Assembly (NCBI RefSeq): GCF_002157505.1
Contig: NZ_NFSC01000031.1
Location: forward strand, 372,001-436,000
Source: Arthrobacter agilis
GTDB lineage: Bacteria > Actinomycetota > Actinomycetes > Actinomycetales > Micrococcaceae
Direction of reading: 5' to 3'
Length of the DNA: 64,000 bases
Made by a program: the position numbers and the translations under genes. Below, piece by piece: positions 1 through 64,000 of this stretch. Position 1 is the stretch's first letter, and each line of letters begins with the position of its first letter. The notes under the pieces are model-generated. The model ran no database searches. It was not told the origin of the DNA and was given only the letters and a program-made list of their open reading frames with translations.

Positions 1-411
1 CGCGACGAACGGGAGCGAGTAGGAGGGCAGCGAGTAGCTCTTCCGCGCGAGCACGACGGTGCAGGCGTAGTCCCACGCCGGACCTGCGAGCGCGGAGACC
101 TCGAGTGCGGACCGGATCACGCCGAGGTCGAAGGCCGCATTGTGCGCCACCAGGACGTCGGATCCGATGAAGCCGCCGATCTCGGGAAACAGCTCCCCGA
201 AACGGGGAGCGTCCTCGACCATGCCGGAGGTGATGCCGTGGATGGCGATGTTGCGGGAGTCGAAGTGGTCGTGGCCTACGGGCGGACGCATCAGCCAGGA
301 CGCCTCTTCCACGATCCGGCCGTCCCTCACCTTCGTCAGCCCGACGGCGCACGGGGAGCCGCGAAAGCCATTCGCAGTCTCGAAGTCGATGGCCGTGAAC
401 GCTATTCCCAC
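1..411 (-). CDS. DnaQ-like 3'-5' exonuclease, N-terminal part (runs off the window)
   Basis: The first 137 residues of a DEDD-family exonuclease are visible; the C-terminus lies beyond base 1. The ExoI motif is near the start (AIDFETAN, with Asp and Glu as metal ligands) and an ExoII-type block AHNAAFDL follows at about residue 91. This is the DNA polymerase III epsilon-like fold, which hydrolyses DNA or RNA from 3' ends. Actinobacterial homologues may carry a C-terminal BRCT or helicase-like domain, which cannot be checked here. The GTG at 409-411 is the only start in frame after an upstream TGA. A GGGAGG lies almost directly against it, which is closer than usual. It is divergent from the HAD gene. 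Family assignment is firm; substrate is unknown. Confidence 0.8.
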   Translation of the reverse strand, partial: MGIAFTAIDFETANGFRGSPCAVGLTKVRDGRIVEEASWLMRPPVGHDHFDSRNIAIHGITSGMVEDAPRFGELFPEIGGFIGSDVLVAHNAAFDLGVIRSALEVSALAGPAWDYACTVVLARKSYSLPSYSLPFVA

Positions 412-493
412 GCCTCCCAGTTTACCGCCGCTCGTTGCATGCGTTCACGCAACGTTAACCGGGGACCCCGCGCGCCCCGGTGGCAGGGGGTCC

Positions 494-499
494 TACGCT
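494..499 (+). promoter_or_regulatory. TACGCT -10 box, leaderless start of the HAD gene
   Basis: TACGCT fits the actinobacterial TAnnnT -10 pattern and lies 5 bases before the ATG at 505, so the transcript would begin at or next to the start codon. No clear -35 is seen. Confidence 0.45.
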
Positions 500-504
500 G
501 AATC

Positions 505-1176
505 ATGGCCCGTGATGACAGCTCCCGCCGGTGGTACCTCTTCGACTACGGCAACGTGATCTCCACTGCTCCCACGCCCTCCGACTGGGAGGCGCTCACG
601 GAGGCGACCGGCGTGCCGGACCTGGCGGCACCGACGTCGGGCTACTGGCAGCACCGCCATGCCTACGACTCCGGAGCACTCCTGTCCGACGAGTACTGGT
701 CCCTCGTCTGTGCGGACCGTATAGGGCCCGTGAGGTCGGCGTGGCTGGACATCCTCGACGGCAACCAGTGGTCGCACCTGAATCTCGAGACCCTGGACGT
801 CCTCGAGGACCTCGACGCCCGGGGCGAGCGCCTGGCTCTGCTCTCGAACATGCCGGCGCCCATGGTGTCCCAGCTCGCCTCCGCGCCGTGGGTCCACCTG
901 TTCCGCCACCGCTTCTTCAGCTCGTCCCTCCGGCTCGTCAAGCCGTCGACCGCCGTCTTCGACCATGTGCTCACGGAACTCGCGGTGGAACCGGGCCTCG
1001 TCACCTTCCTCGACGACTCACCGGCGAACATCGCGGCCGCGCGCTCGCTCGGGATCGACGCCCGGCTGTTCGACCCGGTGTCCGACCTGTCCCGCCTGCT
1101 CGCCCCCGCGGCGTCCGGCGCCGGGCTGCACGGGGCGCAGGCACCGTCAACAGCCGTCAGTTCAGCCCGGGAGTGA
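505..1176 (+). CDS. HAD-superfamily hydrolase (YihX-like)
   Basis: A 223-residue HAD-IA phosphatase-like protein. Motif I is FDYGNVIS, with nucleophile Asp14. The usual second acid two residues later is Gly16, as in the YihX (glucose-1-phosphate phosphatase) branch whose members read FDxGxV. Motif II is LLSNMP, motif III the Lys in VKPS, and motif IV the FLDDSP block. All are in order and the length is normal for a cap-C1 HAD. It probably dephosphorylates a small metabolite; the substrate cannot be read from sequence. The last 20 bases overlap the convergent GNAT gene. Function beyond the superfamily is inference. Confidence 0.8.
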   Translation: MARDDSSRRWYLFDYGNVISTAPTPSDWEALTEATGVPDLAAPTSGYWQHRHAYDSGALLSDEYWSLVCADRIGPVRSAWLDILDGNQWSHLNLETLDVLEDLDARGERLALLSNMPAPMVSQLASAPWVHLFRHRFFSSSLRLVKPSTAVFDHVLTELAVEPGLVTFLDDSPANIAAARSLGIDARLFDPVSDLSRLLAPAASGAGLHGAQAPSTAVSSARE

Positions 1177-1825
1177 GGAAGCCGAGCGCTGCCTCGGCAC
1201 CCTGCACGTCGGCGGTCCACTCCGGCCGCACGAAATCCTCCCGGGCCAGCAGGACGTTCTGCTGCACCTGAACCTCCCCGCGGCGGACTTCCACCAGGGA
1301 GGTGCCGTTCGAGACGTAGCCGAGGCGGCGCGACACCCCGAGCGATGCCCGGTTCCAGTCCGCGGCCTCCGACGTCGCCGACGTCGCACCGAGGTGGTCG
1401 AACGCGAACTGCAGCACGGCCGCGCGCATCTCCGTGCCGTAACCCTGTCCGTGGACCGACCGCGTGAGCCAGGAGCCCGAGCGGACGCGACGCAGCACCG
1501 GGAACGAGCGCGCAAAGAGGTCCTGGACACCGATCACGCGCCCCTCGGCGAGCACGACGAAGTTGAGAGTCCAGTCGGCAGCGGTGACCCCCGCACGGAT
1601 CCGCCACTGGTGCCTCGCCGTCTCCGTCACCAGGACGTCCCGCGGGGCGTCGGTCCACGGGACGCTGAAGGGCATCTCCGCAGGGTCGTGGATACCCGCG
1701 AGCACCGCGTCGACCAGGTCCGGCAGGTGCTCGTCCCGCACCGGTGTCAGGACGAGGCGGGGTGTGGTGACGGTCAGGCCGAACAGCGGCCAGACCCGTA
1801 CCAGCGGGTCGTGTGTTCCGGTCAC
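1157..1825 (-). CDS. GNAT-family N-acetyltransferase (RimJ/RimL type)
   Basis: A 222-residue acetyltransferase of the RimJ/RimL-like GNAT class. It has the N-terminal TPRLVLTPVRDEHL strand, the QDLFARSF region, and the acetyl-CoA-binding loop SVHGQGYGTEMR (Q/RxxGxG/A) followed by a helix. The segment ATSEAADWNRASLGVSRRLGY is the usual C-terminal ExxNxxSxxVxxKxG block; the Asn and Ser are present. It is likely to acetylate a protein N-terminus or a small amine. The GTG start forms a GTGA overlap with the stop of the DedA gene, so it is translationally coupled as the last gene of the murI-to-GNAT run. Substrate unknown. Confidence 0.85.
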   Translation of the reverse strand: MTGTHDPLVRVWPLFGLTVTTPRLVLTPVRDEHLPDLVDAVLAGIHDPAEMPFSVPWTDAPRDVLVTETARHQWRIRAGVTAADWTLNFVVLAEGRVIGVQDLFARSFPVLRRVRSGSWLTRSVHGQGYGTEMRAAVLQFAFDHLGATSATSEAADWNRASLGVSRRLGYVSNGTSLVEVRRGEVQVQQNVLLAREDFVRPEWTADVQGAEAALGFLTPGLN

Positions 1826-2511
1826 TGCACCCTTTTCTTCGCCCGGTGCTTGCGGATCTTGGAGAAGACGAAGTAGGCGGCGAACAGGACGACGGCGACG
1901 ATCACGATCTTCTGGAAGGTGTTCGCGTACTGCTCGACGATGTGCCAGTTCTCGCCGAGGTAGAAGCCTGCCATCACGAAGATGGTGTTCCAGATCAGGC
2001 TGCCCGCTGTGGTGAGCAGCAGGAACTTGCCCAGGGGCATGCGCTCGATTCCGGCCGGGATCGAGATGAGGCTCCGGAAGAGCGGGATCATCCTTCCGAA
2101 GAACACGGCCCGGTAGCCGTGCCGGTTGAACCACGCCTCGACCTTGTCGACGTCCTCGATGTCGATGAGGGGCACCTTGGAGACGAGCCGCCGCATGCGG
2201 TCGCGCCCGAGCCATGCGCCGAGAACATACAGCGCGTACGCGCCGACGACCGAGCCCAGGGTGGTCCACAGGATGGCCTCGAACAGCGAGAAGTTGCCGC
2301 GGCTCGCGGTGAAGCCGGCAAGGGGCAGGATGACTTCGCTCGGAAGCGGCGGGAAGAGGTTCTCGAGGGCGATCGCGAGACCGGCACCGGGAGCGCCGAT
2401 CGTCTCCATCAGATTCACCGCCCAGTCCGTGATGCTGCCGAGGGCGGAGCCGTCCGACGTCGTGGTCGCCGATGCGACCTGGACTGCCTGGACTGTCTGG
2501 ATGATGCTCAC
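1822..2511 (-). CDS. DedA-family membrane protein
   Basis: A 229-residue integral membrane protein. It contains the DedA hallmark regions: ENLFPPLPSEVILPLAG in the first third, the FFGRMIPLFRSLISIPAG loop (the conserved F/GRFxPxxR motif with buried Arg) and a Gly-rich membrane segment after it. About five hydrophobic segments can be seen, the last being a long C-terminal helix followed by a basic tail. DedA/VTT proteins act as lipid scramblases or are needed for proton-motive-force homeostasis. The GTG at 2511 was chosen because the longer reading frame adds an unrelated Arg/Pro-rich stretch. It overlaps the GNAT start by four bases. Confidence 0.88.
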   Translation of the reverse strand: MSIIQTVQAVQVASATTTSDGSALGSITDWAVNLMETIGAPGAGLAIALENLFPPLPSEVILPLAGFTASRGNFSLFEAILWTTLGSVVGAYALYVLGAWLGRDRMRRLVSKVPLIDIEDVDKVEAWFNRHGYRAVFFGRMIPLFRSLISIPAGIERMPLGKFLLLTTAGSLIWNTIFVMAGFYLGENWHIVEQYANTFQKIVIVAVVLFAAYFVFSKIRKHRAKKRVQ

Positions 2512-2611
2512 GGTGGTAACCGTCCCTCTCGTGGTCCGTCCTGCTGGACGTGCGGTGGTCTTCGGTGGTTCGTGCCTGCAGACCCGGCGATGCCCCGGGG
2601 CCCGCAGCGGT

Positions 2612-2639
2612 GCGGTCAGGAGAGCGCGGTCAGGAGAGC
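2612..2639. repeat. 14-bp tandem duplication at the rdgB 3' end
   Basis: The unit GCGGTCAGGAGAGC occurs twice back to back (2612-2625 and 2626-2639). The second copy contains the rdgB stop codon, so the duplication leaves a spare stop just downstream. Confidence 0.85.
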
Positions 2640-3256
2640 GCGTCGATGAGGTGCGGAAGCAGTGCACGGAACGCGATGCCCCGGTGGCTGATGGCGTTCT
2701 TCTCGTCGGGCGCGAGTTCGGCGCAGCTCCGGTCGAGTCCCTCGGGCACGAGGATGGGATCGTACCCGAAGCCTCCTGTTCCGCGGGGCGCGGTCAGCAG
2801 CGAGCCCCGGAGCTCGCCCCGCTCGGTACGCTGTCCGGCCGGGTCGCCCGGGACTGCCAGGGCAGCCGCACAGACGAACGCCGCTCCCCTCCGCCCAGCC
2901 GGGATATCGGAGAGCTGCGCCAGGAGGAGTTCGAGGTTGGCGGCGTCGTCGCCGTGCCGCCCGGCCCACCGGGCCGAGAAGATCCCCGGCGCTCCGCCCA
3001 GGACGTCGACGGCGAGGCCGGAGTCGTCCGCGACCGCGATCAGGCCCGTGGCCTGCGCGGTCTGCTCGGCCTTGAGCAGGGCGTTCTCCTCGAAGGTCAC
3101 GCCGCTCTCGACGACGTCGGGTGCGCCTGCTGCGGCGGCGTCGATGACCTGCGTGTCGACGTCGAGCCCGGGCACCTGGCCGCGCAGCAACTCGCGCAGC
3201 TCCCGCAGCTTGCCGGCGTTGTGGGTGGCGAGGACCAGCCGGGGAGCCTCAGGCAC
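2630..3256 (-). CDS. rdgB: RdgB/HAM1 non-canonical purine NTP pyrophosphatase
   Basis: A 208-residue Ham1-family protein that hydrolyses dITP, XTP and ITP to monophosphates and so keeps deaminated purines out of nucleic acid. The N-terminal substrate-binding motif THNAGK is at residues 11-16, the catalytic/metal region DDSGLAVD at 77-84, then [17 protein letters not shown] and the C-terminal SHRG motif. Length is typical. The GTG start overlaps the end of rph by 8 bases, and the rph-rdgB pair is a widespread actinobacterial arrangement. Transcribed with murI, the MBL gene and rph. Confidence is high. Confidence 0.95.
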
Positions 3257-4037
3257 CGGAGGAGTCCCGCAGGGTGTCGATCTGGATCTGCGCGAGCTGC
3301 GCGGTGCCGAGCAGGGCGAGGTCCAGGAGCGCGTCGAGCTCGGCACGGTCGAAGGGCGCACCCTCCGCTGTTCCCTGCACCTCGACGAACTTCCCCGATC
3401 CGGTGACGACGACGTTCATGTCCGTCTCCGCGCGGACGTCCTCGACGTACGGGAGGTCGAGCATGGGGACGCCGTCGATGATCCCCACGCTGATGGCGGC
3501 CACCGTATCCATCAGCGGGGAGGCCGAGGCCGGGATGAGCTTCTTGTCCTTGGCGTAGCGAATGGCGTCGGCGAGCGCCACGTAGGCTCCCGTGATCGCT
3601 GCCGTGCGGGTGCCGCCGTCGGCCTGCAGGACGTCGCAGTCGAGCACGATCGTGTTCTCTCCCAGCGCCTTGGTGTCGATGATCGACCGCAGCGAACGGC
3701 CGATCAGCCGCGAGATCTCGTGCGTCCTGCCGCCGATCCTGCCCTTGACGGATTCGCGGTCCGAGCGGGTGTTGGTCGCGCGCGGAAGCATGGCGTATTC
3801 GGCGGTGACCCAGCCCTTGCCCTCGCCCTTGAGCCATCGGGGTACTCCGCTGGTCAGGGAGGCCGTGCAGAGCACGCGCGTGTTGCCGAACTCGATGAGG
3901 GCGGAGCCTTCCGCCTGCTTGGACCAGCCGCGGGTGATGCTGATATTGCGCAGCTGGTCGGGCGTCCTGCCATCTGCCCGCAGCACGGGCGCGGCGTTGC
4001 TGGCGGAGGACGGCAGGGGTGAATTCGGGGGAGTCAT
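3249..4037 (-). CDS. rph: Ribonuclease PH
   Basis: A 262-residue phosphorolytic exoribonuclease that trims tRNA 3' ends. The family signature [11 protein letters not shown] begins at residue 20; [11 protein letters not shown] and [18 protein letters not shown] carry the phosphate-binding and active-site residues. The ATG at 4037 was preferred over an upstream in-frame ATG at 4079 because a TAGACT -10 box ends seven bases before it, consistent with a leaderless message. The N-terminal 18 residues (Pro/Ser/Ala-rich) before the signature are longer than in most RNase PH proteins. Cotranscribed with rdgB, which it overlaps. Confidence 0.95.
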
Positions 4038-4044
4038 GATTTCC

Positions 4045-4050
4045 AGTCTA
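4045..4050 (-). promoter_or_regulatory. TAGACT -10 box, leaderless rph start
   Basis: Reading on the minus strand, TAGACT is followed by 7 bases and then the rph ATG. This suggests an internal promoter in the murI-rph run and fixes the start choice. Confidence 0.55.
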
Positions 4051-4131
4051 GACGGGAGCACATGGGAGATCGCTGGCAATCACAGCGTGCGGGCCGGCAC
4101 CGGCCCGGCACGGGCTGCGCGCCCCTAGCGC

Positions 4132-4929
4132 TCACACGGTGTACGAGACTCCCGCGACCGCGATGGCGAGATGGCCGTCATAGCTCTGGCGCGCCTCGCT
4201 CACCGCGAGGTTCGCGTCGTTCCAGACCGGCAGGTGGGTCAGCAGGAGTCGCTTGGCGGACGCCTGCGTCGCGACGTCCCCTGCCCGCTTCCCCGTGAGG
4301 TGGACCCCGGAGATCGCGTCGTCGCGGCCCTCATGGAAGGCGGCCTCGCAGAGGAAGACATCCGCGTCGCGGGCCGCGTCCACCAGTCCGTCGCACGCAT
4401 CGGTATCACCCGAGTAGGTGAGGACATGCGTGCGGACCGCACCCTGGGTATCCGCCTCGGTCACCTCCACCCGCAGCGCGTACGCCTCCTCGATGGGATG
4501 GAGGACCTGGTACGGGATGATCGTGAAGGGACCCACGGTCACCGGAGCACGGTTCCGCCATGACTGGAAGTCGAAGTCCTCATGCATGCCCGGGTCGAGT
4601 TCGAGCCCGTAGGCGCTCGCCATCCTGTCGGCAGTCGCGGCCGGTCCCCAGACGGGGATGCGGGGCAGGCCCCAGCCCGACGGATCCCAGTGGACGGCGA
4701 CATGGAGTCCGCACAGGTCCATGCAGTGATCGGGGTGGAGGTGGGACAGGAACACGGCGTCGATCTCGCGCAGGTCCATGTACCGCTGGAGGGCGCCGAG
4801 CGAGCCGTTCCCGAGGTCGAGCAGGATGCGCCACGTGCGGCCCTGATGCTCCGCACTGAGGAGGTAGCAGGAGGCCGGCGACTGCGGCCCGGGAAAGGAC
4901 CCGCTGCATCCCACGATGGTCAGTTTCAT
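4132..4929 (-). CDS. Metallo-beta-lactamase-fold hydrolase (RNase Z-like)
   Basis: A 265-residue MBL-fold protein. The metal-binding signature SHLHPDH is at residues 62-68, a second-sphere strand YSGDTD lies near 170, and a late His in LLTHLPVW closes the site. The N-terminus ([15 protein letters not shown]) is typical of the small RNase Z/ElaC-like or cyclic-nucleotide phosphodiesterase-like branch found beside murI and rph in Actinobacteria. Neighbouring RNase PH makes an RNA-processing role plausible but not proven. The ATG overlaps the murI stop in an ATGA junction. The 94-bp gap to rph holds a promoter. Confidence 0.85.
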
Positions 4930-5837
4930 GCGCGGGGGAAGCCTGCGGCGGCGATCATCTCGGGTGTGATCCGGGCGAGGCTGCCGGTCGGGTACTGCGC
5001 GGCGACGTGGTCCACGTGCTGCACGCTCAGGACCTCGGGACCGAGGAAGCGGCGCGCCAGCACCTCGAAGCTCCCCGCGTCGCCCGTCGCGATGAAGCGG
5101 TGCACCGGCGGCGCGGCGCTGTCCCGCTCGAGGCCGTGGGAGACGAGCGCGCGGTAGACGTCCTTGGCCGTCTCCTCCGCGCTGGACACGAGGGTGACGG
5201 CGTCGCCCATGACGTAGGAGATGACGCCCGTCAGCAGTGGGTAGTGGGTGCAGCCGAGGACGACCGTGTCGACGCCCGCTTCCTTCAGGGGTTCGAGGTA
5301 CTCCTCGGCCGTCCGCAGCAGGGCGGGGCCGCCGGTGATCCCGGCCTCCACAAACTCGACGAAGGCCGGGCACGCCACGGACGTGACGTCGAGGTGGGGA
5401 GCGGCTGCGAACGTGTCGTCGTAGGCACGCGATCCGACGGTCGCCGTCGTACCGATGACGCCGATCCTGCCCGAGCGCGTGGACGCGACGGCACGGCGGA
5501 CGGCAGGCTGGATGACCTCGATCACGGGGATGCCGTACCGGGCCGTGTAGCGCTCCCGCGCGTCGCGGAGCACGGCGGCGGAGGCCGAGTTGCAGGCGAT
5601 GACGAGGAGCTTCACGCCCGAGTCCACCAGCTCGTCCATGACGCCCAGCGCATGGGCGCGCACCTGGGCGATCGGGAGGGGGCCGTAGGGACCGTTCGCC
5701 GTGTCACCGACGTACATGATCGATTCGTGGGGCAGCTGGTCGATCACGGCGCGCGCGACCGTCAGTCCCCCGACGCCGGAGTCGAAAATGCCGATGGGCG
5801 CTTCGCTGCGGTCCGTGTTTGCTGGCTCTGGGCTCAT
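4926..5837 (-). CDS. murI: Glutamate racemase
   Basis: A 303-residue enzyme that makes D-glutamate for peptidoglycan. The two catalytic cysteines are in the expected contexts: ACNSAS (Cys82) and GCTHYPLL (Cys196). The N-terminal [13 protein letters not shown] and GDTANGPYG motifs are intact. Length is slightly above the usual 265-285 because of a short N-terminal extension. An AGAGGA Shine-Dalgarno precedes the ATG, and a TATTGT -10-like box lies upstream. It is the first gene of the run murI-MBL-rph-rdgB-DedA-GNAT. The clpS-DUF2017 unit lies just upstream in the same orientation. Confidence 0.97.
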
Positions 5838-5942
5838 GATCCTCTGACAATATGACGTGTCGCCGGGTAAAACTATCCGCCGTTCCGTGGGTTATGTCAC
5901 AAGGAGCGCGAAGTGCGCCGCGCCCTGCTCCCCCGGTGGGTG

Positions 5943-6518
5943 TCAGCGTTCCAGCCGGGCGGCCTTCAGCATGGCCTGCACGAGGGATTCCTGGAGCCAG
6001 GTGATGAAGTTGTAGACGAGGGCGAGGTAGGACTCGACGTCGTCGACGTCCTTCGAGTCGGCGATGTCGTGGAGTCGCTCGGCGTCCTCCTCCGTCTCGA
6101 TCCTGAGCCGGTCGGCGAGGACCAGCCGGACATCGTTCAGCGCCTGCGCGAGGAGCCGGGCCTGCTCGTCGTTGAGCGTCATGGGGCTGGACTCGATCAA
6201 CAGGGCACTGCTGCGCAGCGCACCGACCTTCTGCTCCCGCAGGGAGCGCTCGGTCAGGCGGCGGAAGGCCAGGGCTTCGTCGTCGTCGCCGCGGACGGCG
6301 TCGGGCAGGAGGCGCCGGACGGCCGAGTCGTCGGGTGCGGTGGCGTCGGCGTCGGCACCGGACATGCCGACGAGGGCGGCCAGCGGGTCCTCACTCGGCC
6401 CCGTCTCGGGTTCGAGCATCGAGATGACGTCGTCGAGCAGGGCACCCAGGAGGCGCGCCTCACCCGGCTCCAGCGCCCCGGTGATGCCGCGGCGCGTCGA
6501 TTTGAAGTGTTTCGCCAT
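5943..6518 (-). CDS. DUF2017 family protein
   Basis: A 191-residue soluble, acidic, largely helical protein. It is recognised as the DUF2017 partner that follows clpS in most Actinobacteria (N-terminus MAKHFKST, central ALRSSALLIES region, C-terminal YNFITWLQESLVQAML). Biochemical function is unknown to me. The ATG at 6518 lies five bases after the clpS stop, with a GGGAGCG sequence before it. The constant pairing with clpS suggests a role linked to the N-end rule or Clp protease, but that is inference from context only. Confidence 0.8.
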   Translation of the reverse strand: MAKHFKSTRRGITGALEPGEARLLGALLDDVISMLEPETGPSEDPLAALVGMSGADADATAPDDSAVRRLLPDAVRGDDDEALAFRRLTERSLREQKVGALRSSALLIESSPMTLNDEQARLLAQALNDVRLVLADRLRIETEEDAERLHDIADSKDVDDVESYLALVYNFITWLQESLVQAMLKAARLER

Positions 6519-6523
6519 GCGGC

Positions 6524-6832
6524 CTAGTCGCTCCCGGCTTTCTCGAAGGTGGCCCACAGCCCGTAGGAGTGGAGCGCCACGGTGTCCTGTTCGACCTTCT
6601 CGCGGCTACCGGACACGACGGCGGAGCGGCCCTGCTCGTGAACCTCCAGCATCAGCGTGCGAGCCTTGGCCTCGCTGTAGCCGAAGTAGGTCTGGAAGAC
6701 GTAGCTCACGTAGCTCATGAGGTTCACGGGGTCGTTCCATACGACGACGACCCAGGGCTGGTCCAGATCCGTCTTCTCGCTCGTCCGCACCTCCTCCTGG
6801 ATGTCGGTGCCGGTCGCAAAGCCTACTGTCAT
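6524..6832 (-). CDS. clpS: ClpS, adaptor of the Clp protease
   Basis: About 102 residues. ClpS binds N-degron substrates and delivers them to ClpC/ClpA. The signature VVVWNDPVNLMSYV (with the Asn-Asp pair that contacts the substrate amino terminus) and the helix EAKARTLMLEVHEQGRS are intact. The ATG at 6832 is chosen because TAGAAT ends seven bases before it. A second in-frame ATG at 6841 sits within that box and would be used only by a longer transcript. Divergent from pncB; followed by DUF2017 after five bases. Confidence 0.95.
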   Translation of the reverse strand: MTVGFATGTDIQEEVRTSEKTDLDQPWVVVVWNDPVNLMSYVSYVFQTYFGYSEAKARTLMLEVHEQGRSAVVSGSREKVEQDTVALHSYGLWATFEKAGSD

Positions 6833-6839
6833 AGCGTCC

Positions 6840-6845
6840 ATTCTA
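6840..6845 (-). promoter_or_regulatory. TAGAAT -10 box, leaderless clpS start
   Basis: A near-consensus -10 hexamer, 7 bases before the clpS ATG at 6832. The corresponding -35 region (CTCCCG) is not consensus. Confidence 0.55.
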
Positions 6846-6896
6846 AGTGGATGGTCCCTGCCCGGGAGGCGGGTACTCACACGGCGGACGCCCGGC

Positions 6897-6902
6897 TATC
6901 GT
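6897..6902 (+). promoter_or_regulatory. TATCGT -10 box, leaderless pncB start
   Basis: TATCGT lies 7 bases before the GTG at 6910. A GAGG abuts the GTG too closely to serve as a normal ribosome binding site, which favours a leaderless message. Confidence 0.5.
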
Positions 6903-6909
6903 TTTGAGG

Positions 6910-8274
6910 GTGACCAACGCCCTGACCACGAATCCGCCGTCCGCTGCCGGGCCGTCCCTGGTGAACGCGCCGAACAGTGCGCTCTTCACGGACCAGTACG
7001 AGCTCACCATGCTGCAGGCCTCACTGCATTCGGGCGCCGCGCACCGCCGCGCGGTGTTCGAGGCCTTCGCCCGCCGCCTCCCCGAGGGCCGGCGCTACGG
7101 GGTCGTCGCCGGCACCGGGCGCCTGCTGGAGGCGCTGGCCACCTTCCGGTTCGACGACGCGCAGCTCGGCTTCCTCAGCGACCACCGGATCGTCGACGAC
7201 ACCACGCTCGCCTGGCTGGCGGACTTTCGTTTCTCCGGCTCCATCTCGGGCTACGCGGAGGGCGAGGCGTACTTCCCGAACTCCCCGATCCTCATCGTGG
7301 AATCGTCGTTCGCGGAGGCATGCATCCTCGAGACCCTCATCCTGTCGATCCTCAACCACGACAGCGCCATCGCCTCCGCGGCCTCCCGCATGACGGGCGC
7401 CGCCGCCGACCGCCCCTGCATCGAGATGGGCTCGCGGCGCACGCACGAGGAAGCCGCCGTCGCCGCAGCACGCGCCGCCATCATCGGAGGTTTCGCCAGC
7501 ACGTCCAACCTCGAGGCGGGCCGACGCTACGGGCTCCCGACCGTAGGCACCGCGGCACACTCCTTCACCCTGCTGCACGACTCCGAGCGCGCGGCCTTCG
7601 AGGCCCAGGTCGCCTCCCTGGGGTGCGGAACGTCGCTGCTCGTGGACACGTACGACGTCGAACAGGGCGTCCGGACCGCCGTCGAGGTGGCGGGGCCCGA
7701 GCTCGGCGCCGTCCGGCTCGATTCCGGCGACCTCGTCGCCCAGGCGCGCTGGGTGCGCGAGCTCCTCGACGACCTCGGCAACCACAACACCAAGATCGTG
7801 GTCACGTCCGACCTCGACGAGTTCGCCATCGGGCTCCTCGCCGCGGCTCCCGTCGACTCCTATGGCGTCGGGACCTCCCTCGTCACCGGCTCGGGCGCGC
7901 CGACCGCGGGCATGGTCTACAAGCTGGTGAGCCGCCAGGACGACGACGGCACGTTCGTCTCCGTCGCCAAGGCCGCCACGAACAAGGCATCCGTCGGGGG
8001 ACTCAAGCACGCGCTGCGCCGCCTCGACGAGCACGGCATGGCGGAGGCAGAGGTCGTGGGCATCGAGATCAGCCCGGCGGACGACGGCAACGACCGGCCG
8101 CTTCTGCAGGAGTTCGTCCGGGACGGCGTCGTCCTGCCCGGGTGGACCGGACCGGAGGGCGTCGTCCGCGCCGCCGAGCGCCACCGCCAGTCCCTTGCGG
8201 AGCTGCCCGGAGCCGTCCGGCGCCTGCAGCGCGGCGAACCAGTCATCCCCACAGAGTACGAGGAGGCACCATGA
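6910..8274 (+). CDS. pncB: Nicotinate phosphoribosyltransferase
   Basis: A 454-residue enzyme that joins nicotinate and PRPP to give nicotinate mononucleotide in NAD salvage. The FTDQYELTMLQA block near the N-terminus, the EMGSRRTHEEAA segment, DSGDLVAQAR and the PRPP-side GTSLVTGSGAPTAGMVYKLV region are typical of the actinobacterial PncB1 type. The GTG at 6910 was chosen over a longer frame starting at 6847, which would run back across the divergent clpS promoter. The stop overlaps pncA in an ATGA junction, so nicotinamidase and phosphoribosyltransferase are made together. Confidence 0.95.
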   Translation: MTNALTTNPPSAAGPSLVNAPNSALFTDQYELTMLQASLHSGAAHRRAVFEAFARRLPEGRRYGVVAGTGRLLEALATFRFDDAQLGFLSDHRIVDDTTLAWLADFRFSGSISGYAEGEAYFPNSPILIVESSFAEACILETLILSILNHDSAIASAASRMTGAAADRPCIEMGSRRTHEEAAVAAARAAIIGGFASTSNLEAGRRYGLPTVGTAAHSFTLLHDSERAAFEAQVASLGCGTSLLVDTYDVEQGVRTAVEVAGPELGAVRLDSGDLVAQARWVRELLDDLGNHNTKIVVTSDLDEFAIGLLAAAPVDSYGVGTSLVTGSGAPTAGMVYKLVSRQDDDGTFVSVAKAATNKASVGGLKHALRRLDEHGMAEAEVVGIEISPADDGNDRPLLQEFVRDGVVLPGWTGPEGVVRAAERHRQSLAELPGAVRRLQRGEPVIPTEYEEAP

Positions 8275-8894
8275 CGCGCGCACTGATCATCGTGGATGTG
8301 CAGAACGACTTCTGCGAGGGCGGGTCGCTCGCCGTCCAGGGCGGTGCCCAGGTGGCGGCCGACATCAGTGACCACATCGACGAGCAGGCGGGCTCCTACG
8401 ACTACATCGTCGCCACCCAGGACTGGCACATCGACCCGGGCAGCCACTTCTCCGAGACGCCCGACTTCATCGACTCCTGGCCCGTCCACTGCGTCGCCGA
8501 CACGAAGGGCTCGGACTTCCACCGCGACCTCGACACCGAGAGCATCGACGCCGTGTTCCGCAAGGGACAGTTCGAGGCCGCCTACTCCGGTTTCGAGGGT
8601 GTGAAGGCGCCCGACGACGAAGTCCCGACAGGCGAGCAGAAGCTCGGCGGCGGAGCAGTGGACAGCGACGAGGACCCCCTGACCCTCGATGACTGGCTGC
8701 GCGACCATGACGTCGACGACGTCGTCATCGCCGGTCTCGCCACCGACTACTGCGTCCGCGCCACGGCCCTGGACGCGCTGCAGGCCGGCTACTCGGTCAC
8801 CGTGATGGCGGACCTCACACGGGGCGTGCACGAGGACAGGTCCGAAGATGCACTGGACGAACTGGAGTCCGCGGGCGTCGAGCTGGTGCGCTAG
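8271..8894 (+). CDS. pncA: Nicotinamidase (isochorismatase family)
   Basis: A 207-residue cysteine hydrolase that deamidates nicotinamide to nicotinate, the substrate of the upstream pncB product. The catalytic triad is visible: Asp9 (VDVQNDF), Lys98 (RKGQF) and Cys161 (TDYCV). The metal site is Asp51, His53 and His59 (DWH...H). An insert of about 25 acidic residues around 112-137 is longer than in Mycobacterium PncA. Translationally coupled to pncB through ATGA. A strong hairpin terminator ends the pair. Confidence 0.94.
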   Translation: MTRALIIVDVQNDFCEGGSLAVQGGAQVAADISDHIDEQAGSYDYIVATQDWHIDPGSHFSETPDFIDSWPVHCVADTKGSDFHRDLDTESIDAVFRKGQFEAAYSGFEGVKAPDDEVPTGEQKLGGGAVDSDEDPLTLDDWLRDHDVDDVVIAGLATDYCVRATALDALQAGYSVTVMADLTRGVHEDRSEDALDELESAGVELVR

Positions 8895-8908
8895 CTCTTC
8901 CTACGACG

Positions 8909-8941
8909 AAGGCCGGGCTGGTCTCCCAGCCCGGCCTTTTT
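8909..8941 (+). terminator. Rho-independent terminator after pncBA
   Basis: A 10-bp perfect GC-rich stem (8911-8920 with 8927-8936), a 6-base loop and a run of five T. The stem is extended by AA/TT at its base. It separates pncA from the convergent helicase gene, which ends 10 bases further on. Confidence 0.9.
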
Positions 8942-8950
8942 CGTCTGGCC

Positions 8951-10729
8951 CTACTTCTTTCCGATGAACCAGTCCTGCAGCTTCTGCAGCCGCCGCTGGA
9001 GCTGGTCCTCGTTGGCCTGCGCCACGGCCGGTCCGCCGCACTGGCGGCGCAGCTCGGTGTGCACCTGGCCGTGCGGCATACCGGTGCGGGCCGCCCAGGC
9101 CGAGACGTTCTTGGCAAGCTGCCCGCGCAGTTCCGTCAGCTGACGGTGGTCCACGACGACCGGTTCGGCGGCGGGCGCTGCCATCGGCCGAGCCTTCCGG
9201 CGGGACTGCTGTTCCTGCTGGCGCTGGCGCAGGAGCTGGCCCACCTGATCGGCATCGAGCAGCCCAGGGATCCCGAGGAAGTCGAGTTCCTCCTCGCTGC
9301 CCATCTCGCCGCCGGTGCCGAACTCGCCGCCGTCGAACAGGACCCGGTCGAAGGAGGCCTGCGACTCGAGGGCCTCGAACTTCTGCTTGGTCAGGGAGTC
9401 CGACGCCTTGTCCTCGCGGTTCGCTGCCTCCATCAGGCCGTCCTCGAGGCCGAACCCCTCGTCATCCTTTTCGGGCCGGTCGAGGGCATGGTCGCGTTCG
9501 AGTTCGAGCTGGTTGGCGAGCGCCATGAGGTTGGGCACCGAGGGAAGGAAGATCGACGCCGTCTCCCCGCGTCGTCGCGCGCGGACGTAGCGGCCGACGG
9601 CCTGCGCGAAGAACAGCGGCGTCGCGGTCGATGTCGCATAGACGCCGACGGCAAGGCGCGGGACGTCGACGCCCTCGGACACCATGCGGACCGCGACCAT
9701 CCACCGCTTGTCGCCGTCGGAGAATTCCTCGATCTTCGAGGACGCCTTCGCGTCGTCCGAGAGGATGACGGTCGGGGACTCCCCCGTGATCCGCTTGAGC
9801 TGGCCGGCGTAGGCGCGGGCGTCGTCGTGGTCCGTCGCGATCACGAGGCCGCCGGCGTCGTGCACGGTGCGCCGTACCTCGGTGAGCCGCTTGTCGGCGG
9901 CGGCGAGGACCGCGGGAATCCACTCACCGGCCGGGTTGAGCGCCGTCCGCCAGGCCTGCGCGGTGATGTCCTTGGTGACAGCGGCCTCGCCGAGCGATGC
10001 GGCCATCTCCTCGCCGCCGCTGGTGCGCCAGCGCATCTGGCCCGAGTAGGCCATGAACATGACCGGGCGCACCACGTGGTCCCGAAGCGCCTGGCCGTAC
10101 CCGTAGGTGTAGTCGGCGCGCGAGCGGCGGATGCCGTCGCGGTCCTCGGCGTACTCGACGAAGGGGATGGCGGCCGTGTCGGAGCGGAAGGGCGTCCCGG
10201 TGAGAGCGAGGCGCCTCGCGGCGGGCTCGAAGGCCTCCCGGATGCCGTCACCCCAGGACAGCGCGTCACCGCCGTGGTGGATTTCGTCCAGGATGACGAG
10301 GGTGCGGGCGGCTTCGGTCTTCGCGCGGTGCAGCATCGGCTTGCTGGCAACCTGCGCGTAGGTCACGGCGACACCGATGAAGGCGCCGCCGTGGCGGCCG
10401 TCCGCGTTCTTGAAGTTGGGGTCGATCGCGAGACCGACCCGTGCGGCGGCGTCGGCCCACTGGCGCTTGAGGTGGTCCGTCGGGGCGACGACGGTGATCC
10501 GGTTGACGATGCCGCGGTCGACGAGTTCCGTGGCCACCCTCAGGGCGAAGGTCGTCTTTCCGGCGCCGGGGGTCGCCACGGCCAGGAAATCGCTCGGTGA
10601 TTCCCGGAAATACTTCTCCAGCGCTTCGCTCTGCCACTGGCGGAGCTTGGGGGCGGTCCCCCATGCTGCGCGCTCCGGATATGCGGGGGGCAGGGCTGCG
10701 CCGGCACCGAACAGGGTGTCACTACTCAC
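8951..10729 (-). CDS. SF2 DEAD/DEAH-type helicase
   Basis: A 592-residue superfamily 2 ATPase. Walker A ATPGAGKT is at 52-59, Walker B DEIHH at 148-152 and LTGTPFR at about 176. A second RecA-like domain follows, with QAVGRYVRARR as motif VI near 390. Between them is a charged region with no recognised domain. The C-terminal 200 residues are rich in Gln, Glu and Arg (coiled-coil-like, QQEQQSRRK) and end with RRLQKLQDWFIGKK. Related actinobacterial proteins are annotated as DEAD/DEAH helicases of unknown role. The GTG start overlaps the MFS stop in a GTGA junction. Confidence 0.85.
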   Translation of the reverse strand: MSSDTLFGAGAALPPAYPERAAWGTAPKLRQWQSEALEKYFRESPSDFLAVATPGAGKTTFALRVATELVDRGIVNRITVVAPTDHLKRQWADAAARVGLAIDPNFKNADGRHGGAFIGVAVTYAQVASKPMLHRAKTEAARTLVILDEIHHGGDALSWGDGIREAFEPAARRLALTGTPFRSDTAAIPFVEYAEDRDGIRRSRADYTYGYGQALRDHVVRPVMFMAYSGQMRWRTSGGEEMAASLGEAAVTKDITAQAWRTALNPAGEWIPAVLAAADKRLTEVRRTVHDAGGLVIATDHDDARAYAGQLKRITGESPTVILSDDAKASSKIEEFSDGDKRWMVAVRMVSEGVDVPRLAVGVYATSTATPLFFAQAVGRYVRARRRGETASIFLPSVPNLMALANQLELERDHALDRPEKDDEGFGLEDGLMEAANREDKASDSLTKQKFEALESQASFDRVLFDGGEFGTGGEMGSEEELDFLGIPGLLDADQVGQLLRQRQQEQQSRRKARPMAAPAAEPVVVDHRQLTELRGQLAKNVSAWAARTGMPHGQVHTELRRQCGGPAVAQANEDQLQRRLQKLQDWFIGKK

Positions 10730-11886
10730 GCCGGGACAGTACCTTCCATTGACTTGCTGGGGGTGAGGCCGGGGCCGGCATCAGAGAACCTGGCCCCTCT
10801 CAGACCCGAAACTATACCTGCTGCCGTGAACACCCACAGAGCCAGCCAGATCGCAACAAAGGTCGGCACGTGTCCCGGGTTCGAGGGGTCGTGCAGGAGT
10901 GCGAAGAGAGCTCCCGCGCCCGCTGTCCCCACGACCCCGCCGAGCTGATCGGAGATCTGGAGCGCCGCGGAATTGCGTCCCTGCTCGCTCTCCGCCGAGA
11001 GCTTCAGCACCAAAACGGACGCGCTCGAGAGCGCCATTCCCATGGCCGACCCCGATACGCCCCAGGCCACAACCAGCACCCAGAGGGGAGCTTCGACGGC
11101 CGTGGCGAGGACGAATCCGCCGAGCGACAGCGACAGCACGGAGGATCCGGCGACGAGCAGCCACTGGCGACCGAAGGTCACGCGGGCCTGGACGAAGGAC
11201 CCGGCACTCCAGCCGAGCGCAGCCGCACTCAGGGTCAGGCCGGCGGTTCCGGGATCGATGCCGCGGGAACTGACCAGCATGAGCGGGATGAAGGCCTCGA
11301 CCCCGAAGAACGCCACATTCACGATCCCGCGGGTGGCGATGATGCTGGGCAGTCCGCGCGCGAGGACCAGGGTGCCTTTCGGCAGGAGCGCCGGCAGGAC
11401 GATGAGGACGACGACGATGCCGGCGGCCGCCAGGAGGACCAGGGCGGACACGGTTGCAGCACCCGGACTCTCCGTGTCGGCGAGCCGGACGACAGCCCAC
11501 TGTGCGGCGAACGCCACGATCATGAAGCCGCCGCCGAGACCGGACACCGCGCGGCCGACCGTGACGAGCCAGAAGTCCGGCGCAGCCCCTGCTGCGAGCA
11601 GCCCGAGGATCATGAGCGACAGCCCGACGGCGAGGGCAGGCCGGGGCCCCTTCCGGTCACACCATGAGCCGGCGACGACGGTGCCAAGCAGTGAGGCCGT
11701 CAGGTACATGGAGAACGCGAGCCCGTAGCTCGACTCGCCGGACAGTTCCCGGGCTACCGAGGGCATGGCGGTGACGACCGCCATCGCCTCGAAGGCGGCG
11801 CACGTGATGATCGCGAGTATCCCGATGATGAGCGGGCGCAGCTCGGGCGACATCGCCCGGGCGGCCTTGCTCGCGGTCTTCTTCAT
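10726..11886 (-). CDS. MFS transporter, shorter than usual
   Basis: A 386-residue major facilitator protein. The first half shows four membrane segments, including the motif A-like loop GSWCDRKGPRPA and a VGRAVSGLGGGFMIVA helix. The second half begins with the LPKGTLVLARGLP loop, common in a family of actinobacterial exporters, and has about six segments. Only about 45 residues, with one clear membrane segment, separate these landmarks, where related proteins as I recall them have about 100. An in-frame internal deletion removing TM5-6 is possible. The ATG at 11886 has AAGGTG before it. The longer frame upstream looks non-coding. Substrate unknown. Confidence 0.75.
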   Translation of the reverse strand: MKKTASKAARAMSPELRPLIIGILAIITCAAFEAMAVVTAMPSVARELSGESSYGLAFSMYLTASLLGTVVAGSWCDRKGPRPALAVGLSLMILGLLAAGAAPDFWLVTVGRAVSGLGGGFMIVAFAAQWAVVRLADTESPGAATVSALVLLAAAGIVVVLIVLPALLPKGTLVLARGLPSIIATRGIVNVAFFGVEAFIPLMLVSSRGIDPGTAGLTLSAAALGWSAGSFVQARVTFGRQWLLVAGSSVLSLSLGGFVLATAVEAPLWVLVVAWGVSGSAMGMALSSASVLVLKLSAESEQGRNSAALQISDQLGGVVGTAGAGALFALLHDPSNPGHVPTFVAIWLALWVFTAAGIVSGLRGARFSDAGPGLTPSKSMEGTVPA

Positions 11887-12074
11887 GGCACCTTGTGTTC
11901 TGCTGGGGCGGTGGCCCGAGGGGTCCGGGGGTCTGAACTCCGACGACGCATGAGGGGTCCGCCTCCGCACTGGGTTCCGCGAGGGCAAGGAGGCCGGAAG
12001 CCCGCCGTGCGTCCTCGCTGGCTCGCGGGACCGTGGCTCGACTGGCTTGTCCCCTTCCCGAGGATGGCGGGTCG

Positions 12075-12374
12075 TCAGCCCTTCGGCTTGTCGTCGCCCG
12101 GGCGGAGGCCGTTGTAGATCTCCTTGCATTCGGGGCAGACCGGGAACTTCTCGGGATCGCGTCCCGGGGTCCAGACCTTGCCGCAGAGCGCGATCACGGG
12201 CTCGCCGGTGAAGGCCGACTCCATGATCTTCTCCTTGCGCACGTAGTGCGCGAAGCGCTCCGAGTCGCCTGGCTCGACTTCCTGGCGTACTTCCTCACGT
12301 TCGATGGTCGCCGTGGTGCCGCCGGTGCCGGTATCGAGGGGATCGTTTGCGAAGGGATCTGCGGGCATAGTCAT
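12075..12374 (-). CDS. DUF3039 domain protein
   Basis: A 99-residue small protein. It has an acidic N-terminus and a C-terminal zinc-ribbon-like block: one Cys in ALCGKVW and two in PVCPECKEIY. A His (AHYVRKEKI) earlier may complete the site. This is the actinobacterial DUF3039 family, of unknown function. The ATG at 12374 lies six bases after a TAGACT box, so it is probably translated leaderless; a second ATG two codons in is less likely. It is the nearest coding neighbour upstream of the MFS gene, separated by 188 bp with no gene seen. Confidence 0.85.
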   Translation of the reverse strand: MTMPADPFANDPLDTGTGGTTATIEREEVRQEVEPGDSERFAHYVRKEKIMESAFTGEPVIALCGKVWTPGRDPEKFPVCPECKEIYNGLRPGDDKPKG

Positions 12375-12380
12375 GGCTTC

Positions 12381-12386
12381 AGTCTA
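12381..12386 (-). promoter_or_regulatory. TAGACT -10 box, leaderless DUF3039 start
   Basis: TAGACT on the minus strand followed by 6 bases and the ATG. It is the same hexamer as before rph and the alpha/beta hydrolase gene. Confidence 0.55.
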
Positions 12387-12546
12387 TCGCTCGGTGGCTT
12401 GGCGGACAGGGGTGCCGGGCGATTCGCGGGCAGGGGAATTCCATGCCGGGATAATGGAAGGGGTCGGACGGGTATTCCTTTGTGCCGGTTCTCCGACTAA
12501 TCCTGGCTCGCTTTAGACCTGCTTTCCACTTACTTCCGACCCGCCC

Positions 12547-12552
12547 GATAAT
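12547..12552 (+). promoter_or_regulatory. GATAAT -10-like box upstream of the DUF222/HNH gene
   Basis: GATAAT at 12547-12552 would give a leader of about 20 bases containing the AGGAG at 12574-12578. A second GATAAT at 12568-12573 is too close to the ATG to allow that ribosome site. The 205-bp gap back to DUF3039 holds no other gene. Confidence 0.35.
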
Positions 12553-12579
12553 GTCGGTGGTGGACGCGATAATAGGAGC

Positions 12580-13914
12580 ATGCGGACCCCGTTCGAGCAA
12601 TTGATGGAAATGCAGCGGATATCCTCCCGGATCACCGAACTGAGCGCCGAGAAAGCACGCATCGACGCCGACATCGCCCGCGCCGCCACCGAACTACGCG
12701 AACTCTTCACAGAACGCATCCTCCGCGACTCCTACGCACCCCACCGGCACACCAACCTCGCCGACACCACCACGGCAGCCGAAATAGCGTGCCTGCTACG
12801 CATCTCCGAACGCACCGCCCACCGCCTCGTCCAATATTCGGCACTGCTGGTCGACTACCACCCCAAAACCCTCGACGCCCTGCACGCAGGAACCATTTCC
12901 TGGGCCCACGCAGCAGCCCTCCTCCACGAATACGCCGCCCTGCCCTCCGGCGCCGCCGCCGCCATGGAAGAAGCTCTGCTACCCATCGCGGCCGACACAA
13001 CCGTCCCCCGCCTGGCCCACCGCGCCCGGAAACTGCGCACCCAACTCCACCCCACAAACCTCCAGGATCGAGCCCGCGCAGCCGTCCAGGACCGGCGCGT
13101 GGACCTCGAACCCGCCGACGACGCCATGGCCTGGCTGCACATCCACCTCCCCGTCACCGACGCCACCGCCATCGACACCCGGCTCACCACCACTGCCCGG
13201 GACCTGCAATCCCCCACCGAACACCGCACCCTGCCCCAACTCCGCACCGATATCCTCACCGACCTGCTCCTCACCAGATACACCCCCGACTACACCTGCC
13301 CCTGCCGGCGAACCCCCGCAAACAACCCCCAACCAGACACCGGGCCAGACGCCGGTGCTTCTGGCTCTGATGACTCTGGTGGCGGTGCCGGCTGTCGGTG
13401 CGGGGCGATCGGACACGACCACCCGAACGCGTACCGGGTGCAGGCCCACATCAACGTCACCGTTCCGGTCCTGACCCTGCTCGGCCTCGACGACGCACCC
13501 GCGGACCTCGAAGGCTACGGACCTATTCCCGCGGACACGGCCCGCCGCCTCGCAGCCCACGCCCCCTCCTTCACCCGGCTCCTCACCCACCCCGAAACGG
13601 GAGCCGTCCTCAGCGTCGGACGCACCACCTACGCCGTGCCCGCGGACCTCAAGAAATGGTTACGCGTCCGCGACCGTACCTGCCGACACCCCGGCTGCAA
13701 CACTCCCGCCTCACGCTGCGAACTAGACCACACCACCCCTTGGTCCCACCACGGCACCACAGCCCACAACAACCTCGCCCACCTCTGCCGTAAACACCAC
13801 ATGCTCAAAACTGAAGGCATCTGGCACTACACCCAGCCCACCCCCGGAACCATCGCCGCAACCTCACCAGCCGGCAAGACCTACACCACTACCCCGGACC
13901 CACCACCCTTCTGA
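12580..13914 (+). CDS. DUF222 / HNH endonuclease protein (13E12-repeat type)
   Basis: A 444-residue protein of the multi-copy actinobacterial 13E12/DUF222 family. It has an N-terminal helical DUF222 domain and a C-terminal HNH nuclease signature: two Cys (CRHPGC), then CELDHTTPW, NNLAHLCRKHH and a final Lys. A low-complexity Gly/Ser/Asp linker (about residues 255-275) is flanked by two Cys pairs (CPC and CRC). The codon pattern differs from neighbours: GAA is favoured over GAG and the coding strand is strikingly C-rich. AGGAG lies 5 bases before the ATG. These genes are often linked to mobile or repeated DNA; the role is unknown. Confidence 0.88.
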   Translation: MRTPFEQLMEMQRISSRITELSAEKARIDADIARAATELRELFTERILRDSYAPHRHTNLADTTTAAEIACLLRISERTAHRLVQYSALLVDYHPKTLDALHAGTISWAHAAALLHEYAALPSGAAAAMEEALLPIAADTTVPRLAHRARKLRTQLHPTNLQDRARAAVQDRRVDLEPADDAMAWLHIHLPVTDATAIDTRLTTTARDLQSPTEHRTLPQLRTDILTDLLLTRYTPDYTCPCRRTPANNPQPDTGPDAGASGSDDSGGGAGCRCGAIGHDHPNAYRVQAHINVTVPVLTLLGLDDAPADLEGYGPIPADTARRLAAHAPSFTRLLTHPETGAVLSVGRTTYAVPADLKKWLRVRDRTCRHPGCNTPASRCELDHTTPWSHHGTTAHNNLAHLCRKHHMLKTEGIWHYTQPTPGTIAATSPAGKTYTTTPDPPPF

Positions 13915-13995
13915 CCACCTCCGGAAGGGTTGTCCTGGACGTGCATGGCGTCGGTGAATCCAGTTCTCTTCGCGCCCCGCTACCGGAGACCATCC

Positions 13996-14967
13996 TTAGC
14001 GGGCAGGGGCCTCGCAACCGATGCCGGTCGGGTTCTCGATGCAGTTTTCGCTCACGTTGTGCCCCTGGGTGCGCCAGATGCTCATCAGATGCGGTACCGA
14101 GACGACTGCGGCTTCACCGGCAACCGGTTGGAACGGCCCGCCGTCCACGGAGTAGTCGCCGGCGAAGAACGTGGTCAGCGTGAGGTCGAAGTCCCCCGTC
14201 TGGGCGTACTGATGACTCGTGGGCGTCTCGGTGTCGAAGGCGTCACCTTGGACTGGACCCCCCGGCGTGGTGGTGGTCGCGCTAGTGCCATCCCCGTAGT
14301 TCCACTGATACGAGACCGGTCGGGCCTTCAGCACGATCGTTGCGTCCTGGAACTCGAACGTGAACTCCTGCGCGTGCGCCTCGGCGTAGATGTTCGAATG
14401 CGCGTTCCTCAGGCCGAAGTTCGACGGCTGGGAAATGATCACGGAGGCAAGGACTGGCTGCTTCTGGAACTCAGCGAGGGTGATGACAATGGGCGCCTCC
14501 TCCGGCGCTGCGGCTCCCTCGACGGGCGGCTCAAGCGGCTCGCCCGGGTACATGCACGACGACCGGCCCGTCGGTGTCTGGGTCGCCGGTTGGACGTTGT
14601 TGTTCACCTCGATCCAGTCGACGAGAATTCCATCGTCCTGGGTATCGCACTGCGCGTTCATGCGCGGACAGATCACCGGGTCCAGCGAATCCCGCTCACC
14701 AGCGGTGCACGTCCGCTCGTACACGTAGCTAATTCCGTCGTCTGCTGGAAGAGCAACTTGCTCGATGGTCGAAATCGGTTTTTGTGTGTTGCCGCTTCCG
14801 CGACCGCCAACTTGCTTCTCTGTCCTACTCGTCGCGTTCACAAGCCCGCTGCTGGAGAAACCAGCCGAGTATTCCCGCTCGTCGGCCATGGCACTGGTAA
14901 CGAAAGTAAAGACCATAGCGAAAATCACTACTGCAGATAAAGTCACATGAAGAACCCGCTCGCGCAC
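13996..14967 (-). CDS. Secreted PKD-domain protein
   Basis: A 323-residue exported protein. The N-terminus has basic residues, a hydrophobic core (LSAVVIFAMVFTFV) and a likely signal peptidase I site at SAMA/DE. A linker follows, with Cys residues that may form disulfides. The C-terminal third is a PKD-like beta domain with the YQWNYGDGT signature and SHQYAQTGDFDLTLT strand. PKD domains usually mediate contacts at the cell surface. The GTG at 14967 follows the upstream gene's stop by one base and has GAAGGA at a good distance. Base composition is lower in GC towards the N-terminal end. Function unknown. Confidence 0.75.
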   Translation of the reverse strand: MRERVLHVTLSAVVIFAMVFTFVTSAMADEREYSAGFSSSGLVNATSRTEKQVGGRGSGNTQKPISTIEQVALPADDGISYVYERTCTAGERDSLDPVICPRMNAQCDTQDDGILVDWIEVNNNVQPATQTPTGRSSCMYPGEPLEPPVEGAAAPEEAPIVITLAEFQKQPVLASVIISQPSNFGLRNAHSNIYAEAHAQEFTFEFQDATIVLKARPVSYQWNYGDGTSATTTTPGGPVQGDAFDTETPTSHQYAQTGDFDLTLTTFFAGDYSVDGGPFQPVAGEAAVVSVPHLMSIWRTQGHNVSENCIENPTGIGCEAPAR

Positions 14968-14968
14968 G

Positions 14969-15640
14969 TCAGGTTCCTTCTGGTGAGCCAAAATCAAGCA
15001 TTATCCACCGGCCCTGCTTCCACAAAGCTATGGTGACATTGATTGTGGAAGGGTATTCTTCGGAAGTTCCCTTTTGAGCACCGCCCTGACCGAAGTAGAC
15101 GAGACCTGATTGTTGTACATCCACGTAAGAATTAATCGACCCAACCGTGTTTGCGATAAATTCTGTGTTGAATGAGTTGAGCCGAATCTGACCCCCTGCA
15201 ATCCAACCGCCGTCGTCGTATACCCTGTTCACTTCTGCTTTCAAATTCTCGCAGGTCGTGCAACCTACATCTGTCACCGCTTCAAAGGGTGCCCAATCAT
15301 TCGTCTGGTAGCCGTACGAGAACAGCTCAAGCCAATACTTTGTAAAGGCCTCCAGGCCCTCCTTCGAGTTCTCATCCGCCAGCGCCGGCTTCACGGGAAC
15401 CGGGATATTTGCCGCCGGACCTGCCGAAGAAGCAGGCGAAGGTTCAGGACTCGGGGAGGCCGTGGCGGACTCGGACGCCTCCGCAGTCGTAGGTGCTGAA
15501 GTCGACGAAGGCTGGCTCTGCGTTTCATTGGCGGAGGGGTCACCGTCGGCTTGGCACCCTGTCAGGAGCATCAGCACAATGACGGCCCCTGCCGGCCATG
15601 CTGCCCCACGAAGACGGCCACTTGTACGCATGAAGAACAC
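14969..15640 (-). CDS. DUF6318-like lipoprotein
   Basis: A 223-residue lipoprotein. Signal peptide and lipobox LLTGC are near residue 29. A Ser/Thr/Pro/Ala-rich spacer to about residue 75 is typical of surface lipoproteins. The folded C-terminal domain (FTKYWLELFSYGYQTNDW, then a CTTC pair) resembles DUF6318 of Arthrobacter. Start: GTG at 15640, four bases after GGGGGAG; the ATG three codons later is an alternative. It is followed directly by the PKD protein gene, so the two are probably expressed together and may work together at the envelope. The sequence is lower in GC than neighbouring genes. Confidence 0.7.
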   Translation of the reverse strand: MFFMRTSGRLRGAAWPAGAVIVLMLLTGCQADGDPSANETQSQPSSTSAPTTAEASESATASPSPEPSPASSAGPAANIPVPVKPALADENSKEGLEAFTKYWLELFSYGYQTNDWAPFEAVTDVGCTTCENLKAEVNRVYDDGGWIAGGQIRLNSFNTEFIANTVGSINSYVDVQQSGLVYFGQGGAQKGTSEEYPSTINVTIALWKQGRWIMLDFGSPEGT

Positions 15641-15684
15641 GCAACTCCCCCGTCATCATCGACCAGCTACTCGGAATGGCCCCC

Positions 15685-15690
15685 AGCATA
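15685..15690 (-). promoter_or_regulatory. TATGCT -10-like box upstream of the lipoprotein gene
   Basis: TATGCT on the minus strand, about 45 bases before the GTG at 15640, leaving room for the GGGGGAG site. No clear -35 is seen. The rest of 15641-15895 (255 bp) shows no gene. Confidence 0.35.
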
Positions 15691-15895
15691 GCCCTCGGCC
15701 CCTTCTACCACGAGGGGTTATGCACAGGTCCGGGAGGACAGCGAGCCCCGCCGTCGCGGTAGTCCTCTTTCGGTCGGCGAGAGTTGCCTGCACCCAGCTG
15801 TCACCGAGGGCTGCTGAAACACCGCGCGCGGCTCCGGAAGGACGGCACCGTGGCCAGGCGAAAGGCGCAGCGATGAGCAGAGGAAAGCACAGCCC

Positions 15896-17461
15896 TCAGC
15901 GGTTGGCCGATACCGACAGCAGCAGCTCCGGAGCCCTGCGGTCGTACCAGCGGCCCCCCGTCCGGATACCGACGACCAGCAGGATCACGCCGAGTACCAC
16001 GCCGGCCAGCAGGGTCAGCCAGCCGAACACTGCTCGCCCGGTGACGAAATACACGATGGCCAGGGTGATCTCCGGCAACACCAGCAGAACCGTCACCAAC
16101 CACCCGACCATCTGCACCGCGAACATCGTGAAGCTCGTCCCCGGGGGCGTCTTGAATGCGCTCTCGCCGGGCAGGGGGACGTTGTAGGTGTACCTCGCCG
16201 ACACGACGCTGGACAGCCCGGCCCCGGTGAGCAGGACACCGATCGCCAGGCCCAGCATCACCGGCAGATCCTCGGTTCGTCCCGTGAGGAGCAAGGGAAG
16301 CACCGTGAACACCAGCGTGACCGGCAGCGCGAAGACCAGAAGGGCGGCAGCGCGGCCCAGCCGGTCGTCCCTGCCCGTGACCCCGGTCGAGACGTGCAGG
16401 CTGAACGCGGTGTTGTCGTAGGAGATATCAGCGGCGATCGACCAGGCCAGGAGGAAGGCGGTCGCGGGACCGAGGAAGGCGAAGGCGCCGTCGGATCCTC
16501 CGCCTGAGAAGTAGAGGAGCACCGCCAGGAAGGGGATCACGACGAGCGACGCGAAGTACCGGGGATCCCTGAACCAGTAGGTGAGCGCCCGCGCTGCTAC
16601 GGCACCGGCGGGTGTCGCGGGGAACCGGCCGAACCAGCCGATCTTTCCACCGGCCCGCTTGGCGACGGCGTTATAGGGAGGGGTCACGAGCGCGTGGCTG
16701 AGGGTACGGCTCCACAGCACCAGGAACAGCACCAGGGTGAGCGCCCCGATCAGGAAACGCACGGCGGCGAGCGCCGGGTTGCCTGCAGCTATGTCGGCCG
16801 GAGCCGCCCAGAGCGCGCCCAGCGGAGTCCACGCGAGGACATCGGCGAGGGACGCGGCGAAGCCGGGCGAGTTCTGGAAACCCGCTGTCACTCCCCCGAC
16901 GATCGGTCCGAGGAAGATCAGCGGGATGAACGCGACTATGCCGTTCACGTCCTTGAAGCGACGGGACCCCGTCATGGAGGACACGGCCGTCGTGACGAGC
17001 CGCGATGCGACGACACACAGGAGGACCGCGACGAGGCCGCAGACCAGCGCGGCCAGAGCTGCCGCGGGGTAACGGATCCAGGTGGTGACCTGCGCCAGGG
17101 CGGCGATCAGCGTCACCACGCCGGGGACGCCCAGCAGGCCACCGAGGACGAGTCCTGTGAGCAGTTGGCGCATCGGTATCGCGAACGTCACGAACCGCGC
17201 CGGGTCGAGGGTCATGTCGATCCCGGTGGCGGCGATCGGGATGATGATCCACCCGAGTACCGCCGCCGAACCGCCGATCACGAGAACGGTTCGGATGAGC
17301 TCGACGTCGGCGCTGCCGAGGAACACGAGGCCGACGACGAGGAACGACAGGATTCCCAGCCCGTAGAGGCCGCCGAGGATCACGCCGATGAGTTGCGCCG
17401 TGCTCCGCCGAAGCGAATTGCGCAGCAGGAGGAGTTTCAGCCTCAGGAGGTGCGCAACCAC
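15896..17461 (-). CDS. ABC-2 type transporter permease
   Basis: A 521-residue membrane protein with about twelve hydrophobic segments in two halves. The first runs from LIGVILGGLYGLGILSF through VCGLVAVLLCVVASRLV, and the second starts at AGAVAARALTYWFRDPRYFASL, where RDPR is typical of the large bacterial ABC-2 permeases. It has no ATPase domain and must work with the ATP-binding protein encoded just upstream. The GTG start lies inside the last codons of that gene (19-bp overlap). Substrate is unknown; such pairs often export lipids or antibiotics. Confidence 0.85.
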   Translation of the reverse strand: MVAHLLRLKLLLLRNSLRRSTAQLIGVILGGLYGLGILSFLVVGLVFLGSADVELIRTVLVIGGSAAVLGWIIIPIAATGIDMTLDPARFVTFAIPMRQLLTGLVLGGLLGVPGVVTLIAALAQVTTWIRYPAAALAALVCGLVAVLLCVVASRLVTTAVSSMTGSRRFKDVNGIVAFIPLIFLGPIVGGVTAGFQNSPGFAASLADVLAWTPLGALWAAPADIAAGNPALAAVRFLIGALTLVLFLVLWSRTLSHALVTPPYNAVAKRAGGKIGWFGRFPATPAGAVAARALTYWFRDPRYFASLVVIPFLAVLLYFSGGGSDGAFAFLGPATAFLLAWSIAADISYDNTAFSLHVSTGVTGRDDRLGRAAALLVFALPVTLVFTVLPLLLTGRTEDLPVMLGLAIGVLLTGAGLSSVVSARYTYNVPLPGESAFKTPPGTSFTMFAVQMVGWLVTVLLVLPEITLAIVYFVTGRAVFGWLTLLAGVVLGVILLVVGIRTGGRWYDRRAPELLLSVSANR

Positions 17462-18252
17462 GACAGCCCTTCCGACGTGGTGCGTCCCCCGACCAGTTCG
17501 ACGAAGCGGTCCTCGAGCGTCGCATCACCCCGGACCTCGTCGACCGTTCCCGCAGCGAGGACGGTGCCCGCCGCGATGACGGCGACGTGGTCGCACATGC
17601 GCTGCACGAGATCCATGACGTGGCTGGAGACGATGACAGACCCTCCGGACTGCACGTAGCCTCCGAGGATGTCCCGGATGTTGGCGGCCGACACCGGATC
17701 CACCGACTCGAAGGGCTCGTCGAGGACCAGCAGCCTGGGAGCATGGATGAGGGCGGATGCCAGGGCGATCTTCTTCGTCATGCCCGCCGAGTAGTCCACC
17801 ACCAGCGTCCCGGCGTCGTTCGTGAGATCCAGGGCACGCAGGAGGTCACGGGTCCGCTCGACCACCGTCTCACGGTCCATCCCCCGCAGCAGCCCGGCAT
17901 ACGTGACGAGCTGCTCACCGGTCAGCCGGTCGAAGAGGCGGACGCCGTCGGGCAGGATGCCCATCAGCTTCTTGGCCTCGAGCGGCCGCGCCCACACGTC
18001 CACCCCGTGCACGAGGGCCTGCCCGAAGTCCGGGCGCAGCAGCCCCGTCGCCATCGAGAGCGTGGTGGTCTTGCCGGCACCGTTCGGCCCGACGAGCCCG
18101 TAGAAGGATCCCGGCGGCACCTCGAGATGGACGCCGTTGACGGCGATCTTCTCGCCGAAGCGCTTGGCCAGGCCACGGATGCTCAGCGCTGCCGTACCCG
18201 GTCCGGCCTGGGCATCGTTCGCATCGGACGGTGGTGGCACGGGGGAACTCAT
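17443..18252 (-). CDS. ABC transporter ATP-binding protein
   Basis: A 269-residue ABC ATPase: Walker A GPNGAGKTT at about 55-63, a signature motif read as YSAGMTKK in place of LSGGQ, Walker B LLVLDEPFE, and the switch His in SSHVMD. The YSxGM variant is common in ABC-2 export systems. It powers the downstream permease, with which it overlaps. The ATG at 18252 has GGGAGC directly before it and a TAGCTT box six bases upstream, so either a very tight leader or a leaderless start is possible. Confidence 0.93.
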   Translation of the reverse strand: MSSPVPPPSDANDAQAGPGTAALSIRGLAKRFGEKIAVNGVHLEVPPGSFYGLVGPNGAGKTTTLSMATGLLRPDFGQALVHGVDVWARPLEAKKLMGILPDGVRLFDRLTGEQLVTYAGLLRGMDRETVVERTRDLLRALDLTNDAGTLVVDYSAGMTKKIALASALIHAPRLLVLDEPFESVDPVSAANIRDILGGYVQSGGSVIVSSHVMDLVQRMCDHVAVIAAGTVLAAGTVDEVRGDATLEDRFVELVGGRTTSEGLSWLRTS

Positions 18253-18258
18253 GCTCCC

Positions 18259-18264
18259 AAGCTA
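18259..18264 (-). promoter_or_regulatory. TAGCTT -10 box, leaderless ABC ATPase start
   Basis: TAGCTT on the minus strand, 6 bases before the ATG at 18252. Confidence 0.45.
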
Positions 18265-18314
18265 GCAACGCGGGCTCGGACCCCTCGTCATCCCAAAGGA
18301 GGAGAGGGCCTGCG

Positions 18315-19418
18315 TCAGAACCCTCCGGCGCGCTCGTACTGCGGGACGGGCGCCAGATCGTGGCCCAGTTCGTGCGCAGCGCGCATCCACCAGTGGGGAT
18401 CACGCAGGGCCGCCCTCGCGACCAGGACGACGTCGGCCCGCTCGTTGCGGATCACCTCGTCCGCCTGGCGGGCGTCACTGATCAGTCCGACGGCGCCGGT
18501 CGGGACGCCGGAGGACCGCACCTCCTCGGCGAGGGCCACTTGGTAGCCGGGTTCCACGGGGATGGATGCCGATGGCACGGCTCCGCCGGACGAGACATCG
18601 ACGAAGTCGACACCCTCCTCGGCTGCGCGCTTCGCGAGTCTCGCCGACACCGCGCCGTCGAGCCCGCCCTCGGTCCAGTCGGAGGCTGAGATGCGCAGCA
18701 GCAGCGGCATCGACTCCGGGATGGTCCGCCGCACCTCGCGGATCACCTCGAGGGTCAGCCGGAAGCGGGCTTCCTCCGAACCGCCCCAGCCGTCCGTCCG
18801 GGTGTTGACCAGCGGCGAGAGGAACTGGTGCAGCAGGTATCCGTGCGCGGCGTGGATCTCCATCGTGTCGAACCCGGCGCCGACGGCGAGCGCGGCAGCC
18901 GCACCGAAGTCCCGGATGACCTTCTCGATGTCCTCCTCGGTCATGGCGTGCGGCGGCGCGTACCTGCCGAACGCCTCGTCGGTGGGACCGAGCGTCTGCC
19001 AGCCGCCCTCAGACTCGGGCACCGAGTTGTGCTTGCCGCTGAAGGGCCAGTAGGTGGACGCCTTACGTCCGGCATGCGCGAGCTGCACGGCGGTCTTCGT
19101 CCCGACTGCGCTGTGCTCGTGGATGAAGTCGTTGATGCGCCGCCACGCGTCGGCCTGCTCCTGCGTGTAGATGCCGGCGTCACGTGGGCTGATCATCCCC
19201 TCGTGGCTGACAGCGGCGGCCTCGGTGATGATCAGCGCGGCTCCGCCGGTCGCGAACTGCCCCAGGTGCACGAGGTGCCAGTCGGTCGGCACCCCGGGAG
19301 CGGCGGGATCGCAGGAGTACTGGCACATGGCCGCGACCCAGCCGCGGTGGGCGAGGTCGAGGGAACGGAGCGTGATCGGATCGAAGAGGCCGGGCGTGCC
19401 GGTCGATGCGGGAGTCAT
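18315..19418 (-). CDS. NADH:flavin oxidoreductase, Old Yellow Enzyme family
   Basis: A 367-residue FMN-dependent ene-reductase of the YqjM/NamA class. It has an AAMCQYSC block at about residues 29-36, the QLAHAGRKAS strand and the catalytic HAAHGYLLHQFLSP motif with the two substrate-binding His. The C-terminal phosphate-binding part reads GAVGLISD and DVVLVARAALRDPHWW. It reduces activated C=C bonds with NAD(P)H; the natural substrate is unknown. The N-terminal RGWVAAMCQ differs slightly from the usual NRVWVSPMCQ. GGAGG is placed well before the ATG. Probably monocistronic. Confidence 0.92.
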   Translation of the reverse strand: MTPASTGTPGLFDPITLRSLDLAHRGWVAAMCQYSCDPAAPGVPTDWHLVHLGQFATGGAALIITEAAAVSHEGMISPRDAGIYTQEQADAWRRINDFIHEHSAVGTKTAVQLAHAGRKASTYWPFSGKHNSVPESEGGWQTLGPTDEAFGRYAPPHAMTEEDIEKVIRDFGAAAALAVGAGFDTMEIHAAHGYLLHQFLSPLVNTRTDGWGGSEEARFRLTLEVIREVRRTIPESMPLLLRISASDWTEGGLDGAVSARLAKRAAEEGVDFVDVSSGGAVPSASIPVEPGYQVALAEEVRSSGVPTGAVGLISDARQADEVIRNERADVVLVARAALRDPHWWMRAAHELGHDLAPVPQYERAGGF

Positions 19419-19506
19419 GTCATCCTCCAGGGCGACGGATCGGGCAGGTCGGGAGTGGATCGGGAACAGGAGTCGGGCCGCGGGCCGGGACGGACCCGGA
19501 CGGTTC

Positions 19507-20463
19507 CTAGAACAGGGCCCGGGCCAGAGCGCTGCGGGCCTTCGTCACGCGCGGGTCGGTGACCCCGACGACGTCGAACAGCTCCAGCAGGCGCTTGCGT
19601 GCCGTCTCCTTGTCCTCGCCGGACGTGCGCCCGATGAACGCGATGATGCGGTTGAACGCGTCCTCGACATGGCCTCCCGTAAGGTCGAGGTCGGCGACCG
19701 CGAGCTGCGCGTCGACCGCATCGGGCTCGTCGGCCCCCCGCTGGCGCACCTCTGCGGCATCGAGGTCCTGGACGCGCTGCATCAGCTCCACCTGCGCGAG
19801 CCCGGCCTTCGCATCGGCGTCGGCGGGCTGCTCGGCGAGAGCGCGGCGGTAGGCTGCCGCGGCAGCGGGGTAGTCGCCCTTCTCGATGGCGTCGAACGCC
19901 TCCTGGTGCAGGGGCGGCAACGGCGGCTCCTCCCCGGCGGCCGGGCCCGGCTGGGAGCCGTCGTTCAGCGTCCCGGTCACGCCGTTGGCCTCGGCGACCT
20001 TCATGAGCTCGTCGAGGTAGGCACGGATCTGCGGGTCGGGAAGAGCACCCTCGAACAGAGGCACCGGCTGGCCCTTGACGACGGCGACCACGGTGGGTGC
20101 GCCCTGCGCCTGGAACGCCTGCGCGATCTGCGGCTGCGCCTGCAGGTCGACGTTGGCCAGCAGGATCCGGCCGTCGAACTCCACGACAGCGGCCTCGAGC
20201 ACGGCGGTCACCTGGTTCGACTGCTCGCTCCAGGTCGCACGGAGGTTCACGACGACGGGCACCTGCGCCGAGAGCTGCACCAGCTGCGGGAACGTCTGCT
20301 CCGTGACCTCGACGATGTACGGGCTCGGGGCGGCCGGGGCCTGCCGTGCCGCTGCCGGTCGCGCTGCCGCGTCGGCACGGGCCTTCAGGGCGGACAGGTC
20401 CACCGCTCCCCTGAGGTTCATGCTCGACGGCGGCATTCCGCCCCGCTGTGCTGGTGTGGACAA
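19507..20463 (-). CDS. Thioredoxin-fold/TPR protein, CnoX (YbbN)-like
   Basis: A 318-residue protein with a thioredoxin domain (about 45-155) followed by TPR-like helices (KGDYPAAAAAYRRALAEQP). The thioredoxin active-site position reads RATWSEQS, with neither Cys, so it cannot act as a thiol oxidoreductase. The CnoX/YbbN co-chaperone family of similar layout transfers clients to GroEL or DnaK; this assignment is by architecture. The TTG at 20463 has AAAGG seven bases upstream; an ATG nine codons later is an alternative. The N-terminal 40 residues are Ala/Pro-rich and probably disordered. Confidence 0.8.
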   Translation of the reverse strand: MSTPAQRGGMPPSSMNLRGAVDLSALKARADAAARPAAARQAPAAPSPYIVEVTEQTFPQLVQLSAQVPVVVNLRATWSEQSNQVTAVLEAAVVEFDGRILLANVDLQAQPQIAQAFQAQGAPTVVAVVKGQPVPLFEGALPDPQIRAYLDELMKVAEANGVTGTLNDGSQPGPAAGEEPPLPPLHQEAFDAIEKGDYPAAAAAYRRALAEQPADADAKAGLAQVELMQRVQDLDAAEVRQRGADEPDAVDAQLAVADLDLTGGHVEDAFNRIIAFIGRTSGEDKETARKRLLELFDVVGVTDPRVTKARSALARALF

Positions 20464-20514
20464 TGCTCTGCCTTTCTCTGACTGCTGCTGGTGAAAGCTC
20501 GGGATGCGTCCGGC

Positions 20515-22245
20515 TCAGCGGAGCTTGGCGGACAGCAACTGCTGGGCGGCGCCGATGACCCGGATTTTATCGTCGCTGCCGGCCGGGGGTACGTACATCA
20601 TCACGGCCTCGCCGTAGTTGACGTCGATGCCCTTTTTACTGCTCTCCTTGCCGGTCAGCGACTTGTACACGGTCCCCTTGAGGTCGATGGTGCCGCCGGA
20701 CTTCGGCACGCTGGAGTACTTGTGCGTGAGGTAGCCGAAGACCATCGCCCCGCCGTCACCTGTCAGCAGGGCCTGCGTGCGGTCGGCCTGGGCTGCGTGG
20801 CTGAAGGTGATGTTGGCTGCCTTGTTGCCGGGATCGGCCACGACCCCGGCCTGGAACTCGGTGATCGCCTCGGCGAAGGAGTTCTGCTCGAACGTCTTGG
20901 CATTCTTCCCGGACGGTTTGGTCAGGAAGTCGGCAATGGAGGCGACGGCGTCCTGGGGTGCGGTCGCGAGTGTCCCGGAGTCGTCGAGCGGAACCGGGCC
21001 GGTCGCCCCCGGAGCGGGAGGCGAGGGGAACGTGCTGCCGGGCAGCATCTGGACGGCGGAGACCAGTCGGTAGTTCTCGCGCGGCGTGTCCTGGACCAGC
21101 AGCAGTGCCTGCGGCACGGGGTTGTCGTCGCCCTGCGTGAGCGCGACGATCGTCCGCGGCCACTCGGTGTCGGTGGGGATCATGTCGAGCAGGACGGGGT
21201 CGGCGGCCACCGGCGGCGGGAGCGCGGCCTTCTTGTCCTTCGCCCGCACTGCGTAGGCACCGGCGCGAAGGTCCAGCGCCCCGCCGTCGACGCGCGGGGC
21301 GAGGCGCTTGGGGTCGGAGGCGGCATCGCCGTCGGCCACCACGGCGGCAACGGCTCCCAGGATCCGCTCGAGCTGGCTGTCGAGGACGACGGGGGGTCCG
21401 CTGGCCTCACTGCCGGCCGACGGGGCTCCCGCAGCACCGGTGTCCGATGCGGTGGCTGTTGCGGTGGGCGTAGCAGAAGGCGACGTCGTCGCCATTCCGG
21501 GCGCGACCCCCAGCAGCGATCCGGCGCCTACGAGGCCCGCGACGACCAGGACCGAACCTGGAGCGGCGTATGCAGCCCCGCCCGGCCTGTCGGCCTCCGC
21601 CTGCCTGCGGGCGTAGGCACGGGTGCCCTCCACGGCGTCGGCGTTCCGGCCGCCGCGGTTGCGGGGGGTGAGGAAGAGGAGCGCGATGCCCAGGACGACG
21701 ACGAGCGCACCGCCGATGATCAGCGGGAGCGCGAACGGGGTGGACTGGTCGTTGGGGCGCGTGACGGACACCTGCGTCGGGGCGGGCGCTTCGCCGTCGG
21801 TGGCGAGCAGGATGGACCAGTCGCCCTCGACGGGCTCGCTCCAGCGGTAGGTCAGCGTCCCGTCCCCGGGTTCCTCGCTGATCCACAGGTCACTGCCGCT
21901 GGGGTCGGGCACGGAGTCCTCGCCCTCGGAATACTCGGAGGTGAGCGTGTCCTCGCTGGTGCCTGTGACGCTCAGGTGCGCGGCGTCCCCTACCCAGGCC
22001 TCGACGTCCGAGGACCTTCCGACGGCCAGGGTGAACGGACCGTCCGCTTCCACCGTCACCTCGACCGATCCGCCCGCACCATCGCGCGCGCCCGGCTCGA
22101 TCACCGTGACCGGCGCAGCCTTGGCATCCTGGGCAACACTCGCGGTCACCGTCTCGGCGGGAGCCCACACCGTCCGCTGGCCGATGCCGAGGAGCATCAG
22201 CAGGAGCCCTGCCACGATGATCGGTATTGCTGTCTTTCCGCGCAC
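20515..22245 (-). CDS. Uncharacterised actinobacterial membrane protein
   Basis: 576 residues. I do not recognise a named family with certainty. An N-terminal membrane helix (IIVAGLLLMLLGIGQRTVW) is followed by an extracytoplasmic beta-rich region (to about 165), a second helix (FALPLIIGGALVVVLGIALLFL) and a short Arg-rich cytoplasmic loop. A third hydrophobic segment (SVLVVAGLVGAGSLLGVAPG) precedes a Ser/Thr/Ala-rich linker and a large extracellular C-terminal domain, which ends SDDKIRVIGAAQQLLSAKLR. It looks like a surface-anchored protein with two exported domains. The GTG start is the first in frame. It lies upstream of the CnoX-like gene, 51 bp away. Confidence 0.6.
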   Translation of the reverse strand: MRGKTAIPIIVAGLLLMLLGIGQRTVWAPAETVTASVAQDAKAAPVTVIEPGARDGAGGSVEVTVEADGPFTLAVGRSSDVEAWVGDAAHLSVTGTSEDTLTSEYSEGEDSVPDPSGSDLWISEEPGDGTLTYRWSEPVEGDWSILLATDGEAPAPTQVSVTRPNDQSTPFALPLIIGGALVVVLGIALLFLTPRNRGGRNADAVEGTRAYARRQAEADRPGGAAYAAPGSVLVVAGLVGAGSLLGVAPGMATTSPSATPTATATASDTGAAGAPSAGSEASGPPVVLDSQLERILGAVAAVVADGDAASDPKRLAPRVDGGALDLRAGAYAVRAKDKKAALPPPVAADPVLLDMIPTDTEWPRTIVALTQGDDNPVPQALLLVQDTPRENYRLVSAVQMLPGSTFPSPPAPGATGPVPLDDSGTLATAPQDAVASIADFLTKPSGKNAKTFEQNSFAEAITEFQAGVVADPGNKAANITFSHAAQADRTQALLTGDGGAMVFGYLTHKYSSVPKSGGTIDLKGTVYKSLTGKESSKKGIDVNYGEAVMMYVPPAGSDDKIRVIGAAQQLLSAKLR

Positions 22246-22567
22246 TGGTTGCCTATCGTCGTCCGTTACGGCGGACCACGTGGCCCCTTCCGCTCTGAGG
22301 CCGGCGCAGCGGATGCCGCGACACAGCGCACTCAGGAATAGCTCCTCAATGGTAACGAAGTTCGTCCGACCCGACCCGCCGTGCGCAGGGGCTCCGGTCC
22401 CGATGGCCGTCGGAACCGTGCCGGGAGCCGCCTCCCGGGACTACGCCTCGACGGCGCGAAGCACGGCGCGTCAAGAACCTCGCCCGCCTGCCACCGGCTG
22501 TTAGGGTTTCGCTAGTCGGACCCTTACAGCGGTAGCAGCACCGCTCACGTGAAAGCAGAGCTCTTCG
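22246..22567. other. Divergent intergenic region (322 bp) with two inverted repeats
   Basis: No gene is seen. A perfect 7-bp stem (22421-22427 with 22432-22438, 4-base loop) lies in the middle without a T run. AGCGGT-N6-ACCGCT (22528-22545) lies 22 bases before the AI-2E transporter start and could be an operator or a leader hairpin. Confidence 0.5.
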
Positions 22568-23881
22568 TTGACAGACCACCAGGACGTTCCGCTCGATCAG
22601 CCGCTCCCGCGGCCCGAGCCCGTCGGGACCAGCGACGACGGGAAGTCCGGACAGCCGACCACCGTGACACCTCCGCCGTCGGCCCTGCGGTCGCTCTTCT
22701 CCCTCGCACGCAGGTCGCTTCCCGCGGCCCAGCCGCGGCCGCGCTTCGAATTCCCCCCGGAACTCGAGCCCGCTCCCGTCTCGGTGGATCCCGATGTGGC
22801 GCTCACCGACGAACGCCTGAAGTTCGGCGGCGCGTACCCGAGGACCATGCGGTCCCACCCCATCCACTTCGGCTTCATGATGAGCGTCGGCGTGGGCCTC
22901 GCCCTTCTCGCCTTCTTCATCATCACGAATGTGGGCCAACTCCTCGTCTGGATCGGAGCGGCGCTCTTCATCGCCCTCGGACTGGATCCGATCGTGCGGT
23001 GGCTCGAGACCAAGGGAGTACCGCGTCCGGTGGGGATCGCCGCGTCCCTCTCGATCCTCGTCGGCTTCGTGGCAGGATTCTTCGCCCTCCTCATCCCGAC
23101 GATCGTCAGCCAGACCTCGCAGATCGTCGACCGGGGACCGGGCTACGCGGACGACTTCCTGAACTCGGAGTTCTTCACCGGCCTGGACGCACAGTTCCAG
23201 CTGAGGGACCGCGTCACCTCGGAGATCGACAAGTTCTTCACCAACAGCGAGGCGGTGGGCGGGATCTTCGGCGGCGTGCTCGGCGTCGGAACGGTGATCC
23301 TCAACGCCCTGTTCGGCACCCTGGTGATCCTGGTCCTCGCGCTGTACTTCCTCGCGTCACTGCCGGGGATGAAGAAGTGGGCCTACCGGCTCGCCCCGCG
23401 CTCGCGACGACCCCGCGTGGAGGTCCTCTCGGAGGAGATCACCCGCAGCGTCGGTATGTACGTCATCGGCCAGGCCTGCGTCGCCCTCCTCAACGGGACC
23501 TTCGCGTTCATCGTGATGACCATCGCGAACGTCCCGTTCTCCGTGCTGCTGGCGTTCGTCGTCGCGCTGCTGGCATTCATACCGCTGGTCGGCGGGACCA
23601 TCGCGGCGGTCCTCGTCAGCCTGATCGCGCTCACGGTCGGCTGGCACACGGCGCTCCTGTTCGCCATCCCCTACATCGCCTACCTGCAGTTCGAGGCGTA
23701 TTTCATCTCGCCGCGCATCATGCAGCGCGCCGTCGCCGTACCCGGGGCGGTGGCGGTCATCGCCGTGATCGCCGGCGGAAGCCTGCTCGGCGTCCTCGGC
23801 GCCCTGATCGCCATCCCGACGGCGGCAGCCGTCATGCTGCTCCTCAAGGAAGTCTTCATCGCCCGCCAGGACGGCCAGTAG
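22568..23881 (+). CDS. AI-2E family transporter (PerM-like)
   Basis: A 437-residue membrane protein of the AI-2E/PF01594 family. About eight hydrophobic segments follow a proline-rich cytoplasmic N-terminus of about 95 residues. Family marks include VGIAASLSILVGFVAGFFALLIPTIVSQ, ITRSVGMYVIGQACVALLNG and the C-terminal FLAFIPLVGG-like turn (ALLAFIPLVGGTIAAV). Members export small molecules or act as Na+/H+ antiporters; the name does not prove autoinducer transport. The start is TTG at 22568, the most upstream in frame. Likely monocistronic, and divergent from the unknown membrane protein. Confidence 0.9.
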   Translation: MTDHQDVPLDQPLPRPEPVGTSDDGKSGQPTTVTPPPSALRSLFSLARRSLPAAQPRPRFEFPPELEPAPVSVDPDVALTDERLKFGGAYPRTMRSHPIHFGFMMSVGVGLALLAFFIITNVGQLLVWIGAALFIALGLDPIVRWLETKGVPRPVGIAASLSILVGFVAGFFALLIPTIVSQTSQIVDRGPGYADDFLNSEFFTGLDAQFQLRDRVTSEIDKFFTNSEAVGGIFGGVLGVGTVILNALFGTLVILVLALYFLASLPGMKKWAYRLAPRSRRPRVEVLSEEITRSVGMYVIGQACVALLNGTFAFIVMTIANVPFSVLLAFVVALLAFIPLVGGTIAAVLVSLIALTVGWHTALLFAIPYIAYLQFEAYFISPRIMQRAVAVPGAVAVIAVIAGGSLLGVLGALIAIPTAAAVMLLLKEVFIARQDGQ

Positions 23882-23947
23882 CAGGACCGATCCGCCGACG
23901 GTCGAGCCCGAGGTCAGCCTGGAATCAGCCCCGGCTCGTGCCCGCGC

Positions 23948-24757
23948 TCAGCCCGCTTTCAGCGGCGACGGGGCGACGGCGGCAGGTCCCGTCCAGTGCG
24001 AGGGCAGCGGAAGCGCGACGTCGGGGCGCACGACGCCGACGATCTCGTTGAGTGCCCGGGCTGCGTATTTCTCCCCCACCCAGAGGTGCTTGGCGCCGTC
24101 GATGCCCATCACGTCGGCCTGCGGGACGCGGGAGAACCGTTCCGCTGCCTCGTCCGGCACCAGGTAGTCGTCGAACTCGGGAACCAGTACCTTCAGGGGA
24201 AGCCCGCTGGCGCCCCAGGCGTCGAGGTCGGCGTCGCCTGCCCGGTGCAGCGGCGGCGAGAGCAGGATGGCCCCTTCGATGAGCTCGGCCACCGGGTCCT
24301 GGGCGCCGTACTTGAGGCACAGCTCGGTCCCGAAGGACCAGCCCACGAGCCAGATGTTGTGGAGTCCCTGAGCCACGGCCCAGTCGACCGCCGCCTGCAG
24401 GTCCAGGCGTTCGCCGTCGCCTCCGTCGAACGTCCCCTCACTGCAGCCCCGGGGGGAACAGGTGCCGCGCGTGTTGAACCGCAGGACCGCGATGTCGGCG
24501 AGGGCCGGCAGGCGGAAGGACGCCTTCCGGTACACGTGGGAGTCCATGAATCCGCCGTGCGTGGGCAGCGGGTGGAGCGTCACGAGGGTGGCCTCGGGGA
24601 CACGTCCCTCAGGTGCCGCGAATTCGCCCACGAGGGTCAGGCCGTCCGCGGTGAGCAGTTCGATGTTCCGGCGATCGGCGGGGAGCACCGTCGACGCCCG
24701 GATCTCTATCGCTTCGTCGCCGGTCGTGAAGGTGTACTCGGGGGTATCGCTGGCCAT
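23948..24757 (-). CDS. Alpha/beta hydrolase
   Basis: A 269-residue serine hydrolase-like protein. It has the oxyanion region HPLPTHGG, the nucleophile elbow GWSFG (Ser at about 143), a likely acid in PEFDDYLVP and the catalytic His in AKHLWVGE. The arrangement matches small dienelactone hydrolase/YtmA-like proteins. Gly-Cys pairs in TRGTCSPRGCSEG form an unusual Cys-containing loop after strand 4. A TAGACT box lies six bases before the ATG. Substrate unknown. It is convergent with the AI-2E gene, with 66 bp between. Confidence 0.88.
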   Translation of the reverse strand: MASDTPEYTFTTGDEAIEIRASTVLPADRRNIELLTADGLTLVGEFAAPEGRVPEATLVTLHPLPTHGGFMDSHVYRKASFRLPALADIAVLRFNTRGTCSPRGCSEGTFDGGDGERLDLQAAVDWAVAQGLHNIWLVGWSFGTELCLKYGAQDPVAELIEGAILLSPPLHRAGDADLDAWGASGLPLKVLVPEFDDYLVPDEAAERFSRVPQADVMGIDGAKHLWVGEKYAARALNEIVGVVRPDVALPLPSHWTGPAAVAPSPLKAG

Positions 24758-24763
24758 TCCACC

Positions 24764-24769
24764 AGTCTA
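24764..24769 (-). promoter_or_regulatory. TAGACT -10 box, leaderless alpha/beta hydrolase start
   Basis: TAGACT on the minus strand, then 6 bases, then the ATG at 24757. Confidence 0.55.
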
Positions 24770-24800
24770 GGTCGGCTGCGCGCGGAGCCCGGACCCGGTC

Positions 24801-25124
24801 TCAGTAGCGGAAGCTCCGCGTCTGCCAGCACCTCACGTGCCAGTGCCGCCGGTCCGCGATCGCCGTCTCAGGTCCGAACAGCGAGTCCTCACGCCACACC
24901 ACGAGGTGCGCAATACCGGGCACGATCGCCGAGTTGCAGCCCGGGCACGTGTAGGTCTTGGCCGCGTTCCGCTCGGTGATGCGCCGGACCGACCATTCGC
25001 CGTCGGGCGCAGACTCACGCAGCGGCAGGCCGGCACGTGCGCGCTCGAGGTCGATGTCCGGCGGCGGGGCCCACTTGCTCCGCGCGCTGCTGCCGGGCCG
25101 GCTGGGTCGGTTGGATCGGGGCAC
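24801..25124 (-). CDS. Small conserved actinobacterial Cys/His protein
   Basis: A 107-residue basic protein with a putative zinc site: CPGC in [10 protein letters not shown], a His in AHLVVW and a final HWHVRCW block. Homologues in Actinobacteria are often labelled ATP/GTP-binding protein, but no nucleotide-binding loop is visible here, so that name is unsupported. The N-terminus is Arg/Ser/Pro-rich and probably disordered. The start is a GTG at 25124, preceded at six bases by CAGACT, one mismatch from the favoured -10 hexamer. It is divergent from nucS, an arrangement that suggests a shared control region. Confidence 0.75.
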
Positions 25125-25222
25125 CCTTCCAGTCTGCCCGATCCGCCGTGCAGATCCGCGCTCCCGACCCGTCGTCGCGATCCGTCGTGCCCTTCGACGC
25201 ACGCGTCCGGCTCCGCGGCCGG

Positions 25223-25228
25223 TAGAGT
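25223..25228 (+). promoter_or_regulatory. TAGAGT -10 box, leaderless nucS start
   Basis: TAGAGT then 7 bases then the GTG at 25236. There is no ribosome-binding-site-like sequence in between. Confidence 0.55.
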
Positions 25229-25235
25229 TTCCGTC

Positions 25236-25931
25236 GTGCGTCTTGTCATAGCCCGCTGCTCCGTCGACTACGTCGGCCGCCTCCGGGCGCATCTCCCGCT
25301 GGCCACCCGGCTCCTCATGGTGAAGTCGGACGGCTCCGTCCTGGTCCATTCCGACGGCGGCTCCTACAAGCCCCTCAACTGGATGAGCCCGCCCGCGACC
25401 CTCCGGGTGAGCGAGCCCGACGACGCCGACCGCGCCGAAGGCATCACCGAGGTGTGGACGGTGCAGCACGCAAAGAGCGACGATCGGCTCGTCATCAGCA
25501 TCCGGGAGCAGCTGCACGAATCGTCGCACGACCTCGGCGTGGACCCCGGGCTCGTCAAGGACGGCGTCGAGGCGGACCTCCAGAGGCTCCTCGCCGAGCA
25601 GATCGAGCTCCTCGGAGCCGGGTTCACCCTGATCCGGCGGGAGTACATGACGGCCATCGGTCCCGTGGACATCCTGGCCCGGGACGCGGAGGGCCGCACA
25701 GTAGCGATCGAACTGAAGCGCCGCGGGGACATCGACGGCGTCGAGCAGCTCACCCGCTACCTCGAACTGCTCAACCGCGATCCGCTCATGTCGCCGGTCC
25801 GTGGGGTCTTCGCCGCCCAGCAGATCAAGCCGCAGGCCCGCGTGCTCGCGACGGACCGGGGCATCGACTGCCTGACGCTGGACTACGACGCCATGCGCGG
25901 CGTCGACGACAGCGCGTCCCGTCTCTTCTAG
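25236..25931 (+). CDS. nucS: Endonuclease NucS (mismatch-specific, EndoMS)
   Basis: A 231-residue nuclease that cuts at mismatches and provides non-canonical mismatch repair in Actinobacteria, which generally lack MutS/MutL. The N-terminal DNA-binding/dimer domain ([16 protein letters not shown], read with GTG) is followed by the RecB-like nuclease core: Glu at the end of the [14 protein letters not shown] helix, Asp145 in GPVDILARD, Glu159 and Lys161 in AIELKRRG, and QLTRYLE. All catalytic positions appear intact. In M. tuberculosis it also lies downstream of the atp operon. Confidence 0.95.
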
Positions 25932-25997
25932 ATCGCTCCGGCGCTCTTCCAGGACCCCGTGGCGCCGACGGGCCGACGGCCCGGAATCGGACGGGCC

Positions 25998-26003
25998 TAG
26001 AAT
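25998..26003 (+). promoter_or_regulatory. TAGAAT -10 box, leaderless nagA start
   Basis: TAGAAT, 6 bases, then the ATG at 26010. Confidence 0.55.
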
Positions 26004-26009
26004 CGGGTC

Positions 26010-27218
26010 ATGGCCCTCTCGAGCGGAACACCCACTGCCCTGTCCGGACGACTGGTGACCGACGCGGGAATCGTCGACGACGGCGTGCTGCGCTGGGACG
26101 GCTCACGCATCACCGAGGCGGGACCGGCTGCGGGAGGTGCTCCCGCCGAGAGGCTGCCCGAGGGCTTCCTCATCCTCCCGGGACTCATCGACCTCCACTG
26201 CCACGGTGCCGGTGGCGGCGACTTCACGTCGGGCTCCCCTGCCGACGTCGAGGCCGCGGCAGCGCACCTGCACCGTAGCGGCACGACGACGCTGCTCGCC
26301 AGCACCTGCGCGGCACCACTGGCAGACCTCGAGGCCGCCTTCGGGAGGCTCGCCGGGGCGACCGAGGCCGGCCTGATCGCCGGCATCCACGCCGAAGGCC
26401 CCTTCCTCTCCCCGGAGCGCACGGGCGCACAGGACCCGGCGTTCCTCCTCCTGCCGACGCAGGAGGACGTCGCCCGGCTCGTCGTTGCGGGAAGGGGGCA
26501 CCTCACCTCCATGACCTACGCCCCGGAACTGCCCGGCAGCGATGTCCTCGTGTACGAACTCGTCACGCACGGCGTCATCCCGTCCATCGGGCACACGGAC
26601 AGCTCGACGGAGGAGACCACCGCGGCCCTCGACCTCATCAACGAGGAACTGGCCTCGACCGGGTTCGCGGGCTTTAGCGGACGGCCGACGGCCACGCACC
26701 TGTTCAACGCGATGCCCGCGATCCACCACCGCTCCCCCGGCCCTGTCCCGCTGCTCCTGCAGCGCGCCCGGGCCGGCGAGATCGCCGTCGAACTCATCGC
26801 CGACAACGTGCACCTGCATCCCGAGACGGTGCGCATGGCCTTCACCATCGCGGGATCGGAGAACATCTGCCTGGTGAGCGACTCAACGGCGGCAGCAGGG
26901 TGTACCTCCGGCACCTACCGGCTGGGACGGAGCGAGATCGCCGTCGTCGGGAATTCCGCCGTCCTGACGGCGTCGGGCGCACTGGCCGGCGGCGCCGCGA
27001 GCCTGCTTGACGTCGTCCGCTGCACCGTGGAGGCGGGGGTAGGCGCGGAGGATGCGGTCCGCTCCGCGACGGCGGTGCCGGCGGGCGTCCTGGGACTGGC
27101 CGATGAAGTGGGAAGCCTGCGGAGCGGGCTCCGTGCCGACGCCCTGGTGGTCTCCCCCGACCTGCAGCTGAAGGGTGTGCTGCGAGGCGGGACCTGGGTC
27201 AGACCGCTCGAATACTAG
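26010..27218 (+). CDS. nagA: N-acetylglucosamine-6-phosphate deacetylase
   Basis: A 402-residue amidohydrolase that removes acetate from GlcNAc-6-phosphate in amino-sugar recycling. Metal and substrate motifs are in order: HxH in LIDLHCHGAGG, the metal Glu in GIHAEGPFL, His in PSIGHTDSS, and THLFNAM with the second metal His. The catalytic Asp is in CLVSDSTAAAG. Length is typical. No nagB or PTS gene is adjacent, so regulation is by its own promoter. A 12-bp duplication lies over and after the stop codon. Convergent with DUF2550. Confidence 0.95.
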   Translation: MALSSGTPTALSGRLVTDAGIVDDGVLRWDGSRITEAGPAAGGAPAERLPEGFLILPGLIDLHCHGAGGGDFTSGSPADVEAAAAHLHRSGTTTLLASTCAAPLADLEAAFGRLAGATEAGLIAGIHAEGPFLSPERTGAQDPAFLLLPTQEDVARLVVAGRGHLTSMTYAPELPGSDVLVYELVTHGVIPSIGHTDSSTEETTAALDLINEELASTGFAGFSGRPTATHLFNAMPAIHHRSPGPVPLLLQRARAGEIAVELIADNVHLHPETVRMAFTIAGSENICLVSDSTAAAGCTSGTYRLGRSEIAVVGNSAVLTASGALAGGAASLLDVVRCTVEAGVGAEDAVRSATAVPAGVLGLADEVGSLRSGLRADALVVSPDLQLKGVLRGGTWVRPLEY

Positions 27219-27236
27219 GTCGAGTACTAGGTCGAG
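27213..27236. repeat. 12-bp tandem duplication spanning the nagA stop codon
   Basis: TACTAGGTCGAG occurs at 27213-27224 and again at 27225-27236. Each copy carries a TAG; the first is the nagA stop. Confidence 0.9.
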
Positions 27237-27311
27237 TGCCGGTCCACGTACCGGGCCGACGTCCCTGCCCGTGCGGCCGCGCCGATGTGTACCTCGTGCG
27301 GGCCAGGGCCT

Positions 27312-27743
27312 TCAGCGCCAGGTGCCGATGCCGATCACAGGACCGGCCTCGATCCAGGAGGAGAGGCCCGCGTAGACGTCGTACTTCATGGCCAGGTCGA
27401 AGGGCTCCCCCTTGTAGGCCAGCTGGACGATGATCGCCCCCGGCTGGATCCGCACGCGCTCCGCTTCGGTCGGCGCCCGCCAGCCTTCCACCTCGAGGGA
27501 GCTGCGGAGGAACCGGAACTTGGGTATCGGGCTCAGCGACAGGAGGCTGAGCCATTCCAGGTTCTTGTCCGTATAACGACAAACCCCCACCCGCCAGCCC
27601 TTGGGAGGGAGGCGGATGGAGGCGTCGAACGTGCCGAGGGCACGGTTGAGCTGGTAGCGACGGAGGAGGAAGGCGCCGATCACGAGCACGAGCAGGCCGA
27701 AGACGACCGCAAGGCAGATGAACGTCACACCCAGTGCCTCCAT
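27312..27743 (-). CDS. DUF2550 family membrane protein
   Basis: A 143-residue protein with a single N-terminal membrane helix (VTFICLAVVFGLLVLVIGAFLLRR) and a cytoplasmic beta-rich domain (GTFDASIRLPPKGWRVGVCRYTDKNLEWLSLLSLSP, with the WR and Y conserved). DUF2550 follows atpC in most Actinobacteria, including M. tuberculosis. The function is unknown. A TAGGCT box overlapping the atpC stop lies seven bases before the ATG, so it can be transcribed independently of the ATP synthase operon as a leaderless message. Confidence 0.9.
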   Translation of the reverse strand: MEALGVTFICLAVVFGLLVLVIGAFLLRRYQLNRALGTFDASIRLPPKGWRVGVCRYTDKNLEWLSLLSLSPIPKFRFLRSSLEVEGWRAPTEAERVRIQPGAIIVQLAYKGEPFDLAMKYDVYAGLSSWIEAGPVIGIGTWR

Positions 27744-27750
27744 GCTGGGA

Positions 27751-27756
27751 AGCCTA
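27751..27756 (-). promoter_or_regulatory. TAGGCT -10 box overlapping the atpC stop
   Basis: The hexamer shares the atpC TAG stop codon and is followed by 7 bases and the DUF2550 ATG. Confidence 0.45.
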
Positions 27757-28047
27757 GACGGATTCCGGAGTCACCGAACCGCCGACCCTGGCGTTGTCCG
27801 CCACGATCACGACGCGGTTCGAGTCGACAGAGAAGAAGCCACCGTCCACACCGACCACCAGGCGTTCGCCGTTGACCGGTTCCACCGAGAGCTCACCCGC
27901 TTCGAGGATCGCCAGGATCGGAGCATGGCCGGGAAGGATCCCGATCTGCCCGTTGGCGGTGCGTGCGTTGACCGTGCGCGCCGGGCCCGACCACACGAAG
28001 TGGTCGGCCGCAACGATTTCGACCTCGAGTTCGCCGTGCGATGCCAT
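27754..28047 (-). CDS. atpC: ATP synthase epsilon subunit
   Basis: A 97-residue central-stalk subunit. The N-terminal beta-sandwich is complete (VEIVAADHFVWSG, NGQIGILPGHAPILAIL, DGGFFSVDSNRVVIVAD). The C-terminal two-helix domain that in other bacteria inhibits the enzyme is essentially missing: the protein stops shortly after the sandwich. Short epsilon subunits are also known in other Actinobacteria. Last gene of the atp operon, six bases after atpD. Confidence 0.95.
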   Translation of the reverse strand: MASHGELEVEIVAADHFVWSGPARTVNARTANGQIGILPGHAPILAILEAGELSVEPVNGERLVVGVDGGFFSVDSNRVVIVADNARVGGSVTPESV

Positions 28048-28052
28048 CAGCG

Positions 28053-29555
<1,503 letters not shown>

Positions 29556-29597
29556 CTAGCTGTGCACCCGGCGCCCGCGAGGGCCCGGATGGGGGTG

Positions 29598-30491
29598 TCA
29601 GGAGGCGTTCAGCGCATCCGCGCCGGCCACGATCTCCGAGAGCTCCTGGGTGATCTCCGCCTGGCGGGCGGTGTTGCGCAGACGCGTGTACTTCTTGATG
29701 AGCTCGGTCGCGTTGTCGCCTGCCGACTTCATGGCCCGCTGGCGGGCGGCGAGCTCGCTCGCCGCTGCCTGGAGCATGGCGGCGAAGATGCGCGCTTCGA
29801 TGTACCTCGGAAGGAGCGCGTCCAGGACCTGCTCGGGTTCCGGCTCGTACTCGTAGAGGGGAAGGAGTTCGCCGTCCTGCGCCTCGTCCTCGTCCACGAC
29901 CTCGAGCGGGAGCAGGCGCATGACCGACGGCTCCTGCACGACCATGGACCGGAACTTCGTGTAGACGACGTGGATCTCGTCCACGCCACCGTCCTCGTAG
30001 TCCTTCAGGAAGGTGGACAGGAGCGCCTCACCGACCTCACGGGCGACGCTGAACTCGGGAGCATCGGTGCCCCCGGTCCAGATCTTCTCGTAGGCGCGGC
30101 CGCGGAAGTCGAAGTACGACTGGGCCTTGCGGCCGATCAGGTATGCCTGGATCTCCTTGCCCTCGGAGCGGAGCGTCTCGAAGAGCCCCTCCGCCTGCTT
30201 CAGGGCACTGGCCGAGTACGAGCCGGCGAGGCCGCGATCGGACGCCATCACCAGCACGGCTGCTCGCCGCACCTGACCGTGCTCGGTGGTCAGCGGGTGG
30301 TCGATCTCCGTCTGCGACGACACGGCCGAGACGGCACGTGTGATCGCGTTCGCGTACGGCAGCGCAGCGGCGACACGCGTACGTGCCTTGCCGATGCGAG
30401 AAGTCGCGATCAGTTCCATCGCCTTGAAGATCTTCCGCGTCGACGTGGTCGAGGCGATCTTCTGGCGGTAGACCCGGATCTGGGCTCCCAT
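29598..30491 (-). CDS. atpG: ATP synthase gamma subunit
   Basis: A 297-residue rotor-shaft subunit. N-terminal [25 protein letters not shown] and C-terminal [31 protein letters not shown] helices form the coiled coil inside the alpha3beta3 ring, with the [11 protein letters not shown] region between. The acidic stretch at about 205-220 (DEDEAQDGE) is an actinobacterial insertion. Located between atpA and atpD, as usual. Confidence 0.98.
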
Positions 30492-30580
30492 TCTTGTCCT
30501 TTCCTTCGCTTCCGGGGGAAGCGATCAGGCCAGGGTCCTGCGAGCCGGGAGGGGTCGGGCCCCTCCCGGCAGCAGATCCT

Positions 30581-32215
30581 CTAGCGCTTGTGCCTGACGA
30601 TCTTTTCCTGCTCGACCGAATCGGCGTCGATCGCTTCGTGCTCCTCGTGGCCGGGGTGGATACCGTTCGCGCCTGTACCGAAGAAGCCCTGCTTGAAGTT
30701 CGTGATCTGCGTCTTCAGCTCCTCGATGGTCGAGTCCTCGAGCTTGCCGGTCTGGGCAAGCGTGGTGAGGATCGGCGAGGTGTGGCCGAGGTGCTCCAGG
30801 AACTCCGTCTCGAAGCGGTTGATGTCCTCGACCGGTACGTCGTCGAGGTGCCCGTTCGTTCCGGCCCAGATGGAGACGACCTGCTGCTCCACCGGCATCG
30901 GGGAGTACTGGCCCTGCTTGAGCAGTTCCATCAGGCGCGCACCGCGGGTCAGCTGCTGGCGTGACGCCGCATCCAGGTCGGAGGCGAACATCGCGAAGGC
31001 CTGCATGTCGCGGTACTGGGCGAGGTCGAGCTTCAACGTGCCCGAGACCTTCTTCATCGACTTCACCTGTGCGGCACCGCCTACGCGGGACACCGACACG
31101 CCGACGTCCACAGCGGGGCGCTGGTTGGCGTTGAACAGGTCCGACTGCAGGAAGATCTGGCCGTCGGTGATGGAAATGACGTTGGTCGGGATGTAGGCCG
31201 ACACGTCGTTCGCCTTCGTCTCGACGAGCGGGAGACCCGTCATCGAACCCGCACCGAGCTCGTCCGAGAGCTTGGCGCAACGCTCGAGGAGGCGGGAGTG
31301 CAGGTAGAACACGTCGCCCGGGTAGGCTTCGCGTCCCGGCGGGCGCCGGAGCAGCAGGGACACCGCACGGTAGGCCTCTGCCTGCTTGGACAGGTCGTCG
31401 AACACGATGAGGACGTGCTTGCCGCCGTACATCCAGTGCTGGCCGATGGCCGAACCGGCGTAGGGAGCCAGGTACTTGAAGCCCGCGGGGTCGGAGGCGG
31501 GAGACGCGACGATGGTCGTGTACTCCAGCGCACCCTTGTCCTCGAGGGTCTGGCGGACGGCTGCGATGGTCGATGCCTTCTGGCCGATCGCGACGTAGAT
31601 GCAGCGGACCTGCTTGTTCACGTCGCCGGAAGCCCAGTTGGCCTTCTGGTTGATGATCGTGTCCACGGCGATGGCGGTCTTGCCGGTCTGGCGGTCACCG
31701 ATGATCAGCTGACGCTGGCCGCGGCCGATCGGGATCATGGCGTCGATGGCCTTTAGTCCGGTCTGCATGGGCTCGTGCACCGACTTGCGCTGCGTGACGC
31801 CAGGAGCCTGGGTCTCGAGCGCGCGGCGTCCTTCGGCGACGATCTCGCCCAGGTCGTCGATGGGCTGGCCGAGGGGGTCGACCACGCGGCCGAGGAAGGC
31901 GTCGCCGACGGGAACGGAGAGGATCTCGCCCGTGCGGTGTACTTCCTGGCCTTCTTCGATTCCGTTGTAGTCGCCAAGGACGACGACACCGATTTCACGG
32001 GTGTCGAGGTTCTGGGCGAGTCCGAGCGTGCCGTCCTCGAACCGCAGCAGCTCGTTGGCCATGACGGAGGGAAGACCCTCGACACGGGCAATGCCGTCAC
32101 TGGCGGTGGTGACGCGTCCGACTTCGACGCGCTCCGCGTTTCCGGGCTCGTAGGACGCCGCAAAGTCGTTCAACGCACTACGGACGTCTTCGGCGTTGAT
32201 GGTCAATTCGGCCAT
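30581..32215 (-). CDS. atpA: ATP synthase alpha subunit
   Basis: A 544-residue non-catalytic F1 subunit with the P-loop GDRQTGKT at 173-180 and the family signature near [16 protein letters not shown]-terminal tail of about 35 residues ([26 protein letters not shown] region) extends beyond the Escherichia coli end. Comparable extensions in mycobacteria latch against ATP hydrolysis, so a similar role is possible but unproven. Standard position between atpH and atpG. Confidence 0.98.
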
Positions 32216-32299
32216 CTCAGTCCCTGCTCTCCTGTGTTGTGATCACCAGATGCGTGGCGACCGGGGTGTGATTCAGTGGGTGTGACAAGGCGCGCGCGC

Positions 32300-33111
32300 C
32301 TATCCCGCCAGCCTGCGGCGGAGTTCGGACAAGCGCGTGACCACGGTGGAGTCGACCATTTCGTCTCCGACGCTGACACGGACTCCCCCGATGAGTGAGG
32401 GATCGACGTTCACATTGACCTTGAGCTCGCGGCCGTACATAGCGTTCAGCCCGGCTTCCAGCCGTTCGAGCTGGCTTGCCGTCAGCGGACGGGTGACGCT
32501 GACGTTGGCAATCCAGCGCTGCTGGCGTGCGGCGACGAGTTCGAGGAACCTCTCGACGAGGGCCGCCGGCTTCAGTCCGCGCGGTGCCCGCACGGCCTGC
32601 GCGATGAGGAGCCTGCCGGCAGGTCCTGCCTGCGGAACGAGCTTCAGGCCGAGTGCGACCTTCGACTCCGGCGTCGCCTGCGCTTCGGACAGGGCGCGCT
32701 GCAACGCGTGGTTCGAGGCGACTACCTGCATGAAGGAGTACAGCTCGTTCTCGAGCTGGTCCAGGCCCTCCACCCCGCTGCCCTGCTCGGCGACCGAGAT
32801 CACCACGGTCGCCGCGAGGGTCTCCAGGGCGTCCCCGATGTCGCGTGCGTTGGCCCAGCGCTGGCTGACGAGGTCCTTGACCACGTCGGCTGCCTCGGGC
32901 GAGACACGACCGGCGATGAGCTGGTCGACCAGCACGGCCTTGTCCTTGCCGGTGCGGGACGGATCGGTCAGCGCGCGGCGAAGCCCGGCATTGCTGTCGA
33001 GGATCGCCAGCACGCCGAACAGGTCCTCGGCCAATGCGAGGGTTGCACCCGGCAGTCGGGACTCCAGTCCTTCACGGACCGTCGCCAGGGAGACGCTCGA
33101 TACTCCTGCCA

Positions 33112-33112
<1 letters not shown>
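32300..33112 (-). CDS. atpH: ATP synthase delta subunit
   Basis: 270 residues, the peripheral-stalk subunit linking F1 to the b subunits. Helical N-terminal domain (LAEDLFGVLAILDSNAGLRRALTDPS) and the C-terminal signature LKVNVNVDPSLIGGVRVSVGDEMVDSTVVTRL. It is longer than the about 180 residues of proteobacteria, as in other Actinobacteria, but is not fused to b (in mycobacteria it is). Its ATG shares a base with the atpF stop (TAATG). Confidence 0.97.
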
Positions 33113-33669
<557 letters not shown>

Positions 33670-33715
33670 TCACCCGTCTTTCTTCAACGTGTCTTCGATC
33701 GATCTGGACGGGGTG

Positions 33716-33931
33716 TCAGGCGCCGATGACGAAGGCGAAGACGAGACCCAGGATCGCGAGGGCTTCGGTCAGTGCCAGACCGAGGAAGGCGATGGGCTGG
33801 AGGACACGCTGTGCCTCAGGCTGGCGAGCTACGCCATTGATGTAGGCCGCGAACACGAGACCGACACCGATACCACCGCCGATTGCGGAGAGACCGTATC
33901 CAACGAGGTTGAGGCTACCCTGTACTTCCAT
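33716..33931 (-). CDS. atpE: ATP synthase c subunit
   Basis: A 71-residue two-helix proteolipid of the membrane rotor. The Gly-rich helix 1 ([16 protein letters not shown]), the RQPEAQ polar loop and the proton-carrying Glu56 in [10 protein letters not shown] are present. A typical proton-type ligand set, with no obvious sodium-site residues. Confidence 0.98.
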
Positions 33932-34005
33932 TGTGTTCCTTTCAAGATGCCGCTTGCTGCGACAGGTTGTTTGGGATCATCCCCGACGGGGAAGACTTGT
34001 GTGAA

Positions 34006-34827
34006 TCAGTGGGCGTCGGCGTGCAGCGCGCCTTCGATGTAGATCGCGGCGAGAAGCGTGAAGACGTAGGCCTGGAGGATCATGATCAGCGCCTCGAGCA
34101 TGTACATGGCGACGGCTCCGACGAGGACCAGGACGCTCGTACCCTGCAGCAGGATGTTGCCGGTGGAGACCATGTACTCGATCGCCGAACCGGCCAGGGT
34201 CACGATGAGGTGACCGGCGAGCATCGTGGCGAAGAGTCGCAGTGAGTGGGTGACCGGGCGGACGATGAAGTTCGAGATGATCTCGATCGGCACGACGATC
34301 GGAAGGATGTACCAGGGAACACCCGAGGGGACGACGGCCAGCTTGAAGTAGCGCAGGCCGTGCTTTTTCAGGCCGATGCCCACCCACAGGATGTAGAAGA
34401 TCGCCGCGATGGCGTAGGCGCTGCCCGGGTGCGAGAAGCTCGGCAGCTGGAGGAACGGGATGGCGCCGAAGATGTTGTTCACCAGCACGAAGAAGAAGGC
34501 CGTGAAGAGCCACGGGACGTACTTCAGGAAGTCCCGGCCGCCGATGATGTCCTTGCCGATGGAGTTGCGGACGAAGCCGTAGGCCGACTCACCGAGGAAC
34601 TGCATCTTTCCCGGCACCAGCTGCTGGCGGCGGGATGCGACGAGGAAGAAGGTCGCGATGAGGACCACGGACAGGATGACCATGAGCATCTGCTTGCCGA
34701 AGCCGGGGTCGAACCAGACTCCGTAGTGGTCACCCCAGGGGAGGATGTCCCGGTAGTGGGTGTCCTCGATCGTCGGGGCTACGAATCCCTCTTCGGTAGT
34801 TGCGGCCGGGAGCGCAAGCGCGATCAA
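34006..34827 (-). CDS. atpB: ATP synthase a subunit
   Basis: A 273-residue membrane stator with five to six helices and the essential Arg in HSLRLFATMLAGH. The N-terminal motif WFDPGFGKQMLMVILSV leads into helix 1. A TTG start at 34827 is supported by AGAGGA six bases upstream. It starts the canonical atpBEFHAGDC order. Confidence 0.97.
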   Translation of the reverse strand: MIALALPAATTEEGFVAPTIEDTHYRDILPWGDHYGVWFDPGFGKQMLMVILSVVLIATFFLVASRRQQLVPGKMQFLGESAYGFVRNSIGKDIIGGRDFLKYVPWLFTAFFFVLVNNIFGAIPFLQLPSFSHPGSAYAIAAIFYILWVGIGLKKHGLRYFKLAVVPSGVPWYILPIVVPIEIISNFIVRPVTHSLRLFATMLAGHLIVTLAGSAIEYMVSTGNILLQGTSVLVLVGAVAMYMLEALIMILQAYVFTLLAAIYIEGALHADAH

Positions 34828-34912
34828 CGCGTTTCCTCTCTGCAGTGTCCATCGTTGGGCAAGATCTGTTCGGTCGCAGTGGAACTGGTCCGACTCGTTA
34901 AGTTATGGGGAT

Positions 34913-35227
34913 TCACTCGAGTTCAGCCTCGTTACCGGGCGTGGTCCGCCCGCCAGGAGGCTTCGGGGTGTGGTTCCGGGTGAGGTTGTGCATGTGGGAG
35001 AGGTAGAAACCCCCTGCTGCACCTAAGAACGCTCCCGCCAGCACCAACCAGCGCATGTCGAGGAGATTATCCAGCCCCCAGCCTATCAAACTCCACACCG
35101 CGATCCCGCCAATCATGTAGCTGAAGACGGCGATGCCGGCGTTGTACCCGCCGTTGGAATAGCGCGCGTCCACGTCCTGGGGCGGCGTTCCGGGACCCTC
35201 GTCAGGATCGGGCGTGATGCCCGCCAC
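34913..35227 (-). CDS. AtpZ-like accessory membrane protein
   Basis: A 104-residue protein with two membrane helices (VFSYMIGGIAVWSLIGWGLDNLL and WLVLAGAFLGAAGGFYLSH). It matches the AtpZ/AtpI-type F0F1 accessory family, which assists c-ring assembly or magnesium supply. The N-terminus is Pro/Asp-rich. The GTG lies one base after the preceding stop, with GGAAGGA upstream. Its place directly before atpB supports a role in ATP synthase assembly. Confidence 0.8.
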   Translation of the reverse strand: MAGITPDPDEGPGTPPQDVDARYSNGGYNAGIAVFSYMIGGIAVWSLIGWGLDNLLDMRWLVLAGAFLGAAGGFYLSHMHNLTRNHTPKPPGGRTTPGNEAELE

Positions 35228-35228
35228 G

Positions 35229-35738
35229 TCAGCGTCCTTCCATCGGATCGGCGGACGGTGCTGCGCCCGCCGGGCCTTCCGGCGCCGCGTCGTCGTACAG
35301 GGGTGTCCTCAGGCGTGAGAACGCGAAGACCTCCGCCACCTGCCAGGCGACGACGGTCGCGAGCGCCCCGGTGAAGAACCAGGTGCGGTCGAGCCAGCCC
35401 GGCGTCCCGAGGAGGAACAGGACAGCGGCGAACCCGACGACCTTGATCGCGTAGGTGACGGCGAAGAGCCCGAGCGCACCGGAGGGATTGGTCCTGCCGG
35501 TAAAGTGCCCGATCAGGAGGCTGATGCCGAAGAAGGTGACCACGAGCGCCGCACCGAACAGCACGCTTGAACCGGCGGCGGCGGAGGTCGTCAGGGTCGC
35601 GGCGACCGCAAGTACCAGGGCGATCGCCCCGCCTGCAGCGGCGCTGCTCGCGAGGATGCGCAGCCAGGGGGACGCGGTGGCCTCCGCTGCGGCCACGAGG
35701 GGCTGGGCTCCGTTCGCCGGGTGCTCCGGTCGTGGCAC
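35229..35738 (-). CDS. AtpI-like four-helix membrane protein
   Basis: 169 residues with four hydrophobic segments: ILASSAAAGGAIALVLAVAA, SVLFGAALVVTFFGISLLIG, GLFAVTYAIKVVGFAAVLFLLG and a last helix around ALATVVAWQVAEVF. It corresponds in position and layout to the protein encoded before atpB in M. tuberculosis (Rv1303, ATP synthase I family). The GTG at 35738 is the most upstream start. The C-terminal tail is Ala/Pro-rich. A role in c-ring assembly is inferred from context. Confidence 0.7.
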   Translation of the reverse strand: MPRPEHPANGAQPLVAAAEATASPWLRILASSAAAGGAIALVLAVAATLTTSAAAGSSVLFGAALVVTFFGISLLIGHFTGRTNPSGALGLFAVTYAIKVVGFAAVLFLLGTPGWLDRTWFFTGALATVVAWQVAEVFAFSRLRTPLYDDAAPEGPAGAAPSADPMEGR

Positions 35739-35850
35739 GTGCTGGTCCGCTCTGTCGGCTGCGCCGTCCGGCGCCCTGCTGGTCCTCCGTCGACGGCGTC
35801 GGGAGGGTGGTGCGGATGCGCGTGGAGAACACGCCGCACCGGCGCCTGAA

Positions 35851-35856
35851 ATTCTA
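35851..35856 (-). promoter_or_regulatory. TAGAAT -10 box upstream of the atp operon
   Basis: TAGAAT on the minus strand in the 147-bp gap after the WecA-like gene. It would give a leader of about 105 bases before the AtpI-like GTG. No -35 is obvious. Confidence 0.4.
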
Positions 35857-35885
35857 CCGCACCGCGACCGGCACGCCCGGTGCGG

Positions 35886-36908
35886 TCAGGACGTGGCAGC
35901 CGCGCGGCGACGGGCGAGCGCGCGGAAGATCCGCGGGGAGTAGAGGTACAGGGCGACGACGGCGGCGGCGAAGAGCGAGGCGGGGACCGCCAGTGGCGCC
36001 GGTGCGGTGGCGAGCACGAAGCCGGCCGCCCCCGTCAGTGCGGACAGGATGCTGACGAAGAGGGACACCTGCACGTGGCTGAGGCCGGTGTCGGTGAGCC
36101 GCTGGTACACATGCTGTCGGTGCGCGGTGTAGAGGCGCTCACCGCGGCGGGCCCGGCGGACGAACGTGGTGAACGTGTCCGCGAGGTAGATCAGCACGGG
36201 CGAGAGCAGGTACTCGAGATAGACCCCCGCCAGCAGGCCGGTCACGGCGATCGCGGCGACGGACGCCCCGAGGAGGTAGCTGCCGACGTCCCCGAGGAAG
36301 ACGAATCCCCGGCCGAGGTTCCAGGGCAGGAACCCGGCGAACGCTGCGGCCACCACGAGCCCTGCGACCGTCAGCCACAGCTGGTCGCTCAGCACGCCGG
36401 CGTAGGAGTAGAAAAGCCCGACGACGAGGCCGTGCAGGCCCGAGATGCCGTTGATCCCGTCCATGAAGTTGGCAGCGTTGATGTAGGTGGCGACGGCGAT
36501 CGCCCCGATGGGGACCCACCAGTAGCTGCTCGCGTCGATGGTGGTGGCGAGCGCCGCGGTGCCGATGGCGCCGATCAGGAGCTGCGCGGAGGCCCGGACC
36601 CGGATCGACAGGCCGCGGAAGTCCTCGATCCACCCGAGCGCGGCCGACGCCGCGACCATGCAGATGATGACCAGGATCAGCGACCGGTCGACGGCGACGA
36701 GGCCGGTCGCGAGCGAGAGCACCAGCGCGACGAGTATCGCCGCCGCTACCGCCACTCCCATCCCCCGGATCACGACGGTGCTGTGCGAGGAGCGGTGGTT
36801 CGGTATGTCGATGACGCCCAGGCGCTTCAGCAGGGGCTTGACGACGATGGGCAGCGCGAGCGACAGCCCCAGCGCGACGGCACCGACGAGTGCCAGGAGC
36901 GCCGTCAC
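35886..36908 (-). CDS. wecA: WecA/TagO-like undecaprenyl-phosphate sugar-1-phosphate transferase
   Basis: A 340-residue polytopic enzyme of the MraY/WecA superfamily. It moves a HexNAc-1-phosphate from a UDP-sugar to undecaprenyl (or decaprenyl) phosphate, starting envelope glycan synthesis. Motifs: GVIDIPNHRSSHST, the Asp pair region WIEDFRGLSIRVRASAQ, NFMDGINGISGLHG, FLGDVGSYLLGA and the C-terminal His loop AHRQHVYQRL. About ten membrane segments. The GTG at 36908 forms a GTGA overlap with the dehydratase gene and has GGGGGA upstream; an ATG two codons earlier is possible. Its position upstream of the atp genes matches M. tuberculosis wecA. Confidence 0.88.
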   Translation of the reverse strand: MTALLALVGAVALGLSLALPIVVKPLLKRLGVIDIPNHRSSHSTVVIRGMGVAVAAAILVALVLSLATGLVAVDRSLILVIICMVAASAALGWIEDFRGLSIRVRASAQLLIGAIGTAALATTIDASSYWWVPIGAIAVATYINAANFMDGINGISGLHGLVVGLFYSYAGVLSDQLWLTVAGLVVAAAFAGFLPWNLGRGFVFLGDVGSYLLGASVAAIAVTGLLAGVYLEYLLSPVLIYLADTFTTFVRRARRGERLYTAHRQHVYQRLTDTGLSHVQVSLFVSILSALTGAAGFVLATAPAPLAVPASLFAAAVVALYLYSPRIFRALARRRAAATS

Positions 36909-38902
36909 GAGCATCCCCCGCCTGCCCGCGAGGGCGTCGCGTGCGACGCCGCCGACGCGCCCTGTCCGTCGTGCCGGACGCTTCCCGGCCCGGTGGAACC
37001 CCCGGGAGAACCCCCGAGAGAACCCCCGAGAGAACCCCCGGTGGAACCCCCAGGGGAACCGTCGGACGGAGCAATGCTCCGGCGGCCGTCCCCGAACCCG
37101 CCCTGGTCCTTCCACTCCGCGAGGCTGAGTTGCTGCGGATCGAGCGGCGCCACGGAGGTGTGCGAGATCTTGGGGTGCAAGGGCCGGGAATCGTTCTCCC
37201 CGACGCCGATCAGGTCCTCGTGCATCTTCTCGCCGGGCCGCAGGCCCGTGAAGACGATATCGATGTCCTTTCCGGACATCGCGATCATGCGCTGGGCGAC
37301 ATCGAGGATCCGGACGGGCTCGCCCATGTCGAGGATGAGCACCTCCCCTCCCCTGCCGATCGCCCCGGCCTGGACCACGAGCTGGCACGCCTCCGGGATG
37401 GTCATGAAGAAGCGGGTGACCTCGGGATCGGTGACCGTGATCGGGCCGCCCGTGCGGATCTGCTCGGTGAAGAGGGGAAGCATCGAGCCGCGGCTCCCGA
37501 TGACGTTCCCGAAGCGTACGGAGACGTACTTCTGACCCGTCCGCTCCGCGTGCCAGGATGTGAGCTTCTCCGCGACGCGCTTGGAATGGCCCAGGACGCT
37601 CGTGGGATCGGCTGCCTTGTCCGTCGAGATGTTGACGAAGTTGGTGACGCCGACGGCTGCGGATGCCCGGAGGACGTTGAGGGAGCCCTGGACGTTCGTC
37701 TTCCAGGCCTCCTCCGGGTACTGCTCGAGCAGTGATACGTGCTTGAGCGCGGCGGCGTGGAAGACGACCTGCGGCCGGCGGTCCTCGAAGATGTTCAGCA
37801 GCGCGTCCGCGTCACGGATGTCGGCCAGGACGGTGTCGCGACCGGTCAGCAGGCCGCGGCCCGTGAGGGAGATCTGCGTCGACTGGAGCCCGGTCTCGTC
37901 ACGGTCCAGCATGATGAGCTCGGCCGGCGCGAAGCCGGACAGCTGGCGGCACAGCTCGGACCCGATCGAGCCGCCGGCACCGGTCACCAGCACGCGCTTG
38001 CCGGTGATGTAGCCGGCCACCTCGTCGGGATGGATGTCGACGGGGCGCCGCCCGATGAGGTCCTCCACGGCGACCTCCCGGAAGTCGGCGATGCCGGCAC
38101 CCGCCGCGCCGAGCATGTCGCGCAGGGGCGGCAGCACGAGCACCTTGATGCCGAGTCCCTCCACGAGGTCCGACACCCGGCGCACCTGGGACGCCTCGAC
38201 CTCGGCGAAGGCGATGACGAGGATCGAGGCCTGCGTCCGCGTGGCGATCTCCCGCAGGTCGTCGATCCTGCCGAGGACGGGCACGGTGGACAGACGGAGG
38301 TGCTTCTTGGCCGGGTCGTCATCGATCAGGCCGACGGGAAAGTAGGGGGACTCGGGATCCTGCATCATACGGACCACGAGGGAGTTGCCGAGGAAACCGG
38401 CACCGTAGATCAGGGTGCGCTGCGCGTCCTCCCCCGGCTTGGCCTTGCCCTCGACGTACATGCGCTTGAGGTAGCGCGTCGCCGCGAGGAACATGCACGC
38501 GAAGGGGAAGGCGATGATGCCGATACTTCGCGGGACCTCGATGACGGTGAAGAACGCGACGCTGACGAGCACCAGGATCACGGCGACGAGGACGGCGACG
38601 ATGACCAGCAGTCTCGCCTCGTGGAAGCTGCCGAAGCTGTACCTCCCCCGGTACAGCGCGAAGCTCAGGCCCACCACCAGCTGGGCGATGACGGCCACCG
38701 CGCAGAACGTCGCGATACCGGCGACGTTGACTTCCTTCACCAGCAGCTCGTAGCGGAGGACCAGCGCGAGGACGATGGCCACGATCCAGGCCGCCGCGTC
38801 GAGCAGGTACTGCGACCACAGCCAGATCGCCGGCTTGTCCCCGGAGGGAGTTCCGGCAGAGCCTGGTGTCCGGGCGGAAGCCCGGCCTTCGTTGAGTCCC
38901 AT
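36905..38902 (-). CDS. CapD/PglF-type nucleoside-diphosphate-sugar 4,6-dehydratase
   Basis: A 665-residue membrane-bound dehydratase/epimerase. Four N-terminal helices (to about 145) are followed by a degenerate Rossmann domain (IYGAGFLGNS, about 167) and the catalytic SDR domain with TGAGGSIGSEL at 307-317. Other marks are the NAD-site Asp in MLDRDETGLQ, FHAAALKHV, NISTDKAADPTSVLG and SKRVAEK. The family converts UDP-GlcNAc to 4-keto-6-deoxy sugars for capsule or glycoprotein glycans. The C-terminus carries GGS[TLP] repeats encoded by a minisatellite. The ATG at 38902 has AGGA four bases before it; upstream ATGs at 38920 and 38932 are alternatives. Confidence 0.9.
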   Translation of the reverse strand: MGLNEGRASARTPGSAGTPSGDKPAIWLWSQYLLDAAAWIVAIVLALVLRYELLVKEVNVAGIATFCAVAVIAQLVVGLSFALYRGRYSFGSFHEARLLVIVAVLVAVILVLVSVAFFTVIEVPRSIGIIAFPFACMFLAATRYLKRMYVEGKAKPGEDAQRTLIYGAGFLGNSLVVRMMQDPESPYFPVGLIDDDPAKKHLRLSTVPVLGRIDDLREIATRTQASILVIAFAEVEASQVRRVSDLVEGLGIKVLVLPPLRDMLGAAGAGIADFREVAVEDLIGRRPVDIHPDEVAGYITGKRVLVTGAGGSIGSELCRQLSGFAPAELIMLDRDETGLQSTQISLTGRGLLTGRDTVLADIRDADALLNIFEDRRPQVVFHAAALKHVSLLEQYPEEAWKTNVQGSLNVLRASAAVGVTNFVNISTDKAADPTSVLGHSKRVAEKLTSWHAERTGQKYVSVRFGNVIGSRGSMLPLFTEQIRTGGPITVTDPEVTRFFMTIPEACQLVVQAGAIGRGGEVLILDMGEPVRILDVAQRMIAMSGKDIDIVFTGLRPGEKMHEDLIGVGENDSRPLHPKISHTSVAPLDPQQLSLAEWKDQGGFGDGRRSIAPSDGSPGGSTGGSLGGSLGGSPGGSTGPGSVRHDGQGASAASHATPSRAGGGCS
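36992..37060. repeat. 12-bp minisatellite in the dehydratase C-terminus
   Basis: Five and three-quarter units of a 12-bp repeat (plus-strand form G[GA]G[TA]GAACCCCC). On the minus strand it encodes a run of GGS plus Thr, Leu or Pro. It lies after the catalytic domain, in frame, in a probably disordered tail. Confidence 0.9.
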
Positions 38903-39005
38903 GATTCCTAACAGTGTCATGCAGGCCGCCACCGCGTTCCCCGGAGGTGCGGCCGCCGGGGGCCCAGCACCGGCAGGGCCGGTCCGGCTGGGGGTGGAAC
39001 ACGGT

Positions 39006-39023
39006 GTAATAGACTGCTATTAC
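39006..39023. promoter_or_regulatory. Palindrome over a TAGACT -10 box in an AT-rich patch
   Basis: GTAATAG-ACTG-CTATTAC is a perfect 7-4-7 inverted repeat in the 193-bp gap between the divergent dehydratase and glycosyltransferase genes. On the plus strand it contains TAGACT (39010-39015), the favoured -10 hexamer here. This would start a transcript about 75 bases before the glycosyltransferase TTG. It looks like an operator. Confidence 0.55.
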
Positions 39024-39095
39024 CCGAGAATACTAACTGCACCGCCTGTGCCAGGCCTGTTGCGCACAGCCCTGGCGCGGCCCGGAAGGAACACG

Positions 39096-40097
39096 TTGCA
39101 CGTCCCCGACGCCGGCTCTCCGCGCGTGTTCATCGTGATCACCACCTTCAACCGGGCCCCCCACCTCAGGGAACTCCTCGACTCCATCGCCGCCCTCGAC
39201 CCGGCACCGTCCGGGGTCGTCGTCGTCGACAACGCGAGCACCGACGGCACCGCGGAGATCCTCGCGGCTGTCGATCTGCCGGTGCCGGTCCTCGTGCACC
39301 GGCCGGCCCGGAACCTTGGAGGCGCCGGCGGATTCGCCGCCGGTGTGGCACGCGCCCTCGACGAGGGGACCGATTGGCTGTGGCTGATGGACGACGACGT
39401 CGTCGTCCTGCCCGACGCCCTCGCGTCCTTCGGCCCCTGGATGCACCGTTATTCGTGCATCCACGGCCGCCGGTACGACACTGCGGGACGGCCGTTCTTC
39501 TGGCAGCACACCCTCAATGAGTTCCTCGGCGTCCACCTGCCCGTCCGCGGCGACGTCTTCGCACAGTCACCGGTCTTCCACACGAACGTCGGCTGTTTCG
39601 AGGGCATGCTGGTGGCCGCCCCCGTGGTGCGCGAGATCGGGCTGCCCGACGCGCGGTTCTTCCTCAACGGCGACGATCTCACCTACGGCTGGCTCATCGC
39701 CCAGCGGTACCCGGTGGCGTATGTCGACGCCTTCGTCCTGCGGAAGACGCGCGCCCAGCGCCAGGTGGACCTCGGGGTCCGGCACCTGAACGACTCGAGC
39801 GACCTCTCGCGGTTCTGCGGCATGCGCAATCGCGGCTACCTCGCGCGTTACCTCCAGCTCCATGGCCGCTATCACCGCGCCGGGTTCGGCATCGGGACCG
39901 TCCTGACCGCCGCGAAGGAGCTCGTGCGGCTGGTCGCCGTCGAGCGCTCTCTCTCCGCTGCGTCCTTCCTCTCCGGTGCGTCCTCGCTCTGGCGCGGCTG
40001 GCGTGCCTCCCGCGTGATCCTGCGCGACCCGGACTGGACGCCCGAACCGCCGCTCTCCCTGTCCGGCCCGTCCGGCTCCATCGGAACCGCTTCATGA
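39096..40097 (+). CDS. Family 2 glycosyltransferase (galactofuranosyl/rhamnosyl type)
   Basis: A 333-residue GT-A enzyme. The nucleotide-binding strand VFIVITTFNR, VVDNASTDGT, NLGGAGGF at 73-80 and the metal-binding DDD at 99-101 (WLMDDDVV) resemble GlfT1 and related galactofuranosyl or rhamnosyl transferases. The acceptor part contains NGDDLTYGWLI and a C-terminal amphipathic region with basic residues. A TTG start is supported by GAAGGA at the right distance; the frame stays open further upstream but crosses the palindromic promoter. Coupled to the epimerase gene by ATGA. Probably adds a sugar to a lipid-linked or wall glycan. Confidence 0.88.
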   Translation: MHVPDAGSPRVFIVITTFNRAPHLRELLDSIAALDPAPSGVVVVDNASTDGTAEILAAVDLPVPVLVHRPARNLGGAGGFAAGVARALDEGTDWLWLMDDDVVVLPDALASFGPWMHRYSCIHGRRYDTAGRPFFWQHTLNEFLGVHLPVRGDVFAQSPVFHTNVGCFEGMLVAAPVVREIGLPDARFFLNGDDLTYGWLIAQRYPVAYVDAFVLRKTRAQRQVDLGVRHLNDSSDLSRFCGMRNRGYLARYLQLHGRYHRAGFGIGTVLTAAKELVRLVAVERSLSAASFLSGASSLWRGWRASRVILRDPDWTPEPPLSLSGPSGSIGTAS

Positions 40098-41089
40098 GCT
40101 GGCTCGTCCTCGGCGGTTCCGGTTTCGTCGGGTCCGCAGTGCTCCGCGCGCTCCGCTCCTCGGGGATCGAAGCCTCCGCCGCTGCAGCACCGCGCCTCAC
40201 GACGACGGCGGACACCGCGGATGCCGTCGGCGAGGCCGCGGGACGCATCGACACCACCGCTCTGGAGGCGATCCTGCAGGGACATGCGGTCGTGGTCAAC
40301 GCGGCCGGTCTCGCTACTCCCTCCGCGGGCGGCGGAGCGGACCTGCTGGGCGCGAACGCCCTGCTGCCCGCCGTCGTCGCCCGTGCCGCAGCGGCCGCGG
40401 GAGTCCGGCGCTTCATCCACCTCAGCAGTGCTGCCGTGCAGGGCAGGACGCCGATGCTCGACGAGACGGACACCGTCCGACCCTTCTCCGCCTATTCACG
40501 CAGCAAGGCCCTCGGCGAGCAGGCACTCGCCCTGGTGGCGGCCGGCCACCCCGGCCTGTCGGTGGTCACCATCCGTGCCACGTCCGTGCAGGGGCAGGGC
40601 AGGCCGACGACGGCGGCGCTGGCGCGGCTCGCCCGCTCCCCCCTCGCCTCGGTGGCCGCCCCCGGCAGCGCTCGATCTCCCGTCACGTCCGTCGAGGCCC
40701 TCGCCGACCTGGTCCTCGCCGTCGGCCGGCACGAGGGACCGGTGCCACCCAGGGTGCTCCAGCCCTGGGAGGGGCTCACCGTCCGTACCGCCCTCGAGGC
40801 CGCCGGAGGCCGACCGCGCGTGCTGCCTGCAGCGCTCTGCCGGCTCGCGATCGGGAGCGGGTACGCCCTGTCGTCCGTGCTGCGCGGGCGCCTCGACGGT
40901 TCTGTCCGCCGCGTGGAACTGATGTGGTTCGGCCAGGACCAGGTACCGGGGTGGGCCGCAGCTCAGCGCATCGTCCCGGCAGCGCGGGCGCGCGATGTCC
41001 TTGCCGGGGCGCAGGACGAACGGCTCGAACCGGACGAACGGTTGGACCGGGGACCGCACGCAGGACCGCGGGACGCCGCCCGCACCTGA
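40094..41089 (+). CDS. NAD-dependent epimerase/dehydratase
   Basis: A 331-residue extended SDR protein. The N-terminal NAD site is LVLGGSGFVGSAV (GxxGxxG). A Ser-containing strand follows (FIHLSSAAVQG), then the catalytic Tyr and Lys in FSAYSRSKALGE (YxxxK). It acts on a nucleotide sugar or related substrate. The substrate half is not informative. The last about 25 residues are a polar tail with short Asp/Glu/Arg repeats (DERLEPDERLDRG). It overlaps the glycosyltransferase gene by four bases and ends six bases from the convergent tsaC. Confidence 0.85.
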   Translation: MSWLVLGGSGFVGSAVLRALRSSGIEASAAAAPRLTTTADTADAVGEAAGRIDTTALEAILQGHAVVVNAAGLATPSAGGGADLLGANALLPAVVARAAAAAGVRRFIHLSSAAVQGRTPMLDETDTVRPFSAYSRSKALGEQALALVAAGHPGLSVVTIRATSVQGQGRPTTAALARLARSPLASVAAPGSARSPVTSVEALADLVLAVGRHEGPVPPRVLQPWEGLTVRTALEAAGGRPRVLPAALCRLAIGSGYALSSVLRGRLDGSVRRVELMWFGQDQVPGWAAAQRIVPAARARDVLAGAQDERLEPDERLDRGPHAGPRDAART

Positions 41090-41095
41090 CCGGTG

Positions 41096-41800
41096 TCAGC
41101 TGCCGGAGGGCGCCTGGCCGGCGTCGGTCCCGGCGTTCCCGTCGCTCCCGTCGATACCGATGACGCCCGGGACCACCTCCCGCAGGCGCTCGAGCGGAAG
41201 GGTTCCCTGACGGACGACGCGCAGGAGCTCGCCCGTCGCGTCGACGATGGTGGATCCCGTACCGTCAGCGGCCGTCCGCGGTCCGGCGTCGAGGTAGACG
41301 GCCACCGACTCGGCGAGCTGCGCGGCCGCGTCGGCTGCCGTGGTCGCTGCGGGCTGACCGGTCCTGTTCGCGGACGACACGGCCAGCGGACCCGTGATCG
41401 TGAGCAGCTCGAGCGCGACGTCGTCGTCCGGCATGCGGAGGGCAACGGTCCCCAGCGTGTCGCCGAGGTCCCACGTGAGGGACGGCTGTGCGTGGCAGAT
41501 CAGCGTCAGGCCCCCGGGCCAGAACGCCTCGGCGAGCCTGCGCGCGTCCGGGTGGACGTCCGTCGCGAGTCCGTCCAGTGTCTGGATCCGGGGGATGAGG
41601 ACGGGCGGGGGCATGTTCCGGCCGCGGCCCTTGGAGGCGAGGAGGGTGGCGACGGCCTGCGGCGAGAAGGCGTCGGCACCGATCCCGTAGACGGTGTCGG
41701 TGGGCAGGACGATGCACTGCTTGAGCGACACCGCCCGCTGGGCAGCCGTCAGCCCCTCACTTCGCTGGACGGGATCGGAGCAGTCGTAGCTGGTGGTCAC
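41096..41800 (-). CDS. tsaC: L-threonylcarbamoyladenylate synthase (TsaC/Sua5)
   Basis: 234 residues. TsaC makes threonylcarbamoyl-AMP for the t6A37 modification of ANN-decoding tRNAs. YrdC-fold signatures are visible: IVLPTDTVYGIGADAF, the SKGRGRNMPPPVLI loop (the usual KxR...P motif), FWPGGLTLI, VALRMPD and SSANRTGQPA. The GTG at 41800 was chosen as the nearest upstream start to the conserved domain; a longer frame starts at 41836. Follows prmC in most Actinobacteria; here a glycosyltransferase gene separates the two. Confidence 0.93.
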   Translation of the reverse strand: MTTSYDCSDPVQRSEGLTAAQRAVSLKQCIVLPTDTVYGIGADAFSPQAVATLLASKGRGRNMPPPVLIPRIQTLDGLATDVHPDARRLAEAFWPGGLTLICHAQPSLTWDLGDTLGTVALRMPDDDVALELLTITGPLAVSSANRTGQPAATTAADAAAQLAESVAVYLDAGPRTAADGTGSTIVDATGELLRVVRQGTLPLERLREVVPGVIGIDGSDGNAGTDAGQAPSGS

Positions 41801-41862
41801 GAGCCCATCTTTCCACTCGTGCGCGGCGCTCCGCACATCGGGAGAGGGAGCGGCGTCCCCGG

Positions 41863-42855
41863 TCAGGACGACGGCGGCGGACCGAAGCCCGTGCCCCGCA
41901 GACCCGCGGAATAGGCAGCGAACCAGGCCCGCAGTCCCTTGAAGTCACGCTGCGTGAGGAACCAGTAGGGGAAGCCGATGACGTCCGCACCGAACCACCG
42001 GAGGTTACGGTACTTGCGGGCAAGGTAGGCCCGGTTGCGGAAATAGGAGAACCGCTTGAAGTCGCCCTCGGGGATGACCGGCGTGATGAAGCCGCCGAAG
42101 ATCGGCTTCATCTCCGACCAGGTCGCCGGGTGGCGGACGGCTACCGTCGCCAGTGTCCCGTACGTCAGGCCGGCCTTCCGCACGCGTGCCAGGAAGTCCA
42201 CCTCGTCCCCGCGGATGAAGAACTTCATGTCGGGCAGTCCGATCTTCGCGAACACGTCGGCCCGGACCAGCGCACCGTTGAAGAAGTGCACCATGCCGGG
42301 CAGGTAGCCCATCGGCTCCAGCTTCGCCCGGTCGTTGGTGAGGAGGCCGTGGATCCGGAAATTGAAGGACAGGCGCGTGGGATCCGAGGTCGCAGCGACG
42401 AGGGGGCTCACGATGTCGAGGTCGTGCTCGTGGGCCGCGCGGAGCAGTTCGGCGAGGCAGCGCCCGTCCTCGGGGTGGCCGTCGTCGTCCATGAGCCAGA
42501 TCCACCGGGCACCACTCGCGATCGCTGCCAGGATGGCGAACGCGAAACCACCGGCCCCGCCGAGGTTGGCTTCCGAACGGAGGTAATGGATGTTCCCGTC
42601 CGCGGCGTCGACGACGGCGGTCGCGGGCTTCGTGCCCGAGTCCACCAGGGCCACGGTCGCGATCGGTGCGCTCTGCGCCGCGAGGGAACGCAGGAGCTGG
42701 GCGAGCTCCTCGTGCCGGTCGTAGGTGACGGCTGCGACTGCGACGGTATCGGCCCTCGTGCCGGCCCTCGAGTCGGTCCTCGTGTCGGCGCTCGTGTCGG
42801 CGCTGGCCGCTCCTCCGGCGTCCATCCCTCCGGCGTCCATGGCGGATTCTGTCAT
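41863..42855 (-). CDS. Family 2 glycosyltransferase inserted between prmC and tsaC
   Basis: A 330-residue GT-A transferase: VAVAAVTYDRHEEL strand, NLGGAGGF at 97-104 and DDD at 123-125 (WLMDDDGHPEDG). The segment FFIRGDEVDFLARVRKAG carries a likely acceptor-side acidic site, and TWSEMKPIFGGF follows. This is the galactofuranosyltransferase-like subgroup, paralogous to the enzyme at 39.1 kb. The first about 37 residues are low complexity (MDAGG and ADTR-type repeats) and encoded by minisatellites. The ATG overlaps the prmC stop (ATGA) and has AAAGGAAAG before it, so it is cotranslated with release-factor genes. Confidence 0.88.
   Translation of the reverse strand: MTESAMDAGGMDAGGAASADTSADTRTDSRAGTRADTVAVAAVTYDRHEELAQLLRSLAAQSAPIATVALVDSGTKPATAVVDAADGNIHYLRSEANLGGAGGFAFAILAAIASGARWIWLMDDDGHPEDGRCLAELLRAAHEHDLDIVSPLVAATSDPTRLSFNFRIHGLLTNDRAKLEPMGYLPGMVHFFNGALVRADVFAKIGLPDMKFFIRGDEVDFLARVRKAGLTYGTLATVAVRHPATWSEMKPIFGGFITPVIPEGDFKRFSYFRNRAYLARKYRNLRWFGADVIGFPYWFLTQRDFKGLRAWFAAYSAGLRGTGFGPPPSS
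42749..42840. repeat. Minisatellites in the glycosyltransferase N-terminus
   Basis: Five degenerate 12-bp units (42749-42808, core TCGGnnCTCGTG) followed by two copies of a 15-bp-period unit (42812-42840). All are in frame and encode the low-complexity N-terminus on the minus strand. Confidence 0.85.
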
Positions 42856-43724
42856 CGGCTTTCCTTTCCGGTCGTGTCCGGCGACGGGCTGTCGGAGCCG
42901 AGCACCGCGCTCGTCGCGCGGTCCCGTCCGTTGAGGTCCTGATGCGTCCGGATCGTGGTCCACAGTCCCGACTGCCGGAGGAACGCGGTCACCCAGGGCG
43001 CCTGCACCTCCGCATGCTCCATCACGAGGTAGCCGCCCGGCCGGAGGAGGCGCCCCGCGGAGGAAGCAGCGGCCCGCGGCAGCTCCATGCCGTCCGCTCC
43101 CCCGCCGTAGAGCGCCATCTGCGGATCGTGCTCGGCCACCTCTGGCTCGTTGGGCACGGCGTCGGCGGGGATGTACGGCGGGTTGGACACGACGATGTCG
43201 AACGAGCCGTTGTGCTCGGGAAGGGCCGTCGCGAGGTCGCCACGGGACAGGTGCACCCCGAACGGCTGCAGGTTGGGCGCAGCCCAGGCCAGCGCGAGGT
43301 CGCTGAGTTCGACGGCGTAGACGGAAGCGCCCGGCACCTCGTCGGCGACGGCCGCGGCGATCGCGCCCGATCCGGTGCCCAGGTCCACGATCTTCGGGGC
43401 CTCGAGGCCCGCCGCACGGTCGATCACGAGCTGCGCGACCGACTCGGTCTCGGGCCGCGGGACGAAGACCCCGGGGCCGACTGCCAGGTCGATGCGCCGG
43501 AAATGCGCCGTGCCCGTGAGGTGCTGCAGCGGAACGCGACGGGCGCGCTCGTCCACGAGCGCCTCGAAGCCGTCGGGTAGCTCTGCCCCGGTCAGGGCAA
43601 GGGCCCGGAGCCTACCGCGGGAGACACCCAGCAGGTGGGCGGCCAGGAGCTCCGCATCGACGCGGGGACTGGGAACACCCGCCTCCCGGAGCTGCCGCTC
43701 CGCCGCCCGCAGGGCTTCCTCCAC
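42852..43724 (-). CDS. prmC: Release factor glutamine methyltransferase
   Basis: A 290-residue AdoMet methyltransferase that methylates the Gln of the GGQ motif in release factors. It has a helical N-terminal domain, RPETESVAQLV, the AdoMet site VDLGTGSGAIA, and the diagnostic NPPYIP. The GTG lies two bases after the prfA stop, so substrate and modifying enzyme are coexpressed. The last about 20 residues are a polar tail. High confidence. Confidence 0.96.
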   Translation of the reverse strand: MEEALRAAERQLREAGVPSPRVDAELLAAHLLGVSRGRLRALALTGAELPDGFEALVDERARRVPLQHLTGTAHFRRIDLAVGPGVFVPRPETESVAQLVIDRAAGLEAPKIVDLGTGSGAIAAAVADEVPGASVYAVELSDLALAWAAPNLQPFGVHLSRGDLATALPEHNGSFDIVVSNPPYIPADAVPNEPEVAEHDPQMALYGGGADGMELPRAAASSAGRLLRPGGYLVMEHAEVQAPWVTAFLRQSGLWTTIRTHQDLNGRDRATSAVLGSDSPSPDTTGKESR

Positions 43725-43726
43725 GC

Positions 43727-44806
<1,080 letters not shown>

Positions 44807-44822
44807 CGGGTGTACCTCTTTC

Positions 44823-44841
44823 GGCTGTTACAGCCAGTCTA
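44823..44841 (-). promoter_or_regulatory. prfA promoter: TAGACT -10 abutting a 13-bp palindrome
   Basis: On the minus strand, TAGACT (44836-44841) is followed at once by the perfect palindrome GGCTGT-A-ACAGCC (44823-44835), then a leader with AGAGG before the prfA ATG. The palindrome covers the expected transcription start, so it is a possible operator. Confidence 0.5.
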
Positions 44842-44949
44842 CGAAGGACGAGATGGCAGACATGACCGGATGTCCTCGCGGAAGCCGGTCATCTGTGTCA
44901 TCCCGGCGCCGGATGCTGTTCCCGGCCGGGTCTTAACCAGAAAACCGCC

Positions 44950-45036
44950 CTGGAACCGGCCACCGGGCCCGGACTCCCGCAGGCTCTGCGCCTGCGGGAG
45001 GTCCGTGCTGCGGGGCCGCGTTCCGGGCGGTTCCAG
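44950..45036 (-). terminator. Nested hairpins after rho
   Basis: An outer 9-bp stem (44950-44958 with 45028-45036) encloses an inner perfect 10-bp stem (44974-44983 with 44991-45000, 7-base loop). It begins 6 bases past the rho stop. There is no strong T run, so it may stabilise the rho mRNA 3' end or act with Rho rather than be a classic terminator. Confidence 0.6.
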
Positions 45037-45041
45037 TAGTG

Positions 45042-47243
45042 CTAGTCGGAGTCCTTGGAGCCCAGGGTGGTCTTCTGGACCTGCATCAGGAACTCGACGT
45101 TGGACTGCGTCTCCCGGATCTTGTTGGTGAGCAGCTCGAGTGCCTGCTGGGTCTCCAGACCCGACAACACACGGCGCAGCTTCCACATGATCTTGACCTC
45201 GTCGGGCGAGAGGAGGTTCTCCTCGCGGCGCGTACCCGAGGCGTTGACGTCGACGGCGGGGAAGATGCGCTTGTCCGCGAGGTTGCGCGACAGGCGGAGC
45301 TCCATGTTGCCGGTGCCCTTGAACTCCTCGAAGATGACCTCGTCCATCTTGGATCCGGTCTCCACGAGCGCGGTGGCGAGGATGGTGAGCGAGCCACCGT
45401 TCTCGATGTTGCGTGCAGCACCGAAGAACCGCTTCGGCGGGTAGAGAGCAGCCGAGTCGACACCACCCGAGAGGATGCGGCCCGACGCCGGAGCGGCGAG
45501 GTTGTACGCACGGCCGAGGCGCGTCATCGAATCGAGCAGCACGACGACGTCCATGCCCATCTCCACGAGGCGCTTGGCGCGCTCGATGGAGAGTTCCGCG
45601 ACCGTGGTGTGGTCGTCGGCCGGACGGTCGAAGGTCGAGGCGATGACCTCGCCCTTCACGGTCCGCTGCATGTCGGTGACTTCCTCGGGGCGCTCGTCCA
45701 CCAGGACCATCATGAGGTGGACCTCAGGATTGTTGATCGTGATGGCGTTGGCGATCGACTGCAGGATGAGCGTCTTGCCGGCCTTCGGCGGCGAGACGAT
45801 CAGGCCGCGCTGGCCCTTGCCGATCGGAGCCACGAGGTCGATCACGCGGGGGCCGATCTTCTTCGGGTCCGTCTCGAGGCGCAGGCGGTCCGAGGGGTAG
45901 AGCGGCACGAGCTTCGCGAACTCGACGCGGTCCTTCAGGTCCTCGGCGGGCTTGCCGTTCACCGAGGTGACGCGGACGAGCGCGTTGAACTTCTGGCGTG
46001 CGCTGGCCTGGGTCTCGCCCTCGCGGGGTGCCCTGATCGCGCCGACGACGGCGTCACCCTTGCGCAGGTTGTGCTTCTTGACCTGGGCGAGCGACACGTA
46101 GACGTCGTTCGGGCCCGGCAGGTAGCCGGAGGTACGCACGAAGGCGTAGTTCTCGAGGACGTCGAGGATGCCCGCCACGGGCAGCAGGACGTCGTCCTCG
46201 GTGACCTCGACGTCGTCGACCTCGGGGTTCTGGTTGCGGCCGCGGCGGCGGTCGTTGCGCTCGTTGCGGTCCCGGAACCGGCTGTTGCGATCCTCGGCGG
46301 GGGCGGGGCCGTTGCGGTTCGCGCGGTTGCGGCGGTTGCGTCCGCGGCCCTCGTCGTCGTTCGCGCCGTTTCCGCGGTTGTCACTGCGCTCGTTGCCGTT
46401 GCGCCCGGCGTCGTTCTGGCTCTCGCCGTTCCCGTTGCCGTTCGCGCTGCCGTTCGCGTTGCCGTTCGCGCTGCCGTTCGAGCGGTCCTCGTCGCGTCCG
46501 TTGCGGGAGCGGCTGCGGCGCTCGTTGCGCTCGCCGCGGCTTTCGCCCTGGTCGGCGGGGGCATCGCCCTGGGCGTCGCCCTGCTGCCCGTTCTGGGCAT
46601 CGTTCTGGGCGTCGTTCTGTGAGCCGTTCTGCTGGCCGTTCTGGCCGGACTGCAGGTCGGAACGGTCCTCGCCGCGGCGGCTGCGGCGGTTGCGGCTCCC
46701 GTTGTCGCGGTCGTTGTCACGGTCGCCGCGGTCCTGCTGCTCGGCGTCGGCCGAGTTCTCGGCGGTGTCGCGCGAAGGAGCTGCGTCGCGGACGGGCGCC
46801 TCGACCTGGTCGCTCGTGACGACGGCGGCGTCGGAGACGGGTGCGGTCACGACGCCGTCGCTGCCGGCGCGGCGGTTGCGGTTCCGGGTGCGCGGCTGGC
46901 GCTCGGCCGGAGCGGACTGCTCGTCGGACGCGCGGTCGCCGGCGGCCTCGGCCGGGGCTTCGGCTGCGACGGCGGGACGCTCCGCGTCGGCGCTGCGCTC
47001 GGTGCGGACCGCGGCCGCCTTGGGGCGGTCGGCGACGGCGGAACCGCGCTGGTGGTCGGAGATCGCGGACACGAGGTCGCTCTTGCGCATCCTCGATCCG
47101 CCGGTGATCCCGAGCTGGCCGGCCAGGGCCTGGAGCTGCGCGAGCTTCAGGCCCGCAAGGCCGCTGCTCTTCGAAGTTGTTGCGCCGGTTGCTTCAGCGT
47201 CTTGGGTTGCCACACCTGGTAACAGGTCAGTGGTGTCAGTCAC
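45042..47243 (-). CDS. rho: Transcription termination factor Rho with long Q/N-rich insertion
   Basis: A 733-residue hexameric RNA helicase. The N-terminal helix bundle (GLKLAQLQALAGQLGI) comes first, then an insertion of about 280 residues (66-345) rich in Arg, Asp, Asn, Gln and Gly. The RNA-binding cold-shock-like domain follows (GILDVLENYAFVRTSGYL). The motor domain has Walker A SPPKAGKT at 484-491 and Walker B VVLLDSMTR. The insertion is longer than in E. coli (419 residues in total) but insertions are usual in high-GC Actinobacteria; residues 199-310 are nearly pure Asn/Gln/Gly/Asp/Arg. GGAAGGA supports the GTG start. Confidence 0.97.
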   Translation of the reverse strand: MTDTTDLLPGVATQDAEATGATTSKSSGLAGLKLAQLQALAGQLGITGGSRMRKSDLVSAISDHQRGSAVADRPKAAAVRTERSADAERPAVAAEAPAEAAGDRASDEQSAPAERQPRTRNRNRRAGSDGVVTAPVSDAAVVTSDQVEAPVRDAAPSRDTAENSADAEQQDRGDRDNDRDNGSRNRRSRRGEDRSDLQSGQNGQQNGSQNDAQNDAQNGQQGDAQGDAPADQGESRGERNERRSRSRNGRDEDRSNGSANGNANGSANGNGNGESQNDAGRNGNERSDNRGNGANDDEGRGRNRRNRANRNGPAPAEDRNSRFRDRNERNDRRRGRNQNPEVDDVEVTEDDVLLPVAGILDVLENYAFVRTSGYLPGPNDVYVSLAQVKKHNLRKGDAVVGAIRAPREGETQASARQKFNALVRVTSVNGKPAEDLKDRVEFAKLVPLYPSDRLRLETDPKKIGPRVIDLVAPIGKGQRGLIVSPPKAGKTLILQSIANAITINNPEVHLMMVLVDERPEEVTDMQRTVKGEVIASTFDRPADDHTTVAELSIERAKRLVEMGMDVVVLLDSMTRLGRAYNLAAPASGRILSGGVDSAALYPPKRFFGAARNIENGGSLTILATALVETGSKMDEVIFEEFKGTGNMELRLSRNLADKRIFPAVDVNASGTRREENLLSPDEVKIMWKLRRVLSGLETQQALELLTNKIRETQSNVEFLMQVQKTTLGSKDSD

Positions 47244-47576
47244 GAAGGATCCTTCCCCCTCGTCGGGCGGCCACCTGATCGGTGGTCCGCGGTGGTTTGC
47301 CCCGTGCCGCAGGTCAAAGCAGGCGGGGTTCAGCCGAGCCGGAGACGATCCGGCAGGCCGGGTGTGCTGGAAGCCTGAGGATGTCGATGGGCGAAAGGAG
47401 AAGTCCGCACGCACAAAGATAAGGTCGGAGGCTACACCGGAGGCTGTGCTACTGCTGATGGAACCTGCAGTGTCGCGGCGGTCTGAAGAAGAGGACGGCC
47501 GGCCCAACAGAAGCACACGATGCCTGTTGGAGACTTTCACGTTTCAACAGACGCAGTAATTCCGCCTGGGCGGTTA
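47244..47576. other. rho leader region (333 bp)
   Basis: No gene is seen. Near the thrB end a hairpin can form from GTAA-TT-CCGCC and GGCGGTTAC (about 47557-47579), without a T run. A TATCTT box (47416-47421, minus strand) could be the rho -10, giving a leader of about 165 bases. Long rho leaders are known to be autoregulated in other bacteria; here that is only inference. Confidence 0.4.
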
Positions 47577-48566
47577 CTACCCTTGGTGCACTCCCACTTT
47601 AGCACCTTCCCGCTCCACTGCCAGCCGGAGAACCCGCCAGATCCCCGGCATGTCGCCCTGCCCGACCAGCGCGCGCACGGCGTCCTCCGCCGCACGGGCC
47701 CCGGCCTCGCCCACGGCGAGGGTCAGAACGCTCGGCCCGGCCCCGGAGATGGTGCTGGCGAAGCCGGCGGCCCGCAGTCCGCGCAGGAGGGTGGCGCTCG
47801 GCAGCATGGCCGGCGCGCGGTAGTCCTGGTGCAGCGAGTCCTGCGTGGCGGGAAACAGCAGCGACGGATCGGCGCCGAGGGCATGCACCAGGAGCGCAGC
47901 GCGTCCGGCGTTCGCCGCGGCGCTCCGATGGGAGACCGACGGCGGAAGGAGTGCGCGGGCGCTCTCCGTGGACAGCGCCAGGTCCGGTACGGCGAGCACG
48001 GGGATGATGTCGGGGTGCACCTCGACACGCGTACTGTGGTACGCCTTGCCGCTCTCCCACGAGATCGCCAGGGCTCCCATCAGGGCGGGCGCGACGTTGT
48101 CCGGGTGGCCCTCGATCGTGGCCGCCCACTGCAGGAGGTGCTCGGCGTCGAGCTGTTCGTCGACGGGAAGCAGGGCGTTGCCGGCGAGGACGCCCGCGAC
48201 GATCGCGGAAGCGGAGGAGCCCATCCCCCTGCCGTGCGGGATGACGTTCGTGGTGTCGAGTTCGAGCCCGGGCGCACGGCGCCCCGCGCGATGCAGGGTG
48301 CTGATGAGTGCGCTCGCGACGAGGTGCGTCTCGTCGGTCGGGAGAGCATCGGCGCCCTCCCCCGTGGCCCGCACCGTCGTGGATCCCGACGTCGTCGTGC
48401 GGACGCGCACGGTGTCGTGCAGCGTCAGTGCAAGGCCCAGGGTGTCGAAGCCCGGTCCGAGGTTCGCACTCGTCGCCGGAACCCGAACGACGACGTCCTG
48501 GCCGGCCTCGACCGCCGGGAAGTCGAGCACGTTGGACGACGCGGGTGCCGCGTGCAGGCCGGCCAC
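47577..48566 (-). CDS. thrB: Homoserine kinase
   Basis: A 329-residue GHMP kinase that phosphorylates homoserine on the threonine branch. The substrate motif VPATSANLGPGFDTLG, the ATP loop HGRGMGSSASA (111-121) and the C-terminal STISGAGPSVLTL are all intact. Start GTG one base after the thrC stop. It is the last gene of argS-lysA-hom-thrC-thrB. Confidence 0.97.
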   Translation of the reverse strand: MAGLHAAPASSNVLDFPAVEAGQDVVVRVPATSANLGPGFDTLGLALTLHDTVRVRTTTSGSTTVRATGEGADALPTDETHLVASALISTLHRAGRRAPGLELDTTNVIPHGRGMGSSASAIVAGVLAGNALLPVDEQLDAEHLLQWAATIEGHPDNVAPALMGALAISWESGKAYHSTRVEVHPDIIPVLAVPDLALSTESARALLPPSVSHRSAAANAGRAALLVHALGADPSLLFPATQDSLHQDYRAPAMLPSATLLRGLRAAGFASTISGAGPSVLTLAVGEAGARAAEDAVRALVGQGDMPGIWRVLRLAVEREGAKVGVHQG

Positions 48567-48567
48567 G

Positions 48568-49671
48568 TCAGTCTTCGAGCCCGAGCGCCGCAGCGACGCT
48601 CACGACGTCGAACTCCACCTTGGTGGGTTCCACATCCGAACCGTCCGCGGTGCGCAGCGCCCACTGCGGGTCCTTGAGGCCATGGCCCGTGACGGTGATG
48701 ACGATCGTCTTGCCCGTCGGGACGAGCCCCTCCGCGTGCTTCTTGATGAGCCCGGCGACGCCGGCGGCGGACGCGGGCTCCACGAAGACGCCCTCACGCG
48801 AGGACAGCCAGCGGTGAGCGGCGAGGATCTCGTCGTCCGTCACGGCCTCGATCAGGCCGCCGGACTCGTCCCGCGCCGCGACCGCGAAGTCCCAGGACGC
48901 CGGGTTGCCGATCCGGATGGCGGTGGCGATGGTGTCGGGCTCGGTGATCGGGTGGCCCTTGACGAGCGGGGATGCGCCCTCCGCCTGGAATCCCCACATG
49001 ATCGGCGTGCGGGTCGCGACGGCGGGAAGCTCTCCGGAGTGCATCGAGGCGTAGGGCGCCGCGTACTCCTTGTAGCCCTTCCAGTACGCGCTGATGTTCC
49101 CGGCGTTCCCGACGGGCATGAGGTGGTAGTCCGGCGCGTCGCCGAGCGTGTCGACGACCTCGAAGGCCGCCGTCTTCTGGCCTTCGAGCCGCGCGGGGTT
49201 CACCGAGTTCACGAGAAACACCGGGTAGGCCTCGGCGAGCTTACGCGCGACGTCGAGGCAGTTGTCGAAGTTGCCGTTGACCTGCAGCAGCTGGGCACCG
49301 TGGGCGATTGCCTGGCTGAGCTTGCCCATGGAGATCTTGCCGTCCGGCACGAGGACGGCGCACGTGATGCCGGCCTGCGTGGCGTACGCGGCGGCAGAGG
49401 CGGAGGTGTTGCCCGTCGAGGCGCACACCACGGCCTTCGCCCCGGCGGCGACGGCGGCCGTCATGGCCATGGTCATGCCGCGGTCCTTGAAGGAGCCCGT
49501 GGGGTTCATGCCCTCGACCTTCAGGTAGACGGCCGACCCCGTCAGCTCGGACAGGTGCCGGGCGTGCACGAGCGGCGTTCCGCCCTCGCCGAGGGTGATG
49601 ACCTCGGTGGCGTCCGTGACTGGCAGGCGTTCGGCGTATTCGCGGATGACTCCGCGCCACTGGTGGGCCAC
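48568..49671 (-). CDS. thrC: Threonine synthase
   Basis: A 367-residue PLP enzyme that converts phosphohomoserine to threonine. The PLP-binding Lys62 is in [10 protein letters not shown], the phosphate loop reads PVGNAGN, and the [10 protein letters not shown] block follows. It is the short class II form typical of Actinobacteria. The GTG directly follows the hom TAA with no gap. Confidence 0.97.
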
Positions 49672-51003
49672 TTAGATTCCCTCTACTCGAAGAACGGATG
49701 AGACGGCGGTGATGACATCGAGCGCGGCGACCTGCTTGACGGTCGCAGCGAGGGACGCTTCGGGTGCACGGTGTGTGACGATGCGCAGCTCGGCGGTCGT
49801 ACCGCCGTCGGGCCCGCCCTGGTGGATGCGCTGGCGCATCGTCTCGATGGACACGCCGTTCTCGGCGAAGATCTGCGCGATGCGCGCCAGGACGCCCGGC
49901 TGGTCAGCGACCTGCAGGCCGATGCAGTAGCTCGTACGCACGGTGTCGATGCTCAGCGCCGGAACGTGGCCGGTGGTGGTCTCCGTGCGTCCCGGGCCAC
50001 CCAGCACCATGCGGCGTGCGGCGCTGACGACATCTCCGAGCACGGCCGACGCGGTCGGGGTGCCGCCCGCGCCCTGGCCGTAGAACATGAGCTCGCCGGC
50101 ATTCTCCGCCTCGATGAAGACGGCGTTGAAGGCTCCGCGGACCGCGGCCAGTGGATGGGACCTCGGCAGCAGGGTCGGGTGCACGCGCACGCCGACACCC
50201 GCGGCTCCGGCGTCGTCGGTCAGCAGCTCGGCGATGGCCAGGAGCTTGATGACGTAGCCGTCCTCGGCGGCGGCCGCGATGTCGTCGGCCGTGACGGCCG
50301 TGATGCCCTCGCAGTAGACGTTCTCGAGGCCGAAGCGCGTGTGGAAGGACAGCGACGCGAGGATGGCCGCCTTCGCGGCAGCGTCGTGGCCCTCGACGTC
50401 GGCAGTGGGGTCCGCCTCCGCGTAGCCGAGGTCCTGGGCCGCCTTGAGGGCGTCGGCGAACTGCGCACCCGTGGTGTCCATCTGGTCGAGGATGTAGTTC
50501 GTGGTGCCGTTGACGATTCCGAGGACGCGTGTGATGCGGTCGCCGGAGAGGCTGTCCTGGATGGGCCGCAGGATCGGGACGGCGCCGGCGACGGCGGCCT
50601 CGTAGGACAGCTGGACTCCCGCGGCGTCCGCCTTCTCGTAGAGTTCCGGTCCGTCCTGGGCCAGGAGTGCCTTGTTGCCGCTCACGACGGTCGCTCCGTG
50701 CTCGATCGCGCGGAGGATCAGGGACTTGGCAGGCTCGATGCCGCCCATCAGTTCGATCACGATGTCCGCGTCCTCGACGAGCGCCTCGGCGTCGAGCGTG
50801 AGGAGGCCGGCCGGGAGCTCGACGTCGCGCCGGGCGTCGAGCGTGCGGACCGCGATCCCGATGAGTTCGAGCGGGGCTCCGGCACGGCGGCCGAGGTTCT
50901 CCGCGTCCTCGAGGAGGATGCGGGCTACCTGCGAGCCGACGTTGCCGCAGCCGAGCAGGGCTACGCGCAGGGGCTGTGCGGGGGGTGTTGCTGGTGAGTT
51001 CAT
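49672..51003 (-). CDS. hom: Homoserine dehydrogenase
   Basis: 443 residues. Reduces aspartate semialdehyde to homoserine. NAD(P) site LLGCGNVGSQVA (GxGxxG at 18-23), the catalytic region NGTTNYIL and EADPTADVEGHDAAAKAAILAS, and a C-terminal ACT domain (from about 365) for threonine feedback. ATGA overlap with lysA couples the lysine and threonine branches. Confidence 0.97.
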   Translation of the reverse strand: MNSPATPPAQPLRVALLGCGNVGSQVARILLEDAENLGRRAGAPLELIGIAVRTLDARRDVELPAGLLTLDAEALVEDADIVIELMGGIEPAKSLILRAIEHGATVVSGNKALLAQDGPELYEKADAAGVQLSYEAAVAGAVPILRPIQDSLSGDRITRVLGIVNGTTNYILDQMDTTGAQFADALKAAQDLGYAEADPTADVEGHDAAAKAAILASLSFHTRFGLENVYCEGITAVTADDIAAAAEDGYVIKLLAIAELLTDDAGAAGVGVRVHPTLLPRSHPLAAVRGAFNAVFIEAENAGELMFYGQGAGGTPTASAVLGDVVSAARRMVLGGPGRTETTTGHVPALSIDTVRTSYCIGLQVADQPGVLARIAQIFAENGVSIETMRQRIHQGGPDGGTTAELRIVTHRAPEASLAATVKQVAALDVITAVSSVLRVEGI

Positions 51004-52529
51004 GCGGTCCGTGGTGCTCCTGAATCCGTGGCTGGCAATGCGGGTTCGCGCTGGACGTCCCTGCGGAACAGGTCCTCCTCGGTCTCACCGCGCACGATGA
51101 GCCGAGCAGCGCCGTCGGCCACCGCCACGACGGGCGGGCGCGTCAGGTAGTTGTAGTTGCTCGACAGCACCCAGCAGTAGGCTCCGGTTCCCGGAACGGC
51201 GAGGAGGTCACCGGCGCCGGTGTCCTCCGGGAGGTAGACGTCCCTCACCACAATGTCACCGCTCTCGCAGTGTTTTCCAACCACACGGGAGAGCACGGGG
51301 CTCGCCTCCGGGGGCCTCGAGGCCAGAACGGCCGAGTAATCCGCGCCGTAGAGCACCGGACGGGCGTTGTCGCTCATGCCGCCGTCCACCGACACATAGC
51401 GTCGCGGATGCGTAACGGAGGTGTCCACCGCCACCTCGGACCCGTTCGCGGCCGCGTCGACGCGCACCGTCTTCGTGGTGCCCGCGGTGTAGAGCGTGAA
51501 GGTCGTCGGGCCCACGATGGCGCGGCCCGGCTCGATTGAGATCCGGGGCACGCGCAGTCCCAGCTCGCGGCAGGTCGCACCGACGACGGCGGCCATGGCA
51601 CGCGCGATCTCCGCCGCGGGGCGCGGCTCTTCGGCTTCGGTGTAGGCGATGCCGTAGCCGCCGCCGAGGTCGAGTTCCGCGAGTTCGACCCCGTGGCGGT
51701 CGCGGACTCCGGCCAGGAATCCCAGCAGCCGCTTCGCCGCGAGTTCGAAGCCCTCGGGCTCGAAGATCTGCGACCCGATGTGACAGTGCACGCCGAGGAG
51801 GTTGATGCCGGGGTGCGCCAGGGCGTCTGCGACGGCGCGCGCGGCAGGCGAGGAGGCATCGCCGTCGCCCCCGTCCTCCTGTCCCGGGCCCTGCTCGGTG
51901 GTCAGGGAGAGTCCGAACTTCTGGTCCTCGTGGGCCGTCGCGATGAACTCGTGCGTGTGCGCGTGGACCCCCGGCGTGAGGCGGATCATGACGTTGGCCT
52001 GGCGGCCCCGCTGCAGGGCGAGGTCTCCGACGAGGGCGACCTCCTGGAGGCTGTCGACGACGATCCGTCCGAGGTCCGCGTCGATGGCGCGCGTGATCTC
52101 CGCCGCCGACTTGTTGTTCCCGTGGAGCCCGAGCCGGGAGCCGGGCAGGCCGGCTCGGAGGGCCACGGCGAGCTCGCCGCCGGAGCACGTGTCGAGCCCG
52201 AGCCCTTCCTCGCGTACCCAGTGTGCGACCTCCGTGCAGAGGAAGGACTTGCCCGCGTAGAACACGTCCACTCCCCCGCACAGGTCGCGGAAGGCGTCGT
52301 CGAACGCGTCGCGGAACGTGGCGGCACGGGTGCGGAAGTCGCGCTCGGACACGACGAACAGGGGCGTACCGTACTGCCGTGCGAGTTCGGTCACGGGGAT
52401 CCCGCCGACCTGCAGTACGCCGTCCGGTCCGCGGTCCACGTCCTCAGCCCACAGCTTGGCGTCGAGCCGGGCCGGGTCGACGGGGACGGACAGCCACTCC
52501 GGGGCGAGCGGGGATGCTTCGGCAGCCAC
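51000..52529 (-). CDS. lysA: Diaminopimelate decarboxylase
   Basis: A 509-residue PLP enzyme making lysine. Schiff-base Lys94 lies in FYAGKSF, the His of the stacking site in GVHCHIGSQ, the Gly-rich phosphate loop in DLGGGYGIAY, and the active-site Cys in KHCESGDI. About 50 residues longer than usual: an N-terminal extension and an acidic Gly/Asp insert (EDGGDGDASS, about residue 218). The GTG two bases after the argS stop has GAGAGGA upstream; the longer frame would overlap argS. Confidence 0.96.
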   Translation of the reverse strand: MAAEASPLAPEWLSVPVDPARLDAKLWAEDVDRGPDGVLQVGGIPVTELARQYGTPLFVVSERDFRTRAATFRDAFDDAFRDLCGGVDVFYAGKSFLCTEVAHWVREEGLGLDTCSGGELAVALRAGLPGSRLGLHGNNKSAAEITRAIDADLGRIVVDSLQEVALVGDLALQRGRQANVMIRLTPGVHAHTHEFIATAHEDQKFGLSLTTEQGPGQEDGGDGDASSPAARAVADALAHPGINLLGVHCHIGSQIFEPEGFELAAKRLLGFLAGVRDRHGVELAELDLGGGYGIAYTEAEEPRPAAEIARAMAAVVGATCRELGLRVPRISIEPGRAIVGPTTFTLYTAGTTKTVRVDAAANGSEVAVDTSVTHPRRYVSVDGGMSDNARPVLYGADYSAVLASRPPEASPVLSRVVGKHCESGDIVVRDVYLPEDTGAGDLLAVPGTGAYCWVLSSNYNYLTRPPVVAVADGAARLIVRGETEEDLFRRDVQREPALPATDSGAPRTA

Positions 52530-52531
52530 GG

Positions 52532-54181
52532 CTACATCCTCTCCGGCGCGGACACGCCGAGGAGGTCCAGGCCGTTCGCCAGGACCTGCTGCGTCGCGTT
52601 GTTCAGCCACAGGCGCGAGCGGTGGACGTCCTCGACGGCGGCGTCACCGAGTGGGGCGACGCGGCAGGCGTCGTACCAGCGGTGGTAGGTCCCCGCGATG
52701 ACCTCGAGGTGGCGCGCCACACGGTGCGGCTCGCGGAAGGTCGCGGACTGCGCGACGACGCCGGGGAACTGGCCGAGCGCGGCCAGCAGCTCGCCCTCGG
52801 TGGGGTGGCTCAGCGACGCGGCGTCGAAGGTGCTGGTGTCCACTCCGGCGGACACGGCATTGCGGGCGACGGCGTGCGTCCTGGCGTGCGCGTACTGCAC
52901 GTAGAACACGGGGTTCTCGTTCGTGCGCCGCGTGAGCAGGTCGAGGTCGATGTCGATGTTGGAGTCGGCGGAGAACCGGGCCAGGGTGTACCGGGCAGCG
53001 TCGACGCCCACGGCATCAACGAGGTCCTCGAGGGTCACGACCGTGCCGGCACGCTTGGACATCCGGACGGGCGCCCCGTTCTGCATGAGGTTCACCATCT
53101 GGCCGATGAGGACCTCGACGGTGTCGGGGTCGTCGCCGAGGGCCGCGGCGGCGGCCTTCAGGCGTGCGACGTACCCGTGATGGTCGGCGCCCAGCATGAT
53201 GATGTTGAGGTCGAAGCCCCGCCTGCGCTTGTTGACGAAGTAGCCGATGTCACCCGCGATGTAGGCGGGCGACCCGTCCGACTTGATGACCACGCGGTCG
53301 CGGTCGTCGCCGAAGTCGGTCGACTTCAGCCACCAGGCACCATCCTCGTAGAAGAGGTTCCCGGAGCCCTTCAACTGCTCGAGGAGGCCCCCGACGAAGT
53401 CGTTCTCGAACAGCGAGTGCTCATGGAAGTAGACGTCGAAGTCGACCCCGAAGTCGTGGAGCGACTTCTTGATGTCGGTGAACATGAAGTCCACGCCGAC
53501 CACCCGGAAGCGTTCGATCGCGTCGGCCTCATCCAAGGACAGGATGTCCGGCTCCGCGGAGACGACGCGCTGGGCGATGTCCTCGATGTACTGGCCGCCG
53601 TAGCCGTCCTCCGGAGCGGCCTTCCCGGACGCACTCGCGAAGAGCGAGCGGGCGAACCGGTCGATCTGCGCACCGTGGTCGTTGAAGTAGTACTCCCGCA
53701 CGACGGACGCGCCCTGCGACTGGAGCACGCGCGCCAGTGCGTCTCCCACCGCCGCCCACCGGGTTCCGCCGATGTGGATGGGACCCGTGGGATTCGCCGA
53801 GACGAATTCGAGGTTGATCTTCTGGCCCGCGAGCGCATCGCTGCCCCCGTAGGCGCGACCCGACTCGACGATGGTGCGGGCGAGTTCGCCGGCCGCTCCG
53901 GCGTCGAGCGTGATGTTGAGGAAGCCCGGACCGGCGATGTCGACGCTCTTCACGCCATCGATCGCGGCGAGGCGGTCGCTCAGGAGCTGGGCGAAGGCCC
54001 GCGGGTTCATGCCCGCCTTCTTGCCGAGCTGGAGGGCGATGTTCGTCGCCCAGTCCCCGTGCTCCCGGTTCTTCGGTCGCTCCACACGCACCTCCGAGGG
54101 GAGGTCGATGCTGAGGTCACCTGCCTCGACGGCGGCCTTCAGGCATGCGGAAATAGCGGCAGAGAGTTCTTCGGGAGTCAC
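52532..54181 (-). CDS. argS: Arginyl-tRNA synthetase
   Basis: A 549-residue class I synthetase. The HIGH motif appears as HIGG (136-139, in [13 protein letters not shown]) and the KMSKS region as RMSKRAG, both normal for ArgRS. N-terminal tRNA-recognition domain and C-terminal anticodon-binding helical domain ([16 protein letters not shown] and onward) are complete. The start is GTG with TATGCT six bases upstream. First gene of the argS-lysA-hom-thrC-thrB unit. A tRNA-Arg gene lies 3.3 kb away, probably by chance. Confidence 0.97.
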
Positions 54182-54187
54182 CCGTCA

Positions 54188-54193
54188 AGCATA
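54188..54193 (-). promoter_or_regulatory. TATGCT -10 box, leaderless argS operon start
   Basis: TATGCT on the minus strand, 6 bases, then the argS GTG. The rest of the 232-bp divergent gap holds a TACTTT box (54346-54351, plus strand) that could serve the FMN-binding lipoprotein gene. Confidence 0.5.
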
Positions 54194-54413
54194 GCGACAC
54201 GGGCCGCGGCACCCTGATTTTCGTGACGCGGCTCAACTCGCGGCGCCCGGCCGGCCGGCTCCGGGAGCCGACGGACACCGGCAGAACAGTCCGCGGGGCA
54301 GCCGGAAACGAAGCATTGATGGAACGCTGGACCGGTTCCGCACGTTACTTTCAGATTCAACCATTCCTTTGTGCGGGGCCCACCCGCATCCCGGCGACCA
54401 CCAGGAGCATGCA

Positions 54414-55043
54414 GTGACCAGAACAGCCCCGACCGGCACCCCGGCTGACAGAACCCCCACCCCATCCGCCGGCACGACGTCCGGCACGACATCCGGCACG
54501 ACGTCCGGGGAGTCGCGACCCGGGACAAGCGGCCGGACCGCCTTCCCCGTGCACAAGCGCGTGCTGACGGCACTCGCCGCCGTCTCGATCCTCGGTGCCG
54601 CGGGCTGTGCGGGGGCCGAGGCCGGAACGCCGGCCGAGACCGCTGCGGATGCTCCGGCAGCCACCGGGTCGGAGGAGACCGCAGCCACCGGGTCGGAGGA
54701 GACGGCCGCTGCCGGGACCGCGGAGACGGCGGCCGCCGGTGACCACGCCTACCGGGACGGCACCTACACCTCGAAGGGTTCCTACCAGTCACCTGCAGGG
54801 CCGGAGGAAGTGGGCGTGACACTCACGCTCGAGGCCGACGTCGTCACCGCCGTCGAGGTCGAACCGATGCCCGACAACCCGACCACGCGGGAGTACCAGG
54901 GGCGCTTCGCGGGCGGCATCTCGGATGCCATCGTCGGGAAGAAGCTCGACGACCTCGCCGTCGACAAGGTGGCTGGATCCTCGCTGACAAGCGGTGGCTT
55001 CAATGATGCGACCGGCAAGATCAAGAGCGAAGCCCGGCTCTAG
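54414..55043 (+). CDS. FMN-binding-domain lipoprotein
   Basis: 209 residues. A long disordered N-terminus with TSGT repeats precedes a hydrophobic signal (VLTALAAVSILGAAGC) with lipobox Cys65. A second low-complexity stretch (ATGSEETA repeats) leads to a C-terminal FMN_bind domain (about 122-209: YRDGTYTSKG, QGRFAGGISDAIVG, VDKVAGSSLTSGGF). The Ser/Thr in GSSLT is where ApbE would attach FMN. GTG at 54414 with AGGAG upstream; a GTG at 54549 just before the signal helix is an alternative giving a normal lipoprotein. Followed after seven bases by apbE. Likely an extracytoplasmic one-electron carrier. Confidence 0.85.
   Translation: MTRTAPTGTPADRTPTPSAGTTSGTTSGTTSGESRPGTSGRTAFPVHKRVLTALAAVSILGAAGCAGAEAGTPAETAADAPAATGSEETAATGSEETAAAGTAETAAAGDHAYRDGTYTSKGSYQSPAGPEEVGVTLTLEADVVTAVEVEPMPDNPTTREYQGRFAGGISDAIVGKKLDDLAVDKVAGSSLTSGGFNDATGKIKSEARL
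54471..54506. repeat. 12-bp tandem repeat (x3) near the lipoprotein N-terminus
   Basis: Three units of GGCACGAC[GA]TCC, in frame, encoding the SGTT repeat before the signal helix. Confidence 0.9.
54657..54728. repeat. 24-bp tandem repeat (about x3) in the lipoprotein linker
   Basis: Two nearly identical 24-bp units (54657-54680 and 54681-54704) and a diverged third (54705-54728). Encodes AATGSEET-type repeats between lipobox and FMN_bind domain. Confidence 0.9.
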
Positions 55044-55050
55044 GCCCGGC

Positions 55051-55911
55051 ATGACCGACTCCTTCAGCTTCGACGCGATCGGCACCCGCTGGCGTGTGGA
55101 CTGCAGCGCGCCGCTTCTGCCGGAGCAGAAGACGGACCTGCTGCGCCTCGTCGAGGACTACGACGGGCTCTACTCGCGTTTCCGGAGCGACTCCGGAATC
55201 ACCGCCCTCGCGGCCGATGGGGGACAGCTCGCCCTGCCGGACCATGGTGTGCGGCTCGGCGGCCTCCTGCGTGCGCTCTACGACCTCACCGACGGCGGTG
55301 TCTCACCCCTTGTCGGCGACCGGCTGGCGGCCTCGGGGTACGACGCCGCCTACTCCTTCACCGGAACGGCGGACCCGGCGCCGGCACGCGTGTGGGACGA
55401 CGTCCTGCAGTGGACGGACCAGGGCATCACCCTGCAGGAGCCGGCTCTCCTGGATGTGGGCGCAGCAGGCAAGGGCCAGCTCGTCGACCTCCTGCTGGAG
55501 CGCCTCGCCGCCGCGGGCCACGAGGACGTGATCGTGGACGCCGGCGGGGATATGCGGCGGATCGGCTCCGGCGCCATCACCGTCGCCCTCGAGCATCCCT
55601 ACGATCCGTCGTCCGCCATCGGGACGGTCCGTCTGGGCTCCGGTGGGCTCTGCGCGTCCGCGTCCAACCGCAGGGTGTGGGGCGACGGTCTGCACCACAT
55701 CCTCGACGCCCGCACCGGCCGCTGCGTCGACACGGTGGTCGCCACGTGGGTCCTCGCGGAGGACGCGATGACCGCCGACGGACTGTGCACCGCCCTCTTC
55801 GTCACCGACCCCGCGGCACTCGCGGAGGCCTTCGCGTTCGACTACGTCATGGTGTACTCGGACGGACGCGCCCGCTATTCCGCCCCCCTCGCAGGAGCCC
55901 TGTTCCGATGA
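55051..55911 (+). CDS. apbE: FAD:protein FMN transferase
   Basis: A 286-residue ApbE-family enzyme that links FMN covalently to a Thr/Ser of FMN_bind proteins; its likely target is encoded just upstream. The region LDVGAAGKGQLVDLLLERL matches the family's DxGGIAKGYxxD motif with GAA in place of GGI, and VDAGGDMRRIG and DPSSAIGTVRLG follow. The C-terminal Mg site region reads TVVATWVLAEDAMTADGLCTALF. No signal peptide is visible from the ATG at 55051, unlike proteobacterial ApbE lipoproteins, so export is unclear. Coupled to the next gene by ATGA. Confidence 0.92.
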   Translation: MTDSFSFDAIGTRWRVDCSAPLLPEQKTDLLRLVEDYDGLYSRFRSDSGITALAADGGQLALPDHGVRLGGLLRALYDLTDGGVSPLVGDRLAASGYDAAYSFTGTADPAPARVWDDVLQWTDQGITLQEPALLDVGAAGKGQLVDLLLERLAAAGHEDVIVDAGGDMRRIGSGAITVALEHPYDPSSAIGTVRLGSGGLCASASNRRVWGDGLHHILDARTGRCVDTVVATWVLAEDAMTADGLCTALFVTDPAALAEAFAFDYVMVYSDGRARYSAPLAGALFR

Positions 55912-57413
55912 CCGCAGCACTCGACGCCCTGCTGGGCCGCCTGACCATGTACCGGCTGACGCTGGCCCTGCTCCTGGTCCTGACCGTCGAGGCCCTCGTG
56001 CTGTCGCTGGCGGGCCTCCTCGCCTTTTCGCCGGCCGAGCTCGGCGGGACCCTCCTCGCCGCGGTCGGCGGAACGATCATCGGCACGCGACTCCTGGCCC
56101 TGATCCTGCGGCTGCGTCCGCACGGTGACTCGTCGCTCATCACGGGGCTGATCGTGTTCCTCATCATGTTCCCGTCGGGCACCACGGCCGGCCTCGGCGG
56201 CATCCTGGTGGCCGGCATCGCCGCCGGAGCGTCGAAGTTCCTGCTGGCCTTCCGGGGGCGGCACATCTTCAATCCCGCCGCAACGGGTGCCGTCGTCGCG
56301 ACCCTGCTGGGAGTGGGGGCAGCGGGGTGGTGGGTAGCCAACGCCTACATGCTTCCCGTCGTCGCCGTCGGCGTCGCCCTCCTCGTCTACCGGACGCGGA
56401 AACTCTCCATGGCCGTGGTCTTCCTCATCGTGGGCATCGGCATCCTGCTCGTCGGACTGGTGCAGGGCGGCATGGCTCCCGGTGCGGGCCTGCAGCTGGT
56501 CCTCACGTCGTATCCCCTCCTGTTCCTGGTCGGGTTCATGATGACCGAGCCGCTCACCCTGCCGCCGCTTCGGTGGCAGCAGTGGCTGTTCGCCGCGATC
56601 GTCGCCACCGTCCTCGCCCTCCAGCTGTCCATCGGCCCGGTCTTCCTGGGCCCGGAATTCGCCCTGGTCATCGGCAATGCGGGAGCCTTCCTCCTGGGCC
56701 AGCGGCGCGGCGTGCGGCTGGCCTTCGCCGGCGCACGGCAGCTCACGCCGACCAGCACGGAGCTCGTCTTCGAGCCCTCGCGGCCCGTGCGGTTCCGTGC
56801 CGGCCAGTACATGGAGCTCAGCATGCCGCACCGCGACGCCGACCGCCGCGGCAGCCGCAGGGTCTTCAGCATCACGTCCGCGCCGCAGGACACCGCAGTC
56901 ACCTTCGGCGTGCGGACCACGGAATCGGGCAGCTCCTTCAAGAAGGCACTCCTCGAACTGCCCAGGGAGGCACGCATCACCGGAACCCTCGTGGGAGGGG
57001 ATTTCTGCCTGCCACGCGACCGGTCGGTGCCCCTGCTGCTCGCGGCCGGAGGGATCGGCGTGACGCCGTTCATCAGCCAGCTACGGGACCTGGCCGCGCG
57101 CGGCGAGGAGCGCGATGTCGTTCTCGCCTACGTCGTCCGGAGCGAGGAGGACATCGCGTTCCGGGACGAGCTGGCCGACCTGGGCACCCGCGTGGTGCTG
57201 TTCGTGCCCGGCGGAGAGGCCCCGGCCCTGCCCGGCACCTGGACCTACGGGGGCTCGGCTCCTGATGCGGAGAACCTCCTCGCGGCCGTGCCGGACCTCC
57301 GGAAGCGCCGGGTGCTCGTCTCGGGCTCGCCGAAGCTCATCGGCGAGATCCGCGCGGAGGTCCGCAAGGCCGGCGTCTCGCGCGTACGCACGGACGCGTT
57401 CCTCGGCTACTGA
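55908..57413 (+). CDS. RnfD/NqrB-like membrane domain fused to ferredoxin reductase-type domain
   Basis: 501 residues. Part one (1-270) has about eight membrane helices with FNPAATGA at 121-128 and LTSYPLLFLVGFMMTEPLTLPP, marks of the NqrB/RnfD flavin-carrying subunit. Part two (271-501) is an FNR-like module: FAD site FRAGQYMEL and RRVFSIT, NAD(P) site LLLAAGGIGVTPF (about 377-389), and a C-terminal aromatic residue. This suggests transfer of electrons from NAD(P)H through FAD and membrane FMN to the outer lipoprotein. Last of three coupled genes. The fusion replaces several Rnf/Nqr subunits. Confidence 0.85.
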   Translation: MTAALDALLGRLTMYRLTLALLLVLTVEALVLSLAGLLAFSPAELGGTLLAAVGGTIIGTRLLALILRLRPHGDSSLITGLIVFLIMFPSGTTAGLGGILVAGIAAGASKFLLAFRGRHIFNPAATGAVVATLLGVGAAGWWVANAYMLPVVAVGVALLVYRTRKLSMAVVFLIVGIGILLVGLVQGGMAPGAGLQLVLTSYPLLFLVGFMMTEPLTLPPLRWQQWLFAAIVATVLALQLSIGPVFLGPEFALVIGNAGAFLLGQRRGVRLAFAGARQLTPTSTELVFEPSRPVRFRAGQYMELSMPHRDADRRGSRRVFSITSAPQDTAVTFGVRTTESGSSFKKALLELPREARITGTLVGGDFCLPRDRSVPLLLAAGGIGVTPFISQLRDLAARGEERDVVLAYVVRSEEDIAFRDELADLGTRVVLFVPGGEAPALPGTWTYGGSAPDAENLLAAVPDLRKRRVLVSGSPKLIGEIRAEVRKAGVSRVRTDAFLGY

Positions 57414-57439
57414 CGGCCCGTCCGCCGCCGTGTTCTCCA

Positions 57440-57481
57440 GGAGAAGCACTACCTGCGTTTTCCGGGAGAAGCACTACCTGC
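57440..57481. repeat. Direct repeat, 17 bp at 25-bp spacing, before tRNA-Arg
   Basis: GGAGAAGCACTACCTGC occurs at 57440-57456 and 57465-57481. The first copy also forms a palindrome with the preceding TTCTCC. Possibly part of a dispersed repeat family; origin unknown. Confidence 0.8.
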
Positions 57482-57505
57482 TAAGCTCGATGAGTCCCTT
57501 ACGGG

Positions 57506-57521
57506 CACGGGAGTTCCCGTG
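57506..57521. promoter_or_regulatory. Palindrome directly upstream of tRNA-Arg
   Basis: CACGGGA-GT-TCCCGTG, a perfect 7-2-7 inverted repeat, ends 3 bases before the tRNA. It would lie at the 5' end of the precursor or over the transcription start; a TAAGCT box is just upstream (57482-57487). Confidence 0.55.
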
Positions 57522-57524
57522 TCT

Positions 57525-57597
57525 GCCTTCGTAGCTCAGGGGATAGAGCGTCTGCCTCCGGAGCAGAAGGTCGTAGGTTCGAATCCTATCGAGGGCA
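57525..57597 (+). tRNA. tRNA-Arg (anticodon CCG)
   Basis: A 73-base cloverleaf. Acceptor arm GCCTTCG pairs with CGAGGGC with one wobble; D arm GTAGCTCAGGGGATAGAGC; anticodon stem TCTGC/GCAGA around loop CTCCGGA (anticodon CCG); T arm TAGGTTCGAATCCTA. Discriminator A. CCA is not encoded (CCC follows). It reads the CGG codon, frequent in this high-GC genome. Confidence 0.95.
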
Positions 57598-57617
57598 CCC
57601 CGACTCACGCAGAGTCC

Positions 57618-57655
57618 ACCGCCGTCGGCCACCAGGCCGGCGGCGGTTCTGTTTT
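57618..57655 (+). terminator. Terminator after tRNA-Arg
   Basis: A 13-bp GC-rich stem with one G-T wobble (57618-57630 with 57635-57647), ACCA loop, followed by TCTGTTTT. Placed 20 bases after the tRNA. Confidence 0.85.
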
Positions 57656-57716
57656 GGTAGGCTCCAGAGCACGCGGCCCCGCAGGGCTCGCACTGGCACC
57701 TGACGGCGGGGGAATC

Positions 57717-58523
57717 GTGGGGACGAAGGGCACCACGCAGTCGAGCCCTCGGCCACGCACCGGCCCGGTACTCACCGGTCCCGTGCTCACCGTCCTCGTG
57801 CTCGTTCTCGCAGTCATCGCAGCCGGCTACATGGGACAGCTGTCGGCCGAGCCTGTGGTGGACCCCTCCGTTGCCGGACTGGAGCAGCAGGACCCCTCCG
57901 CGACGGCAACTCCGGAGGCGCTGCCCGACGACGGCGAGCGCCTCGTCATCAGCGGCGATACGGCCGCCGGCGCCCTGCTGCTCCTGGTGATGACCGTGCT
58001 CGCACTCCTGCTGCGCTTCCTGCTGCGGTTCCTGCCGCGATCCCGATTCCAGCAGGTGGACGGGTTCCTGGACCGGACGGAACTCCAGCGGCCGGGGACC
58101 TCCCTCCTAGCCGACGCCCTGCCCGCCTGGGCAGAGGCATCCCGCGCAGCACTCGCAGCCAGCACGGACACGTCCGACGCCGTCATCCGGTGCTGGCTGG
58201 ACTTCGAGCGCCTGTGCGCGGCGGCGGGCGCCGGGCGCAGGCCGGCCCAGACGACGACGGACTTCGCCGTCGCGGTGTCCTCGGCGCTCGCCCTTCCACC
58301 CCAGCCGCTGTCCACCCTCAACCGGCTGTACCAGCGGGCCCGCTTCGGGCAGGCGACGCACGACCGCTCCCCCGGCCTCCTGCCGGCCGATCGGGAGCCG
58401 GCCGACCGAGAACGGGCCGACCGTGAACTAGCCGACCGTGAGCTGGCCGCCGCCAGCATCGACGAACTGTCGGCCGCGCTGGCATCGCGCGGCTCGCAGC
58501 GCGGCGACGGGACGACCCCATGA
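57717..58523 (+). CDS. DUF4129 membrane protein
   Basis: 268 residues. Two membrane helices (VLTVLVLVLAVIAAGYM and AAGALLLLVMTVLALLLRFLL) enclose a short exported loop. The C-terminal cytoplasmic domain has the DUF4129 pattern (AVIRCWLDFERLCAAAG, then LYQRARFG). A pentapeptide repeat ADRE[LRP] encoded by a minisatellite lies near the end. GTG at 57717 with GGGGGA upstream; a TAGGCT box is at 57658. First gene of a five-gene coupled set with MoxR and DUF58; the family is often linked to transglutaminase-like envelope functions. Confidence 0.82.
   Translation: MGTKGTTQSSPRPRTGPVLTGPVLTVLVLVLAVIAAGYMGQLSAEPVVDPSVAGLEQQDPSATATPEALPDDGERLVISGDTAAGALLLLVMTVLALLLRFLLRFLPRSRFQQVDGFLDRTELQRPGTSLLADALPAWAEASRAALAASTDTSDAVIRCWLDFERLCAAAGAGRRPAQTTTDFAVAVSSALALPPQPLSTLNRLYQRARFGQATHDRSPGLLPADREPADRERADRELADRELAAASIDELSAALASRGSQRGDGTTP
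58386..58445. repeat. 15-bp tandem repeat (x4) in the DUF4129 gene
   Basis: Four units beginning GCCGA[TC]CG, in frame, each encoding ADRE plus Pro, Arg or Leu. Confidence 0.9.
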
Positions 58524-59068
58524 AGCCCTCCGCATGGGCCGTCACCGGCGTACTGGTCGGGCTCGCGCTGGTCGCCGACTGGTTCTTCGGCCTCGATGGT
58601 CGCCACGCCGTCGCCCTCGTGGGCGCGGCGCTGGCAGCAGGAATCACCAACGGACTCCTGGAAGCGGTCGATGTCCCGCGGCACACCCTGCCGGCACTGC
58701 CCGAGCCTGTCCGCGGACTCGGTGACGTCCAGGCACTCGAGTTCTCGCTGTCGTCCACCGAGCCCGGCACGCGCGCGGTCCTCGAAGTGCATGCCATCGC
58801 CACCTCGGTCGCAGCGGCACGGCCGGACGCCCCGAGGAGTGATGCACTCGACACCTTCCTCGCGCGGGCCGCACCGTCGGCCCTGACGCATCGCGAGATC
58901 AGAGCCTTCCTCGACGAGCTCGAGCGGATGATACTGACACCGCCGGGAACCAGACCGTCCAGCGCCACAGCCCGATCGCACACCGCCGCCGCGGCAGCCG
59001 ATCCGGCAGGCCATACGCGAGCCCCCGCAGCCGTATCCGCACGCCAGGAGACCCATGACCGCCCCTGA
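58520..59068 (+). CDS. Uncharacterised membrane-anchored protein of the MoxR cluster
   Basis: 182 residues, no family recognised with certainty. Two N-terminal helices (AWAVTGVLVGLALVADWFF and HAVALVGAALAAGITNGLL) are followed by a cytoplasmic helical region containing TFLARAAPSALTHREIRAFLDELERMI and an Ala/Thr-rich tail. ATGA-coupled to the DUF4129 gene and overlapping the MoxR gene by 14 bases, so it belongs to the same unit and may hold the ATPase at the membrane. Confidence 0.65.
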   Translation: MKPSAWAVTGVLVGLALVADWFFGLDGRHAVALVGAALAAGITNGLLEAVDVPRHTLPALPEPVRGLGDVQALEFSLSSTEPGTRAVLEVHAIATSVAAARPDAPRSDALDTFLARAAPSALTHREIRAFLDELERMILTPPGTRPSSATARSHTAAAAADPAGHTRAPAAVSARQETHDRP

Positions 59069-60074
59069 CTCCACCCGTTCCACTGCAGGCACCACTGCAC
59101 CAGATGCCGGCGACCGCCCTGTCGGCACGGCCGCCTCCCTCGGCCGGACGATCCTCGAGCGCACCGGGACCGTCGTCGTCGGCGCCCACGCACCACTGCG
59201 CCTGGCCCTGGCGGCGGTGCTGGCCGGCGGCCACGTCCTGTTCGAGGACCTCCCCGGACTCGGGAAGACCCTCGCGGCCAAGACCCTGGCCCAGGCGCTC
59301 GGGCTCGACTTCCGGCGCCTGCAGTTCACGCCCGATCTCCTGCCGTCGGACGTGACGGGATCGTCCATCTTCAATCCGGTCACGCGGGAGTTCGAGTTCC
59401 GGCCGGGTCCGGTCTTCGCGGGCCTGTTCCTCGCCGACGAGATCAACAGGACGTCCCCGAAGACGCAGTCCGCCCTTCTGGAAGCCATGGCGGAGGCACA
59501 GGTCTCCGCCGAGGGCACCACCATGCCGCTCCAGCGTCCCTTCCACGTCTTCGCGACCTCCAATCCCATCGAGTTCGAGGGCACGTATCCCCTGCCGGAG
59601 GCGCAACTGGACCGTTTCCTGGTCCGCCTGCGCTTCGGCTATCCGGGCCCCGGCGGCGAACAGGACATCATCGCGCGCCGCATCACGCGCCGGCAGGACG
59701 AGACCAGAGTGGAGAGCGTGACGACGGCCGATGGGCTGCTGCACCTCCAGGCCGTCGTCGAATCCGTGGGGGTGGACGCCGACGTCATCGACTACGCGGT
59801 GCGGCTCACGGCCGCGACGCGCACCCACCCCGCAGTCGAGGTCGGCGCCTCGCCCCGCGGGTCCCAGGCACTCGTGCTGCTGGGCCGCGCCCTCGCCGTG
59901 CTCGACGGGCGTCCCTTCGTCCTTCCCGAAGACCTCAAGGAGGGCGCGGTCGCCGTCCTCGCGCATCGGCTCACGCTCACGCCGTCGTCCTGGGCGCAGG
60001 GAATCGCGACGGAGGCTGTGGTGCGGGAGGTGCTGGCCGAGGTCCCCACGCCGCCGACCGTGCCCCGTGGCTAG
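59055..60074 (+). CDS. MoxR-family AAA+ ATPase
   Basis: A 339-residue AAA+ chaperone. Walker A is LFEDLPGLGKTLAAKT (about 62-77), Walker B GLFLADEINRTSPKTQSALLEAM with the sensor region ATSNPIEFEGTYPLPEAQLDRF, and a C-terminal lid domain. MoxR proteins remodel or insert metals into VWA-containing or membrane partners. The N-terminal 25 residues are a Thr/Ala-rich tail. Overlaps its neighbours on both sides, in an operon with DUF58. Confidence 0.95.
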   Translation: MTAPDSTRSTAGTTAPDAGDRPVGTAASLGRTILERTGTVVVGAHAPLRLALAAVLAGGHVLFEDLPGLGKTLAAKTLAQALGLDFRRLQFTPDLLPSDVTGSSIFNPVTREFEFRPGPVFAGLFLADEINRTSPKTQSALLEAMAEAQVSAEGTTMPLQRPFHVFATSNPIEFEGTYPLPEAQLDRFLVRLRFGYPGPGGEQDIIARRITRRQDETRVESVTTADGLLHLQAVVESVGVDADVIDYAVRLTAATRTHPAVEVGASPRGSQALVLLGRALAVLDGRPFVLPEDLKEGAVAVLAHRLTLTPSSWAQGIATEAVVREVLAEVPTPPTVPRG

Positions 60075-61497
60075 GCGCGCCGGAGCACGGTCCCCCGTCT
60101 GGGCCCTGGCCGTCATCGTCACACTGGTCTGCGTCGTGGCCGGGCTCGTGTCCGGCCGTCCGGACACGGTCGCCCTCGCCACGCCGTTCGCCCTCCTCGC
60201 CCTCCCGGGACGCACGGGCACCCGGGCTACGGGGGAACCGCCGGTGCGCATCACCGCCGACCAGAGGGCCGGGGCGGGCGCCTCCCGCCTCCGGCTGGTA
60301 CTCGCCCCGCGGTCACCCGACGGAGATGCAGCGGGGCACTGGCTGATCGCGGCGATCCTGGCCGCACCGGGATGCCCGCCCGACGCGCTGGTCCTGCGGG
60401 CCGACGAGGAATGCCCCCTGCTGGTGGATGCGCCACTCTCGGGAGAACTCGACGTCCTGTCCTACGGTGCGGCCGGCTTCAAGCCCGACCTCTCGGGCGC
60501 AGCGCCGTTCGTGGCGGCCACGCCCGTGCGCATCAGCATCCTCCCGCCGGTCGGACCGGCCCTCGCGCACCCCGTGTCCCGGCGCCTCGTGGGTCTTGCC
60601 GGAACGCATGCGTCGAGGCGGCCGGGAGAGGGCGGCGAGCTCAGGTCGATCGCGCCGCTGCAGCCAGGTGACCGGCTGCGGCGCATCGACTGGCGTGCCA
60701 CGGCGCGCCGCTCCACGGACCAGGACCGGCTCATGGTGCGCCGCACCTTCGCCGACGCCGAGGCATCCGTCCTCCTCGTCGTCGACCAGGGACATGACCT
60801 CCCGGCGTCGACCGCCGCATGGTTCGCCGCCGGGCCGCGGCGCCTCGTTCCGGGATCGCTCCACGTCGCGCGTGTGGCCGCTACGACGGTGGCTGCGTCC
60901 TACCTCGCCGTCGGCGACCGCGTGGGTCTGGATGACCTCTCCGGCACACGCAGGGCCCTGCGCTCGGCGGCAGGCGCCCGGCATCTCGAGCAGATCCGGA
61001 CCCGTCTCGCTGGCATGTCGGTCGTGCCGCGCCGGCGCCGGCACCGGGACCCCGTGCCTCCCCAGGGCGCCGTCGTGGTCGTGTTCTCCGCCTTCCTCGA
61101 CGCGGAACCGGCGCGACTCCTGCGCCTGTGGCATGCGCAGGGCCACCTTGTCGCCGGTGTCGACTGCGTACCGCCGCTGGACCGCAGTGAGTCGACGGCG
61201 GCGCAGGCGCACGCCGTGCGGCTCACGCTCCTCCGGCAACGCCTGCTGCTCGAGGACCTGCAGCGCGAGGGCATCCCCGTGTTCCGGGGGGCATCTGCGG
61301 ACCCCCGGCTGGGCGGACGCGCCGGCTCGAGCGGAACGTCCGAGGACCCCGGAACGGATCCCGGAACGGATCCCCGCACGGACCCGGGCACGGACCTCGC
61401 CGCGGGCCTCCGGCTGCTGGCCCGCCAGGCCGGCAGGCGCACCGGGCAGGGCTTTGGACAGGGCTCCCGGCAGGGCTCCGGTTGGAGTATCCCGTGA
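60067..61497 (+). CDS. DUF58 family protein
   Basis: 476 residues. Two N-terminal membrane segments (WALAVIVTLVCVVAGLV and TVALATPFALLALPG) are followed by the DUF58 core with the signature LQPGDRLRRIDWRATAR (about residue 196) and a degenerate VWA-like strand VLLVVDQG. DUF58 proteins are the usual partners of MoxR ATPases. The C-terminus has two in-frame minisatellites (PGTD and GQGS repeats). GTG start overlaps the MoxR stop by 8 bases. Confidence 0.85.
   Translation: MARRAGARSPVWALAVIVTLVCVVAGLVSGRPDTVALATPFALLALPGRTGTRATGEPPVRITADQRAGAGASRLRLVLAPRSPDGDAAGHWLIAAILAAPGCPPDALVLRADEECPLLVDAPLSGELDVLSYGAAGFKPDLSGAAPFVAATPVRISILPPVGPALAHPVSRRLVGLAGTHASRRPGEGGELRSIAPLQPGDRLRRIDWRATARRSTDQDRLMVRRTFADAEASVLLVVDQGHDLPASTAAWFAAGPRRLVPGSLHVARVAATTVAASYLAVGDRVGLDDLSGTRRALRSAAGARHLEQIRTRLAGMSVVPRRRRHRDPVPPQGAVVVVFSAFLDAEPARLLRLWHAQGHLVAGVDCVPPLDRSESTAAQAHAVRLTLLRQRLLLEDLQREGIPVFRGASADPRLGGRAGSSGTSEDPGTDPGTDPRTDPGTDLAAGLRLLARQAGRRTGQGFGQGSRQGSGWSIP
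61348..61395. repeat. 12-bp tandem repeat (x4) in the DUF58 gene
   Basis: Four units near CCCGGAACGGAT, the first two identical; encodes PGTD, PGTD, PRTD, PGTD. Confidence 0.9.
61444..61479. repeat. Second 12-bp tandem repeat (x3) in the DUF58 gene
   Basis: Three units near GG[CA]CAGGGCTCC at the extreme C-terminus, encoding Gly/Gln/Ser-rich residues. Confidence 0.85.
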
Positions 61498-62033
61498 GGA
61501 CGCGGCGCACGGCCGTCGGCGTGCGGGCCGTCCCTGACCGGCGCGGGCTCGTACCCCTCCCGGTGGTCCGCGGAGCCACGGCCCTGACCGCCGTCCTGCT
61601 GGGAGCCCTCGTCTGGGACGGTTCCGCCTGGGTCGTCCTCCCCGTCGTGGTGGCGGCGGGCGCGGCCTTCGTCGCATCGATCGGCATGGCATCGGTGTCC
61701 CTCCTGCTCCTGGTGGTGGCCTACGCGGTCAACATGCCGGCCGGATCGCCGTGGCTGCCGGTCTTCGTGGCCGGGCTCCACGCCGTCTTCCTCCTCTATC
61801 TGCTGCTCCTGCCCCTGCCCCTCCGCGGCTGGATCAGTGGTGCGGCGCTCCGGGCGATCGCCTGGTCCTTCCTGCGCCTCCAGGCTGTGGCGCAGCCCGT
61901 GGCCGTCCTCGCACTGCTGGTGGACGACGCCGGGTCCAGCATCGTCGCCGTGCTCGCCGGTGTGGGAGCGCTTTCGGCGTGGGTGCTCTGGCTTGTCGGA
62001 CGACCGCCCCCGGGGACCCCGGATCGGGCGTGA
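61494..62033 (+). CDS. Uncharacterised membrane protein, end of the MoxR cluster
   Basis: 179 residues with about five hydrophobic segments (ATALTAVLLGALVW, WVVLPVVVAAGAAFVASI, SVSLLLLVVAYAVN, VFVAGLHAVFLLYLLLL, IVAVLAGVGALSAWVLWLV). No named family is recognised. GTG overlaps the DUF58 stop (GTGA) and has TGGAG upstream; the TTG four codons earlier is less likely. Coupling to DUF58/MoxR suggests one membrane complex. Confidence 0.65.
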   Translation: MRTRRTAVGVRAVPDRRGLVPLPVVRGATALTAVLLGALVWDGSAWVVLPVVVAAGAAFVASIGMASVSLLLLVVAYAVNMPAGSPWLPVFVAGLHAVFLLYLLLLPLPLRGWISGAALRAIAWSFLRLQAVAQPVAVLALLVDDAGSSIVAVLAGVGALSAWVLWLVGRPPPGTPDRA

Positions 62034-62083
62034 GTCCTGCACCTCCGCTTCCGGTGTTGGTGCGGCCCGAACCGGGCGCGATC

Positions 62084-62102
62084 GCGGACAGCTTTCGTCC
62101 GC
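62084..62102. promoter_or_regulatory. Inverted repeat upstream of the WYL regulator
   Basis: GCGGAC-N7-GTCCGC, centred 31 bases before the regulator's start codon and covering the expected -35 position. A candidate autoregulatory operator. Confidence 0.5.
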
Positions 62103-62111
62103 TTCCCGTCG

Positions 62112-62117
62112 TACCGT
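62112..62117 (+). promoter_or_regulatory. TACCGT -10 box, leaderless WYL regulator start
   Basis: TACCGT, 6 bases, then the ATG at 62124. Confidence 0.5.
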
Positions 62118-62123
62118 GGTGGC

Positions 62124-63173
62124 ATGATCGAGACCTCGGCCCGCCTGCTGCAGCTCCTCTCCCTCCTCCAGCTGCGGCGCGAGTGGACCGGCCCGGCCCT
62201 GGCCCAGCGCATGGACGTCACGGAACGCACCGTCCGGCGGGACATCGGGAAGCTGCGCACGCTGGGCTACCCCATCAACGCCTCCCCCGGCATCGCCGGC
62301 GGATACCAGCTGGGTGCCGGCGCACAGCTCCCGCCGCTCCTGCTCGACGACGACGAGGCGCTCGCCGTCGCGATCGGGCTCACGGCCGTCACGGCCAGCC
62401 CGGTCTCGGGCGTGGGCGAAGCCTCCGTCCGTGCGCTCACCAAGCTCGAACAGGTCCTGCCTCCCCGCCTCCGGCCCCGCTTCTCGGGGCTGCGGTCCGC
62501 AGTGACCCGGATGGCGGCCGCCAGCACACCCGTCAATCCCGAGGTGCTCACCGCCCTCTCCGCAGCCATCACCGAACGGCGCTGCGTCGCGTTCCGCTAT
62601 GACCGGCACGACGGCGAATCGTCCCGGCGGATCGTCGAGCCGTACCGCCTCGTGGACACGGGACGGCGCTGGTACCTCGTGGCCTTCGACCGCGAGCGGG
62701 AGGGCTGGCGGACGTTCCGGGTGGACCGCTGCCAGAGCGTGCCCGTGGCGAGGGACCGTTTCGTGCCCCGGCCGTTGCCGGCGCCGGACCTCGCCGCCTA
62801 CGTCCAGGAATCCATCACGCGGTCGCCCTACTCCTATGACGCCGTCATCCGGTTCTCCGCGCCCCTGAGCGAGCTGGAGACGCATGTCCCCGCGAACACG
62901 GGGACCCTCGAGGCGGACGGCGAGGAGCACACGCTGCTCCGGGCGGGCTTCGACTCCCTCGATTTCCCGCTGGCCTACCTCGCGAGCTGGGACATCGACT
63001 TCGAGGTCCTCGAGCCGGCTGCGATGCGCGAGCGCGCCCTCGTCGTCGCCGACCGCCTCCGCCGTTCGGCCGGAGGAACCGGAGAGGATGGAACCAGCCG
63101 GGATCGAACCGGTCAGCATGGCAGCCAGGACGGAGTCGGCGCCGTCGGGAAGGCAAGCCCCAGCCGACAGTGA
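62124..63173 (+). CDS. WYL-domain HTH transcriptional regulator
   Basis: 349 residues. N-terminal DeoR-like HTH ([37 protein letters not shown]), a WYL ligand-binding domain (about 155-230, with [13 protein letters not shown] as the WYL-type motif) and a WCX-like C-terminal region. Such regulators sense nucleotides or other ligands and often control adjacent genes or themselves. The C-terminal about 30 residues are a Gly/Ser/Arg/Gln tail. The inverted repeat just upstream is a likely binding site. No obvious target gene is adjacent besides itself and hrpA. Confidence 0.9.
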
Positions 63174-63202
63174 ACGCAGGCCTGCCGGTCGGCACGACGA
63201 AC

Positions 63203-63208
63203 TAGACT
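63203..63208 (+). promoter_or_regulatory. TAGACT -10 box before the HrpA-type helicase gene
   Basis: TAGACT, 11 bases, then the ATG at 63220: a leader of about four bases at most. Confidence 0.45.
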
Positions 63209-63219
63209 GGCAGGCAACT

Positions 63220-64000
63220 ATGGCACTGACAATCTCCTACCCCGCGGACCTTCCCGTCTCGGAACGCCGGGCAGACATCATGGCTGCCATCGCAGCGAAC
63301 CAGGTCACCATCATCGCCGGCGAGACCGGGTCGGGGAAGACGACCCAGATCCCCAAGATGTGCCTCGAACTCGGCCTGGCGGAGCACGGGCTGATCGGCC
63401 ATACCCAGCCACGGCGGCTCGCGGCCCGCACTGTCGCCGAGCGTATCGCCGAGGAGCTGCAGGTGGACCTCGGCGAGGAGGTCGGCTACCAGGTCCGCTT
63501 CACCGGGTCGGTGGGGCGCCGGACGAAGATCAAGCTGATGACCGACGGCATCCTGCTCGCCGAGATCCAGCACGATCGGATGCTGCGCAAGTACAGCACC
63601 ATCATCATCGACGAGGCCCACGAGCGCAGCCTCAACATCGACTTCATCCTCGGCTACCTCCGGCGCATCCTGCCCGAGCGGCCCGACCTCAAGGTCATCA
63701 TCACCTCGGCCACCATCGACCCGGAGCGCTTCGCCGCCCACTTCGCCGCCGATGCCGCCGTCGAGGACACCTCCCCTGCACCCATCATCGAGGTCTCCGG
63801 ACGCACCTACCCGGTCGAGATCCGGTACCGCCCGCTCGACCAGCCGCCGGGCGGACTCGACGACGGCGACGGCGGCGCGGACAGTGAACTGGAGGAGGAG
63901 CGAGACCCGCTCGACGCCGTGTGCGACGCCGTGGACGAACTCTCGCTCGAGGCCCCCGGGGACATCCTCGTGTTCTTCTCCGGCGAGCGCGAGATCCGTG
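63220..64000 (+). CDS. hrpA: HrpA-type DEAH-box RNA helicase, N-terminal part (runs off the window)
   Basis: The first 260 residues of an ATP-dependent RNA helicase. Walker [14 protein letters not shown] at 34-46, motif Ia TQPRRLAA, Walker B/motif II DEAHERS at about 137-143 and motif III TSATID at about 166 are in order, as is the [12 protein letters not shown] strand of HrpA. An acidic insert ([17 protein letters not shown]) precedes FFSGEREIR at the edge, where E. coli HrpA has FMSGEREIR. Full-length members are about 1,300 residues. HrpA resolves stalled ribosomes and processes mRNA in E. coli. It begins just after a TAGACT box. Confidence 0.93.

Follow-up and report, generated by a model that had tools for sequence, protein, structure and literature searches.

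A divergent NQR/RNF-like cassette of Arthrobacter agilis in which a leaderless ApbE may flavinylate a surface lipoprotein before its export

The 64,000-nucleotide stretch of Arthrobacter agilis DNA analysed here (the window) carries on its forward strand, at 54414-57413, a cassette of three genes encoding an FMN_bind-type lipoprotein, an ApbE and a fusion protein that joins an NqrB/RnfD-like membrane domain to an FNR module (Table 1). The lipoprotein and ApbE genes are separated by 7 bases, and the ApbE and fusion genes overlap at ATGA. This cassette, with the same domains and coupling, had been proposed in a first-pass annotation and was confirmed from open reading frames, Pfam matches and folds. 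It is flanked by argS, lysA and hom on one side and by a tRNA-Arg gene on the other (gene names by ORF reading), and none of the window ORFs next to it, read by eye, was recognised as a substrate, iron or respiratory gene. Of 35 family loci, 32 had an argS match on the opposite strand at a distance of 1.5 to 4.6 kb upstream of the fusion, and 32 had a tRNA-Arg gene within 1.5 kb downstream. An ECF-sigma-like promoter is tentatively placed upstream of the cassette; its pattern, chosen after looking, was found in 28/120 upstream regions compared with 36/2049 control windows.

Table 1. Positions of the cassette genes, their parts and the flanking landmarks in the window
Feature	Position	Strand	Basis
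argS, divergent neighbour (landmark only)	52532..54181	-	ORF reading
Candidate ECF-sigma-like promoter, GGAAAC ... CGCTG	54304..54329	+	Upstream alignment; window copy deviates from pattern
Lipoprotein, 209 aa, FMN_bind-type domain at its C-terminal end	54414..55043	+	GTG start after AGGAG; Pfam in relatives; fold
Signal segment with lipobox VHKRVLTALAAVSILGAAGC; Cys65 encoded at 54606-54608	54549..54608	+	Sequence reading
Ser190 at FMN-acceptor position, motif DKVAGSSLTSGGF	54981..54983	+	Invariant in alignment A2; HMMER alignment to 8p2a
ApbE, FAD:protein FMN transferase, 286 aa, leaderless	55051..55911	+	PF02424 3.5e-33; PDB ApbE chains
Fusion protein, 501 aa: NqrB/RnfD-like membrane domain and FNR-type NAD(P)H:flavin reductase	55908..57413	+	Pfam, folds
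Membrane domain, residues 1-264, RnfD fold, without [ST]GA[ST]	55908..56699	+	
Module binding FAD and NAD(P)H, residues 265-501; RRxFS and C-terminal Tyr invariant	56700..57413	+	PF00175, NqrF/FNR fold, alignment A1
tRNA-Arg(CCG), downstream (landmark only)	57524..57600	+	

Distinct counts were used because several family genomes recur among the named records; all 115-locus counts are de-duplicated, and those for the promoter, the Tat motif and the 4-nt overlap are not. The fusions of L037 (in two pieces) and L070 (shortened) were excluded from alignment A1, and the ApbEs of L060 and L070 were left out of A3 because their starts are unsure; these rows were restored in the de-duplicated counts, with broken fusions represented by their best piece. 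Alignment A4 comprises 29 of the 34 A1 rows. Gene order and strand were identical in all 115 distinct loci where profiles detect the three genes. The co-occurrence survey proposed with the first-pass annotation bore out the association, 115 of 122 distinct fusions being accompanied by both lipoprotein and ApbE as detected by profiles. Of 89 loci scored, 66 showed a 4-nt overlap between the end of ApbE and the nearest fusion start. At one locus, L063, the fusion is retained and both partners are missing; there the missing genes are faced by an ORF that stays open for 503 codons.

The first-pass domain assignments stood in part when checked with Pfam: PF02424 (ApbE) and PF00175 matched proteins of the window, but FMN_bind (PF04205) was undetected in its lipoprotein and NQR2_RnfD (PF03116) in its fusion, although relatives and fold searches give both. 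In the fusion PF00175 scored 28.9 bits against a cut-off of 22, and at E<=0.1 it matched 29 of the 34 members; PF01794 was not found in the fusion at E<=1. Fold searches matched the membrane domain to RnfD and the reductase module to NqrF/FNR; the RnfD stretch 144-219, lying between the two aligned parts, is without counterpart in the profile alignment. A C-terminal GY was present in 33 of 35 fusions, the remaining two being broken or shortened. The membrane domain lacked [ST]GA[ST] in all 34 fusions; elsewhere this motif was seen in just two of the 34, at non-corresponding sites of the cytosolic part, and no other conserved target motif was observed.

Among family lipoproteins PF04205 was found in 31 of 35 at E<=0.1, a count that excludes the window's own, and the matches were weak. 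The fold nevertheless matches FMN_bind 8p2a, NqrC and RnfG, and HMMER places Ser190 on the Thr of SGATYTS in 8p2a (E 0.084). The acceptor position is Ser in 115/115 distinct lipoproteins, within the core motifs AGSS (86 loci), SGSS (18), GGSS (7), ASSS (3) and SGAS (1). The pattern [ASG][GS]SS thus describes 114 of the 115, the sole canonical SGAS being that of L162, and these 114 deviate from D-x-x-[S/T]-G-A-[S/T] in that Ser replaces Ala; the Asp is kept in 54/115. A lipobox pattern was present in 114 of the 115 distinct loci and credible in 113, the exceptions being L078 (masked by N) and L086 (frame broken); before de-duplication the figure was 122/124, with the L086 pattern match spurious. 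A Tat-like motif occurred in only 9/124 loci, indicating that a twin-arginine signal is not conserved. A folded holo-protein is therefore not expected to leave via Tat, and an FMN-bearing chain would have to pass through Sec. Ser190 is predicted to carry covalent FMN, although a review reports Ser as a poorer flavin acceptor than Thr (PMC12052999). Conversely, the lipoprotein might not be covalently flavinylated, in which case the Ser variant would hold FMN weakly or fail to bind it and ApbE would act on some other cytosolic protein, as the non-canonical motif of nearly every locus and the weak Pfam matches would allow. This is unlikely, if worth keeping in mind, given the invariance of the acceptor Ser (including in the canonical motif of L162), the adjacency by order of ApbE and lipoprotein in 115/115 three-gene loci and the lack of an alternative conserved motif in the fusion.

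The ApbE matches PDB ApbE chains (best 3.3e-26). Ser203, His216 and Asp243 are invariant across the 33 ApbEs of alignment A3 and, from the PDB-chain alignments, probably correspond to the published Ser-His-Asp triad, so that the enzyme is predicted to be active. The first-pass annotation had remarked on the lack of a signal peptide as odd. None is visible, but this is no oddity of one gene: a hydropathy rule, rather than a signal-peptide program, detected a hydrophobic leader in 0/120 cassette ApbEs (the truncated proteins of L110, L112 and L173 being given no weight), and 38 of 70 other assessable ApbEs of the phylum, judged by eye, are also leaderless. The remaining 32 of these have leaders; an automatic, very similar test gave 30/71. 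In this survey L200 was set aside because of a contig end, and L201 and L212 were moved by eye to the leader group. In the class of genome G421, all nine assessable ApbEs from cassette-free genomes have leaders, but that of the L174 cassette is leaderless. ApbEs of cassettes from another actinobacterial class and from a Mesorhizobium plasmid are leaderless too, the partner motif there being the canonical SGAT. The sampled cassette ApbEs (9/33) formed a single clade (100/100).

According to PMC12052999, a motif of seven residues can be modified by ApbE and Ser is accepted, which suggests that the enzyme might also act on a pre-protein that is still unfolded. In the same review export and anchoring in the membrane are given as typical of ApbE, with a signal-peptide-free Klebsiella example serving a soluble cytosolic target. 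An ApbE acting outside like the classical lipoprotein ApbEs, and leaving the cell by a leaderless or carrier-assisted route, would agree with that typical location; it is quite unlikely, since not one cassette ApbE has a hydrophobic leader (three being truncated) and FAD would need to be supplied externally.

Most likely, the cassette ApbE works in the cytosol and loads FMN onto the lipoprotein ahead of its export, and it is on balance probable that the three genes constitute an operon for one-way electron export built on this step. NAD(P)H would reduce the FAD of the cytosolic FNR module, and the NqrB/RnfD-like domain would carry electrons across the membrane, probably by a non-covalent flavin, to FMN bound to Ser190 of the membrane-anchored lipoprotein, whence they would exit to some outside acceptor. 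ApbE would attach this FMN using cytosolic FAD, the loaded pre-lipoprotein being exported and lipidated afterwards. The electron path, as already outlined in the first-pass annotation, fits the domains, the folds and the conserved gene order. Counted against the model are the departure of the acceptor motif from the canonical form, the poorer acceptor quality of Ser, the lack of conserved twin-arginine signals, the frequency of leaderless ApbEs outside the cassette (38/70), the fusion of L063, which lacks both partners, and the want of a recognised substrate, iron or respiratory gene among the neighbouring ORFs read by eye.

Direction is not fixed by the sequence, and FNR modules are reversible. 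Inward flow, in which electrons from an external donor would enter through the FMN of the lipoprotein and be handed by the fusion to NAD(P)+, is nonetheless very improbable: the published class is proposed to act in outward electron transfer (PMC8238504, PMC11334425), and the Mesorhizobium plasmid relative lies near a VIT-family gene, which fits iron reduction. That the cassette is what remains of a complete ion pump of the Rnf or Nqr type is scarcely credible despite the RnfD fold of its membrane domain and the NqrC/RnfG-like fold of its lipoprotein, as no other pump subunits were recognised by eye in the neighbourhood, the site between argS and tRNA-Arg is kept (each landmark in 32/35 family loci) and the three-gene set is conserved.

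If the export model with loading inside holds, proteins can receive covalent flavin ahead of their export, in contrast to the usual picture in which both ApbE and its FAD are exported. Flavin-carrying surface proteins in bacteria without leadered ApbEs would then be explained. Whether it extends to NqrB-FNR cassettes at large, in different classes and in two or more phyla, is an even question; a cytosolic ApbE would there load the pre-protein, which would cross by Sec with its flavin attached, and the cell would need no FAD export. In the actinobacterial branch the site would have become a fixed Ser motif read by its own ApbE clade. Surveys based on Pfam cut-offs and signal peptides could overlook or mislabel such a divergent branch. 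A literature search, judged by titles and the beginnings of abstracts, gave no paper that deals with this branch or with flavin attachment preceding export.

Several known systems share parts of this arrangement. Listeria extracellular electron transfer (Ndh2/EetAB/PplA/FmnB) resembles it in outline, passing electrons from NAD(P)H to a flavinylated surface lipoprotein (abstract of PMC9973259), but FmnB acts outside whereas the cassette ApbE has no leader, and neither Ndh2 nor EetA/B was recognised by eye in the cassette's neighbourhood. Classical extracytosolic ApbEs, which carry a signal peptide or lipidation site, differ likewise, the cassette enzyme showing no hydrophobic leader by the hydropathy rule. 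MsrQ-like actinobacterial systems also combine FMN_bind proteins, a leaderless ApbE and, from ORF reading, a membrane protein with a C-terminal reductase module, but their membrane part belongs to another family according to the literature (PF01794) and their FMN_bind motif is SGATYTS, with Thr; the genome of the window seems to hold such a system as well (L071). The membrane, FMN-carrying and FAD/NADH modules of RNF and Na+-NQR (RnfD/RnfG, NqrB/NqrC/NqrF) are related by fold, but the cassette is a single electron path with the NADH module fused on, and the remaining subunits went unrecognised among its neighbouring ORFs. The closest resemblance is to the NQR/RNF-like systems, which the published reports place mainly in Actinobacteria and CPR (PMC8238504, PMC11334425). 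Shared with them are the fusion of an NqrB/RnfD-like domain with PF00175, the FMN-bind subunit outside the cytosol, a clustered ApbE and a membrane domain without a covalent-FMN site. The single fusion proposed in the first-pass annotation to replace multi-subunit Rnf/Nqr is indeed present, but it had already been published as such a system, and the architecture itself, described in the main texts of Meheust 2021 (eLife) and Huang 2024 (mSystems), is not new. Compared with the published main text, the proteins of the window escape PF04205 and PF03116, the acceptor Ser lies in GSSLTS rather than [S/T]GA[S/T], and ApbE is leaderless. Judged by sequence, the cassette is a divergent branch of the NQR/RNF-like flavinylation system.

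The predicted compact set of three genes, with a 7-base gap followed by an ATGA overlap, was borne out on reading the open frames of the window, and comprises an FMN_bind-type lipoprotein, ApbE and a fusion of an NqrB/RnfD-like membrane domain with an FNR module. The genome of origin amounts to 3.88 Mb in 31 contigs, and the fusion is 82-83% identical in named relatives including A. agilis and A. ruber (Arthrobacter).

The flavin cassette of the window and its flanking genes
Feature	Position or size	Strand	Remark
Lipoprotein-ApbE-fusion trio	54414-57413	+	ORF reading
Lipoprotein	209 aa	+	first gene of trio
ApbE	286 aa	+	7 bases 3' of lipoprotein gene
Fusion	501 aa	+	ATG overlaps ApbE stop as ATGA
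argS, lysA, hom	upstream of trio	divergent	names from reading ORFs
tRNA-Arg(CCG)	downstream of trio		

Conservation was assessed over the window plus the collected loci of relatives, leaving out L071, a second flavinylation cluster of the window genome. The fusion was present in 132 loci, 122 distinct by sequence, and the survey of its co-occurrence with both partners called for in the first-pass annotation detected all three genes by profile search in 115 of the 122, always co-directional, with the lipoprotein first, ApbE second and the fusion last (115/115). Seven distinct fusion loci fall outside this set. Contig ends truncate three of them (L085, L110 and L112), and in a further three (L173, L174 and L246) the FMN_bind partner is too diverged for the profile at the threshold used; it was identified by direct reading in L174, from another actinobacterial class, and in L246, on a Mesorhizobium plasmid, and L173 gave a weak profile match in a separate search. 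In the seventh, L063, the fusion alone is kept at the argS/tRNA-Arg site; the lipoprotein and ApbE were not found beside it, and their place is taken by an open frame on the minus strand (3264-4772, 503 codons) that looks transporter-like by eye. The distance from lipoprotein stop to ApbE domain start is 7 to 134 nt in measurable loci (the start motif is absent in 4/89), with the exception of L172, where the two genes lie approximately 2.6 kb apart and the otherwise tight trio is split. Fusion genes are broken or shortened in L037, L070 and L175, and the cassette may therefore be decaying in some lineages, or these are assembly errors.

Within the family the cassette occupies a single genomic site: a match to argS, divergent and 1.5 to 4.6 kb ahead of the fusion, was found in 32/35 family loci, and a tRNA-Arg no more than 1.5 kb downstream of it, also in 32/35. 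The cassette is scarcer outside the family than within; at E<=1e-40, and with the family's own genomes counted in, it was found in 20/198 genomes of the order and 8/396 of the phylum. A fusion with 82% identity to that of the window is present in L077, whose record title reads Vibrio cholerae strain 35D; this assembly looks mislabelled or Arthrobacter-contaminated. A Ser-form cassette with a 49% identical fusion occurs in L247 (NZ_CP081947.1), a plasmid record of 19 kb under the label Pseudomonas sp. DR48, through either contamination or transfer. A GAAC-N-CGTTG-type pattern resembling an ECF-sigma promoter was present in 28/120 upstream regions versus 36/2049 control windows, the pattern having been picked after part of the data was seen and the window copy (54304-54329) deviating from it.

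When the C-terminal block of the lipoproteins (e.g. SKVAGSSLTSGGFN) was aligned by HMMER with the FMN_bind structure 8p2a, its second Ser corresponded to the Thr of SGATYTS. This acceptor position is Ser in 115/115 distinct loci, within a core of AGSS (86), SGSS (18), GGSS (7), ASSS (3) or the canonical SGAS, the last in L162 only; six positions N-terminal of it there is Asp in 54 loci, Ser in 48 and another residue in 13. A review (PMC12052999) gives the flavinylation motif as D-x-x-[S/T]-G-A-[S/T] and reports Thr to be a better acceptor than Ser. Since the L174 and L246 lipoproteins retain canonical SGAT with an acceptor Thr, the Ser form is a mark of the actinobacterial branch studied. A lipobox pattern was found in 114/115 distinct loci, the N-masked lipoprotein of L078 giving no match, and 113 are credible, that of L086 being spurious as its frame is broken upstream. 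Of 124 signal regions, from loci not de-duplicated, 36 contain RR and 9 a Tat-like motif. The lipoprotein is thus predicted to be exported and, given the prevalence of credible lipoboxes and the few Tat-like motifs, Sec is the likely route.

No hydrophobic leader was detected by one hydropathy rule in any of 120 cassette ApbEs, a count in which the truncated ApbEs of L110, L112 and L173 carry no weight. Such a rule is able to detect leaders, since a closely similar one flagged 30/71 other ApbE loci of the phylum, these being 30 returned loci, 40 hand-picked stretches of the match list and L071 rather than all matches. After revision by eye (L201 and L212 moved to leader, L200 dropped at a contig end) 32/70 had a leader and 38/70 were leaderless, indicating that leaderless ApbEs are frequent in the phylum and not special to the cassette; the L071 ApbE, the second of the window genome, is one of the 38. 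The lack of a visible signal peptide, earlier remarked upon as odd if the target is outside, therefore stands as an observation but not as an oddity of this gene. Five leaderless loci (L240-L243 and L245) have a canonical FMN_bind motif and a hydrophobic N-terminal segment nearby; in the remainder no canonical motif was found nearby by a pattern that also missed the two in L071. In the class of genome G421, 9/9 assessable ApbEs from genomes without the cassette have a leader (L183, L185, L189, L191, L196, L202, L204, L205 and L209), unlike the L174 cassette ApbE, which begins MKQTRALMGM and is leaderless. That of Mesorhizobium plasmid pB2-1-1 (L246) begins MGMPITV, 25 nt after the neighbouring gene. 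The cassette ApbEs that were sampled (9 of 33) group in a single clade at 100/100 support. The enzyme seems to stay in the cytosol. Its Ser203, His216 and Asp243 are invariant in the alignment and would occupy the positions of the Vibrio triad Ser241-His257-Asp285 (PMC12052999), as placed through other ApbE alignments and not one of the Vibrio enzyme itself.

In the most likely mechanism, NAD(P)H would reduce FAD in the FNR module, and electrons would cross the NqrB/RnfD-like domain, probably by a non-covalent flavin, to FMN on Ser190 of the window lipoprotein and then to a final acceptor. ApbE would load FMN in the cytosol; Sec tolerates bulky side groups, and FMN-bearing chains might be able to pass it. 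A literature search by titles and abstract beginnings found no paper on flavin loading before export. An [ST]GA[ST] site is absent from the NqrB/RnfD-like domain in 34/34, and RnfD 144-219, the stretch with the covalent FMN site of RnfD, is without counterpart there by profile alignment. A non-covalent flavin in the membrane domain is a proposal of Huang 2024 (PMC11334425).

Iron reduction is a candidate use of the cassette, on account of a VIT-family gene near the Mesorhizobium cassette and the six VIT1-bearing clusters given by Meheust 2021 (PMC8238504). The pB2-1-1 cassette (L246 2499-9272) is flanked on one side by a VIT-family gene paired with a cytochrome b gene and on the other by a two-component system accompanied by a PepSY protein, neighbours that hint at iron and regulation. 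Near the window cassette nothing was recognised for or against iron reduction. The second flavinylation cluster of the window genome (L071 2344-5693, G000:C15) has two FMN_bind matches, each with SGATYTS, and a membrane protein with, by eye, a C-terminal reductase module.

The window lipoprotein gave no PF04205 match, the window fusion gave no PF03116 match and the ApbE is leaderless, so that this member would probably have been overlooked by the published survey. The cassette architecture itself is already known: Meheust 2021 (PMC8238504) describes 127 such clusters, mainly from Actinobacteria and CPR, and one was modelled by Huang 2024 (PMC11334425).
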